From positions 62,001-126,000 of the forward strand of contig NZ_SGWW01000005.1 in assembly GCF_004216575.1 (NCBI RefSeq): 64,000 nt of DNA, given 5' to 3'. Below, piece by piece: positions 1 through 64,000 of this stretch; within the stretch, counting starts at the first letter, position 1, and every line of letters begins with the position of its first letter. This DNA is from Microcella putealis. GTDB taxonomy: Bacteria > Actinomycetota > Actinomycetes > Actinomycetales > Microbacteriaceae. Under the pieces are notes generated by a model. It was not told the DNA's origin, did not search any database, and saw nothing but the letters and a program-made list of their open reading frames with translations. The position numbers were made by a program, and so were the translations under genes.

Positions 1-297
1 GCTCTCGCGCGCATCCGTATTGAGGAGGGTGACGCGGATCTCGCCGCGGTAGCCCGCATCGACCGTGCCGGGCGCGTTCACGACGGTGATGCCGTGGCGC
101 GCCGCGAGGCCGCTGCGCGGAAGCACGAATGCGGCGTAGCCCGCGGGGAGCGCGATGGCGACACCGGTTCCGATCGTGACCCGCTCACCGGGGGCGAGCA
201 CCGCCCGCTCAGCGGCGATCAGGTCGGCACCGGCATCGCCGGGATGCGCGATCTGGGGGATGCTGTCACCGGTGATCAGGATCTCGACGTCGGGCAC
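1..297 (-). CDS. dut: dUTP diphosphatase (dUTPase), 3' end beyond window
   Basis: Hydrolyses dUTP to dUMP and pyrophosphate, keeping uracil out of DNA and feeding thymidylate synthesis; the family is a cytosolic homotrimer. The visible 99 residues contain the family motifs in order: PGDAGADL (motif 1, about residue 20), PRSGLA (motif 2, about 62) and [11 protein letters not shown] (motif 3, about 78). The GTG at 297 is chosen because a TAG lies in frame four codons upstream and no other start fits. The C-terminal glycine-rich motif 5 is cut off by the window edge. The head-to-head DUF3093 gene is its usual actinobacterial neighbour. Identification is secure; only the end is missing. Confidence 0.93.
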
Positions 298-329
298 TTC
301 TGAAGGCTAATGCATGGTCGAATAGAGCC

Positions 330-776
330 ATGGAGCTGTTCCGCGAGCGCCTCTGGCCCGCCCTCTGGTGGTATCCGATCGTCCTGCTCATCGTGCCGGC
401 GACGCTGCTGATTTTTGCGGCGATCGATCTGCTCGCGGGCGTTGTGACCGCGGCTGTGCTCGTCGCCGGTGCGCTCGGGCTGCTCATCGGCTCGGCGCCG
501 ACCATTCGCATTGCGGACGGCACACTGACTGCCGGCCGGGCGCGGATCCCCGTTGAGCTGACGGGGGATGCTCGCGGCGCGTCCGGCGAGGAGGCGCGCG
601 CCGAGCGCGGGGTACGCCTCGACGCGCGGGCCTGGCTTCTGCTGCGCGGCGACGTCGGCCCGGTCGTGCGCGTGGAGATCACCGACCCGGACGACCCGAC
701 GCCGTATTGGCTCGTGTCGACGCGCCGGCCCGACGAGCTCGTTGCCGCCCTGTCAGCGGCGAAGGCCTCGGTCTAG
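330..776 (+). CDS. DUF3093 membrane protein
   Basis: A 148-residue protein of the actinobacterial DUF3093 family; its function is unknown. Two adjacent hydrophobic segments (about residues 12-32 and 36-55) form a membrane hairpin. A soluble C-terminal half follows, ending in the family-typical WLVSTRRPDELVAAL near residue 132. It is divergent from dut, 32 bp away, and convergent with the DUF4193 gene. This dut/DUF3093/DUF4193/sepH arrangement recurs in actinobacteria and supports the call. No catalytic residues are evident. Confidence 0.85.
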   Translation: MELFRERLWPALWWYPIVLLIVPATLLIFAAIDLLAGVVTAAVLVAGALGLLIGSAPTIRIADGTLTAGRARIPVELTGDARGASGEEARAERGVRLDARAWLLLRGDVGPVVRVEITDPDDPTPYWLVSTRRPDELVAALSAAKASV

Positions 777-794
777 CGAGAAACGCTCAGGCGT

Positions 795-1082
795 CTAGGC
801 GCACTCAGCGCAGATCGGGCCGAGCTTCTCTTGGTGGTCGAGCTGCGAGCGGTGCTTCACGAGGAAGCAGCTCACACAGGTGAACTCGTCGGCCTGGGGC
901 GGAAGAACGACCACGTCGAGGTCGAGGTCGGCCAGGTCTTGACCCGCGAGTTCAAAGCCGGGGTTGTCGGCGTCGTCAACGTCAACGACACCCGACATCT
1001 TGTCGGGAACCCGCTCTTGCAAGGCCTGGATCGAATCGGTGTCGTCGTCCGTCTTGCGCGGTGCGTCGTAGTCGGTTGCCAT
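795..1082 (-). CDS. DUF4193 family protein with Cys4 tail
   Basis: A 95-residue acidic protein of the DUF4193 family, function unknown. The C-terminal third has two CxxC pairs (CVSC near residue 69 and CAEC at the end), so a structural zinc ribbon is likely. The N-terminal two thirds is Asp-rich and probably flexible. ATG at 1082 is preceded by GGATGAGG as a plausible ribosome-binding site. It ends 18 bp from the convergent DUF3093 gene and is divergent from sepH. The conserved neighbourhood supports the family call. Confidence 0.85.
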   Translation of the reverse strand: MATDYDAPRKTDDDTDSIQALQERVPDKMSGVVDVDDADNPGFELAGQDLADLDLDVVVLPPQADEFTCVSCFLVKHRSQLDHQEKLGPICAECA

Positions 1083-1283
1083 GCCTCATCCACTCTCGTG
1101 TTTTTCGCCGGGGGCCGCGGTCGGCGGCGACAGTTTGCAGGACGCAACCGTGAAACGCAAACGGGGTTCGCATCACGGGGCGTTCGGCGGTCGTAACTTC
1201 CGGCGCGCCCGGTCTATTCCCGGGGTGGCGCGGATGCCCGTGGCATGCTGTGCGCAGCATCCGCGCAGTCGGGAGACAAGGCT

Positions 1284-2372
1284 ATGGAAGAACTGACCGT
1301 CATCGGCGCCGAGAATGGCGCACTCGTCGTCGTCGGCGACGACGGCACCCGCTACCGCGTGCCGATCACCGAAGCCCTGCACACGGCGATCCGCCAGAAC
1401 CGACCGGCTCAGCCTGCGGCGCACCGCGTCAGCCCACGAGAGATTCAGGCGCAGATTCGCGCCGGCAAGTCGGCGGCCGAGGTCGTTGCCGCGACCGGCG
1501 AGGCACTCGAGTACGTCCGGCGTTTCGAGGGCCCCGTGCTCGCCGAGCGCGAGTACGTGGTGACGGCCGCCCGTAGCGTGCCCGTCGCCGTCGCCGCCGA
1601 TACGGAGTCCGGCGTCGCAGCCCACACCTTTGGTGGCGTCATCGACCAACGCCTCGACGAGCTCGGCGCAACCGAGATCGTGTGGTCGAGTTGGAAGACC
1701 GACGTTCTGTGGAGCGTGCGGGTGGCCTTCCTCGACGGCGACACCGAGCGCTCGGCGCTGTGGAACTTCGACCCCAAGAAGTCGACCCTCTCGCCCGCGA
1801 ACCACGAAGCGCAGTCGCTGTCGCAGCAGGGCGACGGCCCGGCCACCGCGCTCCCCCGGCTGCGGGCCGTTACGAGCGACCCGGCCGACGACGACACTCC
1901 CACCGGGCGATTCGATTCCGGAGCCTTTCACCTGAGCGAGGCCGCCGTGCAGGGCCCCGGCCCCTCACGCATGGGCGTGCGCACCGACCCCGATGACGGG
2001 GCACCGACGGGGATGGGTCAGACGGCCGATCTGCTCGAAGCGCTGCGCCGCCGTCGGGGAGAGCGGGAGCCCGCGCCGCGTGACGATCGCGATGCCGCGC
2101 GCGCCGCGCATCCGTCCACCGGGTCCATCCGCGTCATCGACGTTCCCCTCGATGCCCCCCGCGCCGACATGAGCGACACCGCAGACGCCCCCACCCTGAT
2201 CGGCATGGACGGGGACCTCGCTGAACCCGCCGAACCGCGAACCACCGAGTCGGCCCCGTCGGCAGCATCGCCCGACGCTCCCGCGCGACCGTCGGCCAAG
2301 CGCGGTCGCGCGGCCATGCCGAGCTGGGATGAGATCGTGTTTGGGGCGCGCCCCGACGACGACCCCGCGTAG
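1284..2372 (+). CDS. sepH: SepH-like septation protein (DUF3071)
   Basis: A 362-residue homologue of SepH, which in Streptomyces and mycobacteria binds FtsZ and promotes Z-ring assembly. The conserved N-terminal DUF3071 domain covers about residues 1-170. It includes a helix-turn-helix-like part around SPREIQAQIRAGKSAAEV (about 50-67) and the WSSWKTDVLWSV stretch (about 130). The remainder is low-complexity, acidic and proline-rich, as in the family. I chose ATG 1284 because GGGAGACAAG sits just upstream; an in-frame ATG at 1245 would add 13 residues without a good site. It is divergent from DUF4193 and convergent with the phosphatase-like gene. Confidence 0.85.
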   Translation: MEELTVIGAENGALVVVGDDGTRYRVPITEALHTAIRQNRPAQPAAHRVSPREIQAQIRAGKSAAEVVAATGEALEYVRRFEGPVLAEREYVVTAARSVPVAVAADTESGVAAHTFGGVIDQRLDELGATEIVWSSWKTDVLWSVRVAFLDGDTERSALWNFDPKKSTLSPANHEAQSLSQQGDGPATALPRLRAVTSDPADDDTPTGRFDSGAFHLSEAAVQGPGPSRMGVRTDPDDGAPTGMGQTADLLEALRRRRGEREPAPRDDRDAARAAHPSTGSIRVIDVPLDAPRADMSDTADAPTLIGMDGDLAEPAEPRTTESAPSAASPDAPARPSAKRGRAAMPSWDEIVFGARPDDDPA

Positions 2373-2424
2373 CAACAACTCGGCCGCGCAATGATGCGGC
2401 GCCGCGTCGTTCTCGCGGCACCCG

Positions 2425-3558
2425 TCAGAGTGCGAACGCCCCGAAGCGGGCGAGCGGGATGCGCGTCTCTGCGTCAGAGAACGATCCGTGCTGGCCGACC
2501 ATCGCGAGCGCGTGCTCGGTCGCGGTGCGCGCGTCGTAGTACGCAACCGCCGCACGCGCCGCCACGAGCACGTCACCAATGCGCTCAACGATGTGCGGAG
2601 CGACGGGGCCGAACCACCCGGCCTCGATCGCCTCAGCGCGGGTGGCGACCCACGCCCGGCCGCCCTCACGGGCGCGCCAGCGCTCGGCGATCGCATCCAC
2701 GTCGGCCGGCGTCTCCGCGACGAGCTGCAGACAGCGCGGCTCACCCGCGACGAGACGCACGCCACGCCACAGCTCGTCGTTCGCGGCGATGACGCGACGG
2801 GCGTGCGGGGCCACATCGAGCATCCCGTGATCAGCCGTGAGCAGCGCGCCGGTTCCGGCGGGCGCGATCGGCTCCCGCAACGCCGCGTCGAGTTCTTCGA
2901 GGCGGTGGGTCCAGGCGTCTGAGCTGACGCCGTAGCGGTGCCCGGCCTTGTCGAGCTCGGGGATGTACGTGTACACGAGGCGCGGGGCATCCTCGGCGAG
3001 AAGGGCGCGCGTGATGGCCAGGCGCTCGGCAATGGTGTCGGAGGGGATGAAGCGCGCGCCGCGCAGGGTCGCCCGGGTGAATCCCGAAGTGGCGTACTCG
3101 CGCGAAGCGACCACGATGGGCTCAACGCCACGCTCAGCTGCGCGCTCAAACAGAGTCTGCTCGGCCTGCCACCGTTCGGGATCGGCCTGCGCGTCCCAGC
3201 CCGTCAGCAGATTGAGCGCCCGAGAATTCGCGACGTCGTGGGCGGAGTAGCCCACGAGCCCGTGTTCCCCCGCGGCCCGCCCCGTCGTCAGTGTCGCGAG
3301 CGCTGCGGCGGTGGTCGTCGGGAACGGGGCACGAATCACACCACGGCGGCCAGGAAGCGCCGACACGAGGTGGCGCGCGTGCCCGCTGCGGGCGGTCAGC
3401 GGCTGCGTTCCGAGACCATCGACCAGCACGACAGCGGCCGAGCGCACGGGAGGCAGGGCAAGCGCAGAGTCGTCGCCGCAGACCGCGGCAAACGCGCTCG
3501 CCAACACGTCGCCGAGTGACGGGGACGCGAACGGTGCCGCCGGTAGCATGGGCGCCAT
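2425..3558 (-). CDS. Alkaline-phosphatase-superfamily phosphodiesterase/pyrophosphatase
   Basis: A 377-residue type I phosphodiesterase/nucleotide pyrophosphatase-like enzyme; the substrate is not predictable. Metal- and nucleophile-region motifs are present in order: VLVDGLG near residue 40 (metal Asp), the Thr-rich [16 protein letters not shown] near 70 (nucleophile region), DKAGHRYG near 202 and TADHGMLD near 240. No signal peptide is seen, so it is probably cytoplasmic. ATG 3558 has an AG-rich ribosome-binding site (GGAGGGGGAG) that lies inside the divergent parC coding region. The two start codons are only 3 bp apart. A second ATG at 3549 is a possible alternative. This gene commonly neighbours sepH and parC in Microbacteriaceae. 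Confidence 0.85.
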
Positions 3559-3561
3559 CCT

Positions 3562-6030
3562 ATGACTCCCCCTCCCGCCCCCCGCCTGCCCGACGCCCCC
3601 GCACCGACCGAGCGCATCGACGATGTCGATCTCGCCGATGAGATGCAGGGGTCGTTTCTCGAGTACGCGTACTCGGTCATCTACTCGCGGGCACTGCCCG
3701 ACGCGCGAGATGGGCTGAAGCCCGTCCAGCGCCGCATTCTCTACATGATGAGCGAAATGGGCCTGCGCCCCGACCGCGGGCACGTCAAGTCGGCCCGCGT
3801 CGTCGGCGAGGTCATGGGCAAGCTGCACCCCCACGGCGATGGGGCCATTTACGACGCGCTCGTCCGCCTCGCCCAAGACTTCACCATGCGCGTGCCGTTC
3901 GTCGATGGGCACGGCAACTTCGGCTCGCTCGACGACGGGCCCGCGGCGTCGCGCTACACCGAGGCGAGGCTGCGCGCCTCGGCACTCGCCATGGTCGAGG
4001 GCCTCGACGAGGACGTCGTCGACTTCGTGCCGAACTACGACAACCAACTAACGCAGCCCGACGTGTTGCCCGCGGCATTCCCCAACCTGCTCGTCAACGG
4101 CGCCAGCGGCATCGCCGTCGGCATGGCGACGAACATGGCGCCGCACAACCTGATCGAGGTTGCCGCCGCCGCGCGATACCTGCTCGACAAGCCCGACGCG
4201 ACGCTCGACGAACTGATGACCTTCGTTCCGGGGCCCGACCTGCCCACCGGCGGGCGCATCCTCGGTCTCGACGGCATCAAGGAGGCGTACGCGACCGGTC
4301 GCGGGCGCTTCACCACCCGCGCGACGGTCAGCGTCGAGCAGGTCACGGCGCGCAAGCGCGGACTCGTGATCACCGAGCTGCCCTACCTCGTCGGCCCCGA
4401 GCGGGTTATCGAGAAGATCAAAGACGGCGTGCAGTCGAAGAAGCTGCAGGGCATCTCGGATGTCACCGACCTCACCGACCGCAAGAACGGCCTCCGGCTC
4501 GTCATCGGCATCAAGAACGGCTTCGACCCGAACGCGGTGCTCGAGCAGCTCTACCGCTACACCCCGCTCGAAGACGGCTTCTCGATCAACGCGGTGGCGC
4601 TTGTCGACGGGCGCCCCCAGACGCTCGGGCTCGTCGAACTGCTGCGGGTGTACCTCGAGCACCGCACCGAGGTGGTGACGCGCCGCAGCCGGTACCGTCT
4701 CGATCGTCGACGCGAGCGCCTGCACCTCGTGGAGGGTCTGCTGGTCGCGATCCTCGACATTGACGAGGTTATCCAGGTCATCCGCACCTCCGACGACGCC
4801 GAGCAGGCGCGCACGCGACTCATCGAGATCTTCGACCTCAGCCAGGTGCAGAGCGAGTACATCCTCGAACTGCGCTTGCGCCGACTCACGCGCTTCAGCC
4901 GCATCGAACTCGAGGCCGAGCGTGACCAGTTGCGCGCCGAGATCGCCGAACTCGAGGCGATTCTCGCTGACCCCGCGCGCGTGCGGGCGCTTGTGGGCGA
5001 CGAACTCGATGACGCCGCTGCCCGCCTCGGCACGCCGCGCCGCACGCTCTTGACCGAGGGCATGCCGACCGCGCCCCCCTCTCGCGCTCGCGCGCAGGCC
5101 GCCGCCTCGCTCGAAATGGCCGACACGCCCTGTCGGGTGCTGCTGTCAACGACCGGTCGCGCGCTGCGCGTCGATCTCGGCGACGAAGATGCGCTCGTCG
5201 CGCCGTCAACGGAGCGGCGCGTCGCGCACGACGCGATTCGCGCATCCGCCATCACGACGGTGCGCGGTGAGCTCGTCGCAATCACCGACCGCGGTCGCTT
5301 CGTGCGTTTCAGCCCCGACGCCTTGCCCGCGGTTCCGGCCACGTCGGTGCAGCTGGCGGCCGGCGTGCCCCTGGCCGAGTACGTCGGCCTGACCGACCCG
5401 CGCGAGCGCATCGTGACGATCGTCGACCCGGCGGCCGAGACGCCGCTCGCCCTGGGAACGCGCGGGGGCGTCGTCAAGCGCCTCTCGCCAGGCAGCTACC
5501 CGAACCGCTCGGAGGGCGAGGTCATCGGCCTGAAAGACGGGGATGTCGTGGTCGGTGCCGCGCTTGCGCCCGATGCGGGCGAGCTGGTTTTCGTCACCTC
5601 TGACGCTCAGCTGTTGCGATTCTCGGCCGAACTCGTGCGCCCCCAGGGTGCGCCCGCCGGCGGAATGGCCGGCATCAAGCTGGCAGCAGGGGCCACCGTC
5701 ATCGCCTTCTCGGTTGTCGACGCGAGCGAGAACGTTGAGGTCGTGACCGTGTCGGGCTCGAGTGCCGCTCTCGCGGGAATCGAACCGGGACGGGCGAAGC
5801 GCTCGCTGTTCACCGAGTTCCCCGCGAAGGGCCGCGCAACGGGCGGCGTGCGCGCGCACGCCTTCCTCAAGGGCGAAGACTCACTGCGCGTCGCCTATGT
5901 CGGGGTCGACCCGGTCGCGGTCGCGGCCGACGGGAAGCCCCGCACGCTGCCCGATGGCGGGGCGAAGCGCGATGGCTCGGGCACGCCCCTCGACTCGGCG
6001 ATCGAGACGATCGGCACGCGCGCCCGTTAG
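3562..6030 (+). CDS. parC: DNA topoisomerase IV subunit A-like (GyrA/ParC family)
   Basis: An 822-residue type IIA topoisomerase cleavage subunit that pairs with the ATPase subunit encoded convergently at 6085. The catalytic tyrosine is Y132 in ASRYTEARL. The quinolone-determining region is present ([10 protein letters not shown], residues 89-98), but the position equal to E. coli GyrA Ser83 is Gly94; the acidic partner Asp98 is kept. The C-terminal domain has degenerate beta-propeller repeats and no obvious GyrA box (QRRGGRG), which favours the topo IV-type second enzyme over gyrase. ATG 3562 has no clear ribosome-binding site and lies 3 bp from the divergent gene's start, so a leaderless or internal promoter is implied. 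Confidence 0.88.
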
Positions 6031-6037
6031 CCCGCCA

Positions 6038-6060
6038 CGGAGGCGGACGGTCGGCCTCCG
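6038..6060. terminator. Hairpin between convergent parC and parE
   Basis: A 7-bp perfect stem CGGAGGC/GCCTCCG with a 9-nt loop lies in the 54-bp gap between the convergent topoisomerase genes. There is no U-tract on either strand, so it is at best a weak or assisted bidirectional terminator. Confidence 0.4.
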
Positions 6061-6084
6061 GCGACGCGGCCTCGCTCGCGGGCG

Positions 6085-8166
6085 CTAAACGTCGATGCGC
6101 CCGCGGTCGAGCCCCTGGCCGGCGATGATGAAGTCTTTGCGCGGGGCGACATCGTTGCCCATGAGCAGCTCGAACACGTGGTTCGCGGCCTCGGCGTCGG
6201 AGACACGTACGCGGCGAAGCGTGCGCTGCGTGCGGCTCATCGTGGTGTCGGCGAGCTGATCGGCATCCATCTCACCGAGACCCTTGTAGCGCTGAATGGG
6301 GTCTTGGTAGCGCTTGCCGGCTTTCTTGAGTGCCGACAGCACCCCCTGCAGCTCTTTCTCGCTGTACGTGTAGATGGTCTCGTTGGGCTTCGTGCCCGGG
6401 TTCATGACGACGACCCGGTGCAGCGGCGGCACGGCCGCAAAAACGCGGCCCTCGTCGATCATGGGCCGCATGTAGCGGAAGAACAGCGTGAGCAGCAGCG
6501 TACGGATGTGAGCGCCGTCGACGTCGGCGTCAGACATGATGATGACCTTGCCGTAGCGGGCCGCCTCGATGTCGAACGAGCGCCCTGAGCCCGCTCCGAT
6601 CACCTGAATGATGGATGCGCACTCGGCGTTCGAGAGCATGTCGCTGACCGACGCCTTCTGCACGTTGAGGATCTTGCCGCGAATGGGCAGCAGCGCCTGG
6701 AACTCGCTGTCGCGGGCCAGCTTCGCGGTGCCGAGGGCGCTGTCGCCCTCGACGATGAACAACTCGCTCTCAGCGACGTCGCTGGAGCGGCAGTCGACGA
6801 GTTTCGCCGGCAGGGTCGAATTCTCGAGGGCGTTCTTGCGGCGCTGCGTTTCTTTGTGCGCGCGCGCAGAGATTCGGCTCTTCATCTCGGCCACGACCTT
6901 GTCGAGCACGAGCGAGGCCTGGGCCTTGTCGTCGCGCTTCGAGCTCGTCAGCCGGGCGCGCAGCGCGTCGCCGAGCACCTTCGCGACGATGGCGCGGGCG
7001 GCCGGCGTGCCGAGCACCTCTTTGGTCTGGCCTTCGAACTGCGGCTCGGGCAGCCGCACCGTGAGCACCGCCGTGAGGCCCGCGAGCACGTCGTCCTTCT
7101 CAAGCTTGTCGCTGCCGGCCTTCAAGCGCCGGGCGTTCTTCTCGACCTCGGCACGCACGACCTTCAGCAGCCCCTGCTCAAAACCGGCGAGGTGGCTGCC
7201 GCCCTTCGGCGTCGCGATGATGTTGACGAAGCTGCGCACCGTCGTCTCGTAGCCGGTCCCCCAGCGCAGCGCGATGTCGACCACGCACTCGCGCGTCAGC
7301 TCGGTGGGCGACATGTGGCCCCGCTCGTCGAGTACGGGCACGGTTTCGGTGAAGGTTCCCGATCCGGTGATCCGCCACGTGTCCGTCAGCGGTGAGTCGG
7401 GCGCGAGGAAGTCGACGTATTCGCTGATGCCGCCGGAGAAGCGGAACGTTTCCTCTGATCGCTCCTCGCCCCGCGCATCCTCGATCGTGATGCCGAGCCC
7501 GGGTACCAGGAACGCCGTCTGACGGGCGCGGATGCGCAGCTCATCGGGCTGGAAGGACGCGCCCTTCGTGAAGATCTGCGGGTCGGCCCAGTAGCGGATG
7601 CGCGTCCCGGTCACGCCCTTCGCCGCCTTCCCGACAACGCGCAGCTCACTACCCGAGACAAACGGCGTGAACGGAGCGTCAGGGCGCGGACCCTCGGGGC
7701 CGTCGGTGAAGATGCCGGGTTCGCCGCGGTGGAACGACATCGCCCACGTCTTGCCGCCGCGGTCGACCTCGACGTCAAGCCGCTCAGACAGGGCGTTCAC
7801 GACGGAAGCGCCGACGCCGTGCAGGCCACCGGAGGCCGCGTACGAGCCGCCGCCGAACTTGCCCCCGGCGTGCAGCTTCGTGAAGACCACCTCGACGCCC
7901 GAGAGCCCCGTCTTCGGCTCGATGTCGACCGGAATGCCGCGCGCGCGGTCGCGCACCTCGACACTGCCGTCGGCGTGCAGCTTCACCTGAATGTGGTCGC
8001 CGTGGCCGCCGAGCGCCTCATCGACCGAGTTGTCGATGATCTCCCACAGGCAGTGCATGAGGCCGCGGGAGTCGGTCGAGCCGATGTACATTCCGGGGCG
8101 CTTGCGCACCGCCTCGAGACCCTCGAGGACGGACAGATGCCGAGCGGAGTAATCGGAGGAAGCCAC
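6085..8166 (-). CDS. parE: DNA topoisomerase IV subunit B-like (GyrB/ParE family)
   Basis: A 693-residue ATPase subunit of a type IIA topoisomerase. GHKL ATP-binding motifs are visible: EIIDNSVDEAL near residue 45, RGIPVD near 75 and GGLHGVGASVVNAL near 111. The TOPRIM domain has EGDSALG near 452 and the metal-binding DADVDGAHI near 527. The C-terminal QRYKGLGEM is typical of the family. The length fits ParE-like enzymes without a large insertion. GTG 8166 is preferred to the longer frame because GGGAG lies 5 nt upstream and a TACGCT -10 lies just beyond it. It is convergent with parC and divergent from the DUF7455 gene. Confidence 0.9.
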   Translation of the reverse strand: MASSDYSARHLSVLEGLEAVRKRPGMYIGSTDSRGLMHCLWEIIDNSVDEALGGHGDHIQVKLHADGSVEVRDRARGIPVDIEPKTGLSGVEVVFTKLHAGGKFGGGSYAASGGLHGVGASVVNALSERLDVEVDRGGKTWAMSFHRGEPGIFTDGPEGPRPDAPFTPFVSGSELRVVGKAAKGVTGTRIRYWADPQIFTKGASFQPDELRIRARQTAFLVPGLGITIEDARGEERSEETFRFSGGISEYVDFLAPDSPLTDTWRITGSGTFTETVPVLDERGHMSPTELTRECVVDIALRWGTGYETTVRSFVNIIATPKGGSHLAGFEQGLLKVVRAEVEKNARRLKAGSDKLEKDDVLAGLTAVLTVRLPEPQFEGQTKEVLGTPAARAIVAKVLGDALRARLTSSKRDDKAQASLVLDKVVAEMKSRISARAHKETQRRKNALENSTLPAKLVDCRSSDVAESELFIVEGDSALGTAKLARDSEFQALLPIRGKILNVQKASVSDMLSNAECASIIQVIGAGSGRSFDIEAARYGKVIIMSDADVDGAHIRTLLLTLFFRYMRPMIDEGRVFAAVPPLHRVVVMNPGTKPNETIYTYSEKELQGVLSALKKAGKRYQDPIQRYKGLGEMDADQLADTTMSRTQRTLRRVRVSDAEAANHVFELLMGNDVAPRKDFIIAGQGLDRGRIDV

Positions 8167-8174
8167 GATCTCCC

Positions 8175-8180
8175 AGCGTA
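8175..8180 (-). promoter_or_regulatory. -10 element of parE
   Basis: TACGCT on the minus strand ends 8 nt before the parE GTG. This fits the actinobacterial TANNNT -10 and would give a leaderless or very short-leader transcript. No clear -35 is seen. Confidence 0.45.
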
Positions 8181-8228
8181 GACGCGGGCGGCCGTGGTGA
8201 CGGTGCACCACTCCGCGCGGGGTTGCGG

Positions 8229-8250
8229 GCGGCCCCCGCTTGGGGGCCGC
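8229..8250. other. Perfect GC hairpin in the divergent parE/DUF7455 region
   Basis: A 9-bp perfect inverted repeat, GCGGCCCCC and GGGGGCCGC around a GCTT loop, lies in the 206-bp divergent intergenic region. There is no U-tract, and it lies upstream of both genes, so it is not their terminator. It could be an operator or part of the DUF7455 leader. The rest of this intergenic region shows nothing else I can assign. Confidence 0.5.
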
Positions 8251-8372
8251 GAGCCTGGGAAGCCGTTGCGCGCTGAGCGAAACGACCCTGAGCGTGCAGG
8301 GTTCCGTGGGTGCCGTGTGGTGCAATGGGGTTTCATCCGGTCCCGATCACGACGCGAGAAGGAAGGCCCACC

Positions 8373-8594
8373 ATGACGCAGCTGACGACCGAAAGCCCGC
8401 ACGTCACCGCGCCGGCGCCGCTCACCGCGACCGACCGCTGCGACGCCTGCGGAGCGCAGGCATACGTGCGCGCGACGCTCGCCACCGGCGAGCTGCTGTT
8501 CTGCGCCCACCACGCGAGCCGTTTCAGCGAGTCGCTGAAGGCCACGGCGCTCGCCTGGCACGACGAGACGGCGAAGCTCCACAGCGAGGCCTAG
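8373..8594 (+). CDS. Small DUF7455 zinc-ribbon-like protein
   Basis: A 73-residue protein matching the actinobacterial DUF7455 type; function unknown. The core TDRCDACGAQAYVRA (about residues 20-34) and LLFCAHHA (about 46-53) put CxxC and CxxH pairs in place for one metal ion. ATG 8373 has an excellent ribosome-binding site (GAGAAGGAAGG), so I rejected the longer frame from 8310. It is monocistronic, flanked by parE and by the bidirectional terminator at 8639. It is often found next to rpoD/topoisomerase genes in actinobacteria. Confidence 0.85.
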   Translation: MTQLTTESPHVTAPAPLTATDRCDACGAQAYVRATLATGELLFCAHHASRFSESLKATALAWHDETAKLHSEA

Positions 8595-8638
8595 ACCTCC
8601 GGCGCGCGGTGCTCGGCACCATGCACAGCGCCGACGAG

Positions 8639-8669
8639 AAAAGTCCCGGGTTCGTACCCGGGGCTTTTT
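8639..8669. terminator. Bidirectional intrinsic terminator
   Basis: Stem AAAAGTCCCGGG with CCCGGGGCTTTT (one G-T wobble) around TTCGTA, followed by a T-run on the plus strand and by the matching A-run on the left. It lies between the convergent DUF7455 gene and the alr-like gene, so it can stop both. It is one of only two strong intrinsic terminators in the window. Confidence 0.85.
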
Positions 8670-8693
8670 CGTGTGTGCGCGCCTCTTCGCGGA

Positions 8694-9797
8694 CTAGCCG
8701 ACGAACTCGTCACCCACCGCGCGGGGAACCCGCGGCAGGATGCGCGCCGTGATTTCATCGCCCAGCGTCCCGATGGCGTCGCCCCACTCCCGCACGGTCT
8801 GCTCGCCGTGCGCGCCCGTTCCGAACAGGGTCGCCGTCTGGCCGACGGTGAGGAGCGCATCCGGGTCGGCGACCGTGAGCTCGTCGCGATCGACATCGAC
8901 GATGGGGAAACGCACGCCATCGACCGTGACGCTCACGAGGCCTGCGGCGAGCCGGGGAATGCCGTCGCCGTAGCCTGCCTGCACGATGCCGACACGCCCC
9001 GCGCGCGCGTCGTCGGAGCGCACCCCCACGACCGGCGCGGTCAAGGTCATGACGGGCTCGAGCCCGATGTCGCGCGGGGTGACCCCGTCGAACGAGGGAA
9101 TGCCCCAGCAGTGCCCGCCCATGCGCACCATGTCGAGGCGCACATCGGCACGACGGAGCCCCGCCGAGCTGGCGGCGAGGTGCCGTTCGATGCGAGTGAG
9201 CCCCGCCGCGCGCGCGAGCTCCACGCCGCGCTCGAAGCGGCGCAGGGCCTCGGTGTCGTCGTCTTCCGAGGCTTCGGCGATGTGCGTCCACACGCCGCGG
9301 GCCACGGCGAGGCCGTCGGCTTCGGCACGCGCCACGGCGTCGACCAGCGCGGGCCACTCCTCGGCCGTCGCGCCGTTACGGCGTAGACCCGTGTCGAGCT
9401 TGAGATGAAGGTGAGCGACCGCGTCGTGATCCCCCGCGGCACGACGCCGGCGGGTCGCGTCGAGCGCGCGCTCGAGTTCGCTCAGCCGCGAGATGCCGAG
9501 GTCGATGCGTGCGGCGATCGCCTCGTCGAACTGCTGCTCGGGCGCGTACAGCCAGGCGAGCACGCGCACCTCGGGCGGCACCCCGGCCGCGCGCAGCCGC
9601 AGGGCGGTCGCGAGGTCAAGAGCACCGAGGTCGGTGATGCCGTGCTGCTGCGCCACGCGGGCGACCGTGAGCGCTCCGTGCCCGTACGCGTCGGCCTTCA
9701 CGACGACCATGAGGCGAGCGGGGCTGACGGTCGCGCGCAGGTGGTCGATATTGCGCCCGAGCGCGCCGGTCGAGATGTGCGCGCGAAGGCCCGGCAT
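8694..9797 (-). CDS. alr: Alanine-racemase-like, catalytic barrel intact, C-terminal domain eroded
   Basis: A 367-residue fold-type III PLP enzyme, expected to interconvert L- and D-alanine (or a related amino acid) for peptidoglycan. The barrel is intact: the PLP lysine is in VVKADAYGHG (K34), the LKLDTGL lysine is at about 133, the THIAEA histidine at about 172, and the DMVR arginine at about 225. The C-terminal domain keeps GYGDG (Tyr about 276). It lacks the usual VSYG loop, and the GRVxMD segment is replaced by a VDVDRDE stretch, so the methionine that normally enters the partner active site is gone. The gene overlaps the preceding alr-like gene (TGATG) and ends the rpoD-murT-gatD run. 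The product may need the upstream paralogue. A GTG at 9800 is an alternative start. Confidence 0.85.
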   Translation of the reverse strand: MPGLRAHISTGALGRNIDHLRATVSPARLMVVVKADAYGHGALTVARVAQQHGITDLGALDLATALRLRAAGVPPEVRVLAWLYAPEQQFDEAIAARIDLGISRLSELERALDATRRRRAAGDHDAVAHLHLKLDTGLRRNGATAEEWPALVDAVARAEADGLAVARGVWTHIAEASEDDDTEALRRFERGVELARAAGLTRIERHLAASSAGLRRADVRLDMVRMGGHCWGIPSFDGVTPRDIGLEPVMTLTAPVVGVRSDDARAGRVGIVQAGYGDGIPRLAAGLVSVTVDGVRFPIVDVDRDELTVADPDALLTVGQTATLFGTGAHGEQTVREWGDAIGTLGDEITARILPRVPRAVGDEFVG

Positions 9798-10762
9798 CAC
9801 GAGGGCTCTCCGACGGCGCTGCGCCGCGGCCGCGCCGTGAGTCGGGTGGCGAGCTCGGCGCTGTGGGTACCGAGCCGTCGGGCGGCGTCAGCGATGTCGG
9901 GAGCGCCGGTGCGCGCATCCCCCCATACGACGACGCGGTCACCGACGGTGACCGACGCGTCGGCGCCGACGTCGAGCACGAAGGCGTCCATGGCGACGCG
10001 CCCGGCGATGGTGCGGGTCATGTTGCCCACCCGGGCGTCGAGAGTGTTGCCCGCGGCGCGGTCGAGACCGTCCGCGTAGCCGAGGCTCACGAGGGCGAGG
10101 GTCGTCGAGTCGGACGTGCGGTAGCGGTAGCCGTACGACACGCCCTCGTCGGCACCGACCGACTTGAGGCCGACCACGGGAGCCCAGAGGGTCATGACCG
10201 GCTCGGCCTCATTCAGCGGCAAGGATGGCGCGTCGCCGGCGTCGAGACCGAAAACGGCGGCGCCGAGAACGAGCGCGGGGTCGACGACGAGCAGCTCACT
10301 GCCGGCATCGCTCGCCGCCGACCGGAGCACCGACAGCTCGCCGCGGGTGATTCCCGGGGTGCCGCGGCCAGAATCGAGCACAACTGCGAGCGGGTTCGCG
10401 CCCTCGCTCAGCGCATTCTGTGCGCCCGCGAGGCTGCGATGGGCGATGAGCACCCCGGCATCGGCGAGCTCGGTCGCGGCGGCGTCCCCGAGGGGGTCAG
10501 CGCAGACGACGGTGAGCGACGCGTTCGCGGCGACGAGGGCGAGTACCTCCGTGACGCGCGGGACGAGCGCGTGCGTGCATCCGTGTGTGGCGGCAATCGG
10601 CGCGACGCGCTGAGCGCCGCAGCCGAATGCGTCGGCACCGAGGTCGATGATGCGCGGCGCATCCGACGGGAGCGCCGCGACGGCGCGCTCGACGTTGCGG
10701 GCCAGCGCCGAGACATCGATCGCAACCTCGCGAAACGCCGGCGCGGCCTCGCCGGTGGTCAC
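9797..10762 (-). CDS. Alanine racemase paralogue without PLP lysine, C-terminal domain intact
   Basis: A 321-residue alanine-racemase-family protein, about 50 residues shorter than usual. The C-terminal domain is canonical: EGVSYGYRY near 206, SLGYADG with Tyr229, and GRVAMDAFVLDV with Met258. The barrel is degenerate. The VVKADAYGHG site reads IDLGADAFGCG, so the PLP lysine is Gly42. The DTGMGRLG site reads DSGRGTPG. The histidine, Asn-Ser and Arg active-site segments are deleted or replaced. It cannot be a self-sufficient PLP racemase. It begins GTG, overlaps gatD by 4 nt (GTGA) and overlaps the next alr-like gene, so the two racemase-like proteins are made in tandem. A heterodimer partner role is my inference. 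Confidence 0.85.
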   Translation of the reverse strand: MTTGEAAPAFREVAIDVSALARNVERAVAALPSDAPRIIDLGADAFGCGAQRVAPIAATHGCTHALVPRVTEVLALVAANASLTVVCADPLGDAAATELADAGVLIAHRSLAGAQNALSEGANPLAVVLDSGRGTPGITRGELSVLRSAASDAGSELLVVDPALVLGAAVFGLDAGDAPSLPLNEAEPVMTLWAPVVGLKSVGADEGVSYGYRYRTSDSTTLALVSLGYADGLDRAAGNTLDARVGNMTRTIAGRVAMDAFVLDVGADASVTVGDRVVVWGDARTGAPDIADAARRLGTHSAELATRLTARPRRSAVGEPS

Positions 10763-11505
10763 GCGCGGTCGAGGCTCACGCGAGCGAGCCGCGCGAGGTG
10801 CTGGCGGGCACCCCGGGCGACCGCGTCGATGCGATCGTGGTCGGCGGTGCGGGTGTACTCGGCGCCCTGTCGCGCAAAGGCATCGCGCAACAGCACGTCC
10901 GCGAGCAGCGGGTTCATGGCGAGAGCCGGCCCGTGCATGTGGGTGCCGATCACGACGCCCGCGCGATACCCCTCCGTCGAGCCGTCGTTGCCCACCCCGC
11001 GCACGACGGTGCCGAGGGGCGCGGCGTCGGCGTCCAGGTGAACGCGCGCCGCGTGGTTTTCGACACCGATGAGGCGGCCCTCGGCACTGTCGACGGTGAA
11101 CTCGTCGGTGACGATCTGGCGATCGCTCGGCTCGGTCGTCACGGGAAAGATCGCGGCACCGCGCAGCTCGGAGCCGTCGCGATGGCGCACCGAGCGCCCC
11201 AGCAGGTGGAAACCCGCGTTGACGGCAAACACCGCGGCGCCGCCCTCGATCGCGGCCGTGAGCGGCGCAGTCAGCCCGGGCAGCGACGCGGCGATCGCGC
11301 GCTGCGCCGATGCCGGACCGGTTCCGACCGTGATGATGTCGGCATTCGCGGGGATGCTCTCCCCCGGCTCGACGCGCGTCACCGTCACCGCCGCGCCGGC
11401 GAGCGTTGCGCGCCGGTCGAGAACGGCAATGTTGCCCATGTCGCCGTTCAGCATCAGGTGTCCCGGAAACAGCTCGACGAGGTGGATGGTCGGGTTATCG
11501 GTCAC
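10759..11505 (-). CDS. gatD: GatD-like glutamine amidotransferase without catalytic cysteine
   Basis: A 248-residue member of the CobB/CobQ-type class I glutaminase family that partners MurT. In Staphylococcus and Streptococcus, GatD takes ammonia from glutamine for amidation of D-Glu in lipid II. The fold is recognisable: YGDIGN-like NGDMGN near 20, ENHAAR near 149, and a C-terminal GTHMHGPALAMNP with the usual catalytic His (H191). The nucleophile motif CGxYQ reads VNAGFH, so Cys is Asn96. The GGGGQD-like substrate loop reads GTGPAS. Glutaminase activity is therefore very unlikely. It starts GTG and overlaps murT by GTGA. It may be a structural partner or carry a different substrate. Confidence 0.85.
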   Translation of the reverse strand: MTDNPTIHLVELFPGHLMLNGDMGNIAVLDRRATLAGAAVTVTRVEPGESIPANADIITVGTGPASAQRAIAASLPGLTAPLTAAIEGGAAVFAVNAGFHLLGRSVRHRDGSELRGAAIFPVTTEPSDRQIVTDEFTVDSAEGRLIGVENHAARVHLDADAAPLGTVVRGVGNDGSTEGYRAGVVIGTHMHGPALAMNPLLADVLLRDAFARQGAEYTRTADHDRIDAVARGARQHLARLARVSLDRA

Positions 11506-12794
11506 GCGGCACCCGCCTCGAGGTCGCGGTAGCCGAGATAACGGCGCACGAGAATCATCTGGTCGTAATCGAGAATCAGCGTGTGGCGACCCGACGCCGG
11601 CCTGGGCCCGTCCAGCAGAGACTGCACGGCCTTCTCCACGTCGGTCTCGGTGCGCTCATACGGGATGCCGGCGTACTCGAGGCGCAGCGCCAGGAAGACG
11701 GCTTTCGGCCCCGAGAGGCACTCGACGCGCTCGATGATCGACAGGTCAGCGGCGTACAGCCAGCTGGGGTCGCGGCTGTGCTCGTCAAACGCCATGAGAA
11801 CCGAGTCGGGCGTCGCGGTAAAGCCATCGAGGTTCATCTGCAGACTGGCGAGGCTCTTCATCAAGACGATCTCGACCTCGCGGTCGCCGACCGTGATCAA
11901 CTCGCCGCGCCCGTAGACCGTCTTCATGCTGCCGAGCGCCGCGACGGCCGTGTCGACCGAAAAGTCGTCGCCGAACGCTGCCTCGGACACGGCGATCGCC
12001 GCGGCCGCGTCGACGGCGTTGTGCAACCCCCGCGCCGAGAGCGTGAGGTCGTGGGAGTCGTCGTGCACGCGCAGAGTGACCTCCGCGCCCTCGGAACGCA
12101 TCACCTCGACCGCGACCGGACGGTCGACAGCCACCGTGCCGGCAGCCTCGGCGTCGTAGTTGCGCGCGAGAACCTGACCGTGCTTGGCGGCACCCAAAAC
12201 CGAGTCCGCCACGCCGAACCAGACGACGTCGCGGCCCTCATCGGCGATCAGCCGGTCGCCGAGCGCGCCGAGAAACGCGTCGTCACGGTTGAGCACGAGC
12301 GTGCCGTCGATCTGCCGGGCAATGCGGTCGAACATGCCGGCGACTCGGTCGGGCTCGAAGAGCCGGTAGATCTGGTCGATCTGCACGTTCAGCATCACCC
12401 CGGCGCGCGGCTTGAGCGCTCGGCAAATGACCTCGCCGTACGCCTCGTCAACCTCGACCACGCCGATGTCGAAGGGCAAGCGACCCGTCAGAGTCAGGCT
12501 GCCGAGGAGCGACGACGCGACGCCCTGGGGCATGTTCGCGCCCGTCGGGTTGGTGAAGACCCGATCGCCGTGCGCGGAGACGATGCCGGTGACCATGTTG
12601 GTCGTCGTCGACTTGCCGTTCGACCCGAGCACGACAATGACGCCGTGCTCGAGTTGAGCGGTTGCTCGAGCAATGAAGTCGGGCATGAGCTTCAGCACGA
12701 CATACCCGGGGAAGGCCGAGCCGCCGCCGCGCAGACGCGCCGCCACCCGCAGGAACTTGCCCAGCAGGGTGACGAGAATGAGGGATGCGCGCAT
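11502..12794 (-). CDS. murT: MurT-like Mur ligase (DUF1727) without zinc ribbon
   Basis: A 430-residue Mur-ligase-family protein with C-terminal DUF1727. Canonical MurT activates the D-Glu alpha-carboxyl of lipid II with ATP. The P-loop GSNGKSTTTN (K61), VVEVDEAYGE (about 113-122) and NRDDAFLG (about 170) are present. The central-domain Cys4 zinc ribbon usual for MurT is absent; the protein has no CxxC at all. The KNPAG-like motif reads KSLAS, and the DUF1727 segment reads FDEHSRDPSWLYAADL. ATP-dependent ligase activity remains plausible, but the amine donor and partner surface have changed. It begins 5 nt after the rpoD stop and overlaps gatD by 4 nt. Confidence 0.85.
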   Translation of the reverse strand: MRASLILVTLLGKFLRVAARLRGGGSAFPGYVVLKLMPDFIARATAQLEHGVIVVLGSNGKSTTTNMVTGIVSAHGDRVFTNPTGANMPQGVASSLLGSLTLTGRLPFDIGVVEVDEAYGEVICRALKPRAGVMLNVQIDQIYRLFEPDRVAGMFDRIARQIDGTLVLNRDDAFLGALGDRLIADEGRDVVWFGVADSVLGAAKHGQVLARNYDAEAAGTVAVDRPVAVEVMRSEGAEVTLRVHDDSHDLTLSARGLHNAVDAAAAIAVSEAAFGDDFSVDTAVAALGSMKTVYGRGELITVGDREVEIVLMKSLASLQMNLDGFTATPDSVLMAFDEHSRDPSWLYAADLSIIERVECLSGPKAVFLALRLEYAGIPYERTETDVEKAVQSLLDGPRPASGRHTLILDYDQMILVRRYLGYRDLEAGAA

Positions 12795-12799
12795 CCGGC

Positions 12800-14185
<1,386 letters not shown>

Positions 14186-14344
14186 GGGCCCCTACTTCCG
14201 CATCATCCGGGCAGTACAACGACCCATGTCAAGTCCCCGCGTTGATTGGCGATGCTCGGGGGCTTCGCACAGCGGGCGACCGACCGGGTCGCGAACCTCC
14301 ATTATTGCACGGATGCTCGGCTCGGCCGACCAGGACCGTTTCGT

Positions 14345-15259
14345 CTACTCGTCGTCTGCGCGGCGGCGGTGCGCCAGAAACTTTTCGAGCTCGGCGGCGA
14401 TGGAATCGGCGCTCGGCACCTCGCCGTCGTCGCCCGTGAGGGGCGAGCGGACGGCGTTCTCCTCCATATAAGAATCGTGCCGTTCTTCCAGCGTTCCGAC
14501 GAGGCGCTGCAGCTCGCTGTTGCCCTCGACCTGGTCGTCGACCTTGGCGAGAAACTCGCGGCCTTCTTCGCGCAGGCGGTCGGTCGGCAAGAGCAGGCCT
14601 GTCGCGGCCGTGATGCTCTCGAGTGCAGCGACAGCGGCCGCGGGGTACTCGGTGTCGCCGAGGTAGTGAGGGATGAGGAGCACGAAGCCCGCCACGGGGT
14701 GCCCCGCCGACTGCAGCTTGTATTCGAGCAGGTGCATGGCGTTGCCGGGCACCTGCGTCTGCGGCCGCCAGATCGAGTGCGCGTCAATGAGCTCGTCGCG
14801 GTTCCCGCTCACCGTTGCGCCGATGGCTCGCGTGTGCGGCACCGGCATCGGGATGGCGTTGATCCACGTGGTCGTCGACACCTCGAATCGCTCGACCACC
14901 TCGACGACGGCGTCGGTGAAGCCCTCCCATCGGAAGTCGGGCTCGTATCCGGTCATGAGGAGGAAAGGGGCACCGAGTTCATCGCGAGCAAGACGGATCG
15001 CGAGCTCAGGACGGCGGTACTCGGTGAACCGCGTTTCGTCGAAAAAGAGAACGGGACGCCGGGCGCGGTAATCGAGCAGCGCATCCCCATCGAATTCCAC
15101 CAGGACATCGGCGTCGAGCACATCGACGAGGTATTCCGTGACCTGCTGCACCGCGCCCCCAGCGTCGGTGAAGCCGGTGATGGCGGCAACCAGAGGGAGA
15201 CCGCGTGGCACGCCCGACTCGGGTTCGCGCAGGCGGTACAGATCCGATGGGTGAGCCAT
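14345..15259 (-). CDS. PAC2 family protein (proteasome-assembly-chaperone-like)
   Basis: A 304-residue actinobacterial PAC2-family protein, an alpha/beta fold related to archaeal and eukaryotic proteasome assembly chaperones; the bacterial function is not established. The signature begins early with VAAITGFTDAGGAV (about residues 24-37), then LVEFDGDALLDYRARRP (about 53-69). The centre has MTGYEPDFRWEGF. The C-terminal ~100 residues are helical and charged. No membrane segment is seen. ATG 15259 is preceded at 6 nt by TACGAT. It is divergent from the aminopeptidase gene. No proteasome genes are in this window. Confidence 0.85.
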   Translation of the reverse strand: MAHPSDLYRLREPESGVPRGLPLVAAITGFTDAGGAVQQVTEYLVDVLDADVLVEFDGDALLDYRARRPVLFFDETRFTEYRRPELAIRLARDELGAPFLLMTGYEPDFRWEGFTDAVVEVVERFEVSTTTWINAIPMPVPHTRAIGATVSGNRDELIDAHSIWRPQTQVPGNAMHLLEYKLQSAGHPVAGFVLLIPHYLGDTEYPAAAVAALESITAATGLLLPTDRLREEGREFLAKVDDQVEGNSELQRLVGTLEERHDSYMEENAVRSPLTGDDGEVPSADSIAAELEKFLAHRRRADDE

Positions 15260-15265
15260 GGCTCC

Positions 15266-15271
15266 ATCGTA
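15266..15271 (-). promoter_or_regulatory. -10 of leaderless PAC2 transcript
   Basis: TACGAT on the minus strand, 6 nt before the ATG at 15259, matches TANNNT-N6-RTG. Transcription would begin at or next to the start codon. Confidence 0.55.
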
Positions 15272-15333
15272 CGAGCGGTGACCATGGTGCCCGGTGAGCG
15301 CGGCGCGCGCCGAGAGCGAACACCCTGCGCGGT

Positions 15334-15339
15334 TAACAT
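15334..15339 (+). promoter_or_regulatory. -10 of leaderless pepA transcript
   Basis: TAACAT, exactly 6 nt before the ATG at 15346, with no Shine-Dalgarno sequence between them. It matches the actinobacterial leaderless pattern TANNNT-N6-ATG. Confidence 0.6.
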
Positions 15340-15345
15340 GGCCGG

Positions 15346-16836
15346 ATGCCTCTGCCTGAATTGACGTCGTCGTCCGCCGCCCTCTCCTCCCTCGAGGGCG
15401 ATGCCCTCATCGTGCTCGTCGCCCGCACAAACGAGGGGCTTGAGCCGCTCGGTGTCGACGGGGACGTCGCCGACGCGGTGCGCACGGCACTCACGGCGGT
15501 TGCCGCCACCGGTGCCGCAGAAGATGTGGTGCGCGTGCCGAGCCCCGCAGGGCTAAGCGCGCGCAGCATCGTCGCGGTGGGTACCGGTTCATCCGATCCC
15601 GACGCCGAGACCGTGCGCCGCGCCGCCGGAGCCGCCGCTCGCTCGCTCACCACCGCCACCAGCGCGGTTCTCGCGCCGCCGTCCGCAGCGCTGCTCGAGG
15701 CGGCCGTGGAAGGTGCGCTGATGGGCGCGTACCGCTACCTCGCGGAGGGCCTCAGCGCCAAGGCTGATGCCGGCCTGCAGCGCCTCGTCGTCGCCACCGA
15801 TGAGGCAGACGCGGGTGACGCGCTGACCCGGGCGCACGTCTCGGCGGATGCCGTCGCGACGGTCCGCGACCTCGTCACGACGCCCCCGCACGCCCTCTAC
15901 CCCGCCACCTTCGCCGAGCGCGCCGTTGCCCTCGCCGAGGGACTCCCCCTCGAGGTCGAGATTCTCGACGAGGACGCCCTCGCCGCCGGCGGCTTTGGAG
16001 GCATCCTCGGTGTCGGTCAGGGCTCGTCACGCCCCCCTCGCCTCGTGATCGTTCGCTACAACGCCCACACGGAGCTGCCGCACCTCGCTCTCGTCGGCAA
16101 GGGAATCACCTTCGACTCGGGCGGGCTCTCGCTGAAGCCTGCAGCCGCCATGGTCGGCATGAAGTACGACATGACGGGAGCGGCGACCACGCTCGCCGCC
16201 ACCGTCGCCGCCGCGAAGTTGGGCTTGCCCGTGCGCATCACCGCGTGGCTCTGCCTGGCCGAGAACATGCCGAGCGCCACCGCCACCCGACCGAACGACG
16301 TGCTGACGATTCGGGGCGGCCGCACCGTCGAGGTGTTGAACACCGACGCCGAAGGACGCCTGGTCATGGCTGATGGCCTGGTGGCCGCGAGCGAAGAGCA
16401 GCCCGACGCCATCGTCGACGTGGCGACGCTCACCGGCGCGGCGCGCGTCGCCCTCGGAGAGCGATACGCCGGTCTCATGGGTGACGACGAGTTGGTCGGT
16501 GCCGTCCAGCGCGCGGCGGAGGCCACCGGGGAGTTGGTCTGGCCGATGCCCCTGCCCGCCGAACTGCGCAGCTTGCTCGCGACGGACGTCGCCGACATCG
16601 CCAACGCCAAGCCGGGCAACACGGCTGCCGGGATGCTGCTCGCCGGCGTCTTCCTGCAGGAATTCGTGGGCCGCCGCTCGGACGAGCCGGATGCTCCGCG
16701 TATCCCGTGGGCGCACCTCGACATCGCGGGCCCCGCGAACAATTCCGGTGGCGCGTTTGGGTACACCCCGAAGGGCTCTTCAGGAGTCGCGACGCGCCTC
16801 CTGATCGCACTCGCAGCTGGGCTCGGCGCAGAGTAG
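15346..16836 (+). CDS. pepA: Leucyl aminopeptidase (M17)
   Basis: A 496-residue M17 cytosolic aminopeptidase that removes N-terminal residues from peptides using two metal ions. The catalytic C-terminal domain has LVGKGITFDSGG near residue 249 (first Lys and Asp ligands), MKYDMTGA near 270, and the signature NTDAEGRL near 334 with metal-binding Asp and Glu and the active-site Arg. ATLTGA and GNTAAGM follow. The N-terminal ~170 residues form the variable domain. ATG 15346 is supported by the -10 element 6 nt upstream. The next gene, lpdA, is co-directional about 107 bp downstream. Confidence 0.93.
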   Translation: MPLPELTSSSAALSSLEGDALIVLVARTNEGLEPLGVDGDVADAVRTALTAVAATGAAEDVVRVPSPAGLSARSIVAVGTGSSDPDAETVRRAAGAAARSLTTATSAVLAPPSAALLEAAVEGALMGAYRYLAEGLSAKADAGLQRLVVATDEADAGDALTRAHVSADAVATVRDLVTTPPHALYPATFAERAVALAEGLPLEVEILDEDALAAGGFGGILGVGQGSSRPPRLVIVRYNAHTELPHLALVGKGITFDSGGLSLKPAAAMVGMKYDMTGAATTLAATVAAAKLGLPVRITAWLCLAENMPSATATRPNDVLTIRGGRTVEVLNTDAEGRLVMADGLVAASEEQPDAIVDVATLTGAARVALGERYAGLMGDDELVGAVQRAAEATGELVWPMPLPAELRSLLATDVADIANAKPGNTAAGMLLAGVFLQEFVGRRSDEPDAPRIPWAHLDIAGPANNSGGAFGYTPKGSSGVATRLLIALAAGLGAE

Positions 16837-16943
16837 TAGGCTGGTCGATCGGCGCGACCACCCGCGTACGATCCCCCCGGCCGGCCCGACATCCCGGCGC
16901 CGGCCTCCGCTCGACTGCCAGACCGATGAGGGAGCAACTGCCG

Positions 16944-18317
16944 GTGACCGAACACAACTTCGACCTCGTGATCCTCGGAGCCGGAAGCGGTGGCTATGCC
17001 GCGGCTCTTCGTGCCAGCCAGCTGGGAATGACCGTGGGGCTGATCGAAAAGAGCAAGGTCGGTGGCACCTGCCTGCACGTCGGCTGCATCCCGACGAAGG
17101 CGCTGCTCCACGCGGCCGAGGTCGCCGACGCCGCACGCGACTCGGCCAAGTTCGGAGTTCGCGCCACGCTCGACGGCATCGACGTGCCTGCCGTCATCCA
17201 GTACCGCGAGAGCGTGGTGTCGAGTAAGCACAAGGGCCTGCAGGGGCTCATCAAGGCCCGCGGCATCACCACGATCGAGGGCGAAGGTCGCTTGACCTCA
17301 CCGACGACCGTGCAGGTCGGCGAGCACACCATCACCGGCAAGAACGTCATCTTGGCAACCGGTTCGTTCCCCCGCACGCTCCCCGGTCTCGAAATCGGTG
17401 GCCGCGTGATCACGAGCGAGCAGGCGCTGCAGCTCGACTACGTCCCGAACAAAGTCGCCATTCTCGGCGGCGGCGTGATCGGTGTGGAGTTCGCGAGCGT
17501 CTGGCGGTCGTTCGGGTCCGAGGTCACCATCATCGAGGGCCTCCCGCACCTCGTTCCCGCAGAGGACGAGTCGATCTCGAAGCAGTTCGAGCGCGCCTAC
17601 CGCAAGCGCGGCATCGAGTTCAGCCTGGGTGTCAAGTTCCAGAGCGTGACCCAGAGCGAGCAGGGCGTCGTCGTGACCCTCGAAGACGGCAAGACGATCG
17701 AGGCTGACCTCCTGCTCGTCGCCGTGGGTCGTGGCCCCGCGACCGCGGGCCTCGGCTTCGAAGAGGTCGGCGTCGAGATGGATCGCGGCTTTGTCCTCAC
17801 CGACGAGCGTCTGCGCACGAACATCCCGGGCGTCTGGGCCGTGGGCGACATCGTGCCGGGGCTGCAGCTCGCGCACCGCGGCTTCCAGCACGGCATCTTC
17901 GTCGCCGAAGAGATTGCGGGCCTGAACCCCGTCGTCATCAGCGACACGAACATCCCGAAGGTCACCTACTCCGAGCCCGAGGTCGCGTCCGTCGGCCTCA
18001 GCGAGAAGAAGGCCAAAGAGCAGTACGGCGACGACGCGGTGAAGACGTACGACTACAACCTCGCCGGCAACGGCAAGAGCCACATTCTCGAAACCGCCGG
18101 CTCGATCAAGGTCATCCGCGTGGTCGACGGCCCGGTCGTGGGTGTGCACATGATCGGCGCACGCGTCGGCGAACTGATCGGCGAAGCGCAGCTGGCCGTG
18201 AACTGGGATGCGCACCCCGAAGATGTCGCTCCGCTCCTGCACGCGCACCCCACGCAGCACGAGGCCCTGGGCGAGGCTTTCCTGGCTCTGGCCGGTAAGC
18301 CCCTGCACGCGATCTGA
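16944..18317 (+). CDS. lpdA: Dihydrolipoyl dehydrogenase (E3)
   Basis: A 457-residue flavoprotein that re-oxidises dihydrolipoamide on E2 subunits with NAD+. FAD-binding LGAGSGGYAAAL (about residues 10-21), the redox disulfide in GGTCLHVGCIPTK (about 39-51), the NAD-binding LGGGVIGVE (about 176-184), and the C-terminal HAHPTQHE with catalytic His-Glu near 437 are all present. I chose GTG 16944, which gives the usual MTEHNFDLV start and has GAGGGAG upstream; an in-frame ATG at 16926 would add six residues. sucB follows after 57 bp, so this E3 probably serves the 2-oxoglutarate dehydrogenase complex. Its lipoyl partner is encoded alongside. Confidence 0.94.
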   Translation: MTEHNFDLVILGAGSGGYAAALRASQLGMTVGLIEKSKVGGTCLHVGCIPTKALLHAAEVADAARDSAKFGVRATLDGIDVPAVIQYRESVVSSKHKGLQGLIKARGITTIEGEGRLTSPTTVQVGEHTITGKNVILATGSFPRTLPGLEIGGRVITSEQALQLDYVPNKVAILGGGVIGVEFASVWRSFGSEVTIIEGLPHLVPAEDESISKQFERAYRKRGIEFSLGVKFQSVTQSEQGVVVTLEDGKTIEADLLLVAVGRGPATAGLGFEEVGVEMDRGFVLTDERLRTNIPGVWAVGDIVPGLQLAHRGFQHGIFVAEEIAGLNPVVISDTNIPKVTYSEPEVASVGLSEKKAKEQYGDDAVKTYDYNLAGNGKSHILETAGSIKVIRVVDGPVVGVHMIGARVGELIGEAQLAVNWDAHPEDVAPLLHAHPTQHEALGEAFLALAGKPLHAI

Positions 18318-18331
18318 CACCCGGCCAGGAC

Positions 18332-18337
18332 TAGGCT
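18332..18337 (+). promoter_or_regulatory. Possible -10 of sucB
   Basis: TAGGCT lies 37 nt before the sucB ATG, in the lpdA-sucB gap, and could give sucB its own short-leader transcript. The sucB ribosome-binding site AAGGAG follows. Read-through from lpdA remains possible. Confidence 0.35.
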
Positions 18338-18374
18338 GGATTAAACCCACAAGGTTCATGAAGGAGCACCACTG

Positions 18375-19943
18375 ATGAGCGAATCCGTCAACCTCCCCGC
18401 GCTCGGCGAGAGCGTTACCGAGGGCACGGTCACCCGCTGGTTGAAGAATGTCGGCGACCGTGTCGAGGTTGACGAGCCGTTGCTTGAGGTCTCGACGGAC
18501 AAGGTCGACACGGAAATCCCGTCACCCATCGCGGGTGTCATCGAGGAAATCCTTGTCGCCGAAGACGAGACCGTTGAGGTCGGCGCGCCGCTCGTGCGCA
18601 TCGGTGACGGCTCCGGCGGCGGCGGCTCGGCCGATGTGCCGGGCGCCAACGCCGATGTGGAGGCAGGGCCCAGCGCCCCTGCCGAGGCGAGTGCTCCCGC
18701 CGAGCCGTCTGCTCCGGCTGAGCCGGGCGCCCCGGCAGAGGCGAGCGCGCCGGCAGAGACGTCAGCTCCTGCTCCGAGCACGCCGGCACCGAGCGCAGCC
18801 GCACCCAGCGCCCCTGCCGCAGCGGAGCCCGCTCCGAGCGCGGCACCGGCTCCGAGTGCACCGGCGGCGGCTCCGCCCGCTGCCGCACCCAGCGCGGCTC
18901 CGGCACCGAGCGCCGTGCCCGCGCCCAGTGCTGCACCGGCGCCCAGTGCTGCACCGGCACCCAGTGCTGCTCCGGCTCCTAGCGCGGCACCGGCTCCCAG
19001 CGCCGCGGCTGAGCCCGCCCAGGCGGGCAGCAACGCCGGGTACATCACGCCGATCGTGCGCAAGCTCGCTGCCGAGCACGGCGTCGACCTCGACTCTCTC
19101 ACCGGCACCGGAGTGGGCGGACGGATCCGCAAGCAGGACGTGCTTGCCGCCGCCGAGCAGAAGAGCAGCTCGTCCGCTCCCGCCGCGTCGCAGCCGGCTG
19201 CGTCGCGCGCGCCGCGTGAGGTGTCGCCCCTGCGCGGCACGACCGTCGGCATGTCGCGCCTGCGGAAGGTGATCGCCGAACGCGCCGTCGCATCCATGCA
19301 GTCGACCGCTCAACTGACCTCGGTCGTTGAGGTGGACGTCACCCGCGTCGCCGCGTTCCGCGCAGCCGTCAAGGACGACTTCCAGAAGGCAACCGGGACG
19401 AAGCTGTCGTTCCTGCCCTTCTTCGCGAAGGCCGCAACGGAGGCCCTCAAGGCCTACCCGATCATCAACGCCACGGTGGATGGCGACTCGATCGTCTACC
19501 CCGACACGGAGAACCTCTCCATCGCGGTCGACACCGAGCGCGGTCTGTTGACCCCCGTCGTTCGTGACGCGGGAGACAAGACGATCGCGGAGCTCGCGGG
19601 CGACATCGCCGACCTTGCTGCCCGCACGCGCGACAACCAGCTGAAGCCCGACGAACTGGCGGGCGGGACCTTCACGCTGACCAACACCGGATCGCGCGGC
19701 GCGCTCTTCGACACCCCCGTGGTGTTCTTGCCGCAGGTGGCCATTCTTGGCACGGGTATCGTGACCAAGAAGCCGGCGGTCGTGACCGTCGACGGCCAGG
19801 ACGCGATTGCGATCCGCTCGATGGTGTACCTGGCGCTGTCGTACGACCACCGAATCGTTGATGGTGCCGACGCCGCGCGGTTCCTCACGGCCGTCAAGGA
19901 GCGCCTCGAAGAAGCCGACTTCGACGGCGACCTCGGCATCTAG
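18375..19943 (+). CDS. sucB: 2-oxoglutarate dehydrogenase E2, dihydrolipoamide succinyltransferase
   Basis: A 522-residue E2 that carries and transfers the succinyl group to CoA in the TCA cycle. A single N-terminal lipoyl domain spans about residues 3-78, with the lipoylated Lys in [14 protein letters not shown] long Ala/Pro/Ser linker (about 90-218) is built from PSAAPAPSA-like repeats. A peripheral-subunit-binding domain follows ([17 protein letters not shown], about 220-255). The catalytic domain ends with [16 protein letters not shown] (His and Asp near 495). Two lipoyl domains are common in actinobacterial E2s; one is seen here. AAGGAG precedes the ATG. The gene overlaps the convergent pseudokinase gene by 4 bp. 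The pyruvate-type E2 is a less likely alternative. Confidence 0.88.
18921..18992 (+). repeat. 18-bp tandem repeat encoding Ala-Pro linker
   Basis: Four consecutive 18-bp units, starting GCGCCCAGTGCTGCACCG, lie inside the sucB linker. The first two are identical; units three and four carry a few changes. Degenerate related units continue on both sides. The repeat encodes APSAAP hexapeptides and could expand or contract in frame. Confidence 0.85.
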
Positions 19944-21400
19944 TTCCACGCGTCTCTGATCCGCCAGCCGGCCTCGCTCCTCACCACGAGGAGCGAGGCC
20001 GCTGTCATGTCCGGCGCCGCGATCGTGAGCAGCGCCACGTCACCAGCGCGCTCGACAACCGTGACGCTACTGGTGGGCGACTCGAGCATTGATGCCAGGG
20101 CTGTGACCATCGCGTCCACCTCGTCCGCGGCACGGCCCCCCAGGGCAGCCATCTGGTGAACGGCCTCATCACAGATAACGCGCACATCTCGGCGACAGTG
20201 CTGCCAGCGAGCGACCAGTTCGCGCGCGGTCGGCCCCCAATCCTCGGGGTTCGGCTCGACCAGCGCCTCGGGTTGCGCCGCCCCGGCCCCCTCATCGTCC
20301 GCCGCACCCCCTGCCGAGACGGAGCTGCCCTGCTCGTCACCGTCCGTCGGTGCCGTCTGCGGTGACGGGGAGGCCACCGGGGCAGCCGCGGACGAGTCAG
20401 CGCCCTCAGAGCCGCCCAGCGCCGCCGTCACCACGAGAGCACCAACAACAGCAAGACCCGCTGCCCCGACGACGAGTTGTCGCCGCGAGACGCCACGAGC
20501 GCGGCCCACCAGCGACGCCGCGCGCTCCGATGCCCGCTCGACGGTTATCGTCACACCGGTGACGAGCTCGGCAGGGAGAGCGAGCAGGCCCAGCACACGA
20601 GCAGACGCGGCAGCGGCAGCTCTGCCGGGCCGCTCGTTCACGCTGGGCCCGTCCGCCACCTGGCCTCGATCAGCGGGACGGGACGGCAGGGCAAGCGGCG
20701 GGACACTTGCCCGCTCTGCCGCCGTGGGTGCCGCCGAGCTGAGTGTCACAAGAAGTGGTTCGGCCTCCGCCCAGTGCTGAAGACGAGAGGGCTGCGCAAG
20801 CACCTGATCGGCGTCGGGCATGCTGTGCGCGGCGTCAGAGTGACCAGCGGCCTCCAGTGCGGCCCGGACATCGGTGCACAGGGCGGCAAAGCATTCCGCG
20901 TCCTCGCGGTGGGCCGGATCCTTCGAGCGCAGCTGCGCGGGGAGCGGCGATGCCGATCGTGCCTGAGAGATGGCGTGAATGACGGGCGCACCTCGCGCAT
21001 CCGCACGGATTCCTGTCAGGGACACTCCCCCCAGCGTCACCCCCGCGTCGTGCGCCACCGAGATTGCGTCGGCGATCGGACACAGCATGGTGACGGCTCG
21101 ACCCGGGGTGAGCCATCCGTCCGTCGCCAGGAGCTCCTCCAGGGTAGGGCCGGCAAGCACGGGAAACAGGATGCGGAGCGTGCCGTCGGAAGCGATCGCC
21201 ACATCGAGCGGGGCGCGGACGTGCGCTGAACGCGCCTGCGCGGCCGCCGCCACTGCCAGATCCCACACCGGCCGCTCGATCAGCGGGACCGTCCACCGCT
21301 CGGCCGACACGCCATCCACCCGGACGAGGGCACGCTCGACCTCACCGAGGGCAGGCAACCGGCGAACCACGGAAACCGGAGGGTCGTCGAGGGCTGTCAC
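19940..21400 (-). CDS. Membrane-anchored Ser/Thr pseudokinase-like protein
   Basis: A 486-residue protein I do not recognise as a named family. Residues about 75-185 resemble the middle of a Hanks-type kinase. [13 protein letters not shown] hinge-like segment is followed by a helix and [16 protein letters not shown], exactly where HRDLKPxN would be, but the catalytic Asp, the Lys and DFG are absent. A transmembrane helix ([20 protein letters not shown], about 320-340) leads to a Ser/Ala/Glu-rich linker and a ~120-residue extracytoplasmic domain with two close cysteines in [12 protein letters not shown]. The start is uncertain: GTG 21400 gives MTALDDP and avoids overlap with the divergent DUF4191 promoter. 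It may be a signalling scaffold. Confidence 0.7.
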
Positions 21401-21505
21401 GGCGTCATCATCTACTCGCCTGCACCCGAGCACCGGCGCCACCCGGGGTGATGGGGAGTGAACCGGCGACGCACACAGAGGGGAGGAGCGCACAGCGCGC
21501 GCCAC

Positions 21506-21511
21506 TATCCT
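21506..21511 (+). promoter_or_regulatory. -10 of DUF4191 gene
   Basis: TATCCT lies 7 nt before the ATG at 21519, giving a leaderless or near-leaderless start. The intervening GGAAGG could also serve as a ribosome-binding site if transcription begins further upstream. Confidence 0.5.
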
Positions 21512-21518
21512 GGAAGGC

Positions 21519-22235
21519 ATGGCCCGTCGTGACTCCAGCACCCCCAAACCTCCGAAAGAGCCCGGCCGCATGAAGCAGATGTGGCAGGTCTTCCAGATGA
21601 CCCGCCGCATGGACAAGGCCGCGGCCTGGTGGATGCTGCTGTGGTTCCTGCTGCCCCTCACCGCGGGCATCCTGTTAGCGATCTTCATTACCGGCGGCAG
21701 CATCCTCGGCGCGGTCCTTTACGTCATTGCCGGCGTCATGGGCGCAATTCTCGGACCGCTCGTCGTCTTGGGGCGCCGCGCCGAAAAGGTGGCGTACCGC
21801 CAAATCGCCGGACAGCCGGGCGCCGTGGGGGCGGTACTGCGCAGCGCACTGCGACGAGCGTGGCAGTCCAGCGAGATGCCGGTTGCCGTGAGCCCGAAAA
21901 CGCAGGACGCCGTGTACCGCGCTGTCGGCAAGCCCGGCGTCATTCTCATCGGCGAAGGGCCGTCGTCACGCACGAAGCGCATGCTCGAAGACGAGCGACG
22001 CAACGTCAATCGCATCGTGCCGAACGTGCCGGTTCACTTTGTGTACGTCGGCCCCGACAAAGATTCGACGAAGCTCGAGAACCTCGCCAAGGCGCTCAAC
22101 AAGCACAAGAAGGTGCTCACGAAAGCCGAAGTGCTGGCGGTCAACAACCGTCTGACGTCCCTTAGCCGCTCCAGCACCCTGCCCATCCCGAAGGGAATCG
22201 ACCCGATGAAGGTGCGCGCGCCGAAGCCGCGCTAA
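21519..22235 (+). CDS. DUF4191 membrane protein
   Basis: A 238-residue protein of the actinobacterial DUF4191 family, function unknown. A basic N-terminus is followed by a two-helix membrane hairpin (about residues 36-60 and 64-86), then a cytoplasmic domain with AVGKPGVILIGEGPS near 140 and a KLENLAKALNKHKKVL basic stretch. It typically sits downstream of lipA/lipB and upstream of glnA in actinobacteria. Here those genes are absent, and it follows the pseudokinase gene divergently. Its end overlaps the convergent acetyltransferase gene by 4 bp. Confidence 0.85.
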   Translation: MARRDSSTPKPPKEPGRMKQMWQVFQMTRRMDKAAAWWMLLWFLLPLTAGILLAIFITGGSILGAVLYVIAGVMGAILGPLVVLGRRAEKVAYRQIAGQPGAVGAVLRSALRRAWQSSEMPVAVSPKTQDAVYRAVGKPGVILIGEGPSSRTKRMLEDERRNVNRIVPNVPVHFVYVGPDKDSTKLENLAKALNKHKKVLTKAEVLAVNNRLTSLSRSSTLPIPKGIDPMKVRAPKPR

Positions 22236-22768
22236 GGCACCCACTCGGATCGCAACTGCGCGAAGCACTCAAGGGAACTCCATTCGCCCTTGAACCAGTC
22301 CGCATCGTGGAGGCTTGCTTCGTGCCGGAAGCCCAGCCGTGACACGAGGCGTAAAACGGCGGCATTGCGCGCATCCCCCTGCATCGTGATGCGGTGGGCA
22401 CCCGATGCGAAGAGCTGGTCGCGTACCGCTGCCAGCGCTTCCTGCGCGTAGCCGTTGCCCTGCACAGACGGCATGAGCGTCACCCCGAGCTCGAACGTCT
22501 GAGGCTGGACAGGATCAGCACCGACCGCGACGTCGCCGAGCAGGGTGCCGTCCGCGCGACGACGCACCGCGAGTTGGAGCCACTCACCAGCCGCCGGAAG
22601 CCCCGTGCGGGGTTGCTCCGCGACGAGCTGCTCCGCGTCCGCGCGGGAGTAGTCCGTTGTCGAGCTTTGGTAGTGAGCGACGGACGGATGCCGACGGTAA
22701 TCGACGAAGGCATCGATATCGTCGACCCCGAGGGGCGAGAGGACAAACCGAGCAGTCTCGAGCTCCAT
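22232..22768 (-). CDS. GNAT N-acetyltransferase, RimJ/RimL type
   Basis: A 178-residue acetyltransferase that would use acetyl-CoA; its acceptor is unknown. The layout fits RimJ/RimL-like enzymes: an early LETARFVLSPL strand, the acetyl-CoA loop region in VTLMPSVQGNGYAQEAL (about 96-112, with the Q/R-x-x-G-x-G/A-like QGNGYA), and the closing NAAVLRLVSRLGFRHEA (about 133-149). It starts 9 bp after the end of a second GNAT gene transcribed in the same direction, so the two are probably co-expressed. Related enzymes modify ribosomal protein N-termini or antibiotics; nothing here decides between them. Confidence 0.85.
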   Translation of the reverse strand: MELETARFVLSPLGVDDIDAFVDYRRHPSVAHYQSSTTDYSRADAEQLVAEQPRTGLPAAGEWLQLAVRRRADGTLLGDVAVGADPVQPQTFELGVTLMPSVQGNGYAQEALAAVRDQLFASGAHRITMQGDARNAAVLRLVSRLGFRHEASLHDADWFKGEWSSLECFAQLRSEWVP

Positions 22769-22777
22769 CGACTCTCC

Positions 22778-23209
22778 CTAGAAGACTCGGCGCATGTACT
22801 CCGCGTTCTGCGAATAGCCCAGGCGGTCATAGAAGCCCCCTGCGCGGCGCGAAGCGACCGTGATCTGTCGAACGCCACGCCGAATGCACTCGGCTTCAAC
22901 AGCGTGCACGAGGGCCGTGCCCAAGTCGTGGCCACGCGCCGCCGCGTCCACAGCGATTTCTTGCAGCTGGGCAGACGGGCCATTCGTCGAGAGCAAGCGC
23001 GCGATGGTCGTCAGCGCGTAGCCGGCGACGGCACCGTTCTCGTCTTCGGCAACCAGGAGGAAAATTGCGTCGTCCTCGCCCGCCGCCACAACATCCTGAA
23101 ACGACTGGTCGAACGCGCCACGCACGGGCACGAAGGTCGCCCCCAGCTGCTGCACGAGGGAGAAGACGGCGTCAGCGTCGTCGGGCCGAGCGCGGCGTAC
23201 AAGCGTCAT
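22778..23209 (-). CDS. GNAT family N-acetyltransferase
   Basis: A 143-residue single-domain GNAT enzyme. The acetyl-CoA-binding motif A is QEIAVDAAARGHDLGTALVHAVE (about residues 85-107, read RGHDLG as the R-x-x-G-x-G-like turn). The C-terminal GGFYDRLGYSQNAEYMRRVF is typical of the family. ATG 23209 gives MTLVRRARPDDADAV, the usual GNAT beginning, so the upstream extension to 23548 is rejected as overlap with ctaF. It lies between ctaF and the other GNAT gene. Its substrate cannot be predicted. Confidence 0.85.
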   Translation of the reverse strand: MTLVRRARPDDADAVFSLVQQLGATFVPVRGAFDQSFQDVVAAGEDDAIFLLVAEDENGAVAGYALTTIARLLSTNGPSAQLQEIAVDAAARGHDLGTALVHAVEAECIRRGVRQITVASRRAGGFYDRLGYSQNAEYMRRVF

Positions 23210-23222
23210 GAGGAGCCGGGAC

Positions 23223-23639
23223 TCAGCGGCCGAAATTGCCGCGGTAGTACTCGTACACCCAGCCAACGAGACCGATGAGAGCGATGACGGCGGCATAGCC
23301 GACGATCCAGAAGTCGATGGCAAGACCAAGGAACACGAGTGCCGCGCCACCGGCGAGGATGACGGGCCACCAGCTCCACGGGGGGAAGAAGCCCTGCTCG
23401 GCGTCGCCATCATCGATGTCGGCGTCGAGACGGTCTTCGGGCAGCTCGCCGCCCTGGTTCTTGTAGACCAGGCGCAGGTAGAAGGCGATGAAGGCCGACA
23501 GCAGACCGCAGAAACCAATAGCAACGGCGCCCACCCATTCGACCTCACCGGTGTCGATAATCGCCCAGGCGATGTAGATGATGTCGAGGAGGACGAAGAA
23601 CCCGAGAAGGATCCAGAAGAGGTTGATGTTCGTCTTCAC
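23223..23639 (-). CDS. ctaF: Cytochrome c oxidase subunit IV, actinobacterial type
   Basis: A 138-residue membrane protein, the small actinobacterial subunit of the aa3 cytochrome c oxidase. Four hydrophobic helices are visible (about residues 8-28, 36-55, 91-108 and 111-130), with an acidic loop LPEDRLDADIDDGDAEQ in the middle and a WVYEYYRGNF C-terminus. ATG 23639 lies just upstream of the end of ctaD's reading direction (4-bp gap), so it follows ctaD in the ctaC-ctaD-ctaF operon. The position and topology make the call secure despite weak sequence motifs. Confidence 0.92.
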   Translation of the reverse strand: MKTNINLFWILLGFFVLLDIIYIAWAIIDTGEVEWVGAVAIGFCGLLSAFIAFYLRLVYKNQGGELPEDRLDADIDDGDAEQGFFPPWSWWPVILAGGAALVFLGLAIDFWIVGYAAVIALIGLVGWVYEYYRGNFGR

Positions 23640-23643
23640 GGGA

Positions 23644-25380
23644 TCACTTCACCTTGTTGTCGTCGATGTCGAGCGTCGGTGCGTCAGGAGCGTCCTTCAG
23701 CGGGCCGATGCCGACCGGGATGCCCGCCTCGGGGTGGTTCAGGTCGAACGCCGGCGACTCGGAACGAATACGCGGGATCGAGGTGAAGTTGTGGCGCGGC
23801 GGCGGGCACGAGGTCGCCCACTCAAGCGAGCGGCCGTAGCCCCACGGGTCGTTGACCGTGACCTTCGGCGCGCGGCGCGCGGTGATGTACACGTTCAGCA
23901 GGAACGGGATCATCGACGCGGCGAGCAGGAACGATCCCACCGTCGAGAGCTGGTTCATCCAGGTGAAGCCGTCCTCGACGAGGTAGGTGGCGTAGCGGCG
24001 GGGCATGCCCACGACGCCGAGCCAGTGCTGCACAAGGAACGTCGTGTGGAAGCCCACGAAGAGCACCCAGAAGTGGATGTGGCCGAGACGCTCGTTGAGC
24101 ATCTTGCCCGTCCACTTCGGCCACCAGAAGTAGAAGCCCGCGAACATCGCGAACACGACGGTTCCGAAGACCACATAGTGGAAGTGCGCCACCACGAAGT
24201 ACGAGTCGGAGACCGCGAAGTCAAGCGGCGGCGAGGCGAGGATCACGCCCGTCAGACCACCGAACACGAAGGTGATGAGGAAGCCGAGCGACCACACGAG
24301 CGGCGTCTCGAAGGTCACCGAGCCCCGCCACATCGTGCCGATCCAGTTAAAGATCTTCACGCCCGTCGGGACGGCGATCAACATCGTCATGAGTGCGAAG
24401 AACGGAAGGAGCACGGAGCCGGTCACGTACATGTGGTGGGCCCACACGGTGATCGACAGGGCCGCGATCGCGATCGTCGCGTAGACGAGGGTCTTGTACC
24501 CGAAGATCGGCTTCCGGCTAAAGACCGGGAAGATCTCGGAGACGATGCCGAAGAACGGCAGAGCGATGATGTAGACCTCGGGGTGGCCGAAGAACCAGAA
24601 CAGGTGCTGCCACAGGATGGCACCGCCGTTTGCGGCGTCGAACACGTGCGAGCCGAACATGCGGTCGGAGCCGAGCGCAAAGAGCGCGGCCGCCAGGACC
24701 GGGAACGCCATCAGGACGAGGAGCGACGTCACCAGCGTGTTCCAGGTGAAGATCGGCATGCGCCACATGGTCATGCCGGGGGCGCGCATCGTGATGATCG
24801 TGGTGATGAAGTTCACCGCACCCAGAATTGTTCCGAATCCGGAGATTGCCAGACCGAACACCCAGAGGTTTCCGCCAAGACCTGGCGAGAATGTTTGGCT
24901 CGACAGGGGTGCGTACGCAAACCAACCGAACGAGGCGGCGCCTTGAGGGGTCAGGAAGCCGGCAACAGCGATCAGCGAACCGAACGAGTACAGCCAGTAG
25001 GCGAAGGCGTTGAGACGCGGGAACGCCACGTCGGGGGCGCCGATTTGCAGAGGCATGAGGACGTTCGCAAAGCCCGCGAAGAGCGGGGTGGCGAACATCA
25101 GCAGCATGATCGTGCCGTGCATCGTGAACAGCTGGTTGTACTGCTCCTTCGTCGCCACGATCTCGAGACCGGGAGCGAAGAGCTGGGCACGGATGACGAG
25201 CGCCATCACACCGCCGAGCAGGAAGTAGATGAACGACGTGATCAGGTACATGTACCCGATCGTCTTGTGGTCGGTGGAGGTGATCCAGCCGACGAAAACG
25301 TTGCCCTTGCGCTTCACCGTGGGGGAAACGGGCCCGGGCACGTTGCCCGAGACGTTAGGACGAGGTGCGGTCGTCGTCAT
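23644..25380 (-). CDS. ctaD: Cytochrome c oxidase subunit I
   Basis: A 578-residue, twelve-helix heme-copper oxidase subunit holding heme a and the heme a3-CuB centre where O2 is reduced. The cross-linked His-Tyr is in [15 protein letters not shown] (about residues 272-286). The CuB histidines are in AHHMYVTG (about 322), the heme ligands in HFHYVVFG (about 410), and the low-spin heme His in TMHGTIMLL near residue 89. The N-terminus starts within the cytoplasm with MTTTAPRPN. It is coupled with ctaC (7-bp gap) and ctaF. CtaE and the qcr genes are not in this window. Confidence 0.96.
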
Positions 25381-25387
25381 GAGCCGC

Positions 25388-26257
25388 CTACTCCTCTTCG
25401 CTCGTGCCGGCGGGGGCGATCACCGGCGGGTTGGGGGCAGTGTTGAATTCCGGTCCGAGGCGGCCCTCGAAGCCGCGGTCGCGCAGGATCTGCATCTGGC
25501 GCTCGTACTCCTCAACGGAGACGACCTCGACGTTGAACAGCATCAGTGAGTGGAACTCGCCGCACAGCTCGGCGCACTTGCCGACGTACGAGCCTTCCTT
25601 CTCGGGGATGAAGTACCAGTAGTTCGTGCGGCCGGGAATCATGTCCTTCTTGTAGAGGAAGTCGATGATCCAGAACGAGTGGATGACGTCACGCGACTCG
25701 AGGACGATTTCGACCTTCTGCCCGACCGGGAGGTAGAGAGTCGGCAGCGACTCGGGGTCGATCGTGTTGTTCGGGCCCGTCTCTTGGGCCTGAATGCCCG
25801 AGTAGTAGACGTCATCGGTGAGGTAGTTGAAGTCCCATGCCCAGCGCTTGCCGTACACCTCGATCGACACGTCGGGGTCTTCCAGGGGCGCCTCGATGGC
25901 GGCCTGGTCACGAGCGGTGAAGGCGAAGAAGCCGAGGACGAGGATGAGCGGGACGATCGTGTAGAACGCCTCGATCGGCATGTTGTACCGCATCTGCACC
26001 GGCAGGCCGGTCTGGCCGCGGCGGCGGCGGTAAACGACGGCGGCCCAGATGATGAGACCCCACGTGATGACGCCGACGGCGAGGAGCACGATCCACGAGG
26101 TCGTCCACAGGCCGATGACGCGGTCGACCTGATTGGTCGTGCCCGGTTCGGTGGGAAGCCATCCGAGCTGCATCTGCTGGGTGCAGCCCGCGAGGGCGAG
26201 GGTGGTGATGATGGCGGTGGGAATCGCCATCAATCGAAGACGTCGGTTGGAACGCAC
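25388..26257 (-). CDS. ctaC: Cytochrome c oxidase subunit II
   Basis: A 289-residue subunit II carrying the CuA centre that receives electrons from cytochrome c. A lipoprotein-like signal peptide ends in LALAGC (Cys about 25). Two transmembrane helices follow (about 53-75 and 95-116). The cupredoxin domain has the CuA ligands in [12 protein letters not shown] (about residues 230-241), with the first His near VIHSFWI. It heads the ctaC-ctaD-ctaF operon. A hairpin at 26333 separates it from erpA. Maturation needs a prolipoprotein signal peptidase, yet lspA is absent from its usual slot beside rluD in this window. Confidence 0.95.
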
Positions 26258-26332
26258 CGGTGACCTCTCGTCGCGACGGGGGTGTGAATCGTCTGTCAGT
26301 CTACGTTACGCCGGGTGCACGATCGGGCCCCT

Positions 26333-26375
26333 GACGCTCCGAAACCCCTGCCAAAGCAGGGATTTCGGGGGCGTC
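26333..26375 (-). terminator. Long imperfect hairpin between erpA and ctaC
   Basis: GACGC/GCGTC arms enclose a second stem, CCGAAACCCCTGC with GCAGGGATTTCGG (one mismatch) around CAAA. It follows erpA and precedes the ctaC start by about 75 nt, so it probably ends the erpA transcript. No U-tract follows, so a regulatory stem cannot be excluded. Confidence 0.6.
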
Positions 26376-26407
26376 GGAGTGTGGTATCACACCGCGGCGA
26401 GACGCGA

Positions 26408-26761
26408 TTAGTGGAAGCTGTCCCCGCACGCGCAGGAGCCCTGCGCGTTGGGGTTGTCGATCGTGAAGCCCTGCTTCTGAATGGTGTCTTCGAAGTCGAT
26501 CGAGGCACCCTCGAGGTAGGGAACGCTCATCTTGTCGACGACGACCTGCACACCGCCGAAGTCGCGCGTGGCGTCGCCGTCGAGCAGACGCTCGTCGAAG
26601 TAGAGCTGGTAGATGAGGCCCGAGCAGCCGCCGGGCTGAACCGCGAGGCGCAGGCGCAGGTCGTCGCGCCCCTCCTGGGCCAAGAGCGACGCCACTTTTT
26701 CAGCGGCGGCGTCGGTGAGAGCCACCCCGTGGGTGGCCGGCTGCGTGGCGGTGTCCGTCAT
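26408..26761 (-). CDS. erpA: Iron-sulfur cluster insertion protein, ErpA/HesB type
   Basis: A 117-residue A-type carrier that receives an Fe-S cluster from the assembly scaffold and passes it to target enzymes. The three cluster cysteines are visible: one in QPGGCSGLIY (about residue 46) and the CxC in GSCACGDSFH at the C-terminus. ATG 26761 has GGAAGGACG upstream. It is monocistronic between the dipeptidase gene and the cytochrome oxidase operon. This locus next to ctaC is common in actinobacteria and may link cluster supply to respiration. ErpA and IscA cannot be separated on sequence alone; ErpA is the usual annotation in this context. Confidence 0.9.
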   Translation of the reverse strand: MTDTATQPATHGVALTDAAAEKVASLLAQEGRDDLRLRLAVQPGGCSGLIYQLYFDERLLDGDATRDFGGVQVVVDKMSVPYLEGASIDFEDTIQKQGFTIDNPNAQGSCACGDSFH

Positions 26762-26804
26762 AGTGTCGTCCTTCCGAACGGTCGTGTCGTCAGTGTACGT
26801 CGGT

Positions 26805-28220
26805 CTACTGGGAGCGATTGTTGAGGCGCGCGAGCAGGACGGCCTCGGTGAGAATCGCGCGGCGCAGCACGCCGAGGTGGAGCGACTCGTTGGGACTGTG
26901 GGCGCGCGTGTCAGGGTCTTCGACGCCCGTCACGAGCACGTGCGCGTCGGGGAAGGCCTCCGCGAGGTCGGCGATGAACGGGATCGACCCGCCCACGCCC
27001 GTCAGCTGGGGTTCGGCGCCCCAGGCATCGCGCATGGCCTGTCGCGCCTCGTCGGCGCCCCAGCCGCTCGTGTCGACGAGGAACGGGTTGCCGAGGTCGA
27101 CGTGGCCGAACTCCAGGTGGGCTCCGAACGGTGCGTGCGCCTCGAGGTGGGCGCGGAGGGCCTCAAAGGCCTCGGCGGCGCTCTGACCCGGGGCAACGCG
27201 CGCGCTGATCTTCACCGAGACACTCGGCAGCAGGGTGTTCGACGCGTTCTGCACGCTCGGCGCGTCGATGCCCGTCACCGTGATCGCCGGCTGTGCCCAG
27301 AGGCGACTGAGGATGCGCCCCCGGCCGATCGGCGTGACCCCCGGGAGGAGGCCCGCCTCGTGGCGGAACCGCTCCTCGTCGTCGTCCGGGACCTCCTGCT
27401 CGTGGGCGCGCATGCCCTCGACCGCGACCGAGCCATCGTCGTTGTGGAGGCTCGCGAGAAGCCGCACGGCGGCCATCATGGCGTCCGGCGCCGCTCCCCC
27501 GAGCATCCCGGAGTGCGATGCGTGCGCGAGTGTGGAGATCGTCAGCGTGAAGGCGGCGTTGCCGCGCAGTCCGACCGTCAGCGACGGCGTGTCGATCGTC
27601 CAGTTGTCGCTGTCGGCCACGACGATCACGTCGGCAGCGAGGGTGTCGCGGTGCGCGTCGAGCAGGGCGCGGAAGGAGCGCGAGCCGAACTCCTCCTCCC
27701 CCTCGATGAAGACCACGATGCCGACGTCGGGGTCGCCGACCGTCTCGACGAGCGTGCGAATGGCCGCAACGTGCGCGATCACGCCCGCCTTGTCGTCGGC
27801 GGCGCCCCGGCCGTAGAGGCGGTCGCCGCGCACGGTCGGCTCGAAGGCCGGCGAGTCCCACAGTGTCTCGTCACCGGGCGGCTGCACGTCGTGGTGGGCG
27901 TAGAGCAGCACCGTCGGGCGGCCCGCGCGGGGCTCACGGCGGGCGAGGACGGCCGGCTGGCCGAGCGTGTCGGACCCCGCGGCGACCGGTGCCTGCACAA
28001 TGTCGACGCGGTCGAAGACCTTGAGCCCGCGCAGCAGCTCGGCGGTCGCCTCGGCGGACGCTCGCACGTGCGCTGGGTCGAACCCATCCCACGACACCGA
28101 GGGGATGCGCACGAGCTGCGACAACTCGGCGATCGTCTGCGGCATGCGATCGCGCACGCTATCGGTGAGGGAAGCGAGGAGCTCGGGGGCGGTCGGGGCG
28201 GGCCGGGCGTCTGAGGTCAT
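26805..28220 (-). CDS. M20 family dipeptidase/metallopeptidase
   Basis: A 471-residue cytosolic M20 di-zinc peptidase of the dipeptidase/carnosinase-like group. Metal and catalytic motifs are in order: LLYAHHDVQPPG near residue 105 (first His and Asp), LYGRGAADDKAG near 136 (bridging Asp), EGEEEFGS near 172 (catalytic Glu and metal Glu), and ADSDNW near 202. The late HSPNESLHLG supplies the last His. The dimerisation lid lies between residues about 218 and 365. ATG 28220 is preceded at 6 nt by TAGGGT. It is divergent from DUF3043 with overlapping -10 elements. The substrate is probably short peptides. Confidence 0.92.
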   Translation of the reverse strand: MTSDARPAPTAPELLASLTDSVRDRMPQTIAELSQLVRIPSVSWDGFDPAHVRASAEATAELLRGLKVFDRVDIVQAPVAAGSDTLGQPAVLARREPRAGRPTVLLYAHHDVQPPGDETLWDSPAFEPTVRGDRLYGRGAADDKAGVIAHVAAIRTLVETVGDPDVGIVVFIEGEEEFGSRSFRALLDAHRDTLAADVIVVADSDNWTIDTPSLTVGLRGNAAFTLTISTLAHASHSGMLGGAAPDAMMAAVRLLASLHNDDGSVAVEGMRAHEQEVPDDDEERFRHEAGLLPGVTPIGRGRILSRLWAQPAITVTGIDAPSVQNASNTLLPSVSVKISARVAPGQSAAEAFEALRAHLEAHAPFGAHLEFGHVDLGNPFLVDTSGWGADEARQAMRDAWGAEPQLTGVGGSIPFIADLAEAFPDAHVLVTGVEDPDTRAHSPNESLHLGVLRRAILTEAVLLARLNNRSQ

Positions 28221-28225
28221 GCGGG

Positions 28226-28232
28226 TACCCTA
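28226..28232. promoter_or_regulatory. Overlapping divergent -10 elements
   Basis: Within GGGTACCCTA, TACCCT reads as a -10 for the plus-strand DUF3043 gene. TAGGGT on the minus strand sits 6 nt before the dipeptidase ATG at 28220. The two elements share five bases, so the divergent transcripts should compete for the same polymerase site. Confidence 0.5.
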
Positions 28233-28265
28233 ATGGGCAAGACCCAACCGGAAGGACGAGCCGCC

Positions 28266-28868
28266 GTGGCCCGCAGGAACGACCCGAGCACTCCCCTCAG
28301 CGCCGCCGAGCAGGCGACCGCCGACGCCGAAACGGCCGCCCTCGCCGCCTCGACGGGGAAGGGCCGCCCCACGCCGACGCGCAAGGAGCGCGAGGCCGCG
28401 CGCAAGCGCCCGCTCGTGCCCAACGATCGCAAGCGCGCACGGGAGGAGAACCGCCAGCGCATGGCCGAGGCGCGCGAGCGCGCCCGCGAGGGCCTCGCCC
28501 GAGGCGACGAGCGCTACCTGCCGCAGCGCGACCGCGGCCCGCAGCGCCGCTACGTGCGCGACTACGTCGACGCGCGAACGAGTTTCGGCGAATTCATGAT
28601 TCCGGTGATGTTCCTCGTGATCATCGCCACCTTCCTGCCGAGCCTTGACGCGCAGTTCATCGCGATTATCGCCCTGTGGGCGTTCTTCCTCATCGCCGTG
28701 GCCGACAGCATCCTGCTCGCGAATCTCGTCAAGCGCCGGTTGAAGAAGAAGTTTGGCGACGATCGCGTCGAGAAGGGCGTGGGCTGGTACGCCGGAATGC
28801 GTGCCCTGCAGCTGCGCGTGCTGCGCCTGCCGAAGCCGCAGGTCAAGCGCGGCGAGTACCCCGTCTAG
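28266..28868 (+). CDS. DUF3043 membrane protein
   Basis: A 200-residue protein of the actinobacterial DUF3043 family, function unknown. The N-terminal half is charged and basic (TPTRKEREAARKRPLVP near residue 33, then Arg/Glu-rich). Two transmembrane helices follow (about residues 104-124 and 128-148). It ends with a short basic tail. I preferred GTG 28266 (MARRNDPST), which has GGAAGGA upstream. The ATG at 28233 would sit directly on the -10 element. It is convergent with pyrD 21 bp away. The dipeptidase/DUF3043/pyrD/nrdR arrangement is common in Microbacteriaceae. Confidence 0.82.
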   Translation: MARRNDPSTPLSAAEQATADAETAALAASTGKGRPTPTRKEREAARKRPLVPNDRKRAREENRQRMAEARERAREGLARGDERYLPQRDRGPQRRYVRDYVDARTSFGEFMIPVMFLVIIATFLPSLDAQFIAIIALWAFFLIAVADSILLANLVKRRLKKKFGDDRVEKGVGWYAGMRALQLRVLRLPKPQVKRGEYPV

Positions 28869-28889
28869 CCCGAGGACCGCTCGACGAGA

Positions 28890-29927
28890 CTAGGCACGGG
28901 ATGCGCGGGCGAGGCCCCGCAGGATCTCTCGCGCCCACAGCGGCCCGCGGTACAGGAACCCCGTGTAGCCCTGGATGAGGGTGGCGCCCGCCGCGAGCCG
29001 CTCGCGCGCGTCGTCAGCTGACTCGATGCCCCCGACGGCGATGACGCAGAAGTCGGCGGGCACGACGCGGCGAATGATGCGGAGCACATCGAGGGCGCGG
29101 GCGCGCACGGGCGCCCCGCTCAGGCCCCCCGCACCGGCCGCCTCAACGCGAGCGGCGTCGGTGACGAGCCCTGCACGGCCGATGGTGGTGTTCGTGGCGA
29201 TGATGCCGGCAAGCCCCTTCGCGACGGCTAGCCGCGCGACCGCCTCGACGGCCTCATCGTCGAGGTCGGGGGCGATCTTAACGAGCACCGGAAGGCCACC
29301 AGCCTCGTCGAGGACCGCGTCGAGGAGCGGCCCCAGGAGGGTGTCGTCTTGCAAGCCGCGGAGGCCGGGCGTGTTCGGCGACGACACGTTCACGGCGAGG
29401 TAGTCGGCGACGGGGGCCATGAGGCGAGCGCTCTGCCGATAGTCGTCGATGGCGTCGGCGACGTCGACAACGCGCGACTTGCCGATGTTCGCGCCGATGA
29501 TCGGCCCGGCAACGCGTGCACGAGCCCGACGGACGTTGTCGGCGGCGGCCTGCGCCCCGCGATTGTTGAAGCCCATGCGATTGATCACGGCCCGATCCGC
29601 AACGAGCCGGAAGAGCCGCGGGCGGGGGTTGCCCTCCTGCGGGATGGCCGTCACCGTGCCCACCTCGATGTGCCCGAAGCCGAGTGCCCAGAGCCCGCGA
29701 ATCATGTCGGCGTTCTTGTCGAAGCCCGCGGCCATCCCCCACGGCGACTCAAACGTCAGGCCGAGGGCGTGCACCGACAGCGACGGGTCGGGGCGACACA
29801 CGCGGCGTACCACAGCGGTGAGGCCGAGGCGCGGAATCGCGCGGATGACGGACGCGGCGAGGTGGTGCGCACGCTCGGGATCGATGCGGGTCAGCACCGT
29901 GCGAAAAACGAGGTCGTAGAGCCCCAT
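28890..29927 (-). CDS. pyrD: Dihydroorotate dehydrogenase, quinone-dependent (class 2)
   Basis: A 345-residue FMN enzyme oxidising dihydroorotate to orotate in pyrimidine synthesis, with electrons passed to quinone at the membrane. The N-terminal LYDLVFRTVL helix pair fits the class 2 membrane-associated extension. GFDKNAD (about 67) and NRMGFNNRG (about 116) bind FMN and substrate. The catalytic class 2 Ser is in NVSSPNTPGLRGLQ near 179. VKIAPDL and the C-terminal GGIESADDA follow. ATG 29927 overlaps the nrdR stop (TGATG), so it is translationally coupled; GTG 29930 is an alternative. Confidence 0.94.
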   Translation of the reverse strand: MGLYDLVFRTVLTRIDPERAHHLAASVIRAIPRLGLTAVVRRVCRPDPSLSVHALGLTFESPWGMAAGFDKNADMIRGLWALGFGHIEVGTVTAIPQEGNPRPRLFRLVADRAVINRMGFNNRGAQAAADNVRRARARVAGPIIGANIGKSRVVDVADAIDDYRQSARLMAPVADYLAVNVSSPNTPGLRGLQDDTLLGPLLDAVLDEAGGLPVLVKIAPDLDDEAVEAVARLAVAKGLAGIIATNTTIGRAGLVTDAARVEAAGAGGLSGAPVRARALDVLRIIRRVVPADFCVIAVGGIESADDARERLAAGATLIQGYTGFLYRGPLWAREILRGLARASRA

Positions 29928-30397
29928 CACTCGGCGCTCGAGGCGCGTTCGGCGTCTTCCGCTCGCAGTTGCGTGATGGCGGCTTCGAAGTCGTCGAGAT
30001 TCTCAAAGGCCTGGTAGACGCTCGCAAAGCGGAGGTAGGCGACTTCATCGAGCTGCCGCAGCTCGGGCAGGATTGCGAGACCAATGTCGTTCGCCTCGAG
30101 CTGCGATGCCCCGGTGGCGCGCAGATTCTCTTCCACCCGCTGGGCGAGCTGAGCGAGGTCGCCGTCGGTCACCGGTCGCCCCTGGCAGGCTTTGCGCACG
30201 CCGGCCACGATCTTGTCGCGGGAGAAAGGCTCGGCCACGCCCGAGCGCTTGACCACGGAGAGCGATGCGGTCTCGGTCGTCGAGAAGCGTCTGCCACACT
30301 CGGGGCACTGGCGCCGGCGCCGAATAGCGAGGCCGTCGTCGCTCGTGCGGGAGTCGACGACGCGGCTGTCTGTGTGCCGGCAAAAGGGGCAGTGCAT
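29927..30397 (-). CDS. nrdR: Transcriptional repressor NrdR
   Basis: A 156-residue regulator of ribonucleotide reductase genes. An N-terminal zinc ribbon uses CPFC (residues 3-6) and CPEC (about 31-34). It is followed by an ATP-cone domain ([25 protein letters not shown], about 47-71), which binds nucleotide and controls DNA binding. No class Ia/II nrd gene lies in the window, so its targets are elsewhere. ATG 30397 is preceded at 8 nt by TAGGCT, so it can be transcribed from its own promoter inside the hisD end. pyrD is coupled downstream by TGATG. Confidence 0.95.
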
Positions 30398-30405
30398 GGT
30401 GCTTC

Positions 30406-30411
30406 AGCCTA
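30406..30411 (-). promoter_or_regulatory. -10 of nrdR
   Basis: TAGGCT on the minus strand, 8 nt before the nrdR ATG, overlaps the last codons of hisD. It fits a leaderless start and would uncouple nrdR-pyrD from hisD. Confidence 0.5.
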
Positions 30412-31734
30412 GTCGAGCGGGTGCTCTCCCTCGGTGAAGCGCGCAGTGATCGCCGCGCCGTGCGCGGGCAGGGCCTCGGCGTCACTGAGCGCCACGACGT
30501 GGTGAGCGATGCTCTGCAGCGCGGCGCGGTCGTACTCGACGATCTGCTGCGCCCGCAAGAAGGTATAGGCGCCGAGCCCCGCGCTGAACCGCGCCTGGCC
30601 GCCGGTCGGAAGAACGTGGTTTGACCCCGCGGCATAGTCGCCGAGGCTCACCGGCGTGTGGTCACCGAGGAAGATCGCGCCGGCGTGACTCAACTGCGGC
30701 AGCAGCGCGTGCGGGTCTGCCGTCTGCACTTCGAGGTGTTCGGGGCCATACGCGTCACTGAAGCGGCAGGCCGTCTGGAGATCGTCGACGAGGACAATCG
30801 CCGACTGCGCCCCCTCGAGGGCCGTCCTTACCCGATCCGCGTGCGGAGTGCCCGCGACCGCCGCGGGCAGCCGCGCGGCGACGGCCTCGGCGAGTGAGGC
30901 GCTCGGGGTCACGAGGACGGCTCCGGCGAGCTCGTCGTGCTCGGCCTGGCTGATCAGGTCGGCGACTACGAGATCAGGCGACGCGGTCTCATCAGCAATG
31001 ACCAGAATCTCGGTGGGGCCCGCCTCGGAATCGATGCCGACGACACCCGTGACCGCGCGCTTGGCCGTGGCGACGAACAGGTTGCCCGGGCCGGTAATGA
31101 CCTGGACGGGCTCGAGGCCAATCCCTGGCACGCCGTAGGCAAGGGCGCCAATCGCCCCGGCCCCGCCCATTGCGTACACCTCATCGATGCCCAGCAGCGA
31201 GGCCGCGCCCAGAATCGTCGGGTGCACCGAACCGCCAAAGGCCTCCTGCGCAGGCGAGGCAAGGGCGATGGATGCGACACCCGCTCCCTGCGCGGCGAGC
31301 GCGTTCATCACGACGCTCGACGGATACACGGCCTTACCGCCGGGGACGTAGAGACCGACCCGGTCGACCGGACGCCAGCGCTGGATGATCGTGGCGCCGG
31401 GCGCGATCTCGGTGCGCACCTCGGGCGGCACCTGGGCGGCGGTCCCCCGCCGCACCCGCGCAATGGCCTCAACCAGCGCCTCCCGCACGCGCGGGTCGAG
31501 CGAGCGCTCCGCGGCGGCAATCTCGTCGGCGGGCACCCGAATGGACGCGGGGCGCGCTCGATCGAAGCGTTCCGCCTGCTCGAACAGTGCATCCTCACCG
31601 CGTGCGCGCACGTCGGCGATGATCTCGGCAACGGCCGCCTGGGCGGAGCCGATGTCGGACGGGGAGCGCGGAACGAGAGCCAACAGCTCGGCGTTCGTGA
31701 GCGTGCGGCCGCGCAGGTCGATCGTCTGAATCAT
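30409..31734 (-). CDS. hisD: Histidinol dehydrogenase
   Basis: A 441-residue zinc- and NAD-dependent enzyme that converts L-histidinol to L-histidine in two oxidation steps. VGLYVPGGKAVYPSSV (about residue 125), GPGNLFVATAKR (about 222) and SQAEHDEL (about 264) match the family. The zinc and catalytic residues lie in the DHTPVSLGDYAAGSNHVLPTGG region near 361, including the conserved His and Gln/Asn. Length fits the family. ATG 31734 has TAGCAT 9 nt upstream. No other his gene is in the window, so it is separated from a his operon. nrdR begins 12 bp after its stop. Confidence 0.95.
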   Translation of the reverse strand: MIQTIDLRGRTLTNAELLALVPRSPSDIGSAQAAVAEIIADVRARGEDALFEQAERFDRARPASIRVPADEIAAAERSLDPRVREALVEAIARVRRGTAAQVPPEVRTEIAPGATIIQRWRPVDRVGLYVPGGKAVYPSSVVMNALAAQGAGVASIALASPAQEAFGGSVHPTILGAASLLGIDEVYAMGGAGAIGALAYGVPGIGLEPVQVITGPGNLFVATAKRAVTGVVGIDSEAGPTEILVIADETASPDLVVADLISQAEHDELAGAVLVTPSASLAEAVAARLPAAVAGTPHADRVRTALEGAQSAIVLVDDLQTACRFSDAYGPEHLEVQTADPHALLPQLSHAGAIFLGDHTPVSLGDYAAGSNHVLPTGGQARFSAGLGAYTFLRAQQIVEYDRAALQSIAHHVVALSDAEALPAHGAAITARFTEGEHPLD

Positions 31735-31800
31735 GGCCCCTGCATGCTACCCGCGCCCCGCTTCGGGAATACCCGGGCGTGGGTGCGGTTGACTCCTCAC

Positions 31801-32310
31801 GTGACTACTCCCCAGGCTCCTGACGCTTCCGGCTTCGACGCGTTCGCGCAGGCCTTCCGGCGCCACGCGGCCGGCGTGGCCATCGTCACTGCGCTCACCC
31901 CGGAGGGGCGGCCCGTCGGCTTCACCGCCACCTCGCTCGCCTCGCTCGCCGCCACTCCCCCGCTCGCGACGTTCAACATGGCGCGCACGGCCAGCAGCTG
32001 GCCCGCGATTGAGAACACCGAGTACGTCGCGATTCACATCCTCGGAGAGCGCGCTCTTGGCGTGGCGCAGATCATGTCGGGCGATAACGCCAGGCGCTTC
32101 GACGGCGACCACTGGGAGGCGGGGCCCTTCGGGCTTCCGATCATCACCGACGCGACCGCGTGGCTGGTGGGGCGCATCGTCGCCCGCACCCCCGTCGCCG
32201 ACAACGCGATGATCGCGGTGCAGATCGTAGAGGGGGCACTCGGCGAACCGGACCAGCCGTTGACCTACCACGAGCGGGCGTACCGGGCGCTCGGCGCAGC
32301 GCTGCGCTAA
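31801..32310 (+). CDS. Flavin reductase family protein (FMN-binding)
   Basis: A 169-residue split-barrel flavin reductase-like protein. Related enzymes reduce free FMN or FAD with NAD(P)H to supply two-component monooxygenases. The family pattern is visible: AFAQAFRRHAAGVAIVTA near residue 12, VGFTATSLASLAATPPLATFNM near 38, and a HILGERALGVAQIMSG stretch near 77. No monooxygenase partner is nearby. GTG 31801 gives the usual short N-terminus, but it has no clear ribosome-binding site. An in-frame ATG at 31744 would overlap the hisD promoter and is less likely. It is divergent from hisD and convergent with dnaE. Confidence 0.82.
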   Translation: MTTPQAPDASGFDAFAQAFRRHAAGVAIVTALTPEGRPVGFTATSLASLAATPPLATFNMARTASSWPAIENTEYVAIHILGERALGVAQIMSGDNARRFDGDHWEAGPFGLPIITDATAWLVGRIVARTPVADNAMIAVQIVEGALGEPDQPLTYHERAYRALGAALR

Positions 32311-32368
32311 CGACGCGCAGCGCGCGTTCTCGCCCCGCGCATCCTGAGCGGCCGTCGTCGCCCCGCCG

Positions 32369-35300
32369 TTAGGCGAGGGCGCGCGGCCCGAGCAGGCTCT
32401 TCACCTCGCCGAAGAACCCCGCGGTCGTGTCGATGCGGTGGGGCAACTCGAAGATGCGGGCGGTGTCGTCGCGCACCAGGCGCAGGCGCACCTCGGTGTC
32501 GCCGCGGTGGCGGTTCAAGACGGCGTCAAGCTCGGCAACCACGTCGACGGTGGCGCGTTGTTCGCGCACGGACAGCACGATGGGCCCGGAGTCGGTGCTG
32601 ACCCCGAAATCGGGCGTCGACAGGGTCATCGCCTGCAGGGTGATGCCGTCGTCGCGGTGGTTGACACGCCCACGGACCACCACGATGGTGTCGGCGACGA
32701 GCCCCTGCGCAAACTCTTGATACGTCTTGCCGAGGAACATCACCGTCAGCTCGCCGCCGAAGTCTTCGAGCGTGATCATGCCGTAGGGGTTACCCGACTG
32801 GCGGGCCACACGGTGCTGCACGCTCGTGATGAGGCCGGCGACCGTCACCTGCTCGCCGTCACCCGGAGGGTTGTCGTTGAGCTCGGCGATGCCGACGCCG
32901 GCGTGCTTCGCGAGTGCGACCTCGAGGCCCGCCAGCGGGTGGTCGGAGACGTAGAGCCCGAGCATCTCGCGCTCGAACGCCAGCTTGTCTTTCTTCGGCC
33001 ACTCGGGTCGTTCGGGGACGGATGCGGGGGTCGCCTCGCCCTCGTCAAACAGGCTGTCAAAATCGAAGCCGATGTCGCCCTTGTCTTCGGCGCGCTTCTC
33101 TTTCACTGCGGCCTCGACGGCGCCCTCGTGGATCTCCATGAGTGCGCGGCGGGTGTCTCCGAGCGAGTCGAAGGCGCCCGCCTTGATGAGCGACTCAATG
33201 GCGCGCTTGTTGGCGACGGGGGTCGGCACCTTCTTCAAGAAGTCGTGAAAGCCGGTGAAGCGACCCTTCTCATCGCGGGCCTGACGGATGCCCTCGACAA
33301 CGTTGTGGCCGACGTTGCGGACCGCGCCGAGACCGAAGCGGATGTCGTCGCCCACGGCCGCGAAGTACTCGATCGACTCGTTGACGTCGGGCGGAAGGAC
33401 GGTGATGCCCATGCGGCGGCACTCGTTCAGGTATACCGCCATCTTGTCTTTCGAGTCGCCGACGCTCGTGAGCAGCGCCGCCATGTACTCGGCGGGGTAA
33501 TGGGCCTTCAGGTAGGCGGTCCAGTACGAGACGACGCCGTACGCGGCCGAGTGGGCCTTATTGAAGGCGTAGTCGGAGAAGGGCAAGAGGATGTCCCACA
33601 GCGTCTTCGTCGCCGCCGCGGAATAGCCGTTCGCCGCCATGCCCGCCTGGAAGCCCTCGTACTGCTTGTCGAGCTCGGACTTCTTCTTCTTGCCCATCGC
33701 GCGACGCAGCAGATCGGCTTGAGCGAGCGTGTAGCCCGCGAGCTTCTGGGCGATCGCCATGACCTGCTCTTGGTAGACGATGAGGCCGTAGGTGGTGCCG
33801 AGCACCTCCTCGAGCGGCTCGGCCAGCTCGGGGTGAATGGGCGTGATCGGTTGGCGGCCGTTCTTGCGCAGGGCGTAGTTCGTGTGGCTGTCGGCGCCCA
33901 TCGGGCCGGGGCGGTAGAGCGCGAGAACGGCCGAAATGTCTTCGAAGTTGTCGGGCCGCATCATGCGCAGGAGCGAGCGCATAGGCCCGCCGTCGAGCTG
34001 GAAGACGCCGAGCGTGTCACCCCGGGCGAGGAGCTCGTACGCGGCGGGGTCGTCGAGGGTGAGGTCTTCGAGAATCAGCTCGGTGCCGCGGTTCGCGCGA
34101 ATATTGTCGAGCGCGTCATCGATGATCGTGAGGTTGCGAAGCCCCAGGAAGTCCATCTTGATGAGGCCGAGCGACTCGCACGCCGGATAGTCGAACTGCG
34201 TGACGATCTGGCCGTCCTGCTCGCGCTTCATGATCGGGATGATGTCGATCAGCGGCTCACTCGACATGATGACGCCCGCCGCGTGCACACCCCACTGCCG
34301 CTTCAGATTCTCGAGGCCGAGCGCCGTGTCGAAGACGCGCCGCGCATCCGGATCGGTATCAATCACCGCGCGGAAGTCGTTCGCTTCCTTGTACCGGGGG
34401 TGGTCCTTGTCGAACATGCCCGAAAGAGGCATGTCTTTGCCCATGACGGCCGGCGGCATCGCCTTCGTCAACTTCTCACCCATGCCGAAGGGGAAGCCGA
34501 GCACGCGCGAGGAGTCTTTCAACGCCTGCTTCGCCTTGATCGTGCCGTAGGTGACGATCTGCGCCACCCGCTCGTCGCCGTACTTCTCGGTGACGTAGCG
34601 AATCACCTCGCCGCGGCGACGGTCGTCAAAGTCGACGTCGAAGTCGGGCATCGAGACACGGTCGGGGTTCAGGAAGCGCTCGAAGATCAGGCCGTGTTCG
34701 AGCGGGTCGAGATCGGTGATGCGCATGGCGTACGCGGCCATCGAACCGGCACCCGAGCCGCGGCCGGGGCCCACCCGAATGCCGTTGTCTTTCGACCAGT
34801 TGATGAAGTCGGCAACGACGAGGAAGTAGCCCGAGAAGCCCATCTGGGTGATGACGCCGATCTCGTACTCGGCCTGCGCCTTCACCCGGTCGCTGATGCC
34901 GTTCGGGTAGCGCCGCTCAAGGCCCGTCCAGACCTCTTTCGTGAACCAGCTGTTCTCGGTCTCGCCCTCGGGAACCGGGAAGCGCGGCATGTAGTTCGCG
35001 CTCGTGTCGAATCGCGTGTCGACGCGCTCGGCGATCAGCAGCGTGTTGTCGCAGGCTTCGGGGTGGTCGCGGAACAGCTCGCGCATTTCGCGGGCGGTCT
35101 TCAAGTAGAACTCGTCGGCGTCGAACTTGAAGCGGTTCGGGTCATCGAGGGTCGAGCCCGACTGCACGCAGAGCAGAGCCGCGTGCGAGCTCGCGTCGCC
35201 GGGGTGGGTGTAGTGCAGGTCGTTCGTCGCGACGAGCGGCAGCCCCAGGTCTTTCGCGAGGCGAATCAGGTCGCTCATGATGCGGCGCTCGATGCCGAGA

Positions 35301-35878
35301 CCGTGGTCCATAATCTCGGCGAAGTAGTTCTCTTTACCGAAAATGTCGCGGAATTCGGCGGCCGCCTCACGGGCCTTGTCGTACTGGCCGAGCCGCAGGC
35401 GCGTCTGCACCTCACCGCTCGGGCAGCCGGTCGTCGCGATCACGCCCTCGCTGTACTGCGTCAGCAGCTCGCGGTCCATGCGGGGCTTGAAGTAGTAGCC
35501 CTCAAGCGAGGCGAGCGACGACATGCGGAACAGGTTGTGCAGGCCGGTGGTGTTCTGGGCGAGCATCGTGATGTGCGTGTAGGCGCCCGCGCCCGAGACG
35601 TCGTCTTCGCCGCCGTTACCCCACTTCACGCGCGTCTTGTCGCTGCGGTGGGTGCCCGGTGTCAGGTAAGCCTCGGTGCCGATGATGGGCGTGATGCCGG
35701 CCTCGGTCGCTGTGCGCCAGAAGTCGAAGGCGCCGAACATGTTGCCGTGGTCGGTGACGGCGATGGCGGGCATGCCCTGGGCAACGGCCTCGTCAATGAG
35801 CGGCTTGACGCGCGCCGCCCCGTCGAGCATGGAGTACTCGCTGTGCACGTGCAGGTGGACGAACGAGTCAGCGCTCAC
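32369..35878 (-). CDS. dnaE: DNA polymerase III alpha subunit, replicative
   Basis: An 1169-residue catalytic subunit of the replicative polymerase. The PHP domain begins at once with HLHVHSEYSMLDG (residues 8-20) and VTDHGNMFG, keeping the metal-binding His/Asp residues. The polymerase active site is in MPDFDVDFDDRRR near 418, plus a fingers region with KSHAAAY-like FNKAHSAAYG near 775. The C-terminal OB-fold contains VTVAGLITSVQHRV near 1000. The length matches actinobacterial DnaE1. GTG 35878 has a GGAGG site upstream and a TAGACT further back. rluD is 88 bp upstream in the same direction. Confidence 0.96.
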   Translation of the reverse strand: MSADSFVHLHVHSEYSMLDGAARVKPLIDEAVAQGMPAIAVTDHGNMFGAFDFWRTATEAGITPIIGTEAYLTPGTHRSDKTRVKWGNGGEDDVSGAGAYTHITMLAQNTTGLHNLFRMSSLASLEGYYFKPRMDRELLTQYSEGVIATTGCPSGEVQTRLRLGQYDKAREAAAEFRDIFGKENYFAEIMDHGLGIERRIMSDLIRLAKDLGLPLVATNDLHYTHPGDASSHAALLCVQSGSTLDDPNRFKFDADEFYLKTAREMRELFRDHPEACDNTLLIAERVDTRFDTSANYMPRFPVPEGETENSWFTKEVWTGLERRYPNGISDRVKAQAEYEIGVITQMGFSGYFLVVADFINWSKDNGIRVGPGRGSGAGSMAAYAMRITDLDPLEHGLIFERFLNPDRVSMPDFDVDFDDRRRGEVIRYVTEKYGDERVAQIVTYGTIKAKQALKDSSRVLGFPFGMGEKLTKAMPPAVMGKDMPLSGMFDKDHPRYKEANDFRAVIDTDPDARRVFDTALGLENLKRQWGVHAAGVIMSSEPLIDIIPIMKREQDGQIVTQFDYPACESLGLIKMDFLGLRNLTIIDDALDNIRANRGTELILEDLTLDDPAAYELLARGDTLGVFQLDGGPMRSLLRMMRPDNFEDISAVLALYRPGPMGADSHTNYALRKNGRQPITPIHPELAEPLEEVLGTTYGLIVYQEQVMAIAQKLAGYTLAQADLLRRAMGKKKKSELDKQYEGFQAGMAANGYSAAATKTLWDILLPFSDYAFNKAHSAAYGVVSYWTAYLKAHYPAEYMAALLTSVGDSKDKMAVYLNECRRMGITVLPPDVNESIEYFAAVGDDIRFGLGAVRNVGHNVVEGIRQARDEKGRFTGFHDFLKKVPTPVANKRAIESLIKAGAFDSLGDTRRALMEIHEGAVEAAVKEKRAEDKGDIGFDFDSLFDEGEATPASVPERPEWPKKDKLAFEREMLGLYVSDHPLAGLEVALAKHAGVGIAELNDNPPGDGEQVTVAGLITSVQHRVARQSGNPYGMITLEDFGGELTVMFLGKTYQEFAQGLVADTIVVVRGRVNHRDDGITLQAMTLSTPDFGVSTDSGPIVLSVREQRATVDVVAELDAVLNRHRGDTEVRLRLVRDDTARIFELPHRIDTTAGFFGEVKSLLGPRALA

Positions 35879-35966
35879 GGAACCTCCGTCGACGGGTGGG
35901 GAGCACCCAGTCTAGGTCGGCCGCGCGCCCCGCTCGGGCATGTCGCGGCGGGTGTCACAGGGGCTG

Positions 35967-36890
35967 TCAGGATGCGCGGAGCACGTCGAGCGCGTGGGCC
36001 AGGTCGTCGGGGTAGCTCGACGCAAATTCGACCCGCTCGCCTGTCGCGGGGTGCGTCACGGTCAAGCGCATGGCGTGCAGCCACTGACGAGTGAGGCCAA
36101 GTTTCGCGCTCAGCGTCGGGTCAGCCCCGTACATGGCGTCGCCCACGCACGGGTGGCGCTGCGCGGCCATGTGCACGCGAATCTGGTGGGTGCGCCCCGT
36201 CTCGAGATGAATCTCGAGCAGGGTGGCGGCCGGGAACGCTTCGAGCGTGTCGTAGTGGGTGATTGAGGGCTTGCCTCCCGCGACGACGGCGAACTTCCAC
36301 GCCGACCCCGGGTGTCGGCCGATGGGGGCGTCGATCGTGCCGGAGAACGGGTCGGGGTGCCCCTGCACGACGGCGTGGTAGACCTTGTCGACCTCGCGGT
36401 CGTGAAACTGCCGCTTCAATTCGCGGTAGGCGTTTTCGGATTTCGCGACGACCATGAGTCCGCTTGTTCCCGCGTCGAGGCGGTGCACGATGCCCGCCCG
36501 CTCGGCCGGGCCCGAGGTCGCGATGCGGTAGCCGGCGCCGGCGAGAGCACCGAGCACGGTCGGGCCATCCCAGCCGACGCTCGGATGGGCGGCGACCCCC
36601 ACGGGCTTGTCGATGACGACGAGGTCGTCGTCATCGTGGACGACGCGCAGGTTCTCGACGACGACGGGGCGGATGCTCGGCGAGTCGCGCGGTTGCCAGC
36701 TCACCTCGAGCCATTGACCAGCCGCCACCCGGTCAGACTTACCGACCGTGCGCCCGTCGAGGGTTACTCCCCCGGTGTCGGCGATCTCGGCCGATTGGGT
36801 GCGGGAGAAGCCGAGCAGTTTGGACAGCGCAACGTCGACACGCTCCCCGGAACGACCGTCGGGGACGGGCATCGATCGCGACTCGGTCAC
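35967..36890 (-). CDS. rluD: RluA/RluD family rRNA pseudouridine synthase
   Basis: A 307-residue pseudouridine synthase. An S4-like RNA-binding domain covers about residues 10-70 ([20 protein letters not shown]). The catalytic domain has the active-site Asp in [18 protein letters not shown] near 146, then [11 protein letters not shown] near 233. RluD converts several uridines of 23S rRNA helix 69; the exact target here is inferred. I chose GTG 36890 ([12 protein letters not shown]); ATG 36872 is the alternative. The gene directly follows divIVA by 34 bp, with no lspA between them. In related genomes lspA normally occupies that place. Confidence 0.88.
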
Positions 36891-36924
36891 GATGACGCCC
36901 GTCCCCGACGGGTGAGTGCGGTGC

Positions 36925-37803
36925 TCAGTTGCCGTAGCCCGGGTACTGCGGGTTCTGCTGGCCCGGGTAGACGGGGGCAGAGCCGGGAGCCGAGCCGGGC
37001 TGACCGAAGGTCGGCGCCGAGCCGGGCTGGCCGTAGGCGGGAGCCGAGGCGGGCTGGCCGTAGCCGGTGTCGCCGCCCTGATCTCCCCATGCCGGGCTGG
37101 CGTCCGCGGACGCCGCGGCCGTGGTGTCGGGGGCCGGCGACATCTCGGTCGAGCTGTTGAGCTCGGCGAGCTGCGTCTCGATGTAACTGCGCAACTGCTG
37201 GCGATACTCGCGCTCGAATGTGCGCAGCTGCTCAACCTGCTGCTCAAGAGTCGCCTTCTCGGATGCGAGGGCCTCGACCGCGGCGCGCTGCTTGCCCTCA
37301 GCCTCGGTGACGAGGCGCTCGGCCGTGGCCTCGGCCTCGCTCACCATGCGCTCGGACGCCGCCTGGCCCTCGGCGATGAGCTGGTCTCGCTTCGCCAGAC
37401 CCTCGCGCACGTGCTCCTCGTGCAGGCGACGGGCGAGCTGCAGAAGGTTCGCCGTGTTCGTCGACTCGATGTCGGCCTGGCTGCCGTAGTCAGAGGTGGG
37501 CGCCACGGCGACCGGCTCGGGCGCGGGGGCCGAGGCGACCGCGGGCTCGGGAGCGGCGGGCGCCGACGCAACCGCGGGCGCCGAGGCGGGCGCGGGTGCC
37601 GATGCGGCGCTGCGCTGCGCCTCGGAGATGCGCGCGTCGGCCGCGACCAGGCGCTGGCGCAGTTCGTCGTTCTCTTGGTTCAGGCGACGAAGCTCGACCA
37701 CAATTTCGTCGAGGAAGTCGTCGACCTCGTCTTGGTCGTACCCTTCCCGGAACTTCGTGGACTGAAAACGCTTGTTGACGACGTCTTCGGGCGTGAGGGC
37801 CAT
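36925..37803 (-). CDS. divIVA: DivIVA domain protein (Wag31-like)
   Basis: A 292-residue polar-growth scaffold that recruits cell-wall synthesis to the poles. The N-terminal membrane-binding DivIVA domain is clear: [14 protein letters not shown], then [17 protein letters not shown], and a coiled coil to about 52. A Pro/Ala-rich linker (about 65-100) precedes a long coiled coil rich in Glu, Lys and Ala (about 108-205). A Gly/Gln/Pro tail with repeated GQPGSAP units closes the protein. ATG 37803 has GAGGTGA 5 nt upstream; a GTG at 37812 would add three residues. It follows yggT and sepF, as in most actinobacteria. Confidence 0.94.
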
Positions 37804-37927
37804 GCGCGTCACCTCGAACTTTCTGGAGCGATTGGATAACGGTGGGGTAACGCTAGCAACATCGCGTCACACCCGTCACTTCTGCGACACCCAGCGTACA
37901 GCCGGGGCCGACGGTATGCACCGTGGC

Positions 37928-38221
37928 TTACGGGCGAACAAGATTCATGAGCAGCCACACGACGAACAACACGATCATGAACGCCAAATCGAGCTGGATG
38001 CCGCCGAGCCGGAGGGGCGGCACCACCCGGCGCACCGTGCGAATCGGCGGGTCGGTGATGGTGTAGCTGACCTCGGCGAGCACCACCATGGCTCCGCGCG
38101 GGCGCCAGCCACGGTTGAGTACCTGCACCCAATCGAGGATGAACCGAGCCCACAGGGCGATGAAGACGATCAGGAGCGCGACGTAGAGCACGCCGAGAAC
38201 GATCGAGACAAGCGATTCCAC
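37928..38221 (-). CDS. YggT family membrane protein
   Basis: A 97-residue integral membrane protein of the YggT family. Two transmembrane helices are visible: about residues 6-26 and 74-94. Between them lies a loop with ARFILDWV and the family-typical TDPPIRTVRRVVPPLRLGGIQLD. The role is not settled; the gene tracks sepF and divIVA and is thought to affect cell division or osmotic tolerance. It starts with GTG. It is 35 bp from sepF and 124 bp from divIVA, which may have its own promoter. Confidence 0.9.
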   Translation of the reverse strand: MESLVSIVLGVLYVALLIVFIALWARFILDWVQVLNRGWRPRGAMVVLAEVSYTITDPPIRTVRRVVPPLRLGGIQLDLAFMIVLFVVWLLMNLVRP

Positions 38222-38256
38222 GGCTCTAGTGTCTCAGGCGCCGCTGAGTGAACGCG

Positions 38257-38742
38257 CTACTCGCGGCCGTCGAACGACGCGTCAACATCGCTCTCGGGTT
38301 CGGCCGACTCGCCACTCACCGCCACGTGCGCGGGCGACAGCAGGAAGACCTTGGCGGTCACGCGCTCGATCTTGCCGTACAGGCCCTGCGAGAGCCCGCT
38401 CGCGAAGTCGACGAGGCGTCGCGCCTCGGACTCGGTCATCTGCGTCAGGTTGATGATCACGGGGATGCCCTCGCGGAAGCTTTCCGCGATGATCGCCGCA
38501 TCTTTGTAGTGGCGCGGGTGGACGGTGAGGATCTCGTTCATGTCGGGGGCGGCCGCGGCCGGACGCACGGATGCGGCACGACGCAGCGGGGTCACGGGCG
38601 CCTTTTGCGGCGCACTGGCGGTCGGTGCGGCGGCAGCCGCAGCGGGAGCGGGGGACGCAGGGGCCTCAGCGCGGTCGTCGTACTGCACCTCTTCGTCGGC
38701 GAGGCCGAGGTAGACCATGGTCTTGCGCAGCGGGTTGCTCAT
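38257..38742 (-). CDS. sepF: Cell division protein SepF
   Basis: A 161-residue membrane-associated FtsZ anchor. The N-terminal amphipathic helix ([18 protein letters not shown]) would bind the membrane. A low-complexity Ala/Pro linker (about 25-65) leads to the SepF core, with [23 protein letters not shown] near 72 and [23 protein letters not shown] near 97. In actinobacteria, which lack FtsA, SepF tethers FtsZ to the membrane. It lies downstream of ftsZ and yggS in the standard order. The extreme C-terminus is acidic. Confidence 0.95.
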
Positions 38743-38775
38743 GCCTGTTCCTTACGTGTGCGTGTGCTGTCGAGG

Positions 38776-39456
38776 TTAGGGGGCGGCCGGACGTTTTCCG
38801 GTGATTGCCGTGCCGATGCGGAGGTGTGTCGCCCCCTCCGCAATGGCGTCGGGAAAGTCGCCGGACATCCCGGCCGAGATCGCGGTGGCCTCGGGGGCGA
38901 TGCGCTGCAGCCGTTCGGACAGCAGGCGCAGCCGGGCGAAGGCTGATCGTGGGCTCTCGTCGAGTGGTGCCACCGCCATGACTCCCGCGAGGCGGATCGA
39001 CGATTCGGCGAGAACTGCTTCGGCGAGGGCGTCGAGAGCGTCGGGCTCCACGCCACCGCGACCGGGGTCGTCCGTCAGATTGACCTCGAGGAACACCTCG
39101 CACGGCTCCTCGGTGCGCGCCAATGCGCGCACCAGGGACGGGCGGTCGACCGAGTGGATGATGCGGGCGTACGACAGCACCGCCCGGGTCTTGTTTGACT
39201 GCAGTTGGCCGACGAAGTGCCAGGTGAGGTCGAGGTGAGCCAACTCGGCAGCCTTGGGCGCCGCATCCTGATGACGGTTCTCGCCAACATTCCGAATACC
39301 CAGGGCGTGGAGTTGACGAATGAGCGACGCGCTGTGGAACTTCGTGACGGCAATCACCGTCACCTCGTCGGGGCGCCGAGCGGCATCGCGACAGGCATCC
39401 GCAACCCTGCCGAGCACGCTCTCCACGCGCTCGGCGAGGTCGACGGGGATCGTCAC
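38776..39456 (-). CDS. yggS: PLP homeostasis protein (YggS/PLPBP family)
   Basis: A 226-residue single-domain fold-type III PLP-binding protein that manages free PLP; it is not an amino acid racemase. The PLP lysine is in VIAVTKFHSASLI near residue 38. GENRHQDA (about 59) and HFVGQLQSNKTRAVL (about 80) match the family. The phosphate-binding SAGMSGDFPDAIAEGATHLRIGT lies near 195-217. GTG 39456 lies 4 bp after the ftsZ stop, so the two are probably coupled; the longer open frame upstream is antisense to ftsZ. It stands between ftsZ and sepF, as usual in Gram-positives. Confidence 0.92.
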   Translation of the reverse strand: MTIPVDLAERVESVLGRVADACRDAARRPDEVTVIAVTKFHSASLIRQLHALGIRNVGENRHQDAAPKAAELAHLDLTWHFVGQLQSNKTRAVLSYARIIHSVDRPSLVRALARTEEPCEVFLEVNLTDDPGRGGVEPDALDALAEAVLAESSIRLAGVMAVAPLDESPRSAFARLRLLSERLQRIAPEATAISAGMSGDFPDAIAEGATHLRIGTAITGKRPAAP

Positions 39457-39460
39457 GATC

Positions 39461-40600
39461 TCAGCGCAGGAATTCGGGGACGTCGAGGTCGTCATCGACC
39501 TCGACCGCGGCGTCGAGCGGGTCGATCGGCGCGGTCGCGCCGAGCGGCGCGGCGGCGCCGAAGCGCTCGGCACCCTCGACCTCACCGGCACTCTCGTCCG
39601 AACCCTCTGCGTCGAGGAAGGACGAGCGCCGGTCAGCACGAACGGCCTGCGGCTCTCCCCCATCGAAGCCCGCCGCGATGACGGTGACCCGCACCTCATC
39701 GCCGAGGGTGTCATCGATCACGGCACCGAAGATGATGTTCGCTTCGGGGTGCACGGCCTCTTGGACGAGGCGCGCCGCGTCATTGATCTCGAAGATGCCG
39801 AGGTTCGACCCGCCCTGGATCGACAGCAGGACGCCGTGGGCGCCATCAATGCTCGCCTCCAGCAGCGGGCTGGCAACGGCGAGTTCGGCGGCCTTGATCG
39901 CGCGGTCGGCTCCCCTGCTGGAGCCGATGCCCATGAGGGCGCTGCCCGCACCCTGCATGACGCTCTTGACGTCGGCGAAGTCGAGGTTGATGAGGCCGGG
40001 GGTCGTGATGAGGTCGGTGATGCCCTGAACACCGGCGAGCAGCACCTGGTCGGCGGTCGCGAAGGCCTCGAGCATGCTGATGCCGCGGTCGCTGATCTCG
40101 AGGAGGCGGTCGTTCGGCACGACGATGAGCGTGTCGACCTCGTTCTTCAGCGAGGAGACGCCGTCTTCGGCCTGCGCCTGACGGCGCTTGCCCTCGAAGC
40201 TGAACGGCTTCGTGACGACACCGATGGTCAGCGCGCCGATCGACTTGGCGATGCGGGCGACGACCGGCGCACCGCCGGTGCCGGTACCGCCACCCTCGCC
40301 CGCGGTGACAAAGACCATGTCGGCACCCGCGAGGGCCTCCTCGATCTCTTCCGCGTGATCCTCGGCAGCACGGCGGCCGACCTCGGGGTCGGCGCCCGCG
40401 CCCAGACCGCGCGTGAGTTCACGCCCGACGTCGAGCTTGACGTCGGCGTCGCTCATCAGCAGCGCCTGGGCGTCGGTGTTGATGGCAATGAATTCGACAC
40501 CGCGGAGGCCGAGCTCGATCATCCGGTTGACGGCGTTCACGCCGCCGCCGCCGATGCCGACCACCTTGATTACGGCGAGGTAGTTCTGGTTCGTGGTCAC
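39461..40600 (-). CDS. ftsZ: Cell division protein FtsZ
   Basis: A 379-residue tubulin-like GTPase that forms the division ring. The GTP-binding signature GGGTGTGG appears near residue 104, with [15 protein letters not shown] near 13. The T7 loop [11 protein letters not shown] is near 207. The conserved C-terminal tail DLDVPEFLR ends the protein and would bind SepF. The start is GTG 40600 with GGAGG 5 nt upstream. The 155-bp gap to ftsQ is the largest inside the division cluster, so ftsZ probably has its own promoter there. I see an AT-richer stretch with TACCTT near 40640, but no convincing -35. Confidence 0.97.
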
Positions 40601-40755
40601 TGGGGCCTCCGTCTAACCTTCAACCTCTACCTGAGGTGTAAGGTATCCTCACAACTGCTGATTAACCGGAACGGTACGGCCCCAGAGCCACCCGCCCGGT
40701 GAGGCCGCGCGCGTGTCGCTCAAGCGGGCGGCGTGATTCGTGTGCCCGGGCCGGA

Positions 40756-41751
40756 TCAGCCGGCGTCGCGGACGACGAGACTGTCCGGAGCCGAGACGTC
40801 GTAGGTCCAGCGCACCGCCTGGTCGGTCGCGGCGATCGCCGCGTCGAGCACCCGGGTTTTTTGCGCCGAGCGCTCGGCATCGCCCCAGATCACGATGTGC
40901 GCGCTGTCACGCAGCTCGAAGGTGACGTCATCGCGGGTCGACGCCGACACGGTGCGGATGCGCGCCACGACCTCTCGGGGAACCGCAATCAGGACGTCGG
41001 CGACCGCCCCGAACGCGACTCCTTCGGCGTCGTCGCTCGGCAGCTGGATCAGCGGAACACCGTCGGGGATCGCGTCAGTGACCTCGATGACGACACCCGC
41101 CGCATCCACCAGTTCGACGCCGTTCGCCGTCTCGAGCGCGCCGATGGGGGCGCGCTCGACGATGCGAACGATAAGGGTGTTGGGTGGAACGATCTCGGTG
41201 GCGAAGGAGCGCACCAGGGTGAAGTCGGCGAGGTCGGCGGCGATCTCGTCGTCGGACAGGAAGGCGAGCGGCGTTCCGCGGTGCTCGTCGAGGGCATCGA
41301 CCACCCGCTGCGGGTCGAGGCGAGACGCACCCGTGACCTCGATCGTCGTCAGCGACATGATCGGGCTGAGCGTCACGACCGCGACGCCGCCCACCAGGCT
41401 CGCCAACGAGATGCCGGCGCCCAGCGCGATGGCTTTGCGTCGCCGCGAGATACGCGTAAAGCGCCGCACCTCGCCGCGCTCGGACCGTCGGCGTTCCCGG
41501 GCAGCGCGACGCTCGAGACGGTGCGCATCGCGACGGGCGCGCCGAGCGTTGCGCGCAAGCGATCGAGCGGACGGCGGTGACGGCGTGGCTGCCTCCCCCT
41601 CGCCGGCATCGGGAGCGACATCGCGCACGCGCGCACGGCCCCCGAGCGGCGCATCACGCGGGGCGCGCGAGGCAGGCGGGGCCTGCGGCGCACGCGACGC
41701 TGCTGATTCGCGCGGCGGCACGGGGCCGCCGATTCCCTCGGGGCGCTTCAC
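40756..41751 (-). CDS. ftsQ: Cell division protein FtsQ/DivIB
   Basis: A 331-residue bitopic divisome protein that connects with FtsL and FtsB. The cytoplasmic N-terminus of about 110 residues is unusually long and extremely Arg/Ala-rich. One transmembrane helix follows (about 108-130, [20 protein letters not shown]). Outside is the POTRA domain, starting [20 protein letters not shown] near 138, and then the FtsQ beta domain. Its ATG overlaps the murC stop by 4 nt. The call rests on topology, POTRA sequence and cluster position. Confidence 0.9.
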
Positions 41752-43172
41752 GCCCCCGCCCGGCGCTCGATGGCGGCGCGGAGCTCGGGGATGATGCGGT
41801 ACACGTCGCCACAGCTGAGGGTCATGACGATGTCGCCGGGGCGGGCGATCTCGGCGACCCGGGCGGCCGCATCGTCCCAGTTGGGTCGGTAGTCAACCCG
41901 AGCCTGATCGGCAAACGCGTCGGCCACGAGCGCCCCCGTGACGCCGGGAATCGGATCCTCGCGCGCCCCGTACACGTCGAGCACGATCGTGTGGTCGGCT
42001 CCGCGCTCGTAGACGGTCGCGAAGTCGCCCGCCATGGCCTGCGTGCGGCTGAACAGGTGCGGCTGGTGCACCGCGATCACGCGGCCCTCGCCGACGACGC
42101 TGCGCGCCTGCTGCAGGGCGGCGACCACCTCGGTGGGGTGGTGGGCGTAATCGTCGTAGAGGCGCACACCGTCGGCCTCGCCGTGGCTCTCGAAGCGGCG
42201 CTGCGTGCCCGCGAACCCGTCGAGTGCGGCGACCGCCTCGCCGAGCTCCACTCCGAGCACAGACAGCAGCGCGACGACGCCCGCTGCGTTGACCGCGTTG
42301 TGGCGGCCCGGCACGGCAAGGCGACCGGATGCGCGCACGCCGTCGCGCTCGAGGGTGAACGTCACGGGGCCGGTCGTTCCGATCTCGGTGATGCGCACAT
42401 CCGCGTCGGCGGACTCACCGAAGGTGACCAGCCACGGAAGGGGGGCGCCGCCCGCGGCGGCCTCGCGCATCCGCTCGCTCAGTCGACGGGTGGCGGGGTC
42501 GTCGGCCGAGAGGACGACCGCCTCGCGCACGGCGGATGCGAAACGCCAGAAGGCTTCGTCGATGGCGTCGGCGGATCCGTAGTGGTCGAGGTGGTCGGAG
42601 TCGATGTTTGTGATGATCGCGAGGGCCGTGTCGTACAGCCGGAACGAGCCGTCTGACTCGTCAGCCTCGACGATGAACAGCTCACCCTCGCCCCAGGCGG
42701 CCGAGGTGCCGGCCGACTGGATGACCGCACCATTGATGAAGGACGGGTCGCGGTCGAGCGCGCGCAACGCCTCGACCGCCATGCCCGTGGAGGTCGACTT
42801 GCCGTGGGCCCCGGCGACGGCGACAAGCCGCTCGCCCCGGACGAGCCACGCCAGCGCGTTCGCGCGGTGCAGCACGGGGATGCCCCGCGATAGCGCTTCT
42901 TGGTATTCGGGGTTGTCCTGCCAGAGCGCGCCCGTGACGACGAGCGCCTCCGCGTCGCCGACGTGCGCCGCGTCGTGGCCGATCGCGACGGGGATGCCCA
43001 GCTCGCGCAGCGCCGTCACCGTCGGGGACTCGGCGCGGTCGCTTCCCGTCACGACGTGGCCGCGGGCGTGCATCATGCGGGCGATGCCGCTCATGCCACT
43101 GCCGCCGATGCCGACGAAGTGCAGGCGGCCGAGGGTGTCGGGCAGGACGAGGTCGAGGTCAGGAGCAATCAT
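41748..43172 (-). CDS. murC: UDP-N-acetylmuramate--amino acid ligase (MurC)
   Basis: A 474-residue Mur ligase that adds the first stem amino acid (L-Ala, or Gly/Ser in some B-type walls) to UDP-MurNAc. The N-terminal [13 protein letters not shown] (about 19-31) binds UDP. The P-loop reads [11 protein letters not shown] (about 120-130), a variant of the usual [17 protein letters not shown] and DSDHLDHYG (about 200) are ATP/metal sites. The C-terminal [10 protein letters not shown] near 344 is typical of MurC. It starts 6 bp after murG ends and overlaps ftsQ. Which amino acid it prefers cannot be read from the sequence. Confidence 0.95.
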
Positions 43173-43178
43173 CGGCCA

Positions 43179-44264
43179 TCACCCTACGCCGCGCGAGGCG
43201 ATGGCCTCGCGCGCGAGACGAACCATGGCGGATGCGGCGTCGCGGCGGCCAACCGTGGCAGCGGCCGCCGTCATGCGGGCGATCTCGGAGCGGCCGGTGA
43301 GCAACGGAATGAGGCTGTCGCTCACCCACTCGGGAGTGAACGCGGCATCGTCAACGAGGATCGCGGCCCCGGCGTCGATGAGCTCGCGGGCGTTGAGGCG
43401 CTGCTCGCCGTTGCCCACCGGGTACGGCACGAGGATGGACGCGAGACCGACGGCGCCCAGCTCGGTCACCGTCGCGGCGCCCGAGCGGCAGACGACGAGC
43501 TCAGCCGCGGCCAGGGCGAGGTCCATGCGGTCGCAGTACTCGATCACGCGATAGCCGGTCAGCCCCGGGTCGTCGCCGCCGCGGTCGCGGCCCGTGATGT
43601 GCAGGATCTGCCAGCCGGCGCCGAGGATCGCGGGGGCGCTGGCGGCGATCGTGTGGTTGATGCTGCGCGCTCCCGTTGACCCACCCGTGACCAGCAGTAC
43701 GGGGCGCTCGGCGGTGAAGCCGAACTCGGCGAGGGCGTCATCGCGCACGGCCCGCCGATCGAGCTCGACGATCTCGCGCCGCAGCGGCATGCCGACGACG
43801 GTGGCCCCGCGCATCGGCGTGCCGGGGAAGGTGGTGGCGACGCGGCCGCCCAGCCAGCCGCCGAGGCGATTCGCGATGCCGGGGCGTGCGTTCGCCTCGT
43901 GCACGACAAACGGCACCTTCTCGGCGCGGGCGGCGACGTACGCCGGGGCCGAGGCGTACCCGCCAAAGCCGACCACGGCATCCACCCCGCGATCGCGGAT
44001 GAGCTGCCGCGTGATGCGCACCGCGTCGCGGAAGCGGGCCGGAAAGCGCAGGGCGGCACCGTTCGGGCGGCGCGGAAAGGGCACGCGCGGAATGGTCACG
44101 AGCTCGTAGCCGCGCGCGGGGACGAGGCGCGCCTCGAGCCCCTCCGCCGTGCCGAGCACGACGAGCTCGGCGTCAGGCTCGTCGGCGCGCCACGCATCGG
44201 CGACGGCGAGCAGGGGGTTCACGTGGCCCGCGGTACCGCCGCCGGCCAAGAGGACCGTGGTCAT
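43179..44264 (-). CDS. murG: UDP-GlcNAc transferase (lipid II synthase)
   Basis: A 361-residue GT28 glycosyltransferase that transfers GlcNAc to lipid I on the inner face of the membrane. The N-terminal Gly-rich loop is LLAGGGTAGHVNPLLAVA (about residues 5-22). VGFGGYASAPAYVAA is near 95, HEANARPGIANRL near 121, and the donor-binding GGSTGARSIN near 192. ATG 44264 overlaps the ftsW stop (ATGA), which also excludes the longer frame to 44432. It lies in the usual ftsW-murG-murC order. All conserved motifs are intact. Confidence 0.96.
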   Translation of the reverse strand: MTTVLLAGGGTAGHVNPLLAVADAWRADEPDAELVVLGTAEGLEARLVPARGYELVTIPRVPFPRRPNGAALRFPARFRDAVRITRQLIRDRGVDAVVGFGGYASAPAYVAARAEKVPFVVHEANARPGIANRLGGWLGGRVATTFPGTPMRGATVVGMPLRREIVELDRRAVRDDALAEFGFTAERPVLLVTGGSTGARSINHTIAASAPAILGAGWQILHITGRDRGGDDPGLTGYRVIEYCDRMDLALAAAELVVCRSGAATVTELGAVGLASILVPYPVGNGEQRLNARELIDAGAAILVDDAAFTPEWVSDSLIPLLTGRSEIARMTAAAATVGRRDAASAMVRLAREAIASRGVG

Positions 44265-45466
44265 CGCACCTGCTCCGGCACGGGGCGGGACAGCGACAGC
44301 ACCACGCCGACGGCGAGGAGGTTCGCGACGAGGGAGGTTCCGCCCGCCGACACGAAGGGCAGGGGAACGCCGAGCACGGGCAGCATGCCGAGCACGACCG
44401 CGATGTTCACGAAGGCTTGGGTGATGATCCACACCATGACGCCGCCGATGGCGATGCGACGGAAGCCATCGAGCGGGCCGCGCAGCAGACGCACGAAGGC
44501 GATGCCGAGGGCGACGAAGAGGGCCAGCACGACGACGGCGCCGACGAGGCCCAGCTCTTCGCCGATGATCGCGAAGATGAAGTCACTCTCGGCGTGCGGC
44601 AGCCACGACCATTTGGCCGAGGAGTTGCCGAGGCCCACACCGAACAACCCTCCCGAGCCGAGCGCCCAGGTGCCGTGCACGATCTGCCAGCAGGTGCCCT
44701 CGTAGTCTTCGGGCGCGCACCCGTCGAGCCACGTGGTGATGCGGCTGACGCGCGAGGGGCTCGAATACGCGAACGCCACGGCGGCACCGGCGATCGCGAG
44801 CACCATGGCGACGAGGTAGCGCAGCGGCACCCCCGCGAAGAACAGCGCACCGAGCACGATGGCCAACATGATGCCGGCCGTACCCAGGTCTTGGCCGATC
44901 AGCACCATGCCGATGGCGACGAGGGACAGCGGGATCGCGGGGATCAGCACGTCGCGCCAGCGGTGGAAGCCGCCGGCCTTCGCGCCGAGCACGGTCGCCA
45001 GCCAGACGACGAGCGCCAGCTTCAGAAACTCGGAGGGCTGGGCCGTGAGGCCACCAATGTTCAGCCAGTTGCGGTTACCGCCATAGCCGTAGCCGAGGGG
45101 GGTGAACACCACGAGCGCCTGCAGCCCGACGCCCAGCAGCACGAAGTGGCGGGCCCAGCGTCGCCAGAACACGGCGGGCAGGCGCGCGATCGACAGCATG
45201 ACGGGGATGCCGATGAGCGCGAACGCCCCCTGCCGCACGAAGATCGCGAAGAAGTCACCGTTGTTGCCCTGGCTCGACACGATGAACGAGGCCGACAACA
45301 CCATGACCAGGCCGAACAGCACGAGGAAGATCGTTGTGCCGAGCAGCAGGATCGCATCGGGGTTGTCGGTGCCGAACAGTCGCCGCACCGCGACGACGGC
45401 GGCCGGGGCGCGACCGCCGCGCTCGCCGTCAGCCGGCGTCGCGCGAGGGGGCCGGATGCTCGTCAT
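44261..45466 (-). CDS. ftsW: Septal peptidoglycan polymerase FtsW (SEDS family)
   Basis: A 401-residue SEDS glycosyltransferase with about ten transmembrane helices; it polymerises septal glycan with FtsI. TMs begin at about residue 38 after an Arg/Ala-rich N-terminus. The extracellular loop with GGLFGVGLGNSSAKWSWLPH near 258 and the functional Asp/Glu region SDFIFAIIGEELG near 281 are recognisable. PFVSAGGTSLVANLLAVG near the C-terminus is a SEDS signature. ATG 45466 has GGGAG upstream. It overlaps the end of murD by 38 nt, longer than the 1-4 nt overlaps elsewhere in the cluster. Confidence 0.94.
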   Translation of the reverse strand: MTSIRPPRATPADGERGGRAPAAVVAVRRLFGTDNPDAILLLGTTIFLVLFGLVMVLSASFIVSSQGNNGDFFAIFVRQGAFALIGIPVMLSIARLPAVFWRRWARHFVLLGVGLQALVVFTPLGYGYGGNRNWLNIGGLTAQPSEFLKLALVVWLATVLGAKAGGFHRWRDVLIPAIPLSLVAIGMVLIGQDLGTAGIMLAIVLGALFFAGVPLRYLVAMVLAIAGAAVAFAYSSPSRVSRITTWLDGCAPEDYEGTCWQIVHGTWALGSGGLFGVGLGNSSAKWSWLPHAESDFIFAIIGEELGLVGAVVVLALFVALGIAFVRLLRGPLDGFRRIAIGGVMVWIITQAFVNIAVVLGMLPVLGVPLPFVSAGGTSLVANLLAVGVVLSLSRPVPEQVR

Positions 45467-46955
45467 CGGCTGCTCCCTCCCCGTGCTGCCTCACCGCGTC
45501 CGCAAATCGCCTACCGCGATCGGCGTAGTCGTCGAACTGGTCCATTGATGCCGCCGCCGGAGCCAACAGCACGGTGTCGCCCGGCTGGGCGAATCGTGCG
45601 GCGAGCCGAACGGCGTCGGGCATCACCCGGTCAGTCTCGCGGGCGTCGACCTCAGAGACGGGGAGCCCGGGGGCGTGTCGGGCGAACGCTTCGGCAAGGG
45701 ATGCGCGCTCAGCGCCAATGAGGACGGCGGCGCGCAGGCGGTCGCGGTGGGCCGCGACGAGCGGCGCGAGGTCGACCCCCTTGGCAAGCCCGCCCACGAT
45801 CCAGACCACCGAGCGGTACGCCGTGAGCGAGGAGGCGGCTGCGTGGGCGTTCGTGGCCTTCGAATCGTCGACCCAGACGACCTCGTCGATCTGCGCTACG
45901 ACCTCGGTGCGGTGGTGGTCGACGCGGAACGCCCGCAGCCCGTCGCGCACAGCCACGGGGCTGGCACCGGCGGCGCGCGCCAGGGCCGACGCCGCGAGGG
46001 CGTTGGCGAGCCCGTGCGGGGTCTGCAGCCCGGCCGCCGCCAGATCGGCGAGCGAGGCGAGCTCGAGCGCGGTTGTGTGACGCTCGTCGAGGAACGCCCG
46101 GTCGACGAGCAGGTCGTCGACCAGCCCCACGTCGCTCGGGCCGGGGGTGTCGGAGCTGAAGCCGATCGCCCGGCACCCCTCGACGACGTCGGCCTGCTCG
46201 ACCATGCGCATGGTCGCCTCGTCGCGACGGTTGTACACGCAGGCGAGCCGCGTGTTGGCGTACACCTTCGCCTTGGCCGCCGCGTACGCGTCCGGGCTGC
46301 CGTGCCAGTCGTAGTGGTCTTCGGCAAGATTCAGGCAGGCGCTCGCGAGCGGCGACAGCGCGCCGGGCCCCTCGGTCGGCAGCCAGTGCAGCTGGAAGCT
46401 CGACAACTCGACGACGAGCACGTCGAAACCGGCCGGGTCGCGCACGGCATCGAGCACCGGCACGCCAATGTTGCCGCACGGGGCCACGCGACGACCGGCC
46501 TCGGCGAGCATGGTGGCGGTCAACTGCGTCGTCGTGGTCTTGCCGTTCGTGCCGGTGATGGTGATCCACTCGGCGGCAGGCTCGACCTTGTCGCGCACGC
46601 GCCAGGCGAGTTCAATGTCGCCCCACATCGGGATGCCCGCCGCCTGAATGGCCCGGATCAGGGGCTGCTCAGGCGTGAAGCCGGGCGAGACGATCGCGAG
46701 ATCCGCGCCGAGCGCGAGAACGACATCCGCATCGTTCGCATCGTCGCCGGATAGCTCGACGAGGTCGACGCCGATCACGGGCAGGATGCGCGCGCGCTCG
46801 GCATCGGGGGTGCGCGCGGCGACGGTGACGCGGGCGCCGAGCTCGGCGAGGGTGTCGGCGGCGGCAAAGCCCGTGACGCCGAGACCCAGCACGACGACGT
46901 TCAGTCCGCGCCAGTCGGCGCGCCAGCTGGTCAGCTGGTCGAGAGGGGCTGCCAT
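45429..46955 (-). CDS. murD: UDP-N-acetylmuramoyl-L-alanine--D-glutamate ligase
   Basis: A 508-residue Mur ligase adding D-glutamate to the stem. The N-terminal LGLGVTGFAAADTLAELG (about 25-42) is the UDP-binding Rossmann turn. The P-loop is ITGTNGKTTTTQL (about 133-145). ELSSFQLHW (about 180), NLAEDHYDWHG (about 205) and DSKATNAHA (about 354) match MurD. The C-terminus is about 40 residues longer than typical and ends in a charged tail. ATG 46955 overlaps the mraY stop (TGATG); a GTG at 46970 is an alternative. Confidence 0.95.
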   Translation of the reverse strand: MAAPLDQLTSWRADWRGLNVVVLGLGVTGFAAADTLAELGARVTVAARTPDAERARILPVIGVDLVELSGDDANDADVVLALGADLAIVSPGFTPEQPLIRAIQAAGIPMWGDIELAWRVRDKVEPAAEWITITGTNGKTTTTQLTATMLAEAGRRVAPCGNIGVPVLDAVRDPAGFDVLVVELSSFQLHWLPTEGPGALSPLASACLNLAEDHYDWHGSPDAYAAAKAKVYANTRLACVYNRRDEATMRMVEQADVVEGCRAIGFSSDTPGPSDVGLVDDLLVDRAFLDERHTTALELASLADLAAAGLQTPHGLANALAASALARAAGASPVAVRDGLRAFRVDHHRTEVVAQIDEVVWVDDSKATNAHAAASSLTAYRSVVWIVGGLAKGVDLAPLVAAHRDRLRAAVLIGAERASLAEAFARHAPGLPVSEVDARETDRVMPDAVRLAARFAQPGDTVLLAPAAASMDQFDDYADRGRRFADAVRQHGEGAADDEHPAPSRDAG

Positions 46956-48052
46956 CAGCGGCTGATCCACTCGAGGTAGAACAGGCCAACGCCGACGGCG
47001 ACGAACAGGCCGCCGATGAGCCAGAAGCGCACGACGATCGTGACCTCGGCCCAGCCCTTCAACTCGAAGTGATGGTGCAGCGGGCTCATCAGGAAGATGC
47101 GCTTGCCCTTCGTGATCTTGAAGTACGCCCTCTGCAGGATCACCGAGCCCGTGACGATGAGGAAGAGGCCGCCCATGAGCACGAGCAGCAGCTGCGTGTG
47201 GGTGAGGATCGCGAGCGCCGCCAGCGCGCCGCCGATCGCGAGGGAGCCGGTGTCACCCATGAAGATTTGCGCGGGCGAGGTGTTCCACCACAAGAACCCG
47301 ATCAGGCTCGCGGCAATCGCCGCCGCCACGATCGCGAGGTCGAGCGAGTCGCGCACCTCGTAGCACTTGTAGGCCACCGCCTCGTCGAGACCCGCATTCG
47401 AGCACGACTGGTTGAACTGCCAGAAGGCGATCACGATGTAGCCGACGATCGACAGGATGGACGCTCCCGTCGCGAGGCCGTCGAGGCCGTCAGCGACGTT
47501 GACCGCGTTCGACGTGGCGACCACGATCAGGTTCACCCACAGGGTGAAGAGGATCATGGCGCCGATCGAGCCGAAGACCGCGAAGTCGAGCCAGTCGATG
47601 TCACGAACGCCCGAGACCATCGTCGTGGCGGGGGTAATGCCGTCTTCGTCGGGGAAGTTAATGGCGACCAGCGCGAACGCGGTGCCGACGATGACCTGCC
47701 CGGCAACCTTCGCCCAGCCCCCGAGGCCGAGACTGCGCTGGTTGCGCACCTTCGAGTAGTCGTCGACGAAGCCGACCAGCGCGAGGCCGGCAAAAACCCC
47801 CAGAACGAGCAGCCCGCTGAGCGTAAACGGCTCTTGCGCGACCAGGTGCCCGAACACGTAGCCGAGCGACGCGCCGAGCACGACGACGATGCCACCCATC
47901 GTGGGCGTACCGCGCTTCGTGTGGTGCGTCTGCGGGCCATCCTCGCGAATGAACTGCCCCCACTCGATGCGCTTGAACAGTCGCACGAACAGCGGGGTCA
48001 TCAGCAGGGTGAAGGTGAGCGCGAATGCGCCCGAGAACAACAGAGCGATCAC
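46955..48052 (-). CDS. mraY: Phospho-N-acetylmuramoyl-pentapeptide transferase
   Basis: A 365-residue polytopic enzyme making lipid I from UDP-MurNAc-pentapeptide and undecaprenyl phosphate. About ten transmembrane helices are visible. The catalytic Asp-rich sites are [16 protein letters not shown] (about 95-110), [15 protein letters not shown] (about 187-201), and [15 protein letters not shown] near 268. The HHH cluster in [12 protein letters not shown] near 324 is diagnostic. The start is GTG 48052, overlapping the stop of the murF-like gene (GTGA). All active-site residues appear intact, so lipid I synthesis should proceed if a pentapeptide precursor is made. Confidence 0.96.
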
Positions 48053-48696
48053 GCTGCGACCTCCGTCAAACGTTCGACGAGCGCGGAAAGGTCGGACACT
48101 CCCCCGCCCGTCACGAGCACGACGTCTCCGGAGTGGACCCTGTCATGCAGTGAAGCGTAGGCCTCATCGGCCGTCTCGACGAGCAGCGACTCCCCGTCCC
48201 ACGAGCCCTCGAGCCCCGCGGCGTTGTGCAAGTGACGCGCGCCGTGGCCAATGACAATCAGCTGCGCGATGTCGAGCCGCACCACCACGCGCCCGAGAGC
48301 GTCGTGATCCTCAAACCAGTCGGTCGGCTCAGTGACGAGCTCTCCGGCGACGACAAACGAGCGGGCCTCGGTGCCGCGGGTGAGGCCCGCCACCACCTGC
48401 AGCGAACGGCGCACCTCGGCCGCCGTGGCGGCGTCACGATCGTCCAGGACGAGGAGGCCGGAGGGGGTCACCCGCCGCTCGCAGCGACGGGGAATGTCGC
48501 GGATGCTCGCGGCCGCATGCGTCGCCTCGGCGAGCGGTGCGCCGGTCGCGAGGCGCGCATCCACCGCATCGATCGCGGCGGCCGTCGCCGCGTCGCCGAT
48601 CGCCTCAATCACGAGGACCGCGCGCTCGTCGCCGGCACGCAGGTGAATCGTCGTGCCGTCGCGCGACACGATCACGTCGTCAACCGTCGCGGCCAT
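48049..48696 (-). pseudogene. Degenerate MurF-like protein, UDP-binding and ATPase parts missing
   Basis: A 215-residue open frame at the exact murF position between murE and mraY. Canonical MurF is about 450-480 residues. Here the UDP-binding domain and almost all of the ATPase domain, including the GTNGKT P-loop, are absent. What remains aligns with the end of the central domain (about 22-80) and the C-terminal domain. Its DDxYNANPxS motif reads LDDRDAATAAEV, and the KGSR-like loop reads VTGGG. The frame is intact, with coupled starts on both sides (TGATG with murE, GTGA with mraY), so it is probably translated. It is unlikely to ligate D-Ala-D-Ala. It may be a relic, a coupling device or a partner protein. 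Confidence 0.75.
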
Positions 48697-50246
48697 CACA
48701 CCCACCCCGCCTCGCGAAGCGCGGCACGCGCTTCATCACGCGCCGAAAACGGCACCTTCTCGCCGCGAATGTCGCGGTACGCCAAGTGACCCGGGCCGGC
48801 CCAGAGGATCGTGTCGCCGGGCCGCGCGCGCTCGATCGCCGCGCGAATGGCGGCCTCGGGCGGCACAATCTCGAGCACCTCGTCGGGGGCGTGCTCGGCG
48901 TCGACGACCCCCTCGAGCAGCATGGAGCGCACCCGTTGCGGGTCTTCGAACCGGGGGTGGTGGTCTGTGACGATCAGCACGTCGCTGCCGTCCGCAGCCA
49001 CGCGCCCCATCTCGTGCCGCTTCGTGGTGTCGCGGTCACCGGATGCGCCCATCACCATGATCGTGCGGCCCGCGGTCAGGCGATTCACCGCCTCGAGCGT
49101 CGAGCGGAACGCATCGGCGCTGTGGCCGAAATCGACGTACACGGTCGGACCGGTGTCGCCCGAGACGCGCTCCGCGCGACCGGGCAGGTAGGCGTCGATG
49201 CCGTCCGCCACGACATCGGCCACTCGCTCGAACGGGTGCCCGCCCTCGACGAGCATGACGAGCGCGAGGCCCGCGTTGGCGGCCATGTGCCGGCCGATCA
49301 GCGGCACGCTCGTCGTGAGCATGCGACCGTCACGGGCGGTGAGCGTGAACGCGGTGTACTCGGGGGTTTCATCTGTCACGACGACGCGCCAGTCGGCGTC
49401 TGCCTCCGCGTCGTCGAGCGAGGCAATTGTCGTGACCGGCACCCCGGCCTCACGAACGAGGCGAGCGCCCCAGACCGAGTCGAGGCTCACGACGGCGCGA
49501 CGAGAGCGATCGGGCTGAAAGAGCGGCAGCTTCGCTGCGAAGTACCCCTCCATGTCGCCGTAGTCGTCGAGGTGGTCGTGGCTCAGGTTTGTGAAGCCGG
49601 CGACATCGTGCACGAGGCCATCGACGCGGTGGCGACTGAGGGCCTGTGCACTGACCTCGACGGCGACGCTCGTGACCCCGACCTCCCGCATGCGGGCGAG
49701 CATGGCGTGCATCTCGGTCGCTTCGGGCGTGGTGAGGGTGCTCGTCACGACCCGATCACCGATGTGGCGTTCGGCGGTGGACGTCAGGCCCGCCGTTTCG
49801 CCGAGCTGCGTGAGGATGCCCTTCAGCAGGTACACCGTGGAGGTCTTGCCGTTCGTTCCCGTCACGCCATACAGCGCTGCCGGGTTTTCCTCGGTGCCAT
49901 AGACCCACGCGCTGATCGCGCCAAGCCGCGCGCGCGGGTTCTCCACCGCGAGAATGGGGACGCCTGAGGCGGCTGCCAGTGCCGCCCCCTCATCATCGGT
50001 CATGACGGCAACCGCACCCGCCCGCACGGCATCCGCCGCGAACTCGGCACCGTGCCGATGCGCACCGCGAATACCGACGTAGAGGTCTCCTGGGCGCACA
50101 TCCCCCGAGGCGAGCGTGACGCCGGTGAGCTGGCCGGTCACGTCGCCGGTCACGACGCGCACGTCGCCGAACTCCGCCAGGAGATTGCCGAGCTCGCGCG
50201 GGGTGGGGTGCTCGGGACGAAAGACGTCGGAGGGGCGATCGGCCAC
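48696..50246 (-). CDS. murE: UDP-MurNAc-dipeptide--diamino acid ligase (MurE)
   Basis: A 516-residue Mur ligase adding the third stem residue. The UDP site (VTLASGDVRPGDLYVGIRG, about 43-61), P-loop YGVTGTNGKTST (K134), STLTTPEA (about 169) and the carbamylated Lys in GYFAAKLPLF (K239) are intact. The specificity motif that reads DNPR in mDAP enzymes reads HHPR here (TDHHPRFEDP, residues 427-436). This argues against mDAP and fits Lys, Orn or DAB at position 3. Its TGA overlaps the ATG of the murF-like gene. ftsI lies 29 bp upstream. Confidence 0.93.
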   Translation of the reverse strand: MADRPSDVFRPEHPTPRELGNLLAEFGDVRVVTGDVTGQLTGVTLASGDVRPGDLYVGIRGAHRHGAEFAADAVRAGAVAVMTDDEGAALAAASGVPILAVENPRARLGAISAWVYGTEENPAALYGVTGTNGKTSTVYLLKGILTQLGETAGLTSTAERHIGDRVVTSTLTTPEATEMHAMLARMREVGVTSVAVEVSAQALSRHRVDGLVHDVAGFTNLSHDHLDDYGDMEGYFAAKLPLFQPDRSRRAVVSLDSVWGARLVREAGVPVTTIASLDDAEADADWRVVVTDETPEYTAFTLTARDGRMLTTSVPLIGRHMAANAGLALVMLVEGGHPFERVADVVADGIDAYLPGRAERVSGDTGPTVYVDFGHSADAFRSTLEAVNRLTAGRTIMVMGASGDRDTTKRHEMGRVAADGSDVLIVTDHHPRFEDPQRVRSMLLEGVVDAEHAPDEVLEIVPPEAAIRAAIERARPGDTILWAGPGHLAYRDIRGEKVPFSARDEARAALREAGWV

Positions 50247-50275
50247 GCGGAAACTCTTCTTTTCGACTCGGGCGC

Positions 50276-52048
50276 CTACCAGGTCGTCGGAAGGCGCGGC
50301 GGGGGCTGCGTGCTGGGGGCCACTCGGAAGGTCTTCAGTACCTGCGTCATGATCTGCTGGAACGTCGGGGCCGCCGCTGCAGAGGTCTTAATCGTATCGG
50401 GACGACCGAAGGTGACCACCACGACAAATTCCGGGTCTTCGGCCGGCGCCATGCCGGCGACCGACACGATGCGCTCGCGCGAGTACACGCCGTTGATCGG
50501 CACCTCGGCGGTTCCCGTCTTGGCGGCAACCCGGTACCCCGGCACCGTCAGCTGTGGGCCGAGGTAGTAGTCGGTCACCACCGACTCCATCATCTGAACG
50601 GTCTGCGCGGCCGCGCTTTCCGACACCACGCGGGTGCCCTCGGTCGACGGCTGGTGCGTCACCTCGCCGTCGCCGTGGTCGCAGCCCGAGACAAGCGTCA
50701 GCGGCTTGCGTTCGCCGCCATTGGCGAGGATCTGGTAGGCCTGGGCCACCTGCGCGCTCGTGACGCTCACCGACTGACCGAAGAGCTGCATGTAGGCGCC
50801 GTGCCCGTCAATCGTGTCGGACGAGCGCACGGTTCCGGCCTCCTCGCCGAGGAAGCCGACCGGAGTGGGCTCACCGAAACCGAAGGCGCGCAGGTACCGC
50901 TCGCGATCGGCGAAGCTCAGTCGTTCGCCGAGGATCGATGTGCCGATGTTGGACGAGTTCATCAGGATGCCCGCGGTCGTCAGACGCATTCCCGAGTGGG
51001 CCCACGCATCGCGAATCTGCCAGCCGTTGATCGTCTCGTATCCGCTCGGCACCTCGATCTGCTCGAGCGGAGTCGTCTGACCCGCGTCAAGAAGCGACGC
51101 GATGGTGACGGCCTTCATCGTCGACCCGGGCTCGTATGGCCAGGTGAAGATGCGCGAGCCCAAGTTTTCGGGGTCGGTGCCGTTGACGTTGTTGGGGTCG
51201 ACCGTCGGCCAGTCGGCCGCGGCGATGATTTCGCCGCTGTCGGCACGTACCACCATGGCCGTTGCCCAGTCGGCGCCGAGCGCGGTGGCCTGCTCGGCGA
51301 GGGCCTGGGTCGCAAACCACTGCAGGTCGGCGTCGATCGTGAGGGCGAGGGTTCCGCCGTCGACCGGCTCTTGGTGCACGACGGTGCTGCCCGGCAGGCG
51401 CACCCCATCAGCGCCGCGCTCGAAGGTGGAGCTGCCATTCACGGCGCCGAGGCAGTCGTTTCTCGCGAGCTCGAGGCCGGTCTGGGGGCCGTCGGTGCCG
51501 AGGAAGCCCACGAGGTTTCCCGCCACCTGCCCGTTTGGGTAGGTGCGGGCCGCGATGCGCTCGGAATACACCCACGGCACGCCAAGATCGCGGACCCGCT
51601 GGAAGACGTCGGTCGGGACACCACGAACGAGGTAGGCGTGATCGCTCTCGGGGTTTTCGGCCAACGCCTGCTCAATACGTTCGAGCAGCACCAGCGGATC
51701 GGTGTCGGTGATCTCCCCGATCGCGGTCAACGCCTCCCAGACCGTGTGCTCGGTGCGCTCGCGCGTTTCGGGGTCGGCGACGGTGTAGTCGCCCACGAAG
51801 CGCGGTGACACCGTGAGGTCGTAGCGGTACACGGCATCGGCGAGAGCGACCCCGTTGCGATCGACGATGTCGCCTCGAAGACCCTGAAGTGTCTGAGGGA
51901 TCGAGCGCCGGGCCTCGGCCTCGGTGGCAAGCTCGGCGGCGCGAACCACCTGAATGTCGACGAGGCGAACGACGAAGGAGGAGACGATGATGACCATGAC
52001 GATCACGGCGGCAGTGATGCGGCGCCGTGTGCGGCGATCGGTGGTCAC
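50276..52048 (-). CDS. ftsI: Division-specific penicillin-binding protein (FtsI/PBP2 family)
   Basis: A 590-residue class B transpeptidase that cross-links septal peptidoglycan. A short cytoplasmic tail precedes one transmembrane helix (about 11-32, TAAVIVMVIIVSSFVVRLVD). The PBP dimer domain follows with GLRGDIVDRNGVALA near 56. The transpeptidase domain has SxxK in EPGSTMKAVT near 305, SxN in NSSNIGTS near 363, and KTG in AAKTGTAEV near 509. Because Microbacteriaceae use B-type cross-links, its acyl acceptor may differ from A-type relatives; the catalytic triad is ordinary. ftsL lies 36 bp upstream. Confidence 0.94.
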   Translation of the reverse strand: MTTDRRTRRRITAAVIVMVIIVSSFVVRLVDIQVVRAAELATEAEARRSIPQTLQGLRGDIVDRNGVALADAVYRYDLTVSPRFVGDYTVADPETRERTEHTVWEALTAIGEITDTDPLVLLERIEQALAENPESDHAYLVRGVPTDVFQRVRDLGVPWVYSERIAARTYPNGQVAGNLVGFLGTDGPQTGLELARNDCLGAVNGSSTFERGADGVRLPGSTVVHQEPVDGGTLALTIDADLQWFATQALAEQATALGADWATAMVVRADSGEIIAAADWPTVDPNNVNGTDPENLGSRIFTWPYEPGSTMKAVTIASLLDAGQTTPLEQIEVPSGYETINGWQIRDAWAHSGMRLTTAGILMNSSNIGTSILGERLSFADRERYLRAFGFGEPTPVGFLGEEAGTVRSSDTIDGHGAYMQLFGQSVSVTSAQVAQAYQILANGGERKPLTLVSGCDHGDGEVTHQPSTEGTRVVSESAAAQTVQMMESVVTDYYLGPQLTVPGYRVAAKTGTAEVPINGVYSRERIVSVAGMAPAEDPEFVVVVTFGRPDTIKTSAAAAPTFQQIMTQVLKTFRVAPSTQPPPRLPTTW

Positions 52049-52084
52049 GCTCGGCCTCCCGGTGCTGTCGTGGTGGTCATGAGG

Positions 52085-52702
52085 TCATCGAGTGATGGGG
52101 GCGGGCAGCGGCTCTGGCCCTGCAGGCGGCACCGCTGCTGCCGGCTGTTCCGCGGAGGCTAGCGGTCCCGGAGGCGACGGCATCGGAGCCACGCCCGACG
52201 CCTCCCCCGCCGCCGCCGGGACCACCAGCGGCACGTCGGCGAGCAGCACATTGCCGACCATGCTGTCGCGCCCGTCGAGGACTCCCGACTGCGCGGATGC
52301 GGCGACCGGCACTCCGAGCACGGCCGCGTCCGCCAACCGGAGGTAGGCGGAGGATGAGTTGACGACCATGCCGAGCGACTCGGCCTGAGCGGCAACGTTT
52401 TGGGGCGATTCGAGTCGCGCGAGGTTTTCGGTGAGCACCTGGGCGTCGCGGTTGAGCTCAACGAGCTGCGCTTCGGCGGCCGACAGACGGTAGGCACCCT
52501 CCGAGAGCTGGATGCTCAGCATGAGCTGGGCGAGCAGGATCGCGAACACGCCGCTCACGGCGATGGTCGCCGCCAGCGCACGCGGGCGGGCGCGACGCTG
52601 CTCGCGGCTCGGGGCCACCACGACGGGGCGGAGGGTGCGCCGCGGGATGCGCGGACCGCGCGCCGGGACCGGAGCGCCGAGAGTGTCGGCCGCGATGCTC
52701 AT
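52085..52702 (-). CDS. ftsL: FtsL-like divisome protein
   Basis: A 205-residue bitopic protein in the ftsL position between rsmH and ftsI. The first ~42 residues are basic. A transmembrane helix follows (about 43-65, LAATIAVSGVFAILLAQLML), then a short coiled coil (LSAAEAQLVELNRDAQVLTENLARLESP). This is the expected FtsL architecture. The final ~95 residues form an Ala/Pro/Ser-rich extracellular tail, much longer than in E. coli FtsL (about 120 residues total). Its start overlaps the rsmH stop by 4 nt. The gene was called on topology and position, since FtsL sequences diverge. Confidence 0.85.
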   Translation of the reverse strand: MSIAADTLGAPVPARGPRIPRRTLRPVVVAPSREQRRARPRALAATIAVSGVFAILLAQLMLSIQLSEGAYRLSAAEAQLVELNRDAQVLTENLARLESPQNVAAQAESLGMVVNSSSAYLRLADAAVLGVPVAASAQSGVLDGRDSMVGNVLLADVPLVVPAAAGEASGVAPMPSPPGPLASAEQPAAAVPPAGPEPLPAPITR

Positions 52703-53649
52703 GCCACCTCCCGCAGTCGCTGGGCGGCACGCAGGCGCACCGGAATGGCTCGGGGGTTCAGGGCACGTTCGGCGTCGTCGGCCTGCTCGGCGCCGCGCAC
52801 GAGCAGCCGCAGCTCGGGCGCGTGTTCCGGCAGCTCAACGGGTAGCCCGGCGGGCGCCGTCGAGCGGCTGCGGGCCGCGAACTCGCGCTTGACGATGCGG
52901 TCTTCGAGCGACTGGTAGGCGAGCACGACGATGCGCCCGCCGACGATCAGGGCGTCGAGCGCCGCGGGGAGCGCATCCTCGAGGGCCGCCAATTCGGCGT
53001 TCACCTCGATGCGCAGCGCCTGGTAGACCCGCTTCGCGGGGTGACCGGGGCGACGGGCCGCCTGCGGCGTCGCGTCGGCGATGATGCGATTCAGTTGATC
53101 GCTGCGCTCGATCGGGGCGAGCATCCGTGCCTCAACGATGCGACGCGCGTAGCGGGGAGCGAGGCGTTCTTCGCCGTAGCGCTCGAAGATACGGCGCAGC
53201 GCCGACTCGGGGTAGCTCGCGAGCACCTCGGCGGCCGTCTGACCGCTCGTGCGATCCATGCGCATGTCGAGCGGGGCATCCTGCGCGTAGGCGAAGCCGC
53301 GCTCGGCCTCATCCAGCTGCATCGACGAGACGCCGAGGTCGAACAACACGCCGTTGACCCGGTCGATGCCGAGACCGTCGAGTGCGTCGCGGATGCGGTC
53401 GTAGACCGTGTGCACGGGGCGGAAGCGGTCGCCGAACGGGGCGAGCCGTGCGGTCGCCAGGGCGAGCGCGTCGGTGTCGCGGTCGAGGCCCACGACGGTG
53501 AGCTCCGGGAAGCGCGTGAGCGCCGCCTCGGTGTGCCCACCGAGGCCGAGGGTCGCATCGATCAGCACCGCGCCGGGGGCGGCGATCGCGGGCTCGAGCA
53601 GCTCGAGGCAGCGGTCGAGCATGACGGGGGTGTGCTTCTGGTCAGTCAT
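52699..53649 (-). CDS. rsmH: 16S rRNA (cytosine1402-N4)-methyltransferase
   Basis: A 316-residue AdoMet enzyme methylating N4 of C1402 in 16S rRNA. The Rossmann motif is DATLGLGGHTEAAL (about residues 31-44), followed by VGLDRDTDAL. FDLGVSSMQLDEAERGFAY near 105 and PLDMRMD near 127 are diagnostic. The C-terminus contains VLAYQSLEDRIVK near 264. ATG 53649 gives MTDQKHTPVML, the usual start; the frame extending to 53685 would add 12 residues. It follows mraZ by about 100 bp and precedes ftsL with a 4-nt overlap. Confidence 0.95.
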   Translation of the reverse strand: MTDQKHTPVMLDRCLELLEPAIAAPGAVLIDATLGLGGHTEAALTRFPELTVVGLDRDTDALALATARLAPFGDRFRPVHTVYDRIRDALDGLGIDRVNGVLFDLGVSSMQLDEAERGFAYAQDAPLDMRMDRTSGQTAAEVLASYPESALRRIFERYGEERLAPRYARRIVEARMLAPIERSDQLNRIIADATPQAARRPGHPAKRVYQALRIEVNAELAALEDALPAALDALIVGGRIVVLAYQSLEDRIVKREFAARSRSTAPAGLPVELPEHAPELRLLVRGAEQADDAERALNPRAIPVRLRAAQRLREVA

Positions 53650-53751
53650 GGGCGTATCGGCCGGTCGCGGGGCCCGGATCCCCATCCGTGCGACCTGGCA
53701 CCGGGGAAGGTGCGCCAGGGCGGGTCACGGCTGGGAGTCCGGGCCTCGCGG

Positions 53752-54183
53752 CTAGAAGAGGCCGGGGATCACCTCCTCCTCCGTGCTCGAGAAGGCGTCT
53801 TCCTGGGCGGCGTAGTACGCCTCCCAGGCGGGGGTCGACCAGATTTCGGCGCGGTCACCGGCACCGATCACGGTGAGGTCGCGCTCGAGGCCCGCGTACT
53901 GCCGCAGGGCCGGGGGGATCGTGACGCGGAACTGCTTGTCGGGCTCTTCGTCGCTCGCACCCGAGAGAAAGACGCGCACGTAGTCGCGCGCCGCCTTGCT
54001 CGTGAGGGGGGCCGTCGTGATGAGCGAGACCTTCTGCTGAAAGGTCTCGGGGGTGAAGACGTAGATGCAGCGCTCTTGGCCGCGGGCGAGCACGAGGCCG
54101 TCGGCGAGCTGGCCGCGGAACTTCGCGGGGAGGATCAGCCGCCCCTTGTCGTCGAGCTTGGGGGTGTGCGCGCCGAGAAACAT
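53752..54183 (-). CDS. mraZ: Transcriptional regulator MraZ
   Basis: A 143-residue AbrB-like regulator with two SpoVT-AbrB folds. It binds repeats upstream of its own operon and controls the division and cell-wall cluster. [23 protein letters not shown]-type sequence opens the protein (written here as [13 protein letters not shown] then RLILPAKF). The second half carries the related [16 protein letters not shown] (about 94-109). ATG 54183 has a GAGAGGGGGT site. The 264-bp upstream region holds the 10-bp-phased MraZ boxes at 54231-54280 and the DUF3040 terminator; between them I see nothing assignable. Confidence 0.95.
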
Positions 54184-54230
54184 GGTGCGACCGCACCCCC
54201 TCTCATCTCCGGCCCGAGATCGGGAATTTC

Positions 54231-54280
54231 CTCCACATTACTCCACTTACCTCCACTTTGAGCCTCCTGGCACCACTTTA
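54231..54280 (-). promoter_or_regulatory. MraZ operator boxes
   Basis: On the minus strand, GTGGAG-type boxes recur at 10-bp steps. On the plus strand they read CTCCAC at 54231, 54241 and 54251; a fourth, related box, CACCACTTTA, starts at 54271, two helical turns after the third. The AAAGTGG core matches boxes reported for MraZ. The ten-base phase would place MraZ subunits on one face of the DNA. Confidence 0.8.
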
Positions 54281-54382
54281 TTCCCGCGATGCGCCCCATT
54301 GCCCCCGTACTGGGGGTGCAAGCGCCACGCGGGATGCGCGACCCGCGACGGCGACGCGCCCCGCGCATCCGCGTCATGGCGC

Positions 54383-54417
54383 AAAAAAACCGGGGCTGAC
54401 CCTGAGGTCAGCCCCGG
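54383..54417 (-). terminator. Intrinsic terminator of the DUF3040 gene
   Basis: A perfect 12-bp stem, CCGGGGCTGACC and GGTCAGCCCCGG around CTGA, is followed on the minus strand by seven U residues (A-run 54383-54389 on the plus strand). It ends the DUF3040 transcript and shields the mraZ promoter from read-through. Confidence 0.92.
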
Positions 54418-54447
54418 CGAAAAGCTTCGGGGAGGAAAGTGGAGCGT

Positions 54448-54825
54448 TTAGCTGTCGCCGTCTTGGCGGCGCTCCCACCGCTCGTTCAACTTGTCCATAA
54501 AGGAGGCCCGCGGCGCGCGCGCAGTGCGAGCGCTGGCGGCGGGTTCGTTCGGTGCCTGGACGGAACCCTTGCCGGGCGTGAGAGCCAGCAGCACTCCCCC
54601 AAACATCAGGGCGAAGCCGAGGACGCCGACGAGCGGGATCGAGATGATGACACCGGTGACGAGCACGCCAATGCCGAGGACCGCGAGCAGCGCGCCCACC
54701 GTGACGAGCGTGTAGTTCGGCTTTCCCCGGTTGCCCGAGACGGCGCTCACAAAATCGGCGTCGTTGCGGTAGAGGTTGCGCTCCATCTCTTCGAGAAGGC
54801 GCTGCTCCTGCTCTGACAGCGGCAT
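54448..54825 (-). CDS. DUF3040 membrane protein
   Basis: A 125-residue protein of the actinobacterial DUF3040 family, function unknown. It starts MPLSEQEQRLLEEMERNLY, the characteristic family opening. Two transmembrane helices follow (about residues 39-58 and 62-82), and then a charged tail with FMDKLNERWERRQDG. It is commonly found immediately upstream of mraZ, as here. It ends at the strong terminator and is divergent from the polyprenyl synthase gene, 86 bp away. Confidence 0.9.
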   Translation of the reverse strand: MPLSEQEQRLLEEMERNLYRNDADFVSAVSGNRGKPNYTLVTVGALLAVLGIGVLVTGVIISIPLVGVLGFALMFGGVLLALTPGKGSVQAPNEPAASARTARAPRASFMDKLNERWERRQDGDS

Positions 54826-54899
54826 GGTGACCCCTTGATTACGGCGTGCATGTCGCGAGGGCTCCCGCGACTCCGTCAGTCTACGACCGCCCTGCTGGA

Positions 54900-54905
54900 T
54901 AGGCT
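54900..54905 (+). promoter_or_regulatory. -10 of polyprenyl synthase gene
   Basis: TAGGCT, 6 nt before the GTG at 54912, with no Shine-Dalgarno sequence. It matches the leaderless pattern TANNNT-N6-RTG. Confidence 0.55.
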
Positions 54906-54911
54906 AGGTGA

Positions 54912-56033
54912 GTGGCTGAGAGATTGCGCCTAGTTGACCTGGTTCACGCCCGGATCACCGGCTTCCTGGACGACCGCGCGAGCCACCTCGATTCGGTCGC
55001 CGATGAGCTCGGCGTCTTCATCGACGCGTCGCGCGACTTGCTCGCGGGCGGCAAGCGGTTCCGCGCCCTGTTCGCCTACTGGGGGTGGCAGGCCGTTGCC
55101 GGGTCGGCGCGACCGGATGATCCTCTCGCGACGCTGGACGAGCATCCGGATATCGACGCCGTGATCGACGTCGCGGCAGCGCTCGAGCTGTTCCAGGGTG
55201 CCGCTCTCGTGCACGACGACATCATGGACAACTCCGACACCCGCCGGGGCAAGCCGGCTGCGCATCGGCGTTTCGAGGCAGAGCACCGCGCCCGCGAGTG
55301 GGCCGGCAGCGATCGCGTCTACGGCACCTCGACGGCGCTGCTCCTCGGCGACCTCCTGCTCGGCTGGAGCGACGAGCTGCTCGACGACGGCCTGGGGCGC
55401 GTCGCCGACCGCCGTGCGGCGCGGGCCGCCCGCGACGAGTTCCGCACCATGCGCACCGAGGTCATGCTCGGTCAATACCTCGACATCTACGAAGAGGTCG
55501 CGTGGCGCGACGCCGACGAACGCGATCAATTGCCGCGCGCCCACCGCGTCGTGACCTACAAGTCGGCGAAATACTCGATCGAAGCGCCGCTTGCGATCGG
55601 CGCGCTGATGGCCGGCGGCACCCCCGAGCAGGTGGAAGCCCTCCGCGCGTTTGGTCTGCCGCTCGGCGTCGCGTTCCAATTGCGCGACGACCTGCTCGGC
55701 GTCTTCGGTGACCCCGAGATCACCGGCAAGCCCGCCGGCGACGACCTCCGCGAAGGCAAGCGCACGGTCATCATCGCGCTCGCGCGCGCCGGCCTGCCCT
55801 CGGGCCCGCGCGCCCTGATCGACGAGCTACTCGGCGACCCCGAGCTCACGGCGCACCAGGTGGCCACCCTGCAGGCCACCATTCGCGACAGCGGCGCCGT
55901 CGAGACGGTCGAGTCGATCATCAGTCGCTCGGTCGCCGACGCTCTCGCGGCGCTGGAGGCGGCACCGATCAGCCGCGCTGCGCAACGAGAGCTTGAAGGG
56001 CTTGCCGACCTCGTCACGCGCCGCAGCAGCTGA
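54912..56033 (+). CDS. idsA: Polyprenyl (geranylgeranyl-type) diphosphate synthase
   Basis: A 373-residue trans-isoprenyl diphosphate synthase that condenses isopentenyl diphosphate with allylic substrates. The first Asp-rich motif is LVHDDIMDNSDTRRG (about residues 98-112), and the second is QLRDDLLGVFGD (about 256-267). GGKRFRALFAYW near 47 contacts diphosphate. Product length cannot be assigned; actinobacterial neighbours make GGPP or longer chains for menaquinone or carotenoids. Its position before the Rv2175c-like gene and pknL matches mycobacterial idsA2. The GTG 54912 start is supported by the -10 element. Confidence 0.9.
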   Translation: MAERLRLVDLVHARITGFLDDRASHLDSVADELGVFIDASRDLLAGGKRFRALFAYWGWQAVAGSARPDDPLATLDEHPDIDAVIDVAAALELFQGAALVHDDIMDNSDTRRGKPAAHRRFEAEHRAREWAGSDRVYGTSTALLLGDLLLGWSDELLDDGLGRVADRRAARAARDEFRTMRTEVMLGQYLDIYEEVAWRDADERDQLPRAHRVVTYKSAKYSIEAPLAIGALMAGGTPEQVEALRAFGLPLGVAFQLRDDLLGVFGDPEITGKPAGDDLREGKRTVIIALARAGLPSGPRALIDELLGDPELTAHQVATLQATIRDSGAVETVESIISRSVADALAALEAAPISRAAQRELEGLADLVTRRSS

Positions 56034-56071
56034 CGAGGTCGGCTGCGATGGCAGGCGATCGCGGGGACGGG

Positions 56072-56410
56072 TTAGAACGCGAGAACCTGCGCGATCCGGC
56101 GCACCTCGGCCTTACGCCCCGCCCGCAGTGACGCGATGGGGGCCGCATCGAGCTGGTCGTTCTCGGCGAGCATCCACTGCATCGCCTCATCATCGCTGAA
56201 CCCGGCATCGGCGAGCAGGGTCAGCGTGCCGGGCAGGCCGTGCACCGGCTCACCGTCGACGAGGAACTCCTCGGGCACCACCAGCACACCGTCGCGGCGC
56301 ACCGCGAGCAATTGACGCTCCTCAAAGAGGCGATGGATCTTGCCTGGGCCGAGCCCGAGAATCTCGACGAGGTCGGGCACGGTCAGCCAGCGGGACGATT
56401 CGACGTTCAC
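56072..56410 (-). CDS. Rv2175c-like DNA-binding protein
   Basis: A 112-residue winged-helix-like protein resembling mycobacterial Rv2175c, a substrate of the kinase PknL. The N-terminal HTH is RWLTVPDLVEILGLGPGKIHRLFEERQLLAVRRDG (read as RWLTVPDLVEILGLG then KIHRLFEERQLLAVRRDG). The C-terminal helical part carries FSDDEAMQWMLAENDQL near 74. GTG 56410 gives the expected MNVESSRWL start; the upstream TTG at 56455 is less likely. It faces the LysM and PASTA-kinase genes, so a kinase-regulator pair is plausible here too. Its DNA targets are unknown. Confidence 0.8.
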   Translation of the reverse strand: MNVESSRWLTVPDLVEILGLGPGKIHRLFEERQLLAVRRDGVLVVPEEFLVDGEPVHGLPGTLTLLADAGFSDDEAMQWMLAENDQLDAAPIASLRAGRKAEVRRIAQVLAF

Positions 56411-56592
56411 GTCTTTAGGGTGCCAGACCCCGGGCGCTGAGGGCAGCACGGTCAATTGTTTCGAGCGTGTTACCTCTCGTCACATCTTCCCCATCTGTTG
56501 ACACCAGTTGTACTGTGTAACAAGCGGAAGGGGGATTTCCGCCCGTTCTCGTTGTCTGAGGACGCCGACAGCGCCTGGGGGTACCCGACACG

Positions 56593-58017
56593 ATGTCCGT
56601 CAACACCGAATTCAGCGCGGCCGAGACGCAGCGTTTCGAGCACGAGCAGAAGGCCGCCGCTGACCGCGCCCGAGCCGTGTTCGCCGGTCTCGCCCCTCGC
56701 GCCACGGGCACGCCTGCCCCGTCAGCACCGGCGACGGGTGCCGCGTTCCGCCGGCCCGCCCGCCCCTCCATCGGGCGCACCGCGGCGCTCAGCACCATGC
56801 CGGTCGTGCTCACGGGCGCCATCGTGCTCGGCCTGGGGCTCACCGGGCCGGTTGACTCTGCTGCTGCCGCGCGCAAGCCTCTCGCTCCCAAGCCCCAGCT
56901 GAACCCCGGCGCCCCGAGTCTGCGGTCGGCGCTGACGCAGGTCGGGGCGGCTCTCACCCCCGGTGCGCTGGGCGCGCGTGCCGTCGCGGCGGCGGCAGCC
57001 CCCGCCTCGTACACCGTGCAGGCCGGCGACACGGTGAGCGACATCGCTCAGCGCTACGGCCTGTCCACTCCGAGCATTCTCGCGCTGAACGGGCTGAGCT
57101 GGAATTCACTGATCTTCCCCGGCCAGGTGCTGCAGCTGACCGATGCGCCGGCGAAAGCGCAGGCACCAGCACCCGCGCCCGTTCCCACCGTGACCGAGGG
57201 GCGCTACCAGGTCGTCGCCGGTGACACGGTGTCGGCCATCGCCGCGCGATTCGGCATCACTACGCAAGCCGTGCTCGACGCCAACGGCCTCGGCTGGCGC
57301 AGCATCATTTACCCCGGCCAGAGTCTGGTGATTCCCGGTCACACATCGAGCGCGGGCGCGGCAGCCACGGAGCCCGCAGCCCCTGTCGACGACGCGGTCA
57401 TGAGTATGCCTGTGAGCGAACGCCCCACCCTTCCCGGAGGGCCCGCCGAGGACGAGCGCGCCGCCGCACCCGCAGCGCCCGCCCCGGCTCCGGCTCCCGC
57501 GCCGGCCCCGGCTCCGCCCGCCGCGGCACCCGCACCCGCACCCGCGCCGGCCCCGGCACCCGCCCCGCCCGTTGCTCCGCCCACGACACCGCCGGCTGGC
57601 ACGATTACGGCGCTCAACGCCGACCAGCGCGCGCACGCGCAGACGATTATCTCGGTGGGGCGTCAACTGGGCGTGCCCGACTACGGCATCGTGATCGCGC
57701 TGGCGACGGCGATGCAAGAGTCATCGCTGCGCAACCTGTCGTGGGGTCACCTCGACTCGGTCGGCCTGTTCCAACAGCGCCCCTCGAGCGGCTGGGGAAC
57801 CCCCAGCCAACTGCAAGACACGGCCCATGCCTCGCGGCTGTTCTACGGGGGGCCGTCGAACCCCAACCGCGGCGTCACGCGCGGTCTACTGGACATTCGC
57901 GGATGGCAGTCGATGTCGCTCACCGTCGCCGCGCAAGCCGTGCAGATCTCGGCGTACCCCACGGCCTACGCGAAGTGGGAGACGAGCGCGCGCGCCTGGC
58001 TCGAGCAACTCGGCTGA
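56593..58017 (+). CDS. LysM wall protein with lytic-transglycosylase-like domain
   Basis: A 474-residue secreted or anchored peptidoglycan-binding protein. A hydrophobic segment (about residues 70-90) could be a signal anchor. Two LysM modules bind glycan: YTVQAGDTVSDIAQRYG near 137 and YQVVAGDTVSAIAARFG near 203. A long Ala/Pro linker lies near 297-335. The last ~125 residues have ATAMQESSLRNLSWG near 375 and SVGLFQQRPSSGWG near 392, resembling transglycosylase-like domains with a catalytic Glu. The 5' leader starts with TTGACA at 56498 and contains a GCGGAA/TTCCGC hairpin, but I can assign no riboswitch class. It is inserted before the PASTA kinase gene. Confidence 0.82.
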   Translation: MSVNTEFSAAETQRFEHEQKAAADRARAVFAGLAPRATGTPAPSAPATGAAFRRPARPSIGRTAALSTMPVVLTGAIVLGLGLTGPVDSAAAARKPLAPKPQLNPGAPSLRSALTQVGAALTPGALGARAVAAAAAPASYTVQAGDTVSDIAQRYGLSTPSILALNGLSWNSLIFPGQVLQLTDAPAKAQAPAPAPVPTVTEGRYQVVAGDTVSAIAARFGITTQAVLDANGLGWRSIIYPGQSLVIPGHTSSAGAAATEPAAPVDDAVMSMPVSERPTLPGGPAEDERAAAPAAPAPAPAPAPAPAPPAAAPAPAPAPAPAPAPPVAPPTTPPAGTITALNADQRAHAQTIISVGRQLGVPDYGIVIALATAMQESSLRNLSWGHLDSVGLFQQRPSSGWGTPSQLQDTAHASRLFYGGPSNPNRGVTRGLLDIRGWQSMSLTVAAQAVQISAYPTAYAKWETSARAWLEQLG

Positions 58018-58054
58018 CCCGTGTGGCGCACCCCGCCTGAGCGGGCCGCCGACC

Positions 58055-58060
58055 TAGACT
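58055..58060 (+). promoter_or_regulatory. -10 of PASTA kinase gene
   Basis: TAGACT, 7 nt before the GTG at 58068. It gives the kinase its own leaderless transcript separate from the LysM gene. Confidence 0.55.
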
Positions 58061-58067
58061 CGACAGG

Positions 58068-60017
58068 GTGAGCGCCGCGCCCGGAGACCCGTTGATCGGT
58101 CGCCTCATCGACGGCCGATATCAAGTGCGCTCACGCATCGCGCGCGGCGGCATGGCGACCGTGTATCTCGCCACCGACCAACGGCTTGACCGCCTCGTTG
58201 CGGTCAAGATCATGCACGGCCACCTCGCCGATGACAGCCAATTCAAAGAACGCTTCATCCAAGAGGCGCGGAGCGCCGCGCGATTGGCGCATCCGAACGT
58301 TGTCAATGTCTTCGACCAGGGCCAAGACGCCGAATCAGCCTACCTCGTTATGGAGTACCTGCCGGGCATCACCCTGCGTGAGCTGCTGCAGGACTACGGC
58401 GCCCTCACCCCCGAACAGACGCTGGATATCGGCGAGGCCGTGCTGGCCGGGCTCTCGGCCGCACACAAAGCCGGCATCGTGCACCGCGACCTGAAGCCCG
58501 AAAACGTGCTGCTCGCCGACGACGGACGCATCAAGATCGGTGACTTCGGTCTCGCCCGCGCCGCGAGCGCGAACACGGCCACCGGTGCCGCGCTGCTCGG
58601 CACGATCGCCTACCTCTCCCCCGAGCTGATCACTCGAGGCATCGCCGACACCCGCAGTGACATCTACGCGCTCGGCATCATGATGTTCGAGATGCTCACC
58701 GGCGAGCAGCCATTCAAGGGCGAACAGCCCATGCAGATCGCATACCAGCACGCGAACGACTCGGTGCCGGCTCCCAGCAGCGTGAACCCCGACGTACCCG
58801 CCGAGCTCGATGAGCTCGTGCTGTGGGCGACCTCGCGGGAGCCCGCCGACCGGCCAGCGGACGCCCGTGCGCTGCTCGAGCAGCTGCGCGAGACGGCACG
58901 CTCACTGGCGACATCGATCGTCGCGACCGGCCCCCAGCAGACCATGGTGCTGCCGCCGCTGTCGACCTACCAGCCGTCGACCGCTGAAACGACCGTCATC
59001 GCACCGCTGACGACAGCGGGGGCTCGCGCAGCGGCACCGCCCGCAGACCCGGGCACGCCCGCCCAGCAGCTGATGCTCGCGGCCCCGTCACGACGTCGCC
59101 GCGGCATCGCGCTCATGCTCATCGTGCTCCTCGTGGCGGGTCTCGCCGCGCTCGGAGGATGGTGGTTCTCGGCGGGCCCCGGCGGCACGGTGACGGTGCC
59201 CGAGGTGACGGGCGCCAGCGAGGCGGAGGCCCGGGCGACGCTGACGGACAGCGGTCTGATCGTGCTCGAGCCGTCGACGCTCGAATACTCGCTCGACATC
59301 GAAGCCGGACGCGTCATTCGCACCGACCCCGCAGCCGGGACCGCCCTGCCGCGCGACGCGGAGATCACCCTCATCGTGTCCCAGGGAGCCGAGCCAACGA
59401 CGCTGCCCGACGTCCGGGGAGTACCCGAAGCGGATGCGCGCGCGGCGCTGGAGGACGCCGGTTTCGTTGTCGCGGAGGAACGCTCCGAACAGTTCAACGG
59501 CGAGATCGCCGACGGTTCCGTGCTCGCCGTGCGCGACGCCGGTGGGCAGGGGCTCGAGCCGGGGGCGTCGTCGTTCCGCGGCACACCGGTGTCACTGTTG
59601 GTGTCGGTCGGCGCGATCCCCGAGGTGCGGGGGCTCACGGTCGAGGCCGCGCAAGCCGAACTCGCCCGTCGAGGACTGACCGGTGTCGTCGAGTCGAACG
59701 TGTTCGACAACGACATCGCCAACGGCTCCGTGATCGGGTACAGCGCGGTGCCCGAGATCGTGGCACCGGGAGACACACTCGGTCTCGTCGCATCGCGCGG
59801 CCCCGACCTCGTCGAGATCCCAGACGTCACCGGCGAGACGATCAGCGACGCCATCGAAATTCTCGAGGGCGCGGGATTCCGGACTCCCGAAACTCTCGAC
59901 ACCAACGTGCCGCGGCTCGGATGGGGACTCGGCGTGTTCGGCGTGCAGCGAACGGAGCCGGCCGGCGGGGAAAGCGCGGTCAGAGGCTCGACCGTGCAAA
60001 TCGTCGCACGGTACTAG
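58068..60017 (+). CDS. Ser/Thr protein kinase with PASTA domains (PknL/PknB type)
   Basis: A 649-residue membrane receptor kinase. The kinase domain (about 8-275) is complete: VAVKIM (Lys), HRDLKPENVLL near 141, DFGLA near 162, and GTIAYLSPE. A juxtamembrane stretch leads to a transmembrane helix (about 345-367). Outside are four PASTA repeats beginning VPEVTGASEAEARATL, LPDVRGVPEADARAAL, IPEVRGLTVEAAQAEL and IPDVTGETISDAIEIL, which bind peptidoglycan fragments. The position between a Rv2175c-like gene and aroG matches mycobacterial pknL, although four PASTA units resemble PknB more. The likely substrate is the neighbouring regulator; cell-wall sensing is inferred. Confidence 0.92.
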   Translation: MSAAPGDPLIGRLIDGRYQVRSRIARGGMATVYLATDQRLDRLVAVKIMHGHLADDSQFKERFIQEARSAARLAHPNVVNVFDQGQDAESAYLVMEYLPGITLRELLQDYGALTPEQTLDIGEAVLAGLSAAHKAGIVHRDLKPENVLLADDGRIKIGDFGLARAASANTATGAALLGTIAYLSPELITRGIADTRSDIYALGIMMFEMLTGEQPFKGEQPMQIAYQHANDSVPAPSSVNPDVPAELDELVLWATSREPADRPADARALLEQLRETARSLATSIVATGPQQTMVLPPLSTYQPSTAETTVIAPLTTAGARAAAPPADPGTPAQQLMLAAPSRRRRGIALMLIVLLVAGLAALGGWWFSAGPGGTVTVPEVTGASEAEARATLTDSGLIVLEPSTLEYSLDIEAGRVIRTDPAAGTALPRDAEITLIVSQGAEPTTLPDVRGVPEADARAALEDAGFVVAEERSEQFNGEIADGSVLAVRDAGGQGLEPGASSFRGTPVSLLVSVGAIPEVRGLTVEAAQAELARRGLTGVVESNVFDNDIANGSVIGYSAVPEIVAPGDTLGLVASRGPDLVEIPDVTGETISDAIEILEGAGFRTPETLDTNVPRLGWGLGVFGVQRTEPAGGESAVRGSTVQIVARY

Positions 60018-60047
60018 GGCTAGGCGCCTGCCGCGCGACGAGTTCGG

Positions 60048-61415
60048 CTAGCGGGACAGCTCTTCGGCGACGAGGAACGCGAGCTCGAGCGACTGCATGT
60101 GGTTCAGTCGCGGGTCGCACAGCGACTCGTACCGCGTGGCAAGGGTCTGCTCGTCGATCATCTCGCTGCCGCCGAGGCACTCGGTGACGTCGTCACCCGT
60201 CAGTTCCACGTGGATGCCGCCGGGGTGCGTGCCCGCAGCGCGGTGCGATTCGAAGAAGCCCTTGACCTCGTCGACGACGTCGTCGAAACGACGCGTCTTG
60301 TAGCCGGTGGGCGTTGTCAGGCCGTTGCCGTGCATGGGGTCGGTCACCCACAGGGGGTTCGCGTCCATGCCCTTGATGGCCTCGAGCAGCGGCGGAAGCG
60401 CGTCGCGGATCGTGCCGGCGCCCATCCGCGTGATGAAGGTCAGGCGACCAGGCTCGCGGTCGGGGTCGAGCACATCGATGAGCCGCTCCATCGTCTCGGG
60501 CGTCGTCGACGGGCCGAGCTTCACGCCGATGGGATTGCGGATGCGTCGGAAGAAGTCGACGTGAGCTCCGTCGAGTTCGCGCGTGCGCTCGCCGATCCAG
60601 AGGAAGTGGGCGCTCGTGTTGTACGGCAGCCCCGTGCGCGAGTCGATGCGGGTCATCGGCCGCTCGTAGTCCATCAGGAGGCCCTCGTGGCTCGAGTAGA
60701 ACTCGACGCGCTTCAGCTCGTCGAAGTCGGCGCCCGCCGCCTCCATGAACTTGATGGCGCGATCGATCTCTTTCGCGAGCCCCTCGTAGCGCTGGTTCGC
60801 GGGGTTCGCCGCGAAGCCCTTGTTCCACGAGTGCACCATGCGCAGATCGGCGAAGCCACCCTGCGTGAACGCACGGATGAGGTTCAGCGTCGAGGCGCTC
60901 GTGTGGTAGCCCTGCAGCAGACGACGCGGGTCAGCCTCGCGCGACTCGGGGGTGAAGTCGTAGCCGTTGACGATGTCGCCGCGGTACGCGGGCAGGGTGA
61001 CGTCGCCGCGCGTCTCGGTGTCGCTCGAGCGGGGCTTCGCGAACTGACCGGCCATGCGGCCCATCTTGATGACGGGCATCGATGCGCCGTAGGTGAGCAC
61101 GACAGCCATCTGCAGGATGGTCTTCACCCGGTTGCGAATCTGATCAGCGGTGGCGCCCGCGAAGGTCTCGGCGCAGTCGCCGCCCTGCAGGAGAAAAGCG
61201 TCGCCGCGGGCCGCACGGGCCAGGCGGTCGCGCAGGTTGTCGACCTCACCGGCGAAGACCAGGGGCGGCATCGTCGCGAGCTCGGCCGAGGCAGCCTGCG
61301 CCGCGGCGGCGTTCGGCCACGCGGGCTGCTGCTTGATCGGCAGGGTGCGCCAGTGGTCGAGACCGGTAACGATGTCGGGGTCAGCAGCGATCACAGTTTC
61401 GGTCGGGTCGACCAC
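60048..61415 (-). CDS. aroG: Class II DAHP synthase
   Basis: A 455-residue class II 3-deoxy-D-arabino-heptulosonate-7-phosphate synthase, the first step of the shikimate pathway. LLQGGDCAETFAG near 75 carries the metal-binding Cys; KMGRMAGQFAKPRS near 118, then FEAAG-type KFMEAAGADF, SSHEGLLMDYE, GERTRELDGAHVDF, and DPMHGNGL follow in the family order. The length matches AroG of mycobacteria. GTG 61415 was chosen because GGAG lies 8 nt upstream; longer frames to 61490 would add an Ala/Arg tail. It lies convergently next to the kinase, as in mycobacterial pknL-aroG. The 133-bp upstream stretch holds its promoter, with no clear -10. Confidence 0.95.
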   Translation of the reverse strand: MVDPTETVIAADPDIVTGLDHWRTLPIKQQPAWPNAAAAQAASAELATMPPLVFAGEVDNLRDRLARAARGDAFLLQGGDCAETFAGATADQIRNRVKTILQMAVVLTYGASMPVIKMGRMAGQFAKPRSSDTETRGDVTLPAYRGDIVNGYDFTPESREADPRRLLQGYHTSASTLNLIRAFTQGGFADLRMVHSWNKGFAANPANQRYEGLAKEIDRAIKFMEAAGADFDELKRVEFYSSHEGLLMDYERPMTRIDSRTGLPYNTSAHFLWIGERTRELDGAHVDFFRRIRNPIGVKLGPSTTPETMERLIDVLDPDREPGRLTFITRMGAGTIRDALPPLLEAIKGMDANPLWVTDPMHGNGLTTPTGYKTRRFDDVVDEVKGFFESHRAAGTHPGGIHVELTGDDVTECLGGSEMIDEQTLATRYESLCDPRLNHMQSLELAFLVAEELSR

Positions 61416-61548
61416 GGGCGGCACTCCAGTTGACGAGAGGGGGTGGATCCGCGACGAGCGCGGCGACGCGGCGGCGTGAGCCCCGCGCATTCGAGCCTAG
61501 CCCAGCGCGCCGGGCGCTTCTGTCGTCGCGGCGGCGGCCGCTCAGGGC

Positions 61549-62238
61549 TCAGCGAACGTGGGCGGGGCGCTTGTCACGCACGGTCGTGGCGTACACGTCG
61601 CGGTACTCCTGGCCGCTCAACCGCCCGAGTTCGTACATGATCTCGTCGGTGATCGACCGCAGCACAAAGCGGTCGCCCTCCATTCCGGCGAAGCGACTGA
61701 AGTCGAGGGGTTCGCCGAAGACAATGCCGGGGCGGAGCACCTTCGGCACGCGGGTGCCGATCGGCATGACCTTTTCGGTGTCGATCATCGCGACGGGGAT
61801 GACAGGGGCGCCCGACTCAAGGATCATGCGGGCAACGCCGGTGCGACCCCGATACAGGATGCCGTCGGGGCTGCGCGTTCCTTCGGGATAGATGCCGAGA
61901 GCGCGCCCCTCGGCGAGCACCCGAAGCCCCGTGTTCAGCGAGGCTTCCGACGCCTTGCCGCCCGAGCGGTCGATCGGCAGCTGACCCGAGGCTTCGAAGA
62001 ACATCTTCGTCAGCCAGCCTTTGAGGCCGCGGCCGGTGAAGTAGTCGCTCTTGGCGAGAAACACCACGCGGCGATCGAGCACGAGCGGCAGAAAGATCGA
62101 GTCGACGAACGACAGATGGTTGCTCGCGAGAATGACGGGGCCCGAGCGCGGAACGTTCTCGATACCGCGCACCCAGGGGCGGAAGACCGTCAGCAGGATG
62201 GGACCGATGACCAGGTTCTTCATCAACCAGTAGAACAT
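61549..62238 (-). CDS. plsC: 1-acyl-glycerol-3-phosphate acyltransferase (PlsC family)
   Basis: A 229-residue membrane-associated acyltransferase making phosphatidic acid, or a related acyl ester. The catalytic HX4D motif is in ASNHLSFVDSIFLP (about residues 39-52). The glycerol-phosphate-binding YPEGTRSPDG near 114 and VIPVAMIDTE near 142 are in place. An N-terminal hydrophobic helix (about 9-22) anchors it. ATG 62238 has AGGGGAG 6 nt upstream; the longer frame is antisense to the ROK gene. It sits between aroG and the glucokinase, as in many Microbacteriaceae. Confidence 0.93.
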   Translation of the reverse strand: MFYWLMKNLVIGPILLTVFRPWVRGIENVPRSGPVILASNHLSFVDSIFLPLVLDRRVVFLAKSDYFTGRGLKGWLTKMFFEASGQLPIDRSGGKASEASLNTGLRVLAEGRALGIYPEGTRSPDGILYRGRTGVARMILESGAPVIPVAMIDTEKVMPIGTRVPKVLRPGIVFGEPLDFSRFAGMEGDRFVLRSITDEIMYELGRLSGQEYRDVYATTVRDKRPAHVR

Positions 62239-62269
62239 CGTCGCTCCCCTCGCAGTGGCCTCGCCAAGA

Positions 62270-63235
62270 CTAACCCCGCGGGGCCGCGCCGATGGCCGCG
62301 GCGTGGATGCGCGCGAGGTCGGCAGCGCCGACGACGCCCGCGTCGTTGACGAGCTCGGCGACCACGAAGCGCGGCTCGGGGTGGTAGCCGCGCGCCGGCA
62401 GGTGCGCGAGGTACGACTCACGAACGGGCTCGAGCAGCAGCTCGCCCGCCACCGACACTCCCCCACCGAAGACGAACAGCTCGGGGTCGAGCACGGCTCC
62501 GAGGCTGGCGCACGCCTGACCCAGCCAGTGCCCCAACTGACGCAGCGCGTGGAGCGCGCCCGGATCACCGTCCGCGAGAAATTGCGCGAGCATCCCGCCG
62601 GTCAGTTCGCCGGCGTCGCGACGCGCCGTCGCCAGCGTGGTGCCGATGCCGCCCGCGTCGGCGATCTCGTTCGCCATGCGCAGCAGTGCACGGCCCGAGC
62701 CGTACTGCTCGATGCAGCCACGGGCTCCGCACCCGCAGGGCAGCCCGTCGGGCACGACGCGCAGGTGGCCGAGCTCGCCGGCCGCGCCGAAGCCGCCGCG
62801 CACCAGCTGGTCGCCGATCACGATCGCCCCGCCCACGCCGGTACCGATGGTGAGCATCGTCATGTGGTGCGCGTCGCGGGCGACGCCGTAGCGAAATTCG
62901 GCCCAGCCCGCGGCGTTCGCGTCGTTGTCAATCGTGACGTCCATGCCTAGCCGGGCCCGCAGGCGGTCACGGAACGGCTCGTTGCGCCACGAGATATTCG
63001 GGGCGTAGTAGACGGTCGACTGCTCGGCGTCGATGAACCCGGCGGCGGCGACACCGGTCGCGATCACCGTGTGGCCGGCGCTCAGGCGCTCAACCATCCC
63101 GGCGACGATCTCGACGATCTCTGCCGGGTCGGATGCGGGGGTCGGCTGACGCTCTTCCGCCACGATGGCGCCGTCATCCGTAACGAGCGCTCCCGCGATC
63201 TTCGTTCCGCCAATGTCGATCCCAATTGCATGCAC
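62270..63235 (-). CDS. glk: ROK family glucokinase
   Basis: A 321-residue ROK sugar kinase, probably glucokinase (glucose plus ATP or polyphosphate). ATP-binding GIDIGGTKIAGAL is at residues 5-17. The catalytic Asp is in VTIDNDANAAGWAE near 99. The zinc-binding ROK motif is CGCGARGCIEQYGSG near 167. The sugar-binding ELGHLRV His lies near 154. GTG 63235 begins MHAIGIDIGG; TAGCAT lies 8 nt upstream. A ROK repressor is excluded because no helix-turn-helix precedes the kinase fold. It may supply glucose 6-phosphate; the substrate is inferred from family similarity. Confidence 0.9.
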   Translation of the reverse strand: MHAIGIDIGGTKIAGALVTDDGAIVAEERQPTPASDPAEIVEIVAGMVERLSAGHTVIATGVAAAGFIDAEQSTVYYAPNISWRNEPFRDRLRARLGMDVTIDNDANAAGWAEFRYGVARDAHHMTMLTIGTGVGGAIVIGDQLVRGGFGAAGELGHLRVVPDGLPCGCGARGCIEQYGSGRALLRMANEIADAGGIGTTLATARRDAGELTGGMLAQFLADGDPGALHALRQLGHWLGQACASLGAVLDPELFVFGGGVSVAGELLLEPVRESYLAHLPARGYHPEPRFVVAELVNDAGVVGAADLARIHAAAIGAAPRG

Positions 63236-63243
63236 GGGTCGCC

Positions 63244-63249
63244 ATGCTA
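63244..63249 (-). promoter_or_regulatory. -10 of glk
   Basis: TAGCAT on the minus strand, 8 nt before the GTG at 63235, fits a leaderless transcript. It lies in the 101-bp region shared with the divergent acyl-CoA synthetase gene. Confidence 0.5.
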
Positions 63250-63336
63250 GCGCCCACAGGCCCTGCACAGCTCATGGCGGCGCGGGTAAGGTTGTCGCAT
63301 CGTCACCAACCACCGACCGGTGCCAAAGGAGCTACC

Positions 63337-64000
63337 GTGAATGAATTCGTCGTCCCGGCTGTCGTCACCCCCGACCCCGACGCGAACACCACCGATCTGC
63401 TCGTCGATCGTGTTGCCCAGGCACCCGCCGACGCCCTCTTTGCTCTCCCCACCGCCGACGGCGGCTGGGAGGACGTGACGGCGGAAGAGTTCCACCGCCA
63501 GGTCGTCGCTCTCGCGAAGGGCTTCGTTGCCGCGGGCGTCGAGCCCGGCGACAAGATCGGCTTCATGTGCAAGACCCGCTACGAGTGGACGCTCGTCGAT
63601 TTCGCGGCGTGGTTTGCCGGAGCGGTGCTCGTGCCGATCTACGAGACCAGCTCGCCGAGCCAGATCCAGTACATCCTCGACGACTCGGAAGCGAACCACC
63701 TCATCGTGGAGTCGGCCGAGCACTACGCGCGCTTCGACGAGATCGCCAGCGAGGTGCCGAACATCGGCCACGTTTGGCAGATGCACCTGGGCGCGCTCGA
63801 GAAGCTCGCCGCAGATGGCGCCGACGTGACCGATGAGGCCGTCGAAGCGCGCCGCAGCGCCGCGGTCGGAAGCGACCTCGCCACGCTGATCTACACCTCG
63901 GGCTCGACCGGTGTGCCGAAGGGCGTCATGCTGACGCACTCGAACTTCGTCGAACTGTCGCGCAACGCGCGCATCGCGATGAAGGAGGTCTTCGCCCCCG
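63337..64000 (+). CDS. Long-chain fatty acid--CoA ligase, 3' end beyond window
   Basis: The first 221 codons of an AMP-forming acyl-CoA synthetase, which adenylates fatty acids and then forms the CoA thioester. GTG 63337 has AAAGGAG 5 nt upstream and a TAAGGT -10 at 63287. GFMCKTRYEWTLVDFAAWFAG near residue 70 and the P-loop-like AMP signature YTSGSTGVPKGVMLTH near 187 are visible. The remainder lies outside the window, so chain-length preference cannot be judged. It is divergent from glk; the plsC-glk-fadD order is common in relatives. No stop codon is seen before the end. Confidence 0.9.
   Translation, partial: MNEFVVPAVVTPDPDANTTDLLVDRVAQAPADALFALPTADGGWEDVTAEEFHRQVVALAKGFVAAGVEPGDKIGFMCKTRYEWTLVDFAAWFAGAVLVPIYETSSPSQIQYILDDSEANHLIVESAEHYARFDEIASEVPNIGHVWQMHLGALEKLAADGADVTDEAVEARRSAAVGSDLATLIYTSGSTGVPKGVMLTHSNFVELSRNARIAMKEVFAP

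Follow-up and report, generated by a model that had tools for sequence, protein, structure and literature searches.

Two overlapping genes of Microcella putealis encode paralogs of alanine racemase, referred to as P2 (upstream) and P1 (downstream), each of which retains one half of the active site and is missing key residues of the opposite half. The interpretation that accounts best, by a wide margin, for these sequences is that P1 and P2 form a heterodimer with a single composite site. We hold this to be very likely, physical pairing and activity both being inferred. The genes lie within a stretch of 64,000 nucleotides, the whole of which is called the window below.

Complementary half-sites in two adjacent genes

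Alanine racemase is classically a homodimer, with active sites shared across the subunit interface. In solved structures, each site is assembled from two monomers, one giving its N-domain and the other its C-domain, with the contacts to the PLP phosphate, including Tyr354, coming from the first monomer and Tyr265′, Tyr284′, Arg290′, and Met312′ from the second, according to the accessible part of one report (PMC3245724); the available portion of another also places Arg309′ on the trans side (PMC3485190). Since the site is split in this manner between the N-domain and the C-domain of different monomers, P1 and P2 carry opposite sides of the same site. The features of the pair are the following.

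9797..10762, minus strand: P2, upstream subunit of 321 amino acids, putative donor of the C-terminal domain, whose reduced barrel has no PLP lysine
8694..9800, minus strand: P1, downstream subunit of 368 amino acids, in which the PLP barrel has its full set of catalytic residues
9675..9698, minus strand: KADAYGHG motif of P1 with the PLP lysine, Lys35 (Lys in 40/40 P1 sequences)
8757..8759, minus strand: Asp348 of P1, aligned with the specificity-gating Tyr354 of GsAlr
10637..10639, minus strand: Gly42 of P2 in place of the PLP lysine (Lys in 0/40 P2 sequences)
10133..10135, minus strand: Tyr210 of P2, equivalent of the catalytic Tyr265 (Tyr in 40/40 P2 sequences)
9989..9991, minus strand: Met258 of P2, equivalent of Met312 (Met in 40/40 P2 sequences)
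9797..9800, minus strand: 4-bp stop/start overlap of P2 and P1, read from the sequence

The first-pass annotation of this DNA had proposed that the two tandem genes decayed in complementary ways, and its description of the proteins holds with one exception. Both open reading frames were found where it had placed them. Alignment of P1 to the complete Alr of the same genome confirmed that the downstream protein keeps the barrel residues and has lost the VSYG and GRVxMD segments: P1 retains LDTGLRRNG, with the arginine of DTGL-RNG, and the barrel His, Ser, and Arg, whereas its C-terminal domain has a gap at GVSYGxxYRT (the Tyr265 loop) and lacks GRVAMD (the Met312 segment). The PLP lysine of P1 is Lys35 if counted from the GTG start and Lys34 if counted from the ATG one codon on. 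For the upstream protein, the replacement of this lysine by Gly and the loss of about 50 barrel residues were borne out by Gly42 and by a barrel of 184 residues versus 233 in the canonical Alr of the genome, i.e., 49 fewer. Its C-terminal domain had rightly been called intact, including Met258, since the GVSYG and GRVAMD motifs are both present in the alignment, but Tyr229 is not the catalytic tyrosine that it had been taken for. This residue belongs to a GYADG motif and corresponds to Tyr284; the equivalent of Tyr265 is Tyr210, which lies in the segment S209-Y210-G211, invariant in the P2 family alignment. The overlap described as TGATG is present as a 4-bp stop/start overlap, the junction from P2 to P1 reading GTGATG (GTGA/TGATG).

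Both domains of the fold-type-III racemase fold scored above the Pfam cutoffs in each protein, with 155.5 bits in P1 and 27.8 bits in P2 for Ala_racemase_N (cutoff, 24.1 bits) and 53.1 and 104.6 bits, respectively, for Ala_racemase_C (cutoff, 25 bits). AF2 models of the monomers were confident (pLDDT of 94.7 for P1 and 92.5 for P2), and comparison of the P2 model to solved alanine racemases gave Z scores of up to 29.9. Neither protein combines the PLP lysine and the catalytic tyrosine in one chain, P1 having only the former and P2 only the latter; jointly, the pair has both.

Forty P1-P2 pairs, that of the window included, were aligned. They were obtained from 120 sampled Microbacteriaceae genomes and from six named loci (one duplicate dropped and one with two pairs), and all come from Microbacteriaceae or, in one case (L042), from a MAG labeled only Micrococcales. 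Residues Lys39, Tyr43, Arg136, His166, Ser204, and Arg219 were each retained in 40/40 P1 sequences, and Tyr265 was present in none (0/40). At the other trans positions of P1, Arg309 was found in 1/40 sequences, Arg290 in 7/40, and Tyr or Phe at position 284 in 22/40; the position of Met312 was variable, with a single Met, in L107. That P1 is not fully stripped of trans residues (some Arg290 and some Tyr or Phe at 284) was counted against the heterodimer reading. In P2, Tyr265, Arg290, and Met312 were each retained in 40/40 sequences and Arg309 in 39/40, position 284 being occupied by Tyr in 32 and by Phe in 8 of the 40. Barrel residues were rare in P2 (Lys39 in 0/40, His166 in 1/40, Arg136 in 2/40, and Arg219 in 4/40). 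Within the shortened barrels of P2, the alignment columns are uncertain, although the absence of the lysine is secure. Eight of the nine invariant residues of P2 sit in the three motifs that bear Tyr265, Arg290, and Met312. The P2 proteins vary in length from 389 down to 182 residues, and 22/39 have 260 residues or fewer (with start codons chosen by a script).

Full-length sequences in the same alignment served as controls. All 15 full-length tandem homologs with Asp or Glu at position 354 (D/E354) retained every listed site except 354, and 27/27 other Alr sequences retained Lys39, Arg136, His166, Arg219, Tyr265, and Met312. The half-site criterion, defined as retention of a protein's own half and loss of the key residues of the other half, was met in 40/40 pairs. 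Recurrence of the same complementary pattern in every aligned pair indicates that the decay proposed for the window is not due to chance. P1 was present in 34/120 sampled genomes, with P2 as the adjacent upstream gene in 34/34, so that the co-occurrence to be looked for in other Microbacteriaceae was indeed found.

Mechanistically, P1 and P2 would pair as a PLP racemase of fold type III in which each heterodimer has a single working site. P1 would contribute the barrel, with PLP on Lys35 and the equivalents of Tyr43, Arg136, His166, Ser204, and Arg219, and P2 would contribute in trans the catalytic Tyr265′ together with Tyr284′, Arg290′, Arg309′, and Met312′. The mirror-image site would be dead on both sides, P2 lacking the lysine and P1 the tyrosine loop.

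Several details delimit the sample. Row L040 (same record as L074) and row L127, where the genome is of low quality and its canonical alr is broken, were dropped, L041 and L075 are near-duplicates, and the truncated P1 of L108 was excluded from profile A2. The pair at L125 (genome G106) was found after the profiles and is part of the 40-pair residue table but not of the overlap count given below; the pair at L169 (genome G385), which stems from the order sample, is not one of the 40. When 297 genomes of the order were searched with the P1 profile at E ≤ 1e-115, matches were obtained in 6 genomes, all of them Microbacteriaceae; split pairs were recognized in G000 and G385 and a canonical form in G078, three being left unclassified. 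This threshold would miss a divergent P1 such as that of G106 (2.2e-99), and absence outside Microbacteriaceae is therefore not shown.

Substrate of the putative racemase

The PF01168 profile matched six places in the genome, including P1, P2, and a complete canonical alr (L001), which is located on contig C3 from position 467,585 and whose flanking genes we read as glmS and tsaE. The remaining matches were a gene that we take to be YggS-like, a gene that is, by our own reading, D-threonine-aldolase-like, and a weak match. Scores against the NCBIfam alr model (TIGR00492) were 295.3 bits for the canonical Alr, 149.1 bits for P1, and 105.3 bits for P2, so that neither P1 nor P2 reached the curated cutoff of 168 bits. 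The gating tyrosine of position 354 is also absent from P1, in which Asp348 occupies this position. A third, canonical alr, the existence of which had been raised as a point to check, is thus present on contig C3. Because this complete gene exists elsewhere, the main alanine racemase of the cell is unlikely to be the P1-P2 pair, whose function is probably not the formation of D-alanine. Such a gene, in combination with a lack of interaction between P1 and P2, had also been put forward as a ground for refuting the pairing. Only the first half of this condition is fulfilled; we did not retain it as a refutation, since the gene shifts the likely substrate and is not evidence against pairing.

Two tyrosines of the inner layer, 265′ and 354, are described as setting the specificity for alanine in the accessible part of a report that also deals with lysine racemase (PMC3485190). 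Position 354 is occupied by Asp in 29 and by Glu in 10 of the 40 P1 sequences, with a gap in the last one (D/E in 39/39 readable sequences), and by Asp in 9 and Glu in 6 of the 15 full-length tandem homologs, versus Tyr in 22, His in 3, and Trp in 2 of the 27 other Alr sequences. The Asp or Glu of P1 at this gating position, together with the complete alr elsewhere, makes it probable that the substrate is not alanine. The presence of an acid in all readable P1 sequences and in all 15 full-length homologs suggests selection for a basic side chain, as far as residue conservation alone can tell. In lysine racemase, the corresponding residue is Thr391, which touches the side-chain nitrogen of D-Lys in a docked model; its replacement by Tyr left 53% of the activity on Lys, and the authors considered that Ser394 may matter more for specificity, according to the same partially accessible source (PMC3485190).

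The substrate would then be a diamino acid, namely, ornithine, 2,4-diaminobutyrate, or lysine. If the heterodimer is granted, we infer that such a substrate is likely, the matter remaining open. Split pairs (34/120 genomes) and the full-length D/E354 racemase (15/120) were never found together (Fisher p 0.005, uncorrected for phylogeny), which is what substitution of one for the other would predict. Both numbers may be undercounts, since extra Alr matches were not classified by residues in G012, G014, G027, G039, G043, G097, and G111, and further extra matches in G115, G040, G071, G057, G073, and G106 were outside the residue classification; the 71/120 genomes with neither form were classed by hit counts, and few of them were inspected. 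No D/E354 racemase was detected in these 71/120 Microbacteriaceae genomes, though D-diamino acids occur in several genera, implying either that other routes to D-diamino acids exist or that the substrate differs.

A gene for a class-III aminotransferase (Pfam), which we named EctB-like and expect to be a Dab maker, is a direct neighbor of the pair in L038 and L101 and is found inside the same rpoD-parE interval in L169. In L172, an EctB gene is found in the rpoD-parE interval without the pair. The use of EctB as a genome-wide predictor of the pair was abandoned, as the gene was not enriched (6/34 genomes with split pairs, 3/15 with the tandem full-length gene, and 12/71 others).

It remains conceivable, although we judge it unlikely, that the racemase is heterodimeric but acts on alanine, as a second source of D-Ala, or on serine, rather than on a diamino acid. 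The fold and sequence of P1 and P2 are indeed closest to those of actinobacterial alanine racemases, and an alanine racemase with Gln at position 354 displayed serine activity that was lowered by introducing Tyr there, in the accessible part of the report (PMC4517790). This reading has to contend with the complete canonical alr of the genome, with the acid at position 354 in 39 readable P1 sequences and 15 full-length homologs, and with the EctB-like neighbors at three loci.

Linkage, selection, and comparison with known systems

P2 and P1 overlap in 37/39 measured pairs, by exactly 4 bp in 27/39 (start codons chosen by a script), and one locus, L038, holds two different P1-P2 pairs. A tree of the barrels placed the other Alr sequences on one side and P1 together with the full-length D/E354 genes on the other (SH-aLRT 97). 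Partner subtypes co-segregate in the trees, with modest branch support: the 20 P1 sequences of one group (which also contains nine full-length genes; support, 86) derive from the same 20 loci as a group of 20 P2 sequences (support, 80). In the barrel tree, the full-length D/E354 genes fall at two places among P1. Independent splits are not claimed, since neither a single P1 clade (p-AU 0.068) nor a single full-length clade (0.094) was rejected.

Pairwise dN/dS ratios in five genome comparisons ranged from 0.09 to 0.31 for P1 (five values) and from 0.18 to 0.49 for P2 (four computable values), several dS values being close to saturation. P2 evolves faster than P1: for the two most closely related pairs of genomes, its dN values exceed those of P1 by factors of 1.7 and 2.9. 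As judged from these substitution ratios, both P1 and P2 are under purifying selection. Together, the 40 pairs, adjacency, overlap, co-segregation, and selection support the initial proposal that one complete site can arise only on pairing; the qualification of the heterodimer as obligate, the existence of the complex, and its activity are inferred.

Other readings of the same data have to be confronted with the heterodimer. In one of them, P1 forms a homodimer with a different fold-III activity, such as that of a decarboxylase or one-base enzyme, and P2 has only a structural role. Some fold-III enzymes work without the tyrosine of Alr, and P1 has retained the residues of a PLP-binding barrel, but the conservation of Tyr265, Arg290, and Met312 in 40/40 P2 sequences despite much barrel loss would be left unexplained, and we regard this reading as very improbable. 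The canonical Alr as the partner of P1, with P2 as a decoy, is likewise very improbable: the trans residues are present in the canonical Alr, and its pairing with P1 is possible in principle, but a decoy would not need eight of its nine invariant residues in the motifs of Tyr265, Arg290, and Met312, and the genes for P1 and P2 are neighbors in 34/34 genomes and overlap in most pairs, with co-segregation of the two proteins in the trees. Finally, decay of P1 and P2, or of P2 alone, into pseudogenes, to which residue loss and the faster evolution of P2 might point, was rejected as having a negligible chance of being correct in view of dN/dS ratios of <0.5 in every comparison yielding a value, open frames for both genes in the 40 pairs (P1 of L098 and L108 running to the contig end), conserved key residues, and confident models.

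The heterodimer proposed for P1 and P2 resembles the homodimeric Alr/DadX enzymes (TIGR00492, PF01168 plus PF00842) in fold, in the composite site at the interface, in its residues, and in close sequence, but each Alr chain carries both half-sites, whereas P1 and P2 are two paralogs that would form one site per dimer and have Asp or Glu at position 354. The full-length D/E354 racemase, which other Microbacteriaceae encode at the glmS locus next to canonical alr, shares with P1 the barrel clade and the acid at 354 but has Tyr265, Arg290, and Met312 in one chain (15/15) and is presumably a homodimer. An engineered alanine racemase of Bacillus stearothermophilus, with the N- and C-domains on separate chains, can reportedly be active; unlike the present pair, this two-fragment enzyme results from an artificial symmetric cut of one gene and not from two diverged paralogs.

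Lyr and Bar/Bsr are also fold-III enzymes devoid of the gating Tyr354, and Lyr prefers a diamino acid, but these enzymes are complete chains with Thr or Ala at position 354, as far as the accessible part of the source indicates (PMC3485190). P1, with Asp or Glu, does not meet the criterion of a small residue (Thr or Ala) at this position and scores better against alanine racemases than against Lyr and Bar/Bsr. The nearest functional analogy may be offered by the prozyme pairs of trypanosomatids (AdoMetDC and its prozyme; deoxyhypusine synthase and a dead paralog), in which a noncatalytic paralog is needed, according to partially accessible reports (PMC5201418, PMC3663545). There, the partner relieves autoinhibition or activates allosterically, in another fold and in other organisms, whereas P2 would donate the catalytic acid/base. 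No description of a split or heterodimeric alanine racemase was found in the open-access literature, within the limits of titles and the beginnings of abstracts and with most subscription journals outside this coverage.

Neighboring genes and possible role in the cell wall

The genes murT, gatD, P2, and P1 form one run of four overlapping genes behind a sigma-factor gene, which we take to be rpoD; the gene downstream of the run is presumably parE. The features that complete the locus are the following.

11502..12794, minus strand: murT-like gene, the first of the four overlapping genes
10759..11505, minus strand: gatD-like gene, with 4-bp overlaps with murT and P2 and with Asn at the position of the catalytic Cys94
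8640..8672, no strand assigned: inverted repeat, rich in GC and flanked by runs of A and T, immediately past P1, read by eye

The inverted repeat was read as a terminator by eye only, without scoring. Among the 39 loci that hold the 40 pairs, parE was present in 38, rpoD in 33, and murT or gatD in 24. A CofE-like gene of the F420-ligase family was present in 11/39 loci, in none of them with murT or gatD, and an ATPgrasp_ST gene was found at 9/11 of these CofE loci. Neither murT/gatD nor a CofE-like gene was found in 4/39 loci, including L098 and L108, in which P1 runs to the contig end. In genome-wide searches (E ≤ 1e-25 for MurT and E ≤ 1e-10 for CofE-like), all 34 genomes with split pairs and all 15 with the full-length gene had a MurT homolog (39 genomes) or a CofE-like gene (10 genomes), and MurT (86 genomes) and CofE-like (17 genomes) matches never co-occurred in the 120 genomes at these thresholds. 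The CofE-like match of G053 is weak and located elsewhere on the contig, and the MurT gene of G006 is ~240 kb off.

In the window, Cys94 of Staphylococcus aureus GatD aligns with Asn. Comparison of 37 distinct readable GatD segments, drawn both from loci of the pair and from the 30 GatD matches with the highest scores, revealed Cys at this position in only 1/37 (L153, genome G059). Cys94 is required in S. aureus GatD, the C94A substitution leaving no glutaminase activity, in the accessible part of the report (PMC5871853). The GatD of the window, with Asn at this position, does not meet this criterion for a glutamine-dependent MurT-GatD.

In the type B peptidoglycan of Microbacteriaceae, D-Glu is linked to the bridge residue. 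Wall types of the B2 kind with Dab or D-Orn are mentioned in partially accessible descriptions (PMC5945732, PMC10757982), and D-Orn, Dab, and L-Lys are reported from Microbacteriaceae in sources of the same limited access (PMC5945732, PMC7033078, PMC6113628, PMC10757982). The peptidoglycan type of the exact Gryllotalpicola and Marisediminicola strains that have loci was not found in the literature searched, insofar as its text was accessible. A GatD unable to release ammonia, a likely diamino-acid racemase, and type B walls, taken together, suggest that the MurT-GatD of the locus may join an amino acid instead, which is an inference. The D-form of the diamino acid would enter the bridge of type B peptidoglycan, and the neighboring ligase, either MurT-GatD without the glutaminase Cys or the CofE-like protein, would attach the bridge residue to D-Glu.

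A role in type B peptidoglycan bridges, as inferred here, is a serious possibility that falls short of being probable. More tentatively still, the locus may be the missing machinery of the type B bridge, combining a split, heterodimeric diamino-acid racemase with a repurposed MurT-GatD devoid of the glutaminase cysteine or, in other genera, with a CofE-like ligase, either of which would add an amino acid, not ammonia, to the alpha-carboxyl of D-Glu. Neither a diamino-acid racemase of Microbacteriaceae nor a type B peptidoglycan ligase or MurT-GatD ligase of this sort was found to be described in the open-access literature, to the extent that its text was available.

The two half-sites of the racemase have apparently been divided between two genes, with removal of the redundant site, and a range of states is still visible in the lengths of P2. 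In such a case, two duplicates would have degenerated in a complementary manner within a single active site, and the sister lineages with a full-length version provide controls. For the Microbacteriaceae, the locus supplies concrete candidates for making and attaching the D-diamino acids of their type B walls.

Further racemase genes and split pairs

The canonical alr gene was adjoined by a full-length alr duplicate with Asp or Glu at the position of the specificity-gating Tyr354 of GsAlr in 15 of the 120 Microbacteriaceae genomes sampled (loci L080, L081, L083, L086, L089, L090, L111 and L113 to L120). These duplicates are probably homodimeric counterparts of the split pair.

A single MAG carried two distinct split pairs (L038:693-3067 and L038:5780-8547), one of them directly followed by an EctB-like aminotransferase gene. 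Two genomes encoded an additional Alr paralogue in which His occupies position 354 and Phe occupies position 43.
L130:4181-5344 and L131:3479-4657, Alr paralogue with His354 and Phe43
The canonical alr of G009, a low-quality genome, was split over two reading frames (L127:3896-5356), probably owing to a sequencing error.

Ligase genes neighboring the pair

A CofE-like (F420_ligase) gene was detected in 17 and MurT in 86 of the 120 genomes; none contained both, as if they were alternative enzymes serving one step. An ATPgrasp_ST-family gene was located close to the split pair at 9 of 11 CofE-type loci (L037, L038, L073, L078, L085, L088, L093, L101 and L106).
L073:5339-6040, CofE-like (F420_ligase) gene, example
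L073:6098-7123, ATPgrasp_ST-family gene, example

Glutaminase cysteine of GatD

Alignment of the GatD copies, including that of the window, revealed that the glutaminase cysteine (Cys94 of Staphylococcus aureus GatD) was absent from 36 of 37 distinct readable segments, the sole exception being L153 (genome G059).
Window 10759-11505, gatD-like gene
Judging from this absence, MurT-GatD in these loci may not be a glutamine-dependent amidotransferase.
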